Shown here piece by piece: positions 1 to 21,271 of a stretch of 21,271 nucleotides of DNA. How positions within the stretch are numbered: the first letter of the stretch is position 1; each line of letters opens with the position of its first letter. Under the pieces are notes generated by a model that saw nothing but the letters and a program-made list of their open reading frames with translations, searched no databases and had not been told where the DNA came from. The stretch covers positions 1 to 21,271 of IMG/VR virus record IMGVR_UViG_3300035698_035405, one strand, 5' to 3'. The stretch comes from a virus. The translations under genes were made by a program, and so were the position numbers.

Positions 1-1413
1 GTGAATACAAATAAAGCATCGAACTCCTTACAGGTCATTCTCAAAAATCGACAGAAAAATTTTGGAACGTTCTGCCGTATCGCTGGTAGGTCATCGGATC
101 TCTCTTTGGCGTGTCAAACACAGCCTATGATCGATACACAATTAATGTCCGCTCGTGCCATCATTAATACGCCATGCGAAGACCGTGAAGGGGACATTAT
201 CGTTCCCAAGGGCGTCCATCTCGAAAATTTCAGCAAGAATCCTGTCGTACTTTGGGAACACGGTTTAGGAGAGATCACTCGCCCTATAGCCAAGTGTCAA
301 CATCCCGATGGCAAATTGGCATTAGAAGTAGAAGAAGATCAAATTTTAGCGACTTCTTACTTTACGGATAAGACCTTGGAGTCGTCGCAGATATTTCATC
401 TCATTGCTGAGGGACTGGTAAGGGCAACGTCAGTACGAGCAGTTCCTATCAAATCTTCAACAAGAAAAACTTCTAAAGATGGAATTGGGATCGTGCTTGA
501 GGAATGGGAACTGATTGAGTGGTCTTGGGGTGCATTGGGAGTCAACCCAGATGCCATTGCAAGAACGATTCATAGAGGAACAATTGAAGGCCGCAATATT
601 TCGAACCCACTTTTGAAGTCGCTCAAATCCGTTCTTTCTCCAAAGAATCAAACAATACCTGGCTGGACAAAATCCAAAAAAAAACTGTCGCAAGAAAATA
701 GGGAGGAAGAGAGTGTCGGCCGAGTTCATGAAACAAGTGAGACAAGCATTCAATCGGATAATAAAAAATATGACACGAACGAATTTGTGAAAACAGAGAA
801 AAAAAGAGATGTGAGTCGGGCTGACTCAAGTCTTGGTGAGGATCGAAGCAAGGCAAAAGTTAAGAGTACTCCAGTGCCTGAATTCACAAATCGGAAAATA
901 GAATGTGTGCCTTTAGGAGCACAGATATTGAAGTCTATTCAGTCTTCGATCACAGAATTGACGAGGTATGTTAATTCCGCATCCGTTGCTTTGGAAAATG
1001 AGCGAATTAAATCTTATTTGAATAAATTTTTGTTGTCTCTCGAAAATGAACGAATCGCTTTAGAAAAGTTATATATGGGAAATTATTCTCACCTGAATAT
1101 TCCCATCGAAAGTGAAGAAAGAAATCTACATGAGAATGACTCATTCACTCGGTCTTCAAAGGATTGGCTGGAGTCCGACATGATTCGTCAACTAAAAGAT
1201 TCAGATTATTATGGCCGCTTAAAAGTATTATCACAGTCTGCAAATCTGACACTTCTTCAGCGTCAATTATTAACTGAAATCTTAAAGCAAATTAGCCCCA
1301 CTCGTCACAGGCAGCTTTCCTATGATGAAAAAACACTAGAGCGGAATGTCGAAGAGCTTTCTCAAGCCGTCGTAGAACTAAAGCAAAAATTATCTGATCT
1401 GCTGCCTGCTTGA
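1..1413 (+). CDS. HK97-family prohead protease with long C-terminal extension
   Basis: This is a phage prohead maturation protease (peptidase S78 family), which cuts the capsid protein and scaffold inside the immature head. Residues about 45-190 carry the family pattern: the start SARAIINTPCEDREGDII, then PVVLWEHG with the likely catalytic His at 87, then ATSVRAVPI with the likely nucleophile Ser144, and a closing EEWELIEWSWGALGVNPDA that matches the family's usual E-x-S-x-V-x-x-x-N-P ending. Family members are usually around 200 residues. Here 280 more follow (191-470): a charged, low-complexity stretch, then predicted helices ending in a heptad-like ELSQAVVELKQKLSDLL. I infer that this tail acts as a scaffold, because the capsid protein downstream has only a short pro-region. 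The GTG start lies at the window edge, so the true start could be further upstream. Confidence 0.85.
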   Translation: MNTNKASNSLQVILKNRQKNFGTFCRIAGRSSDLSLACQTQPMIDTQLMSARAIINTPCEDREGDIIVPKGVHLENFSKNPVVLWEHGLGEITRPIAKCQHPDGKLALEVEEDQILATSYFTDKTLESSQIFHLIAEGLVRATSVRAVPIKSSTRKTSKDGIGIVLEEWELIEWSWGALGVNPDAIARTIHRGTIEGRNISNPLLKSLKSVLSPKNQTIPGWTKSKKKLSQENREEESVGRVHETSETSIQSDNKKYDTNEFVKTEKKRDVSRADSSLGEDRSKAKVKSTPVPEFTNRKIECVPLGAQILKSIQSSITELTRYVNSASVALENERIKSYLNKFLLSLENERIALEKLYMGNYSHLNIPIESEERNLHENDSFTRSSKDWLESDMIRQLKDSDYYGRLKVLSQSANLTLLQRQLLTEILKQISPTRHRQLSYDEKTLERNVEELSQAVVELKQKLSDLLPA

Positions 1414-1524
1414 ATGAAATTTCCACACTTAAAAATAGTCTGTTTGTGAAAAATATACATAATCTCTGGACAAAATGTTGATCTAACGAAATATCAAAAT
1501 CAATTTGTAGAAAGGACATATTTT

Positions 1525-2796
1525 ATGTCTGAAACACTCGAAGAAAAAGTTAAGTCTCTCTCATCAAATATCGAAAATCTGACTCAAAGTGTTGATCTGT
1601 TAAACAGTCCTGACATGAGTGGAGTCCACCATGACAGTCAGGGGCGGCTTTCCAGTTACTGGGAAACAGAGGGGAAGGAAACTAATCAGGTGGCACTAAA
1701 TAAATCTCATTCTAAAAACATCAGAACTTTACCTGTCGGATACAAGCCGTATTCAGAATTTCATTCGTTTGGAGAATTTATTCGATGTGGATTTAAAGAT
1801 CGCAGTGAAGTGATCGCCAAGACCAAGAAGTCTTGGGGTATGTGTAAAGCGATTCAAGGTATGTCGGAAATTGTAGGCGCTGATGGTGGGATAGCCATTT
1901 TGCCGGAATTTCACCAGGAAATCCTGACGCGAATTTATCACAATGATATTGTCAGCAGAACGGATCACTATCAAGTCGCCGGGAATAACATGACTTTCCC
2001 AACCGATTCTGAGACCAGTCGTGTTAATGGATCACGTGCTGGTGGTCTGCGGGCCTATTGGGTGGGAGAAGGTGATCCTCTTACTGGCAATACACCTAAA
2101 CTTGGTGAAACAACACTCAAACTTCATAAATTAGCAGTGCTGGTTTACCTGACCGAAGAATTAATCAATGACAACGGGATGGCTCTTGAATCTTATGTTA
2201 ACAAAAAAGTGACAGAAGAAATGGAGTTTGTACTAGGCGAATCCATCTTTAACGGAAACGGTATCAGTAAGCCGTTAGGGATAATGCAATCAACGGCTAA
2301 AGTATCTGTTCCAAAGGAATCTGGCCAGGCAACGAATACGATTGTGGCTGAAAATATTCTGAACATGTGGAGCCGAATGAAGGCTTCTTCAAGAATGAAT
2401 GCTGCCTGGTTTATTAATCAGGATACTGAACCTCAACTTCATCAGATGAGTTTGGGGGTCTCTACTGCAGGCGGGCAATTAGTCTACATGCCACCCTCTG
2501 GTTTATCTGGCTCTTCCTATGCAACGTTAATGGGGCGACCCGTAATACCAACAGAGTTTAACGAAACTCTGGGAACGGAGGGCGATATCCTGTTAGCCAG
2601 TCTGGATGATTATATCACGATCAGTAAGGGGGGAATCGAGCAGGCTGAGTCAATGCATGTAGAGTTTCTCACAGATCAATTGGCTTTACGCTTCATTATG
2701 CGTATTGATGGAAAACCCTGGGAAACTCAGCCATTAACGCCATATAAAGGTACTGCGACTCAGTCCAGTTTTGTCACTCTGGCAACACGTGCTTAG
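1525..2796 (+). CDS. Major capsid protein, HK97 fold
   Basis: This protein forms the shell of the icosahedral head. It follows the protease, as is usual in HK97-like phages. An AAAGGA ribosome site lies a few bases before the ATG. Residues 1-20 form a short helical pro-segment. SFGEFIRCGF (81-90) and GADGGIAILPEFHQEIL (118-134) are the hallmark start of the mature HK97 domain. Later hallmarks are the GEGDPLTGNTPKLGETTL segment, LAVLVYLTEELINDNG (the spine-helix start), GNGISKPLGIM, and a DDYITISKGG-type strand near the C-terminus. At 423 residues it is of usual length. The pro-region before the mature domain is only about 60 residues by eye, shorter than the 103-residue delta domain of HK97 itself. 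A 111-base AT-rich gap with no clear promoter separates it from the protease gene. Confidence 0.93.
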   Translation: MSETLEEKVKSLSSNIENLTQSVDLLNSPDMSGVHHDSQGRLSSYWETEGKETNQVALNKSHSKNIRTLPVGYKPYSEFHSFGEFIRCGFKDRSEVIAKTKKSWGMCKAIQGMSEIVGADGGIAILPEFHQEILTRIYHNDIVSRTDHYQVAGNNMTFPTDSETSRVNGSRAGGLRAYWVGEGDPLTGNTPKLGETTLKLHKLAVLVYLTEELINDNGMALESYVNKKVTEEMEFVLGESIFNGNGISKPLGIMQSTAKVSVPKESGQATNTIVAENILNMWSRMKASSRMNAAWFINQDTEPQLHQMSLGVSTAGGQLVYMPPSGLSGSSYATLMGRPVIPTEFNETLGTEGDILLASLDDYITISKGGIEQAESMHVEFLTDQLALRFIMRIDGKPWETQPLTPYKGTATQSSFVTLATRA

Positions 2797-2864
2797 TGAT
2801 ATATAGAAGTAATCATTATTTCCATTTCAAAATTCGAAATCAAAAACGAGAAGGATCTCATTCA

Positions 2865-3377
2865 ATGTTTAATAAAGAATTCCTCGAAAGTCACGATATT
2901 ATCCCCGCCTTCATGCCCGTTGACTTAGCAACGGCTACCAATACTGGTGACCGAGTTAATTTACAGAATTATGATCGGTGTCTTTTCATCTTGTTAGCTT
3001 CCATTGGGACGGCGGGAGACGATCCGGTGATCTCTGTACAGCAGCACGATGCCGCAACTTCTGGAAATTCTAAGGCTCTGAACTTTACTCGCATTCGGCA
3101 TAAAGTAGGTGCAACTGACATCAATGCCGTTGGACAATTTTCTCTCGCCGAACAAACGGAAGCGGCTAGTTTCGACACAGCATCCATAGATGGTGCAGAA
3201 AATGAGGCCCTGATCGCCATTGAGGTCATGGCAGAGGATTTAGACGCTGATAACGGTTTCACTTTTGTTTCATTCAATGTGGCCGACGTTGGGGCAAACT
3301 CACAACTCGGAGCAGGATTTTATATTCTCCAAGGAGCTGGTTATGTCAATGAACTCAAACAGTCTGCCATTGCATGA
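2865..3377 (+). CDS. Probable head decoration or minor head protein
   Basis: The product is a 170-residue acidic protein directly after the capsid gene. I chose the ATG at 2865 because GAGAAGGA lies about nine bases before it. A GTG in the same frame at 2796 overlaps the capsid stop but has no ribosome site and adds an unconvincing basic leader. The segment VDLATATNTGDRVNLQNYDRC followed by FILLASIGTAGDDPVISVQQ resembles a beta-rich small protein often found beside HK97-type capsid genes. There is no signal peptide and no membrane segment. Position, size and beta-rich composition fit a decoration (cement) protein on the outer capsid, but I do not recognise a named family. It overlaps the next gene by four bases. 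Confidence 0.6.
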   Translation: MFNKEFLESHDIIPAFMPVDLATATNTGDRVNLQNYDRCLFILLASIGTAGDDPVISVQQHDAATSGNSKALNFTRIRHKVGATDINAVGQFSLAEQTEAASFDTASIDGAENEALIAIEVMAEDLDADNGFTFVSFNVADVGANSQLGAGFYILQGAGYVNELKQSAIA

Positions 3378-3640
3378 CGACTCTTTGCCCTTTTCTTCAG
3401 CCAGGTAATTATTGCTGGGAATTAATACGGATGAATCAGAGATTAAAACAATCAGTCAAAACATCTCAAATCGAATCCTTAGCTGAACGAATCTTTATTC
3501 AAATGTGTGCCACAACGCATCAAGGATTTGATGAGTCACACTATGTAAGAAAAGCCTACAAACTAGCGAAAGCCTTCTATCAAAATGTTGATACTGTAAA
3601 AGCATCATCGGATGTGAAAGAAGCAGCTACGAATAAATGA
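3374..3640 (+). CDS. Small head-neck region protein of unknown function
   Basis: This is a small basic, helical protein of 88 residues. Its ATG overlaps the stop of the previous gene as ATGA, which suggests coupled translation. An internal ATG at 3431 (69 residues) is an alternative start, and neither has a good ribosome site. The more conserved-looking part is SLAERIFIQMCATT through YVRKAYKLAKAFYQNV, a two-helix arrangement like the small proteins of unknown function often seen between capsid and connector genes. The first 20 residues look less protein-like, which slightly favours the inner start. No catalytic motif is visible. Confidence 0.55.
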   Translation: MTTLCPFLQPGNYCWELIRMNQRLKQSVKTSQIESLAERIFIQMCATTHQGFDESHYVRKAYKLAKAFYQNVDTVKASSDVKEAATNK

Positions 3641-3720
3641 TGTCCCTAGCTAAGGCCATCTGCAGAAATTGTTAGATTCACTCTTTCAGATGATCATGGC
3701 TAAAACTCTCAAGGGGAAAA

Positions 3721-4389
3721 ATGAAGATGGCATTAACAACCAAGGAAACAATTAAATCGCTTCTGGGCATCAGTGACACGTCACTGGATGTAGTGATCGA
3801 TTTAATGATCCCTCAAGCCGACGCCATCATCAAAGGTTTTTTGCAGCGGAAAATAGAGCAAGCGACTTACACGGAGTACTACAGCGGTTCTGGCGCTAAG
3901 GTGCTGCTGCTTAAGCAAATTCCAGTGCAATCGATTACATCAGTCCATTTAGACTCAGACGGATATTATGGGGACGGCACGGACGCTTTCCCCGCCTCTT
4001 CCGAATTAGTTGAAGGAACAGACTTTGTACTTCGAAAAGATGATGCCACAGCAACCGAAGTCAGTACAAGCGGGATTCTCTATCACACTGGCAAAGGCTG
4101 GCCTCGTCCTTCAACACGATTGCAAGGTCAATTAACCAGCGCTCCCGGGTTGGGAATGGGGAATATCAAGGTTGTTTACGTTGCAGGATGGGCGACTGTG
4201 CCGGCTGATATTCAATTTGCTGCGAATAAACTTGTGACGTCGATGATTCAATCCATGGATAGTGGGGGTCGTTTGGAGTCGGAGAACATAGAGGATTATT
4301 CCTATTCGCTAGCTGGAGCTGAGGATGAAGGTAAATTCCTTGATTCGGTCAAAGGCTCATTGGCTCGTTACAAAAGGGTCGTGATCTGA
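3721..4389 (+). CDS. Head-tail connector (adaptor) protein, gp6-like
   Basis: This 222-residue protein has the organisation of the HK97 gp6 / SPP1 gp15 type adaptor, the ring that sits under the portal. The N-terminal helices MALTTKETIKSLLGISDTSLD and VVIDLMIPQADAIIKGFLQRKIE match the family's opening (a first helix, then a second ending near the FLxR motif). A beta region follows (YTEYYSGSGAKVLLLKQIPVQSITSVHLD), then G-N-I-K-V-V-Y-V-A-G-W, the strand typical of this family, and a C-terminal helix pair (PADIQFAANKLVTSMIQ). AAGGGG precedes the start; the ATG at 3727 is almost as good as that at 3721. The 80-base gap before it holds no gene. The stop overlaps the next start as TGATG. Confidence 0.75.
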   Translation: MKMALTTKETIKSLLGISDTSLDVVIDLMIPQADAIIKGFLQRKIEQATYTEYYSGSGAKVLLLKQIPVQSITSVHLDSDGYYGDGTDAFPASSELVEGTDFVLRKDDATATEVSTSGILYHTGKGWPRPSTRLQGQLTSAPGLGMGNIKVVYVAGWATVPADIQFAANKLVTSMIQSMDSGGRLESENIEDYSYSLAGAEDEGKFLDSVKGSLARYKRVVI

Positions 4390-4730
4390 TGGTATCTATA
4401 GCTCAATTAAACAGATTGTATCTGAAAATGCCCGGCACCGAAGCCATTACGCTTACGACGAAACGGGGTGTGAATAACGATACCGTGGAATCCCAAAGCG
4501 TCACCCACGCCTGGATGCGGGATATTACGCGGGATGACATTGCGAGAGGGCTTGTAACTTCGGCTTCAGAAGGCATCGTCTGGAACATCCCCAATGCATT
4601 GCTGGCCGGAAATGAAATCGAAACTGGGGACAGCATTACCGATGCAAACAGCATTGTCTGGACGGTACTGTCTGTTTCACGAGTGAGATTGCGAACACAT
4701 TGGCGTTGTATTTGTCGGAGGGAAAAATGA
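4389..4730 (+). CDS. Putative head-tail stopper / neck protein
   Basis: This is a 113-residue beta-rich protein placed between the adaptor and the likely tail terminator, which is where head closure (stopper) proteins such as SPP1 gp16 or HK97 gp7 are found. Segments ITLTTKRG, THAWMRDI, GIVWNIPNALL and IVWTVLSVSRV alternate as strands, and the IETGDSIT turn resembles the small beta-barrel of that class. The call rests mainly on gene order and size; I do not recognise a specific family. The start overlaps the previous stop (TGATG) and the stop overlaps the next ATG (ATGA), so translation of three neck genes is probably coupled. The last ten residues (RTHWRCICRREK) are unusually Arg/Cys-rich, perhaps because the DNA also encodes the next gene's ribosome site. 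Confidence 0.5.
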   Translation: MVSIAQLNRLYLKMPGTEAITLTTKRGVNNDTVESQSVTHAWMRDITRDDIARGLVTSASEGIVWNIPNALLAGNEIETGDSITDANSIVWTVLSVSRVRLRTHWRCICRREK

Positions 4731-5176
4731 CAGCCATTCTGGAGTCTATTCTGACAACGGTGAAATCAGAAATCGAATTATTGATTATGACCGATATCGG
4801 TGGTGATTCGATCATTATCCAGAAAGTACCCAGCACGCGAAATTTTACCAGTACAGACTTCCCGGCAATTTTAATCGCACCAGGCACACCAAAACATAAC
4901 CCGAAAGAGGGAACAAATGAGAGAGACCAGATTGAATATCAAGTTGGTATTTTTATCGTGGATGCAGATCAACAGAATCAAACACTCAACAGGGACAAGT
5001 ATTTAACTTGGTATGAAACGATTGTAAAGAAGTTTCGCACTCCTCGTTTAGCGGGCGTGGATTCCGTTGTAAACAGTTATGTGGCACCCGGGGCAGTTGT
5101 AGACCCGGGATGGTTTGAAGCCGGAGAATATCACGCAGGGATGACCCTGTGGTTTATCAGTTGGGAGACAAGATAA
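4727..5176 (+). CDS. Putative tail completion / tail terminator protein
   Basis: The product is a 149-residue protein. I chose the ATG at 4727 because GGAGGG sits five bases upstream and the ATG overlaps the stop of the neck gene as ATGA. An in-frame start at 4700 would lie inside that gene and lacks a ribosome site. The protein opens with a helix (ILESILTTVKSEIELLI), then DFPAILIAPGTPKHNP and EYQVGIFIVDADQQN strands, then a helix (YLTWYETIVKKFRTPRL), and ends in HAGMTLWFISWET. This alpha-beta order is what tail terminator proteins (lambda gpU, HK97 gp10 type) show, and gene order agrees: after the stopper, before the gpG-like protein and tube. It is an assignment by position and shape, not by a signature motif. 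Confidence 0.5.
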   Translation: MTAILESILTTVKSEIELLIMTDIGGDSIIIQKVPSTRNFTSTDFPAILIAPGTPKHNPKEGTNERDQIEYQVGIFIVDADQQNQTLNRDKYLTWYETIVKKFRTPRLAGVDSVVNSYVAPGAVVDPGWFEAGEYHAGMTLWFISWETR

Positions 5177-5448
5177 TGGCAGAATATGAATTCAGCACGG
5201 AGACGGAAGCGACCATCTCCGTTCGAACGACTTACGGTCGATTGAAGTTCAGGACAGATGTGGCTACCGCGAAAAAACTGTATGCCGAAATGAATGGCAT
5301 GAGCTTGGATCACCTCGAAACCCTGAAGCCACAGATCACAACTGAGAAAGGAGCGCGGCCATGTCTAAAGAAATTGACATCGAAGATCTCGGAGAGTTCC
5401 TCGATGGAATCGTCGTCGTCTCACAAAAGCCCAAATGCAAAAGTGTGA
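5176..5448 (+). CDS. Small protein of unknown function, 88-base overlap with next gene
   Basis: This is a 90-residue reading frame. The ATG at 5176 overlaps the previous stop (TAATG) and has GGGAGA upstream. Residues 1-58 (EATISVRTTYGRLKFRTDV, then AKKLYAEMNGMSLDHLETL) look like a genuine small alpha-beta protein. The last 28 residues are Ser/Lys-rich, lie wholly inside the next gene in another frame, and read like out-of-frame sequence. A TGA at 5343-5345, just ahead of the next gene's ribosome site and in a different frame from this one, would end the protein neatly if one base had been gained or lost upstream. So the C-terminus may come from an indel or a sequencing error. Function is unknown. 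Confidence 0.55.
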   Translation: MAEYEFSTETEATISVRTTYGRLKFRTDVATAKKLYAEMNGMSLDHLETLKPQITTEKGARPCLKKLTSKISESSSMESSSSHKSPNAKV

Positions 5449-5813
5449 TGCAGAAAATTGTCGAAGAAACGAAAGAGCAGCTCAATACAGGATTCCAGCA
5501 AGGAATTTCTCCGACTGGATCAAAATGGCCTGCTCTGAAACAGCAGAGACCACCGCACAGGAATCAGAATAATAAACCGCTGCTTGATACATACAAACTT
5601 CAGGAGAGTGTGACAGAAAAGACAGCAGGCCATCTCGAAGTGGTCAGCGATCAAGGATTGACTCTCGGGACGTATGTTGAATATGCAAGCACGCATCAAG
5701 AAGGATCAGGACCAATACCTCAGCGACAATTCCTGGGGTTCAATGAGAAGATAACAGATAGTGCGACCACCAAGGTCGCTGATTCAGTCATTCAACAAAT
5801 CGATAAACTGTGA
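5361..5813 (+). CDS. Phage virion morphogenesis protein, Mu gpG-like
   Basis: This 150-residue protein matches the pattern of the phage virion morphogenesis family (Mu gpG type, PF05069 as I recall it), linked to tail completion or head-tail joining. The diagnostic order is visible: GFQQGISPTGSKWPAL near residues 44-59, then PLLDTYKLQESV, then LGTYVEYASTHQEGSGPIPQRQFLGF near 100-126. The family normally shows G-x-x-P-x-G-x-x-W, L-x-x-T-G-x-L, Y-A-x-x-H-Q-x-G and I-P-x-R-x-F-L-G. The TG in the middle motif is replaced by TY here. An AAAGGAG ribosome site lies eight bases before the ATG. The gene ends ten bases before the tail tube gene and overlaps the preceding reading frame by 88 bases. Confidence 0.78.
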   Translation: MSKEIDIEDLGEFLDGIVVVSQKPKCKSVMQKIVEETKEQLNTGFQQGISPTGSKWPALKQQRPPHRNQNNKPLLDTYKLQESVTEKTAGHLEVVSDQGLTLGTYVEYASTHQEGSGPIPQRQFLGFNEKITDSATTKVADSVIQQIDKL

Positions 5814-5823
5814 GGAAAATAAA

Positions 5824-6720
5824 ATGACCACTCCCGAAATCGGAACATTCGGACTAATTGCCTTTGATACGGCACTGCCCTTTGATGTCAGCTCAATTCC
5901 GATTGAGATCATTCTTCCGGAGTCATTGGTCGAGACTGCTGAGATCATCGAAACCAACGGTGTGACAGGCACAACAGACCACAATTCAGAGCGAACGCGA
6001 GAAGGATTGAAGCGAGTAGCAGGATCGATCAAGATCGCTTGCTCTCGAATCGCCCTGGATACTCTGCTGCCTTACATCTGTGGAACGGCAGAGGCGGCAA
6101 ACGTATTCGCACTGGCTGACTCTCTGCCTGAGTTTTTGCTGATGATCGACCGCGGTGCCAAAGTCTACACGTACGCCGGCTGCCGGATTGCGAAAGCCAC
6201 ATTCAGCGGAGCAAAAGGAGATTTTCTCTTTCTGGATCTGGACATCGAAGCAGAGACAGAAACAATCGGAAACGCAGGGACGTTCACACCTCTGACTGCT
6301 CCCACTGAGAAGCCGTTCCTGTTCGCTGATGGTGCGCTCACTCTTCAGGCTGCGACTCGCGTATTCGAGAACTTCAGCTTAACGATTGAGAATCGAGTCA
6401 ATACAGAGCTATTCGAAAATAATCTAACTCGTCATGACATCCCTCTGATCGATCGCGTAATCACTCTCGCGACAGATCATCCTTGGGATACAGATAATAC
6501 TGATCTCGTTAAGCAGGATCTTGACGGGGCAGCTGGCACGCTGGTCTTTACGAATGCGGAAGTCGTGACTGACATTCTGACTTTCGCAATGGCTGCGATC
6601 CAATATGCGAATATCACTCCAGCGATAAGCGGTAAGGATGTTCTCAGACTGCCACTGTCTGGAATGGTTCGCAGTTCAGGGTCGACAAAAAGTCTGATTG
6701 TCACCAATGCTCACGCTTAG
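5824..6720 (+). CDS. Major tail tube protein
   Basis: This is the 298-residue probable tail tube subunit. GAGGAAAA lies just before the ATG at 5824; an in-frame start at 5761 would lie inside the previous gene and is less likely. The protein is beta-rich with two similar halves: KRVAGSIKIACSRIALDTLLPYICG and later GALTLQAATRVFENFSLTIENRVNTELFENN, which is the arrangement I associate with the Phage_tube_2 family. The phrase NFSLTIENRVN followed by DRVITLATDHPW is characteristic of two-domain tube proteins. A single tube gene and no sheath gene indicate a non-contractile tail. It lies directly before the chaperone pair, as in lambda-like gene order, and is expected to be the most abundant tail protein. 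Confidence 0.75.
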   Translation: MTTPEIGTFGLIAFDTALPFDVSSIPIEIILPESLVETAEIIETNGVTGTTDHNSERTREGLKRVAGSIKIACSRIALDTLLPYICGTAEAANVFALADSLPEFLLMIDRGAKVYTYAGCRIAKATFSGAKGDFLFLDLDIEAETETIGNAGTFTPLTAPTEKPFLFADGALTLQAATRVFENFSLTIENRVNTELFENNLTRHDIPLIDRVITLATDHPWDTDNTDLVKQDLDGAAGTLVFTNAEVVTDILTFAMAAIQYANITPAISGKDVLRLPLSGMVRSSGSTKSLIVTNAHA

Positions 6721-6742
6721 TGTGTTGGTGTTTTAGATAGCT

Positions 6743-6758
6743 CTGACTGAAAGGTCAG
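6743..6758 (+). other. Short hairpin between tube and chaperone genes
   Basis: CTGAC and GTCAG form a five-pair stem around a TGAAAG loop in the 82-base gap after the tail tube stop. It has no T-tract, so it is not an intrinsic terminator. It sits over the AAAGG that would serve the GTG at 6758 and could hide that start, which fits the choice of ATG 6803. It may also be a chance structure. Confidence 0.25.
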
Positions 6759-6802
6759 TGAAGAGAGATGAAATTCAAGCCTCGTTTAAAGAAAGCAAAA
6801 AT

Positions 6803-7189
6803 ATGAATGCTAAGAGTTACATTTCAGACGGTTACACCGAGAAAGGGCTGATCAAAGAACTCCCTAAATTGCACGGATCAGTTCGGTTCGAATACCGGGT
6901 CATGCTGTCTGACAAAATCCGTGATGTGTTGCATGCGTGGGATCTGATTTCTTCAACAGAAAAGACGAGGCGTATCCACGCAGTGATATTGAATCAGGTA
7001 ATTAGCTGGGATCTGGAAGAAGACGGAAAGCAGATTCCGCGGGATGCGAATAGCCTATCGCGCCTGAAGCGAAACATTGTCGAGCGGTTGTTTAACATCG
7101 TTACGCAACTGGATGTTTCGGACGAGGTCGAGGAAGAGCTAGACCTGGAGAAGGTTCTCGGCAAGCCAGAGGATGGCACAAAAAACTAA
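6803..7189 (+). CDS. Tail assembly chaperone, short (gpG-like) form
   Basis: This 128-residue acidic-ended helical protein is the zero-frame product of a chaperone pair between tube and tape measure. Such chaperones coat the tape measure and recruit tube subunits, and are not in the finished particle. I favour ATG 6803 because the protein then begins at the well-ordered segment SDGYTEKGLIKELPKLHGSVRFEYRVML; a GTG at 6758 adds 15 residues and has its AAAGG too close. The body is helical (IRDVLHAWDLISSTEKTRRIHAVIL, SLSRLKRNIVERLFNIVTQL) and ends acidic (DEVEEELDLEKV). The last codons are ACA AAA AAC TAA, so the stop directly follows a slippery heptamer. The role is inferred from position plus the frameshift arrangement. 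Confidence 0.75.
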   Translation: MNAKSYISDGYTEKGLIKELPKLHGSVRFEYRVMLSDKIRDVLHAWDLISSTEKTRRIHAVILNQVISWDLEEDGKQIPRDANSLSRLKRNIVERLFNIVTQLDVSDEVEEELDLEKVLGKPEDGTKN

Positions 7190-7572
7190 TTGAGGGGCTG
7201 GGGCTGATCCTGTTCCACCCCGAAGTTGCGTTCAGAGAATGCGAGCATTGCCTCGTTTACATTTACAACGAGGAGACAGGACAGGCGAGAGTCACAAGTC
7301 GTGGAGAATGCTGCAAGCGGCTGACGACTGTGCCTGCTCCCTGTCGAACAAGTAAAGGCTGCCCGAAAGGAACGCCGGAGGATCCCAAGACTCTCAACCT
7401 CAAAAACCAAAAGGCGTATCAACACTGGAAAGAGTGCAAAGCGGTTGGTCAATTCCCCGATGACGACATTGTCCGGAAGCACGCAGCCATTCTTCAGGAG
7501 CTCATTGACCAGGCCAAAGAATACAAGCAAATCCAGTTAATGAGCATGATGCTGTTGGGAAAAGGGGTTTGA
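6803..7572 (+). CDS. Tail assembly chaperone, long (gpGT-like) form made by -1 frameshift
   Basis: Reading 6803-7186, slipping back one base and continuing 7186-7572 gives a 256-residue fusion, as in lambda gpG-T. The downstream frame is open from the slip point to TGA at 7570-7572 and contains no ATG, GTG or TTG until a GTG at 7330, 48 codons in. It therefore has no start that would cover its conserved-looking part. The added 128 residues begin LIEGLGLILFHPEVAF and carry a cysteine cluster: C-x2-C at added residues 19 and 22, CC at 42-43, then C53 and C59, which could bind zinc. A helical part follows (QAYQHWKECKAVG-like, then AAILQELIDQAKEYKQIQLMSMML). In lambda the T part binds the tape measure; I infer the same here. 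Confidence 0.75.
7180..7221 (+). promoter_or_regulatory. Programmed -1 frameshift signal
   Basis: Bases 7180-7186 read AAAAAAC. Split in the zero frame this is A AAA AAC, an exact X-XXY-YYZ heptamer, with the zero-frame stop TAA immediately after it at 7187-7189. Downstream, GGGG at 7194-7197 or 7200-7203 can pair with CCCC at 7218-7221; the first starts seven bases after the heptamer, a spacing suited to a stimulatory stem. The heptamer is certain from the sequence. The stem is a suggestion only, since it is four to five pairs long. Confidence 0.8.
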
Positions 7573-7767
7573 CTAGTCGGACACTGTCACAAACACATGT
7601 ACAATCGAATTAGAACACTATTTAGCCCTCTATATATAGTAGCTAATTTGTATTCCCAGGGCATAGCTAAGGCATTCTGAAATTTACATGATACCGTAAG
7701 GCATTTAACAAAAAGAACTTACAACCAAACTCATCCTAATGCCCATCCTGAGGTCTTATTCTCATTG

Positions 7768-7786
7768 GCATATCTAGTAGATATGC
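7768..7786. repeat. Perfect 19-base palindrome, candidate operator
   Basis: GCATATCTAGTAGATATGC is a perfect dyad with nine-base arms around a single central G. It overlaps the candidate -35 element of the ATPase promoter. Arms and length are typical of sites bound by dimeric repressors. No regulator gene is next to it, so the binding protein would be encoded elsewhere. Confidence 0.6.
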
Positions 7787-7806
7787 ATGGCCACTACAAT
7801 TATAAT
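7778..7806 (+). promoter_or_regulatory. Candidate sigma-70-type promoter for the ATPase gene
   Basis: TATAAT at 7801-7806 matches the -10 consensus exactly. Seventeen bases upstream, TAGATA at 7778-7783 matches TTGACA at four of six positions. Transcription would begin near 7813, leaving a leader of about 80 bases before the ATG at 7892. The -35 lies inside the 19-base palindrome and the -10 inside the next inverted repeat, as expected of a repressed promoter. In an AT-rich stretch such matches also arise by chance. Confidence 0.4.
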
Positions 7807-7841
7807 ACCCCGGCAAAGGTATTATTTGGCAATCAAGCCAA
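7802..7841 (+). repeat. Two adjacent inverted repeats over and after the -10 element
   Basis: ATAATACC (7802-7809) pairs with GGTATTAT (7818-7825) around an eight-base loop. TTGGC (7826-7830) pairs with GCCAA (7837-7841) around a six-base loop and begins on the very next base. As DNA they could be a second operator over the -10 and start point. As RNA only the second would be wholly transcribed. Neither is followed by a T-run, so they are not ordinary terminators. Confidence 0.5.
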
Positions 7842-7891
7842 CCCTGCGTGTTTATGCAATCACTACATGCAACTTGTAGAAAGCAATAGAG

Positions 7892-9352
7892 ATGCTCTCA
7901 ATTACCGAACAGGATATTGAAAACAATATAAAGTCACAAAACCCATGGTGGGACGAACCACACCAGATAGACCCCAGTCGCCTTGCTATGAATAAGCGCG
8001 AGTACTTTGATCTTTTCTTCCCTTACGTATTGCAGAGAGATCCCAAAAGAGCATTAGTTTTAATGGGGCCACGGCGAGTTGGAAAAACAGTAATCCTATT
8101 TCAGTCAATACAAAAGCTAATCAACAATGGGACTGATCCAAAGACTATCTGTTATGTTGACATGCAGACCCCTTTACTGCATGGATTCACATTGGAGTCG
8201 CTTGTGACTAGGTTCATCGAAGCAGCTGAACTGGACACGAGTAGTGAATATTACATTTTCTTTGATGAAATCCAGTATTTAAAAAATTGGGAAGTACATC
8301 TTAAAAATCTTGTAGATAGATTTTCCAAAGCTAAATTTATTGTCTCTGGCTCTGCTGCAGCTGCCTTAAAACTTAAAAGTGAAGAGTCTGGAGCAGGTCG
8401 ATTTACAGACTTTATGTTGCCGCCTGTGACCTTTTATGAATACATGAAGCTCGTTGACGACACGCTTCTGTTGCATGAAACAGAAGAAGATGGGGACGGA
8501 AAAAAAGTTAACTTTGTTAAGTGGAATGAGCTCAATGAAATAAATGAACAATTCATTAACTATTTAAATATAGGGGGATATCCAGAAGCTATTTTTTCAC
8601 CCGAAGTGCAAAAAAATCCCAGCAGGTTCATTCAGAGTGATATTATTGATAAAGTCTTAATGAAAGACCTCCCGAGCTTGTATGGAATCAGTGATATTGG
8701 CGACTTAAACAAACTATTTGCGAGCATAGCTTACAATACTGGTGGGGAGCTATGCTTGGATGCTCTTGCATCTGATACCAGGATGAAGAAAGACACTCTG
8801 AAAAAATATATGGAGTATTTAGAGTCTGCATTTTTAATTAAACGAATAAACAGAATAGACCAATCATGCAAATCATTTAAGAGGGCTAATTATTTTAAGG
8901 TATATTTAGTCAATCCTTGCATGTATAGCGTCATGTTTAATCCAATAACAAGCGTAAATGATAATATTGGAAACCTTGTTGAAACTGCAGTGTTTGCACA
9001 ATGGTATCACTCACAGTATCCACTTTATTATGCGCGCTGGCAGGGAGGAAAAGGCGAGGTGGACTTTGTGCGTCTTATGAAAAACCAAAAACCAGGCTGG
9101 GTAACGGAGGTGAAATGGTCTGACAATTTTGTCGATAATAAAACTAAACTCAGTAGCCTTAATGCATTCCTTGCTAAGCACCCCGATTGTATTGCTACTG
9201 TTACTTCTAAAACAGAGAATTATCAACATTTTGAGCTGGGCAAACATACTGTGAATGTCTCGCCTGCTAGCGTTTATTGCTATATTGTAGGCAGCTATAT
9301 AATTAATGCGAAGCGAGAAGACAATATGAGCATTTCAATCCAAGTTGACTGA
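7892..9352 (+). CDS. P-loop ATPase of the AAA_14 / DUF4143 type
   Basis: This 486-residue protein has the two-part design of the widespread AAA_14-DUF4143 ATPases. Walker A is GPRRVGKT at 59-66, Walker B is YYIFFDEIQYL at 120-130, and a sensor-like KFIVSGSAAAAL follows. A winged-helix-like middle (DALASDTRMKKDTLKKYMEYL, then SAFLIKRI) precedes the C-terminal domain. There NLVETAVFAQW, GEVDFV and VTEVKW line up as the E / D / E-x-K residues of a PD-(D/E)xK-like nuclease fold, as known for DUF4143. The biological role of the family is largely unknown. The start has only a weak AGAAAG site. The gene is AT-rich (14 G/C of 60 at 8281-8340), unlike the tail genes after it, and has its own candidate promoter and terminator. 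I infer cargo, possibly protective against other phages, not a virion protein. Confidence 0.85.
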   Translation: MLSITEQDIENNIKSQNPWWDEPHQIDPSRLAMNKREYFDLFFPYVLQRDPKRALVLMGPRRVGKTVILFQSIQKLINNGTDPKTICYVDMQTPLLHGFTLESLVTRFIEAAELDTSSEYYIFFDEIQYLKNWEVHLKNLVDRFSKAKFIVSGSAAAALKLKSEESGAGRFTDFMLPPVTFYEYMKLVDDTLLLHETEEDGDGKKVNFVKWNELNEINEQFINYLNIGGYPEAIFSPEVQKNPSRFIQSDIIDKVLMKDLPSLYGISDIGDLNKLFASIAYNTGGELCLDALASDTRMKKDTLKKYMEYLESAFLIKRINRIDQSCKSFKRANYFKVYLVNPCMYSVMFNPITSVNDNIGNLVETAVFAQWYHSQYPLYYARWQGGKGEVDFVRLMKNQKPGWVTEVKWSDNFVDNKTKLSSLNAFLAKHPDCIATVTSKTENYQHFELGKHTVNVSPASVYCYIVGSYIINAKREDNMSISIQVD

Positions 9353-9390
9353 CTCAGTGATGTTAAAATGTAATTCAGCCAGAAACACCG

Positions 9391-9425
9391 AAGCCTCAGT
9401 CACATTATTGACCGGGGCTTTTTTT
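9391..9425 (+). terminator. Strong intrinsic terminator after the ATPase gene
   Basis: AAGCCTC (9391-9397) pairs with GGGGCTT (9414-9420), with one T-G pair. After an A-C mismatch, GTCA (9399-9402) pairs with TGAC (9409-9412) around a six-base loop CATTAT. Including the last TT of the stem, seven T follow. It lies 38 bases after the ATPase stop. On the minus strand the hairpin is not followed by a T-run, so it should act mainly rightward. Confidence 0.88.
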
Positions 9426-9470
9426 ACGCGCCGACATCTGGCCTTGACCCCACCGATGCATCAACAAAAA

Positions 9471-9668
9471 TCACAGGCTCCGAACAATCACTGATATCAG
9501 TTTGCCCAGCATAAGAGCCCCCGTGACCATGGTTAGCACTACGACTCCATATACCACATTCTCTGTGAGATTGTGCCTTCTGGCCGCATTGAGTGTGGTT
9601 TCAGCGGCTTTGATGCGGCCTGCTTTTTCAGTCGCTTCTGCGTGCGTACGGGCGATGGGTTGGATCAT
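9471..9668 (-). CDS. Small single-pass membrane protein
   Basis: The product is 65 residues: a basic, helical N-terminal half (ATEKAGRIKAAETTLNAARRHN) and one membrane segment near 40-61 (VYGVVVLTMVTGALMLGKLI). Its ATG lies one base after the stop of the other minus-strand gene (TAA-C-ATG), so translation is probably coupled. There is no clear ribosome site of its own. It is antisense to the direction of the phage late genes. I do not recognise it. A single membrane span with a soluble N-terminal domain could fit a holin-like, spanin-like or superinfection-exclusion protein, but nothing in the sequence decides this. It is short, so there is some risk that it is not translated. Confidence 0.55.
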   Translation of the reverse strand: MIQPIARTHAEATEKAGRIKAAETTLNAARRHNLTENVVYGVVVLTMVTGALMLGKLISVIVRSL

Positions 9669-9669
9669 G

Positions 9670-9957
9670 TTATTTCATGGCCCAATAGATAAGGCCACCC
9701 GAGAAAATGCAGGTGACGATCAAGATCACAAAGCTAGCTTTAAATTCGGAAACTTTGTTTTTGGCGTGCAAATGAAGCTGCTGGACTTCGGGCGACATTG
9801 CGGCGAACTCTTGCGCTTCTTTGTATTTGCGTTTTTTGACCTGCCTTGGGGTTTCGAAACGTCCACTCTTAACGCCATACCAGATCCATAGAACGCTAAA
9901 AACAAAAAGGCACACGATTATGACAATGGTTTGTTGGGTGAGATCTTCATTGTTCAT
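9670..9957 (-). CDS. Small two-pass membrane protein
   Basis: This 95-residue protein has two membrane segments, IVIIVCLFVFSVLWIWYGV (near 12-30) and FVILIVTCIFSGGLIYWAM (near 76-94). They flank a basic, charged helical middle (TPRQVKKRKYKEAQEFAAM, then EVQQLHLHAKNKVSEFK). The ATG at 9957 gives a sensible start; a TTG at 10008 in frame would overlap the tape measure start and is less likely. The start lies 33 bases from the tape measure ATG on the other strand. On the minus strand TATTAT at 9978-9973 could be a -10 element but no good -35 is seen. Function is unknown. It forms a two-gene minus-strand unit with the next gene. Confidence 0.62.
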   Translation of the reverse strand: MNNEDLTQQTIVIIVCLFVFSVLWIWYGVKSGRFETPRQVKKRKYKEAQEFAAMSPEVQQLHLHAKNKVSEFKASFVILIVTCIFSGGLIYWAMK

Positions 9958-9990
9958 GGTTAAGCCAAGCAGATAATAGGTGATACTTAA

Positions 9991-11871
9991 ATGGTAGCTG
10001 AAGCACAACGTAACGTAATCATTGCACTCAAGCTAGCCGCCGATCCTAAGAATCAGGCTATCGCAAATCAGGTTGCGAGTCAAGCAAAAACAGTCGCGGT
10101 TGCAGGCTTGAATGCTGCTAAGCAGGCAGCAGGGGTTCATTCACGTATTGAGGCTGGAAGAACAGCCGATCACGGGGCTGAATCTAGCAAACGAATTGAT
10201 AATGCTTTAAAAGAAAATGATAAACGCGCAAAAGCTGCCACGGAGCTTTCTGACAAGATTCGCAAAACAGAAGAACTGAGAACCCAGTCCCGACAAAAAG
10301 CCAATGAAGCTGGATTGATTGCTGTGCAAGGCATGCTCTCTATGGCAGAGGGAGCAGCGAAATTAGGGTTGGTCACAGAAGACAACTTTCAAAAGTTTGC
10401 AAAACAGTTCGTCGTGATCCAGTCTGGGATGCAGGTCTTCAAAGGTGCGACCGACATGTATTGGAAAGGGCGAGAAGCTCTGGTTGCCTTAAGTGCTGCC
10501 ACTAATGCCCAGACGACCGCCAATAACTTAATGTCAGCCAGTAACGTTCGGGCTGCCAGTACCACTGCTTTGTCTGGAGGTAGTGGTGTCGTGCGAGGCG
10601 GAACAGCACTGGCTGGATTAGGAACCCTTGCGCTATTGGCTGGTGAATTAGCAGCAGCAGCTGTCTTTGGCGTTGCATTGCATGATGCTATAAAATTGTT
10701 GATGGGGTCGATGGGTGATGGTGCAGATGCATCTGACACGATGACGGGAAGTCTTCTCGGATGGTGGGATGCATCAACCAAAGCAGCAGAGTCAACGAAA
10801 ACGCTCACCAAAGCGGAAGAAAAACGCCAGAAGCGATTGAAAGAGTCTCAGAAGTTTGCAGAGAAAGAGGCAGTCCGCTCTGGCTTTCAAGCAGATCTTC
10901 GAAACCGGCGAAATAGAATCGTCGGCCACCGTGCTTTGCTTGCTGGTGAGACCCCGGGCGATACCGCGGACCGAAGGCGTCAAAATGCCTTGGGGGATGT
11001 TAGAGCAGCCGAGTCAGAGGTAGAGCGGACTCGTAAATTAGATACGAGGCGTGGAGCATCAGGGCAATTTGTGAGTGATGAGAACCGTATCCGAGTAGCC
11101 AAGGCTCTTGAAGATGCACAGCTTCGGCTATTGGATATCGAGCAGCAGCGGTTATCCACTGTCCGCGACCAAAACACGCAATTATCAGAGCAATTGAAAA
11201 CTGAGCAGGCTCGGCTTAAATCGACCGTTGCTGCGGGCAAGACAGAAAAGGAAAGGTTGCTTGAGAAGTTCGGTAATCTGAATCCGGTTCTGCAATCACA
11301 ATTCCGCATGATTGCTGCAAAGGCAGATTCTGGGAAAGAAATTTCAGAACTAGATAAACGAGTTCTTGTGCAGGCAGGATTCAAGGGTGAGCTCACGCAA
11401 CAGTTTGGCGCCAAGAAAGGGAAAAAGGCGGGCGGGGAGGATGCTCTCAGGTCGTTGGGCTTCTTCGAAAAGTTTGCTAACGCCAACCATGATCAGCTCA
11501 TGAAAACAGGAAGTGTTTCAGCCCAACTCGGTTTAGGTAAATCTCACGAGAAAGACATCGTCGAGCAGGCAAGCCCTATTGCTGAAGCACTCAAGAAACA
11601 GACCGAGGCACGGATTAAGCTTGAAGCGGAATTCCTGAAGATCAGTGAAGCCAGCATTAAGGGGCTCAATCAACCGTTTATAAAAGCGCAGGAGAAAGTC
11701 TCCGCAATGATGCAGAAGGCCGCTGCTGATGCGAGTGACGCGATCACAGCATCATCCATGAAGAACGTTGAAGCGATGAAGTCCATGACGAACGCATTCC
11801 TGCAGGGCCAAGAAGAAATGAAGAAAGCAATCGATCAGAGTGAGCTATTGAAAAAGGCTTATGGGACATGA
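9991..11871 (+). CDS. Tape measure protein
   Basis: This 626-residue helical protein follows the chaperone region and precedes the tail-tip genes. AGGTGA lies about nine bases before the ATG. The N-terminal 160 residues and residues about 265-420 are rich in Ala, Lys, Glu, Gln and Arg with long heptad-like runs (EKRQKRLKESQKFAEKEAVR, EDAQLRLLDIEQQRLSTVRD). Between them is a hydrophobic stretch near 205-240 (GLGTLALLAGELAAAAVFGV), as tape measures often carry a membrane-active segment. Using about 1.5 angstroms per residue, known for other siphophages, the tail would be near 95 nm. It is separated from its chaperone genes by 2.4 kb of unrelated genes, which is unusual. It overlaps the next gene by four bases (ATGA). 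Confidence 0.78.
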   Translation: MVAEAQRNVIIALKLAADPKNQAIANQVASQAKTVAVAGLNAAKQAAGVHSRIEAGRTADHGAESSKRIDNALKENDKRAKAATELSDKIRKTEELRTQSRQKANEAGLIAVQGMLSMAEGAAKLGLVTEDNFQKFAKQFVVIQSGMQVFKGATDMYWKGREALVALSAATNAQTTANNLMSASNVRAASTTALSGGSGVVRGGTALAGLGTLALLAGELAAAAVFGVALHDAIKLLMGSMGDGADASDTMTGSLLGWWDASTKAAESTKTLTKAEEKRQKRLKESQKFAEKEAVRSGFQADLRNRRNRIVGHRALLAGETPGDTADRRRQNALGDVRAAESEVERTRKLDTRRGASGQFVSDENRIRVAKALEDAQLRLLDIEQQRLSTVRDQNTQLSEQLKTEQARLKSTVAAGKTEKERLLEKFGNLNPVLQSQFRMIAAKADSGKEISELDKRVLVQAGFKGELTQQFGAKKGKKAGGEDALRSLGFFEKFANANHDQLMKTGSVSAQLGLGKSHEKDIVEQASPIAEALKKQTEARIKLEAEFLKISEASIKGLNQPFIKAQEKVSAMMQKAAADASDAITASSMKNVEAMKSMTNAFLQGQEEMKKAIDQSELLKKAYGT

Positions 11872-12596
11872 TTCTAAAGTACGGGAATTATTCACACGCT
11901 GACAACGAAGCCAACGCTACCATTACGCGCGAAGGGCTGGAAGCAGACGACGGCTTTATCTATGGCTATAAAGAGACCTGGAGTATCGAAGGAATCCTAC
12001 ACGGGGACGATAATGCATCGCTCGTAACGGCAATGTCAGAATTGATTACCGCTTACAGTCTTCAGGACAAGGATTTAACCTGGACTAAGGGCAGTGACGA
12101 AATGCACTCCCTGAAGAATGCTGACACACTCACGGGTATCAAGGTTACAAATCTCCCCCACTTCCCTAAGTCGTCTAGTGGAGAATTGACAACGTTCAGA
12201 ACCTACAACATCACTGTTGAAGCGGAGGTGGCTTTTACATCGATTGACCTTGATGCAGATCCATTCGTCCCCCTGATTCTCAAGTATGAAGAAACACTGG
12301 ATTACACCGGCACAGGTGGTCCTAAATTTGGGCTCCTGCCTACGCTTAAGGGGAAGTATCAGAAGCAGCTTCTTACCGAGACCAGCCCTGTCACGTTAAT
12401 TCAATCAGGAATATCTGTAGGACTCGGGGGTTATCCGGATCCACCATCACCTCTATGGATTAAAGATGAACACGTAGATCGTCGTCAAATCACCAGGGCC
12501 CCCACGCGCAGAAGAGGTGGCAAGAATCTGGAGTACCCGATTCACTGGTCTTATCACTTTGAGCGGAACGATCAATTTCCGACTCCTAAAAAATAA
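11868..12596 (+). CDS. Putative distal tail protein
   Basis: This 242-residue beta-rich protein starts with ATG overlapping the tape measure stop (ATGA), so the two are translationally coupled. The first gene after the tape measure in siphophages usually encodes the distal tail protein that joins tube to tail tip. The opening ILKYGNYSHADNEANATI, the YKETWSIEGILHG strand, and a later LTTFRTYNITVEAEVAF are consistent with the beta-barrel part of such proteins. The C-terminus is basic (RRQITRAPTRRRGGKN) and ends with IHWSYHFERND. I do not recognise a family signature, so the name rests on position and beta-rich composition. Confidence 0.45.
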   Translation: MILKYGNYSHADNEANATITREGLEADDGFIYGYKETWSIEGILHGDDNASLVTAMSELITAYSLQDKDLTWTKGSDEMHSLKNADTLTGIKVTNLPHFPKSSSGELTTFRTYNITVEAEVAFTSIDLDADPFVPLILKYEETLDYTGTGGPKFGLLPTLKGKYQKQLLTETSPVTLIQSGISVGLGGYPDPPSPLWIKDEHVDRRQITRAPTRRRGGKNLEYPIHWSYHFERNDQFPTPKK

Positions 12597-12608
12597 AGGA
12601 TTTTTAAA

Positions 12609-15497
12609 ATGGCTTCTCATATTTGGATCGGCGGTGCCCCTGCTGTGGCGCAGGTCGTATCAGTTACATTCCCGACTGATGTTGAAGCAGGACAGATCAT
12701 CAGCTTCACACTCGGAGTCAGGACCTTCTCAGTGACTCTGGCAGGCACGACACGCGATCTGATCATCGCTGAGGTCGTCGCTGCCTGGAACGCTTCAGTG
12801 ATTCCTGAGATTGCAGAGATCACAGCGGTTGCTATCCTGGATGATGACAGCAATCTTACTGGAGTAATGAAGCTCACGGCAATCACAGCGGGCAAACCGT
12901 TTGCGGTGACTGTCTCAATCGGATCGGGCAACAATGAGGTTCAGGTCATCACTCTGAGTGGAACTGCGGCGACTGGTGGAACTTTCGCTCTATCATTCGG
13001 TGGGCAGACGACATCAGGTATCGCTTACAATGCGAGTGCTGCGACAGTAGAAACTGCTTTCGAGGCACTCAGTACAGTCGGTGCTGGAAATGGAACAGTG
13101 ACAGGCACCGGACCGTGGACGATTGAATTTACGGGTGCTCTGTCTGGCACGAATGTCGCATTGATGACAATCGACACGACTCTGCTGGCTGGTGGCGTGA
13201 ATGAGATCCAGACGATCACAAGCCCGAGCAGCCCGACAGGTGGGACATTTACTCTCAGCTATGGTGGAGAGGCGACTGCTGCCATCGCTTACAATGCGAG
13301 CGCTGCGGCAATTCAAGCAGCTCTTGAATTACTGACGACGATTCCGGCGGGGTCTGTTTTATGTGCGGGCGGTGCATTGCCGAGCGATGTCACGGTCACA
13401 TTCTCGGACGAATTAAAAAGCAATAATGTTGCGTTGCTAGTGGTCGACGCGAGCGGGTTGACGGGAATTACTGGCACTCCGACTGAGACAACCGCCGGTG
13501 GGAGTGCATTGTCCAGAAAGGTTGTTTCATCTTACACGTTTGAATTTTCAATAGTCGATACATCCGGCACTGTGGAATCGTGGGATTTATACCCGCTTGC
13601 TGATGATCGAGACCCCGGATTGATTTTAGCCAATGCGAATTCTCTCGCTGCTGATCCAATAGTTGCGGGTGGGAAGATCAACAACGGGTTATATGTCGCA
13701 GAGAATGATTCCTTTACGAGTAATGTTTTAACTAGCGGTGCGGCATCTTTCCCGTATTGGTGGCCCGAAGAACTGCCTTTTTCCATTGCGTGTTGGGTTA
13801 AATTCACTTCGACTAATCTAAATCAAAGCATTTTTCAGATTGGGAATTCTTATGGTTCATCGGGTGATTGGTCTATAAGTATGCAGTTTGGGACCGGCAA
13901 GATTCGTTTTGAAAGAGACAACGACCAAATAATTTACTCAACAGAATCGTTAAATGCCGGGCAATGGTATCATCTCGCGGGGGTCTATGATCCAGACAAT
14001 ACGACGATTAAAGTCAGCATAAATGGTGCTGCGTTTACTGAAGATAATGCGATCCCTGTAGGGACTGGGTTGTATGCCCGAGATGGATCCGGAGTTTTCC
14101 GAATTGGCGACAATGGCGGCAATCAGGGAATGTTTATTGATAACATAGAAATCTTCAACGATGTGCTGACGCTCGCAGAGGTTCAAACGCTATATAATAG
14201 CGGTGTCGGTTCAGATTATCCATATTCGGCAAGTGTCAATGAAGTTCAGACTCTCACGCTGACAGGCTCACCAACAGCGGGAAGCGTGACGGTTTCCTAT
14301 GAAGGTGTCGGAGTAGACATTCCGTACAACTCAACAGCATCAGCGGCTGAGATTCTGCTTGATACTGTCTCGACAATCGGAAGCGGAAATGTGAATGTCA
14401 CAGGTGGGCCGTGGCCCGGTACTGCGTTGGTAGTTGAGTTTATAAATGACCTCGCTTCCATTGGAGTCGAGATGCTCGACGTTAATACATCAGCCCTGAC
14501 CTTACTCGTCACCGAAACTACGGCAGGTGTCACTGACCCGCTGGGCTCAGTCGCCACGACCGTCACTCCACTGACGCAAACCGCGACAACATCCAGTGAA
14601 GGTCCGAATGATTGGAGTATCGCAGCTAACTGGAATACGAACACAGTCCCAGTCACAGGCGATACGGTTTATATTTCTGATACTGATGTCAGTATTCTTT
14701 ACGGTCTCGATCAGAATGCGGTCACGTTGGCCGCATTGAACATCGAGCAGACTTTCTCAGGCTTCATCGGCCTGCCTCGCACGAATGCAGATGGAACGAA
14801 TCCTTACTTTGAGTATCGTGATTCCTACCTGAAGATCGGGGCGACCTTACTCAATATAGGTGACAAAGAGGGGGACGGATCTGGTCGCATTAAGATCGAT
14901 CTCGGATCTGTTCAAAGCACGATCCTGATTACCGACTCTGGATCTGGTGAGGATGCGAACGTGCCGGCGATCCTGCTGCTCGGGACTCATGCTAGTAATG
15001 TGATTGACATCAATCGCGGGGAGCTGGGAGTCGCTTACTATCCGACTGAGCTTTCTACGATCGCCACTTTGCGACAAGCATTCTTTGATGATGCTTCAAG
15101 CGATACGACAGTCTATCTCGGAGCAGGTGTCACGATCACTGACATCATCAAGACGGGCGGGGATCTGGATATCAATTCAGCGACGACAACATTCTCACAG
15201 GACGCAGGAGAGACGACGATTCACGCTGGTGCCCATGCTTCTCTGAATGTGAATGATGGCACTCTGAATTACAACTCGATTGGCACAGCGACTGCCGTCA
15301 GCCTGGCAGGTGATGCTGTTCTGAACTTCAATCAGGATCGCAGGCCGAAGACTGTCACAACCATCACAAAGAAAAGTGAAGGCTCAGAAATCTTTGACGA
15401 TTCAGGTTGCATTACGGCTCCTGTCATCGTGATGCAGAACATCAAAGATTTTGGTCAACTGCACTTCGCGAATAACTTCACAGTGACTCTCACTTAG
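12609..15497 (+). CDS. Large beta-repeat tail protein with LamG domain, probable host-binding
   Basis: This 962-residue protein has AAAGGA before its ATG. An N-terminal beta domain (1-108) is followed by two beta repeats of about 90-100 residues (109-197, 198-about 297). A LamG/concanavalin-like domain of about 240 residues comes next (PFSIACWVKFTSTN, LNAGQWYHLAGVYDPDN, MFIDNIEIFNDVLTLAEVQTLYNSG), then a third repeat (544-about 640). The C-terminal third begins DWSIAANWNTNTVPVTGDTVYIS, a pattern known from secreted beta-helix proteins, with many short strand-turn units after it. Repeats start with NE-V/I-Q and two end in TETTAG. There is no signal peptide, fitting a virion protein. LamG domains bind glycans, so I infer a receptor-binding role at the tail tip. 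The LamG-coding DNA looks more AT-rich than the repeats. Confidence 0.7.
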   Translation: MASHIWIGGAPAVAQVVSVTFPTDVEAGQIISFTLGVRTFSVTLAGTTRDLIIAEVVAAWNASVIPEIAEITAVAILDDDSNLTGVMKLTAITAGKPFAVTVSIGSGNNEVQVITLSGTAATGGTFALSFGGQTTSGIAYNASAATVETAFEALSTVGAGNGTVTGTGPWTIEFTGALSGTNVALMTIDTTLLAGGVNEIQTITSPSSPTGGTFTLSYGGEATAAIAYNASAAAIQAALELLTTIPAGSVLCAGGALPSDVTVTFSDELKSNNVALLVVDASGLTGITGTPTETTAGGSALSRKVVSSYTFEFSIVDTSGTVESWDLYPLADDRDPGLILANANSLAADPIVAGGKINNGLYVAENDSFTSNVLTSGAASFPYWWPEELPFSIACWVKFTSTNLNQSIFQIGNSYGSSGDWSISMQFGTGKIRFERDNDQIIYSTESLNAGQWYHLAGVYDPDNTTIKVSINGAAFTEDNAIPVGTGLYARDGSGVFRIGDNGGNQGMFIDNIEIFNDVLTLAEVQTLYNSGVGSDYPYSASVNEVQTLTLTGSPTAGSVTVSYEGVGVDIPYNSTASAAEILLDTVSTIGSGNVNVTGGPWPGTALVVEFINDLASIGVEMLDVNTSALTLLVTETTAGVTDPLGSVATTVTPLTQTATTSSEGPNDWSIAANWNTNTVPVTGDTVYISDTDVSILYGLDQNAVTLAALNIEQTFSGFIGLPRTNADGTNPYFEYRDSYLKIGATLLNIGDKEGDGSGRIKIDLGSVQSTILITDSGSGEDANVPAILLLGTHASNVIDINRGELGVAYYPTELSTIATLRQAFFDDASSDTTVYLGAGVTITDIIKTGGDLDINSATTTFSQDAGETTIHAGAHASLNVNDGTLNYNSIGTATAVSLAGDAVLNFNQDRRPKTVTTITKKSEGSEIFDDSGCITAPVIVMQNIKDFGQLHFANNFTVTLT
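12933..13508 (+). repeat. Two tandem beta-repeat units (R1, R2)
   Basis: R1 (12933-13199) and R2 (13200-about 13508) code for related units: N-E-(V/I)-Q at the start, G-G-T-F-x-L-S-(F/Y)-G-G, then I-A-Y-N-A-S-A-A, a helix A-x-E-x-L, and a strand ending in V-A-L-(M/L). At DNA level 13020-13043 and 13284-13307 agree at 23 of 24 bases, 264 bases (88 codons) apart, so the duplication is recent or kept alike by recombination. Confidence 0.8.
14238..14530 (+). repeat. Third beta-repeat unit (R3)
   Basis: R3 begins NEVQTLTLTGSPTAG and ends VTETTAG, like the end of R2 (PTETTAG), but is more diverged. It lies on the far side of the LamG domain, so the LamG domain sits between units of one repeat array. 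Confidence 0.65.
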
Positions 15498-15512
15498 AAA
15501 TGAGGCAAAGCA

Positions 15513-17630
15513 GTGAGTGACATTGATCAAGGTATCGGATCTGTTTCTTATCCAGGCATCAAGCAGATCGTAAGTGCGAGCTACTCTCGCTCGCACGGGA
15601 TATCGCCTGACGTCTGCACGATTGAAATGGCTCCTCAGTCATTGAACCCAAAAGACAAGGACTACACGGCGATAGAGCCAGACGGCTATCTGATTTTTCA
15701 ATTCGATACAACTACGGTGACGGCTGATGCAAACGGTTTTAAAACTACTAAGAAAGACACCATCCAGATCCTGATACAGGGCTGCCGACCGGATAAAGCA
15801 TCAGTGCGAAAATCAGCATCGTCTGAGAACTGGACCATTCCGGTTTATGATCGCCGATGGAAATGGAAGTTCGGATCTTTTTCCGGACACTGGAACATCA
15901 AAAAAAACGGCGTGGTCGAGAAACGCAAAGAGAAGACTGCTCGCGAACTGGCTGATCTCTGCCTCGAAGCGATGGGAGAAACGAACTACAACACCAAATC
16001 ACTCGATGAGTTGGAGAAACAAAAGAAACTGCCGTACCGTAAAAAAGTACGACCTGAAGTCCATTGGGATCGTATCCCGCCTGCTCAGGCATTAAATGAA
16101 TTGGTTACCAAGCTCGGCTATCGTGTTTGTCTAGGGTGGGATGAGATCGTACGGATCTGCAAGTATGGTGAAGGGGAACTACTGCCGAAAGACGACAGCC
16201 TCATGAATGGCGGCTTTGAAGCGGAACTTCCAGAGAGTCCAGACTCAATCACTGTGTTAGGTGGAAACACCATGCATGAAGCATTATGGGAGTTGGAGAC
16301 GGTCGGCCTCGACCTCGATGGCGACTGGCGACCCATTGGCCATCTGAGCTATGCACCGTTTGATTCACAAGGCAATGCAGAGTGGCAGTATTCAATTCCA
16401 CCGAATTTTCCTGAAGTCAAGAATAAGTTTGATGAAATCAAGTTCGATAAAAAACCATCCGATAAAGAGTACAAAAAAAGGAAAGAGCAACATGCTCTTG
16501 CGGTTCAGACTGTCTACCGATGCTATCGTCTCAAATATCCAGTCGGCACAAAAGAGGATGAAACGCTCAGAAAAAAATATGATGACTTAGGATATCAACT
16601 CGGACTTGTCGTCGATTTGGGGCACAGATTAGGCGATAAGGTTTACGACGAGTTACTGAAGAAATACGAAGAAGCACGTCGTAAGCTGTTCGAAGAATCA
16701 GAACCAGTCCTACCTGGACCGCAACAGAAGAATCGTAAAACCGGCAAACTCGAAGATTATAAACTGACAGAATTCAATCAGGTGCTGCCCTGCTTCAAAA
16801 CCCGCGCAGAATTGGCAATCGATTCATATACACAAAAACTGATTCGCCAGCCACCACAAGTGAGCGGGATCTATTACGACCCGATGAAGCAAGGCAATAC
16901 GCTTACTGCAGATGAAAAGTTGCACACGATCGAAGTCAGTCAGTTCAAAGTGTTGCCAGAGCTGGGCATCGTTCAATTCAATCAGCCACTTGTTCAATAC
17001 AAGACCATAAAAGGCAAGAATGGCAAAGCAGACGAAACTCTCACACTGCCGGCAGATCTACGGGTATTGATTGCAACGCCTCTCAAGAATCTAGTCGGTG
17101 AACCGGCACGATATGAACATCGTGAAGAACTGCCGAAGAAGTATCGAACGGCTCCGGCAAAACTGCCGAAAGGGATTGGCAAAGTGTCAAAGGTTCCCAA
17201 GGGAACTGATACCAGAACAGTCATTAAAAATGAAATCGTGCAAGCCTACCAGGCACGTTACGAGACAGTACCGGTTTACGGTGGCGAAGAGACAAAACTG
17301 GTAAAGGTTGTAGACAACGCAAAAACCGAAGAACTGGAGAAGCAGGCACTCGCTGCAATCGCTGTCGAGAACATCAAGATATTTACAAAGGACGCCGGAT
17401 CAAGAGTTTATGCTGGTCTTAAGAAGCTGAATCTCGATGGTGCGATCCAGCAAGTCGCGATCAGTCGCACTGAAGAAGGAATGAAGACCACGATTTCGCG
17501 GAACACCGAAGTGAATATCTATATTCCTGATTACGACGAACGACAGCGCAATCTCGCACTGAAAGAGATCATCAAAACGCACAACGATGTTGTCGACAAA
17601 ACAGATAAACCAGGGGCAAATAATGTTTAA
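15513..17630 (+). CDS. Putative tail hub / baseplate-like protein
   Basis: This 705-residue protein starts with GTG, preceded by GAGG. The opening ISPDVCTIEMAPQ, YLIFQFDTTTV and IQILIQGCRPDKASV strands, then WTIPVYDRRWKWKFG, resemble the first beta domain of gpD/gp27-type hub proteins that close the tail end. A helix KTARELADLCLEAMG (about 143-157) and PPAQALNELVTKLGYRVCLGWD (about 189-210) continue that pattern. The middle (about 305-420) is a Lys/Glu-rich insertion (SDKEYKKRKEQHALAVQ, then YDELLKKYEEARRKLFEE) likely to be a coiled coil. Gene order (tape measure, distal tail, hub) supports the call, although a large fibre-like gene lies between. There is no enzyme motif. It overlaps the next gene by eight bases. 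Confidence 0.5.
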   Translation: MSDIDQGIGSVSYPGIKQIVSASYSRSHGISPDVCTIEMAPQSLNPKDKDYTAIEPDGYLIFQFDTTTVTADANGFKTTKKDTIQILIQGCRPDKASVRKSASSENWTIPVYDRRWKWKFGSFSGHWNIKKNGVVEKRKEKTARELADLCLEAMGETNYNTKSLDELEKQKKLPYRKKVRPEVHWDRIPPAQALNELVTKLGYRVCLGWDEIVRICKYGEGELLPKDDSLMNGGFEAELPESPDSITVLGGNTMHEALWELETVGLDLDGDWRPIGHLSYAPFDSQGNAEWQYSIPPNFPEVKNKFDEIKFDKKPSDKEYKKRKEQHALAVQTVYRCYRLKYPVGTKEDETLRKKYDDLGYQLGLVVDLGHRLGDKVYDELLKKYEEARRKLFEESEPVLPGPQQKNRKTGKLEDYKLTEFNQVLPCFKTRAELAIDSYTQKLIRQPPQVSGIYYDPMKQGNTLTADEKLHTIEVSQFKVLPELGIVQFNQPLVQYKTIKGKNGKADETLTLPADLRVLIATPLKNLVGEPARYEHREELPKKYRTAPAKLPKGIGKVSKVPKGTDTRTVIKNEIVQAYQARYETVPVYGGEETKLVKVVDNAKTEELEKQALAAIAVENIKIFTKDAGSRVYAGLKKLNLDGAIQQVAISRTEEGMKTTISRNTEVNIYIPDYDERQRNLALKEIIKTHNDVVDKTDKPGANNV

Positions 17631-19422
17631 CTCAGCACAAGAGAGTCCGGGCGAGTGGTTCGATTGTCTGAACGTCGGTGATGACTACGAAGAAAAAGAG
17701 GATCGCCGTGACGACGCTGATTTAGTGATTCCTGGCCACTCAGTAGTCGAAGTGCTGGGGCTACGTAAAATCAACGACGATTACTTCGTGCATGAGGTCC
17801 GATTGAATCGACCCCGCGCCAATACCACAGAAACAGCCGACCAAGATTTCATTCCATCGTCTGGAAATCAGATGTTTACCGGTCCGACTGATATCCTTAA
17901 AGACCACGCGGGGAAAATTAAATTCGCACCCGCCATGTGTCGTTTTAAAGGCGACAATGTTGATGATGCAAACGCCAAGATAAATGGACGCTACAAAGCA
18001 CCAAAGAGAAAGCGAGGCGGGAAATACACTGACGAAGAATACGATGAATTCGAGCAGCAGGAAAAGCTGTTCGGTCAAGGTGTCGTCACGAACCTGTTAG
18101 GCAGTCCGACAGGTGAGCTGCAATTCCCAAAAGATATCACGAACTCAGATCAGTTCTCTTTGATCGGCTGGAACGTCTCAGGGGTTTACAAATACAACAC
18201 GGGTAAAAAAACGAAAGGAAAAAAAGATGACGAAGATCAAACTAAAAACCTTCTGGCATATATTGCTCCGGCTGCTCAATCGGCACAACCGAGCATTGTC
18301 TTTCTGACGAAGGAAGACATCACGAACGAAATATTTGCGACAGGTTCAGTGTCAGTCGATCTACTTGAGTACGTTGATCCCAGATCCTCAGTATGGAATC
18401 ACAAGTTCCTGCTCGACTTCGCGGGAGCGTTCGGGCATGAATATGAATTCGAGCTGATCGTAAATGGTCAGGGAACAGTCGGGCCGTTTGAAATTCAATC
18501 AGACGGAACAGACATCCAGGCAGCTCTTGAATCGCTTTCAGCAGTTGGACCAGGCAATGTGACTGTTCATACTCCGGGAACACGAACGGGGCGATTCATT
18601 ATTGAATTCGTGGGGGATCTCGCAGGTGTGCGAATGCCGAATCTGAAATGGCAACGAATCATTAATGTCGATCCGGACCCACCAGAGAACCTAACAGGGG
18701 GAACCCCTCTTGTTCCGTCGATTGATCAGATCAACCTGCCAGAATACGATTACAAAATTCTACCAGGGGTCCATCAGGTGCAGATCACGCCTGCCTCGAA
18801 GCCTTTAAACCATTACCAAAGATGGTATGGCTCCGGTGGCTATTACGGCAACGGTTATTACGGTGGTTACGGGTACGGATACGGCTACTATCCCGGTGGC
18901 AATTATGGATATTACGGAGGCTGGGGTGGTGGTCCTCTCGGGTATTACGGCGGTGCTTACTGGGGCGGGAATGGCTACGGGTACAATAGCTTAAACAATG
19001 GCTACTACGGACCCGGTGGCTACAACGCATCATTCTACATCGGCCCTTACGATTTCGACGAAGATGGAGCTGCTTCGCCGGGCGGCGGCTATAACTCTCA
19101 AGGTTACAATGAAAACGGATTCAACAAAAACGGGTTTGATGCCGGTGGGTTCGATGCGAACGGACTGAATGCTGACGGCGAATCGTGGGGCTATTACGGC
19201 GTCTGGGGACATCTCCACCAAAGCACCGTCCACGACCACAAAAACGATCACGGCATCGTGAACCATGCCGCGAATAATACTTATCAGCATACGGCAGCCG
19301 GTTCATTCGGAGTGGCAAACTGGACGCAAGGCGGTGCTTATGTCGTCGTCGAATTAGAGCAACGGGAGTTCTGGATGCACGTTGCAGAAGAAGCTCCGGT
19401 TCAGGACACAACATATTCATAG
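17623..19422 (+). CDS. Tail-tip protein with Gly/Tyr-rich segment and pentapeptide repeats
   Basis: This is a 599-residue protein; the ATG at 17623 has AGGGG ahead and overlaps the hub stop. Residues 1-255 form an acidic domain of unknown type. About 260-345 is a degenerate copy of the beta repeat in the LamG protein (DIQAALESLSAVGPGNVTV, then FIIEFVGDLAGV). Residues 398-467 are almost wholly Gly, Tyr, Asn and Trp. Residues 489-518 are six units of G-(Y/F/L)-(N/D)-x-(N/Q/G/D). The His-rich stretch HLHQSTVHDHKNDHGIVNHA follows, then a beta ending (VVVELEQREFWMHV). I infer an exposed tail-tip or adhesive fibre protein from position and composition; it has no recognised family. The low-complexity part could drive self-association, and the His-rich part could bind metal. 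Confidence 0.6.
   Translation: MFNSAQESPGEWFDCLNVGDDYEEKEDRRDDADLVIPGHSVVEVLGLRKINDDYFVHEVRLNRPRANTTETADQDFIPSSGNQMFTGPTDILKDHAGKIKFAPAMCRFKGDNVDDANAKINGRYKAPKRKRGGKYTDEEYDEFEQQEKLFGQGVVTNLLGSPTGELQFPKDITNSDQFSLIGWNVSGVYKYNTGKKTKGKKDDEDQTKNLLAYIAPAAQSAQPSIVFLTKEDITNEIFATGSVSVDLLEYVDPRSSVWNHKFLLDFAGAFGHEYEFELIVNGQGTVGPFEIQSDGTDIQAALESLSAVGPGNVTVHTPGTRTGRFIIEFVGDLAGVRMPNLKWQRIINVDPDPPENLTGGTPLVPSIDQINLPEYDYKILPGVHQVQITPASKPLNHYQRWYGSGGYYGNGYYGGYGYGYGYYPGGNYGYYGGWGGGPLGYYGGAYWGGNGYGYNSLNNGYYGPGGYNASFYIGPYDFDEDGAASPGGGYNSQGYNENGFNKNGFDAGGFDANGLNADGESWGYYGVWGHLHQSTVHDHKNDHGIVNHAANNTYQHTAAGSFGVANWTQGGAYVVVELEQREFWMHVAEEAPVQDTTYS
18814..19023 (+). repeat. Gly/Tyr-rich low-complexity coding segment
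   Basis: About 70 codons made mostly of GGC/GGT/GGG and TAC/TAT, with some Asn and Trp, in units such as GYYGN, GGYGYGYGYY and GGYY. Synonymous codons are mixed, so this is selected protein composition and not a simple DNA slippage tract. Confidence 0.85.
19087..19176 (+). repeat. Six pentapeptide repeats, G-aromatic-N/D-x-N type
   Basis: Units are GYNSQ, GYNEN, GFNKN, GFDAG, GFDAN and GLNAD, with no gap. DNA of the units differs at most third positions, so the period is kept at protein level. Asp/Asn spacing would suit ion binding, but this is conjecture. Confidence 0.85.
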
Positions 19423-19441
19423 GATTTAGAAAGATTCATCA

Positions 19442-21085
19442 ATGAGTGGTTTATCCCACTGCCTCAAGCAGTTTCGTCAGTTCTCAGACCTCGAAGTATC
19501 AAAACAGCAATTCGAAAGCAGAATCAGGGCGTGCGAAACATGCCCTCAGCGAGCGGATACTCGATGCAATCAGCATTCTGTAAACTGTGCTGATTACTCA
19601 AAGCAGAAAGCCAACTGGTGCAAACCGTGGAGTGAACCAGAACCTCCGAAGCCAGTCGCTTCACGTGGAGACTGGAGCGAGATCACCGCATCTACTTACG
19701 AGCTTCCAGGGTTACCAATGAATCCTGAATCGAAGCCGGTCGTGCTGCCTTCATTCAATTACCGTAATGATCTGGGGCTCTATCTGAATCAGTTGGGTCT
19801 CACAGGCCACGGTGTTGAAATGGGCGTTTTTCAATGCGCCTTCAGTAAGCAGATTATGAAACACTGGAAGGGGGAAAAGCTTTATTTGGTTGATATCGCC
19901 TTTGATCAGAGGCACGAGATTCCCAAAACAGAATTCATCGAAAAACCCAGCATGGAAGCGCACCATGATTTTGAAGACGCTTCACTGGATTTTGTTTACA
20001 TTGACGGGGCGCACGATTTCCATTCCATCACGGACGATCTGGAAGTCTGGTATGAGAAAGTCAAACCGGGCGGGCTGTTCTGCGGTCACGATTACATTAA
20101 CTCTTATGACCTGGACGTGACAGGCCACCAGCCGGTCCCTCTGGACGTTTGGCCGAACGAATGCGAGTCTTTGACCTACGGTGTAAAGGTTGCTGTTACA
20201 CGCTTTGCTAAGCGGCGAGGGTTGAAGGTTTACCAGACCACGGATGATGAAAAGGGGTCACCATCGTGGTTTATTATCAAGCCATATCGATTCGTAACGA
20301 CATTGACTGAGTCGTTTTTGCCGGGCTTTATCGGGCTGATTCAGTCGATGAAGGAAAATGCCGGTATTGAGTTCTGTTTCACTGTCGTTGAATATGCGCC
20401 GATCAGCCAGAAACAAAAAGACATCGTTAACGCGATGGGAATACATATTGATTGGATTGCGAAAGAGCTATTAGGACACTTTGAATTCGACCGATCAAGT
20501 ACAGACAGTCCTCGTATGGCTTGGAATCTCAATAAGTTTCTTGTGTGGTTACTGCCGCATCGCGGGCCGATGTGTTACACCGATGTGGATGTACTTTGTT
20601 TGAACAGCTTACGTGATATCACAGACCTTCAACCGTTATCTGTCACAGTCATGCAGTCGGCGATTGGTAAAGAACCGGACGCGATGAATCAGTACAGGCC
20701 CTCGGGGAAGTATCCGTTTAACGCTGGCTGGTTTATTTTCGAGCGATCCGAGCAAATCTACAAAGAGTGCCAGGAGTACGCGAAGTCATATAAAGGCTCT
20801 CGCATCGCCTTCGGTGATCAAGTCCCCATGAATGATTACTGGGCATCACAGAGACCGGATGAAATCAATTATGTAAATGTGAATTGGAATATCAGTCATT
20901 GGTGCCTGCACAATCACAATTATTTATTCGAGTGGGATCAGGTGAAGCTGCTTCATTTTGCACACGCCGACAAACCGTGGAAAGATGAGCCTTCCTATAA
21001 ATGGATGGAAAAAGGTTGGCAGTTATTCAGGGGATTCTATGAGCGTGGGATATTGGCCGCGAATCAAAAGCTGAAATCTACTTAA
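19442..21085 (+). CDS. Methyltransferase-glycosyltransferase fusion with N-terminal Cys cluster
   Basis: This 547-residue protein has three parts. Residues 31-60 hold Cys at 31, 34, 42, 49 and 60, a probable metal-binding cluster. Residues about 105-285 are a class I SAM methyltransferase of the Methyltransf_24 kind: motif I VEMGVF (125-130), LYLVDIAF (147-154), FVYIDGAHDF (184-193), and VKPGGLFCGHDY (207-218). Residues about 285-540 are a GT-A glycosyltransferase: the D-x-D motif in CYTDVDVLCL (DVD at 381-383) and a GT8-like ending LLHFAHADKPW. Both active-site signatures look intact. The gene follows the tail-tip genes with a 19-base gap. I infer that it makes and methylates a sugar on a tail protein or on the host surface; the acceptor and sugar cannot be read from the sequence. 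Confidence 0.78.
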   Translation: MSGLSHCLKQFRQFSDLEVSKQQFESRIRACETCPQRADTRCNQHSVNCADYSKQKANWCKPWSEPEPPKPVASRGDWSEITASTYELPGLPMNPESKPVVLPSFNYRNDLGLYLNQLGLTGHGVEMGVFQCAFSKQIMKHWKGEKLYLVDIAFDQRHEIPKTEFIEKPSMEAHHDFEDASLDFVYIDGAHDFHSITDDLEVWYEKVKPGGLFCGHDYINSYDLDVTGHQPVPLDVWPNECESLTYGVKVAVTRFAKRRGLKVYQTTDDEKGSPSWFIIKPYRFVTTLTESFLPGFIGLIQSMKENAGIEFCFTVVEYAPISQKQKDIVNAMGIHIDWIAKELLGHFEFDRSSTDSPRMAWNLNKFLVWLLPHRGPMCYTDVDVLCLNSLRDITDLQPLSVTVMQSAIGKEPDAMNQYRPSGKYPFNAGWFIFERSEQIYKECQEYAKSYKGSRIAFGDQVPMNDYWASQRPDEINYVNVNWNISHWCLHNHNYLFEWDQVKLLHFAHADKPWKDEPSYKWMEKGWQLFRGFYERGILAANQKLKST

Positions 21086-21094
21086 TAGGAAGTG

Positions 21095-21271
21095 ATGATG
21101 AGAAAACGGAGAGATTCAAGGTATCAAGACCCAAAAACCGGAGCAGCATTAGACGACAGTGGCAATAAGATTCCGGGGTTCAATGTGATGATTACACATT
21201 ACTGCCCTATTTGCAGTTCGTTGATGTGGCCCGGCGGTCACGAAATGTCGGGGAAATCATCGGAAGTTTGA
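21095..21271 (+). CDS. 58-residue protein with CxxC motif
   Basis: A short complete frame starting ATGATG (21095 or 21098), with AGGAAG about four bases upstream, ends in TGA at the last base of the window. The N-terminus is basic (MMRKRRDSRYQDPKTG). The core has HYCPICSSLMWPGGHE, with C-x2-C plus flanking His residues that could form half of a zinc ribbon. It sits nine bases after the methyltransferase-glycosyltransferase gene, so it is in the same operon. No family is recognised. The ribosome site and spacing make translation likely. Confidence 0.6.
   Translation: MMRKRRDSRYQDPKTGAALDDSGNKIPGFNVMITHYCPICSSLMWPGGHEMSGKSSEV

Follow-up and report, generated by a model that had tools for sequence, protein, structure and literature searches.

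A virus contig of 21,271 bases, belonging to a phage with planctomycete-type hosts, analysed here over its whole length and referred to as the window, carries in its tail module two overlapping reading frames, the second of which lies in the -1 frame. This layout raises the question of how the second frame is translated and what the two frames encode. In the lambda-type G/GT system, frameshifting yields the short and the fused product at a ratio of ~30:1 (PMC5009743), and the G-T frameshift is described as conserved in dsDNA tailed phages (Xu, Hendrix and Duda, 2004, as cited in PMC5009743).

Reading frames and gene order

Direct inspection of the junction gives GGC ACA AAA AAC TAA in the zero frame. 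As the preliminary description had stated, the slippery heptamer A AAA AAC thus stands in zero-frame register (7180-7186) and is followed at once by TAA (7187-7189). The -1 frame, read from CTA at 7186, is open for 128 codons up to the TGA at 7570-7572. Its first ATG, GTG or TTG is the GTG at 7330 (codon 49), so that 48 codons precede any standard start, again in agreement with that description; CTG is present in the window at codons 5, 7 and 9. The features relevant to the locus are the following:

5824..6720, + strand: tail tube protein (Phage_tube_2), Pfam PF18906, E=2.2e-16; lies next to G on its upstream side in most relatives whose sequence extends far enough
6803..7189, + strand: zero-frame ORF of 128 aa opening with ATG at 6803, putative G-like tail assembly chaperone (relatives, fold)
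7180..7186, + strand: slippery heptamer A AAA AAC in zero-frame register (sequence; same position in relatives)
7187..7189, + strand: zero-frame stop TAA, abutting the heptamer (sequence)
7186..7572, + strand: -1 frame of 128 aa, putative T-like C-terminal extension with four invariant cysteines; fused in frame to G in four relatives
7194..7221, + strand: stem-loop 3' of the slip site (RNA fold, codon-preserving control, covariation)
9991..11871, + strand: presumed tape measure protein of 626 aa (position and alpha-helical composition)

The tail module of the window comprises genes for capsid (PF05065), connector (PF05135), tail completion (PF05069) and tail tube (PF18906) proteins, the two frames, and the long helical ORF. 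Pfam and PHROG searches returned no match for the latter; a long ORF also lies downstream of T in relatives, and it probably encodes the tape measure protein. In most loci with flanking sequence the order is tail tube, G, T, long ORF, which places the G/T pair between tube and tape measure, as in the gene order of lambda-type G/GT systems.

T and the presumed tape measure gene of the window are separated by an ATPase gene and by small genes. The ATPase gene (AAA_14/DUF4143, 7892-9352, + strand; PF13173, E=8.6e-31, and PF13635) is inserted in the tail module, has a lower G+C content and was not seen at the equivalent place in L008 or L010. Between T and the tape measure gene, two small membrane-protein-like genes (9471-9668 and 9670-10008) run on the other strand and are possibly lysogenic cargo; for the one at 9670-10008, relatives occupy the same place in L010 (52%), L004 and L008, and Pfam gave no match. 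At the end of the tail module, a single protein (19442-21085, + strand) unites a methyltransferase (PF13578) and a glycosyltransferase 8 domain (PF01501). Rfam gave no match within the window.

Conservation of the junction among relatives

Searches with T led to L002, L004, L007 and L013 among viral contigs and, among planctomycete contigs, to L008 and L009 (a Gimesia genome); a further contig, L010, bears the label Emcibacter and is possibly misbinned. A T profile matched 30 of 170 genomes of the family to which the Gimesia genome belongs and 14 of 392 genomes sampled across the phylum, and a wider profile matched 49 of 398 genomes of a class sample. Relatives were found with T and tail tube queries, whereas a scan for close relatives with G alone found none, and a tblastn search of cultured phages with the T and tube proteins was unproductive. 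L005 was left out, being a distant tube match only. The resulting set holds 57 unfused loci from viral contigs and planctomycete genomes in which the two frames are separate; 21 of these were added by later, wider searches, after the pattern had been defined. Some loci overlap or are near-identical, so the counts are not independent.

The preliminary description had proposed looking for the heptamer in homologous loci. A canonical X_XXY_YYZ site is present exactly at the junction in 55 of the 57 unfused loci, distributed over AAAAAAC (42), GGGAAAC (9), AAAAAAA (3) and GGGAAAG (1). Every unfused locus of the first set has A AAA AAC or G GGA AAC at this place, and 19 of the 21 loci added later are likewise canonical, including those with GGGAAAG and AAAAAAA. 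The part of G preceding the heptamer differs among relatives in length and sequence, yet G ends at the heptamer; conservation of the protein therefore does not explain the slip site. Since the heptamer switches between four types, it is the slipperiness and not the Lys-Asn sequence that is kept. As judged from sequence comparison, its occurrence at the junction is more than chance, given its recurrence in nearly every relative in spite of the freely varying end of G. A_AAA_AAC is listed as a consensus heptamer by GeneTack, whose text yielded no case from planctomycete tails (PMC3711429).

Loci that lost the heptamer but retain both frames had been named in advance as evidence against frameshifting; the only ones seen were L095 (AAGAAAC), which has an in-frame TGA in T and is probably decaying, and L117 (GGGGGAA). 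Elsewhere, a missing heptamer goes with an in-frame fusion or a broken remnant. Where both halves are intact and the site is absent, G and T usually form a single frame (L051, L052, L054 and L082); L053, cut by the contig end, looks like these fused loci. The G-homologous part of the fused loci was verified by profile, and no canonical heptamer lies near four of the five fused junctions (L051-L054 and L082). That in-frame fusions are found without a heptamer implies that evolution tolerates, or requires, a G-T fusion protein, and also that separate G is not always made via a frameshift.

This recurrence bears on whether the -1 frame is simply a dead remnant or a sequencing indel splitting one gene. 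A few loci are indeed decayed or fused (L011, L028, L095, L126), but the same split occurs in dozens of genomes with T intact and its cysteines invariant, so this explanation is contradicted by the relatives and has next to no probability. As to the decayed loci, L011 (7992-8312) is an orphan T without G or heptamer beside an apparent transposase gene; this decayed copy shares its genome with the intact L008. In L028 (locus on the reverse strand, ORF opening at 709), a single 510-aa ORF links capsid protein to the C-terminal portion of T and to a tail protein encoded further along; it is a prophage collapsed through in-frame deletions.

A change of frame during transcription, by RNA polymerase slipping on the A run and producing a minority of messages in frame, would fit the six to eight A present in most loci and the AAAAAAA of three. 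Six A, though, are short for polymerase slippage, the GGGAAAC and GGGAAAG loci have no long run, and a downstream RNA hairpin under codon-level selection (see below) suits slippage by the ribosome; we regard the transcriptional route as highly implausible.

T might also be a separate protein, translated by coupled re-initiation just past the G stop at codon 5 of the -1 frame. This codon is NTG in 19 of 31 loci, among them ATG in L008 and L009, ~8 nt past the stop, and the remnant L011, which has no G, retains T from about codon 5. On the other hand, codon 5 of the window is only CTG, a poor start, and 12 of the 31 loci have no NTG there (GTA, GTC, ATC or GCG). The preliminary description had also held that homologues in which T has its own start and ribosome site would count against a frameshift. 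The nearest approach to such a start is the codon-5 ATG of L002/L008 and L009, with GTG elsewhere; the 31 loci are non-redundant, and the purine run lies ~1 nt from the ATG, too close for a normal ribosome site. The codon-5 GTG is accounted for by the GGGGTG arm of the hairpin, and re-initiation leaves the conserved heptamer and the fusions unexplained. Independent or coupled initiation of T is accordingly unlikely, and re-initiation at codon 5 in particular very much so.

The downstream hairpin, the abutting stop and the proposed mechanism

A stem-loop beyond the stop, which had not been among the claims of the preliminary description, was found by RNA folding of the sequences after the stop. 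The stem of about nine pairs begins 7-8 nt after the heptamer; in the window it pairs 7194-7197 with 7218-7221 and 7199-7204 with 7212-7217, leaving a loop at 7205-7211 and a spacer of 7 nt. Because this region is coding, stability was compared with that of 1000 recodings per locus that keep the amino acids and the local codon bias. The stem-loop of the window folds with -15.7 kcal/mol (z=-3.5, p=0.003). In the core clade, all 31 loci are more stable than the mean of their recodings (mean z -3.08), 26 of them at p<0.05. Covariation analysis gave 29 double-changed pair cells against 13.2+-2.9 after shuffling (0/500), a count that is lowered by stems lying one base out of register in some loci. 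The distant loci show a mean z of -1.07 with 7 of 21 significant, and the hairpin is weak or absent in most of them and in L004; it is thus a feature of the clade of the window and not of all relatives. When the first 104 nt past the heptamer were folded, no signal exceeded that of the short hairpin. A possible pseudoknot between the loop (TCCTGT) and an ACAGGA near 7276 can form in the window and in L002 but fails in L007 and was dropped.

Programmed -1 ribosomal frameshifting, by which two tail assembly chaperones are made from one message, is the reading that we hold with high confidence. Most ribosomes would terminate at the codon abutting A AAA AAC, releasing G (128 aa). A minority would be held by the hairpin 7-8 nt downstream with AAA and AAC in the decoding sites, slip back by one base and read AAA AAA CTA ATT..., yielding G-T (256 aa). 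By analogy with lambda, G would coat the tape measure protein, and the T part would recruit tail tube subunits. Comparison of relatives bears out the conserved slip site, the core-clade hairpin, a gene order common to them and G-T fusions that occur naturally; we infer the slippage event, its rate and, by that analogy, the binding roles. AAC-type sites are poor in E. coli, yet insertion elements make use of them (PMC5009743, PMC4066793). The rate at this locus may accordingly be low, which would suit lambda's 30:1 ratio of G to GT.

The preliminary description had further suggested that the stop touching the heptamer aids slippage. Such a flush stop is found in 42 of the 57 loci (TGA 16, TAA 13, TAG 13), where ~11 are expected when T is allowed to begin with Leu (CTN); the binomial P of ~3e-19 ignores relatedness and serves only as a guide. 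In the remaining 15 loci the stop comes later or is missing up to the end of the contig, with the slip site still present in nearly all. This bears the suggestion out only in part, the touching stop being conserved far beyond chance and favoured but not needed.

The stop may itself contribute to the frameshift signal. Combined with AAC-type heptamers and with hosts that read AAG by a tRNA-Lys of its own, this would amount to a termination-coupled, planctomycete-tuned G-T frameshift, a proposal that we put forward tentatively and consider rather doubtful. The stop would be in, or entering, the decoding site, slow termination and the hairpin would hold the ribosome, and slippage would compete with release. 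A host genome (G076) encodes tRNA-Lys for both AAA and AAG (anticodons TTT and CTT). Dense tRNA arrays (11 tRNAs in ~1.2 kb) were observed in L165 (G076:C1:4822300-4823900) and L160, in a planctomycete genome with a related prophage elsewhere; they are probably located on mobile elements.

The proteins and comparable systems

G (29 relatives) and T (31 relatives) gave no convincing Pfam or PHROG family, neither singly nor as alignments of 29-31 members, and a sequence search of the PDB found no relative of either. As far as sequence searches go, the pair is a protein family that no database describes. The predicted fold of G (pLDDT 86.7) weakly resembles tail assembly chaperones: the top PDB matches of the model are 2ob9 (HK97 tail assembly chaperone) and 3klu (YqbN), both weak (E 0.45-1.1), and matches among the BFVD viral models include named tail assembly chaperones (E 0.003-0.06). 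The -1 product T is predicted with a pLDDT of 93, and its first helix begins at residue 2, so the residues right after the slip belong to the fold. C19, C22, C53 and C59 are invariant in the 31 relatives, in line with the cysteine cluster and helices noted earlier for this frame, and suggest a metal site, possibly a zinc ribbon.

The likeness to lambda gpG/gpGT, proposed in the preliminary description, consists in two overlapping frames between the tube and tape measure genes, a -1 slip heptamer ending the first frame, and the fusion as presumed minor product. It is strongly supported: gene order fits (the fold of G does so only weakly), the canonical heptamer lies in register near the end of G with T in the -1 frame (55 of 57 loci), fusions occur, and T lacks an initiation signal (in the window no standard start occurs before codon 49; codon-5 NTG missing in 12 of 31 relatives). 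Lambda-type systems further make the fusion at a few percent, in balance with G, and neither protein is part of the virion. In contrast to lambda, no sequence similarity to a Pfam or PHROG family is detectable, the site is AAAAAAC and not of the AAG type, the stop usually abuts the heptamer, T has four invariant cysteines, and the core clade has a covarying hairpin. The GGGAAAG heptamer of L119 is lambda's own site.

HK97 gp13 (PDB 2ob9) resembles the predicted fold of G as its top PDB match, but weakly (E 0.45, TM ~0.33-0.37) and with unrelated sequence. HK97-like chaperone genes showed 6-7% frameshifting in reporters (PMC3711429). The haloarchaeal viruses HCTV-1, -2 and -5 also have a g-t frameshift system, which, unlike this locus, is archaeal. 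The A6C frameshift of IS1 insA-insB' likewise uses AAAAAAC for a -1 shift in a bacterium, at ~2% by one report (PMC12428005), but it yields a transposase, and the proteins are unrelated to G and T. What the locus presents is a new family with a known trick, not a new mechanism.

A literature search found no paper on planctomycete prophage tail chaperones. The present comparison points to G-T frameshifting in prophages of planctomycetes. It also adds a putative chaperone family that escapes annotation pipelines, since T lacks a start codon and no model exists for either half. The dozens of aligned sites, with their heptamer switches, fusions and movable stops, form a test set for frameshift rate outside E. 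coli; it bears on why AAC-type sites, poor in E. coli, are preferred here and on whether the flush stop helps.

Finally, nucleotide identity between the window and L002 is unusually high over the cysteine region (7224-7400), silent sites included, relative to the remainder of G/T, which may reflect either recent recombination or a further constraint at the RNA level.
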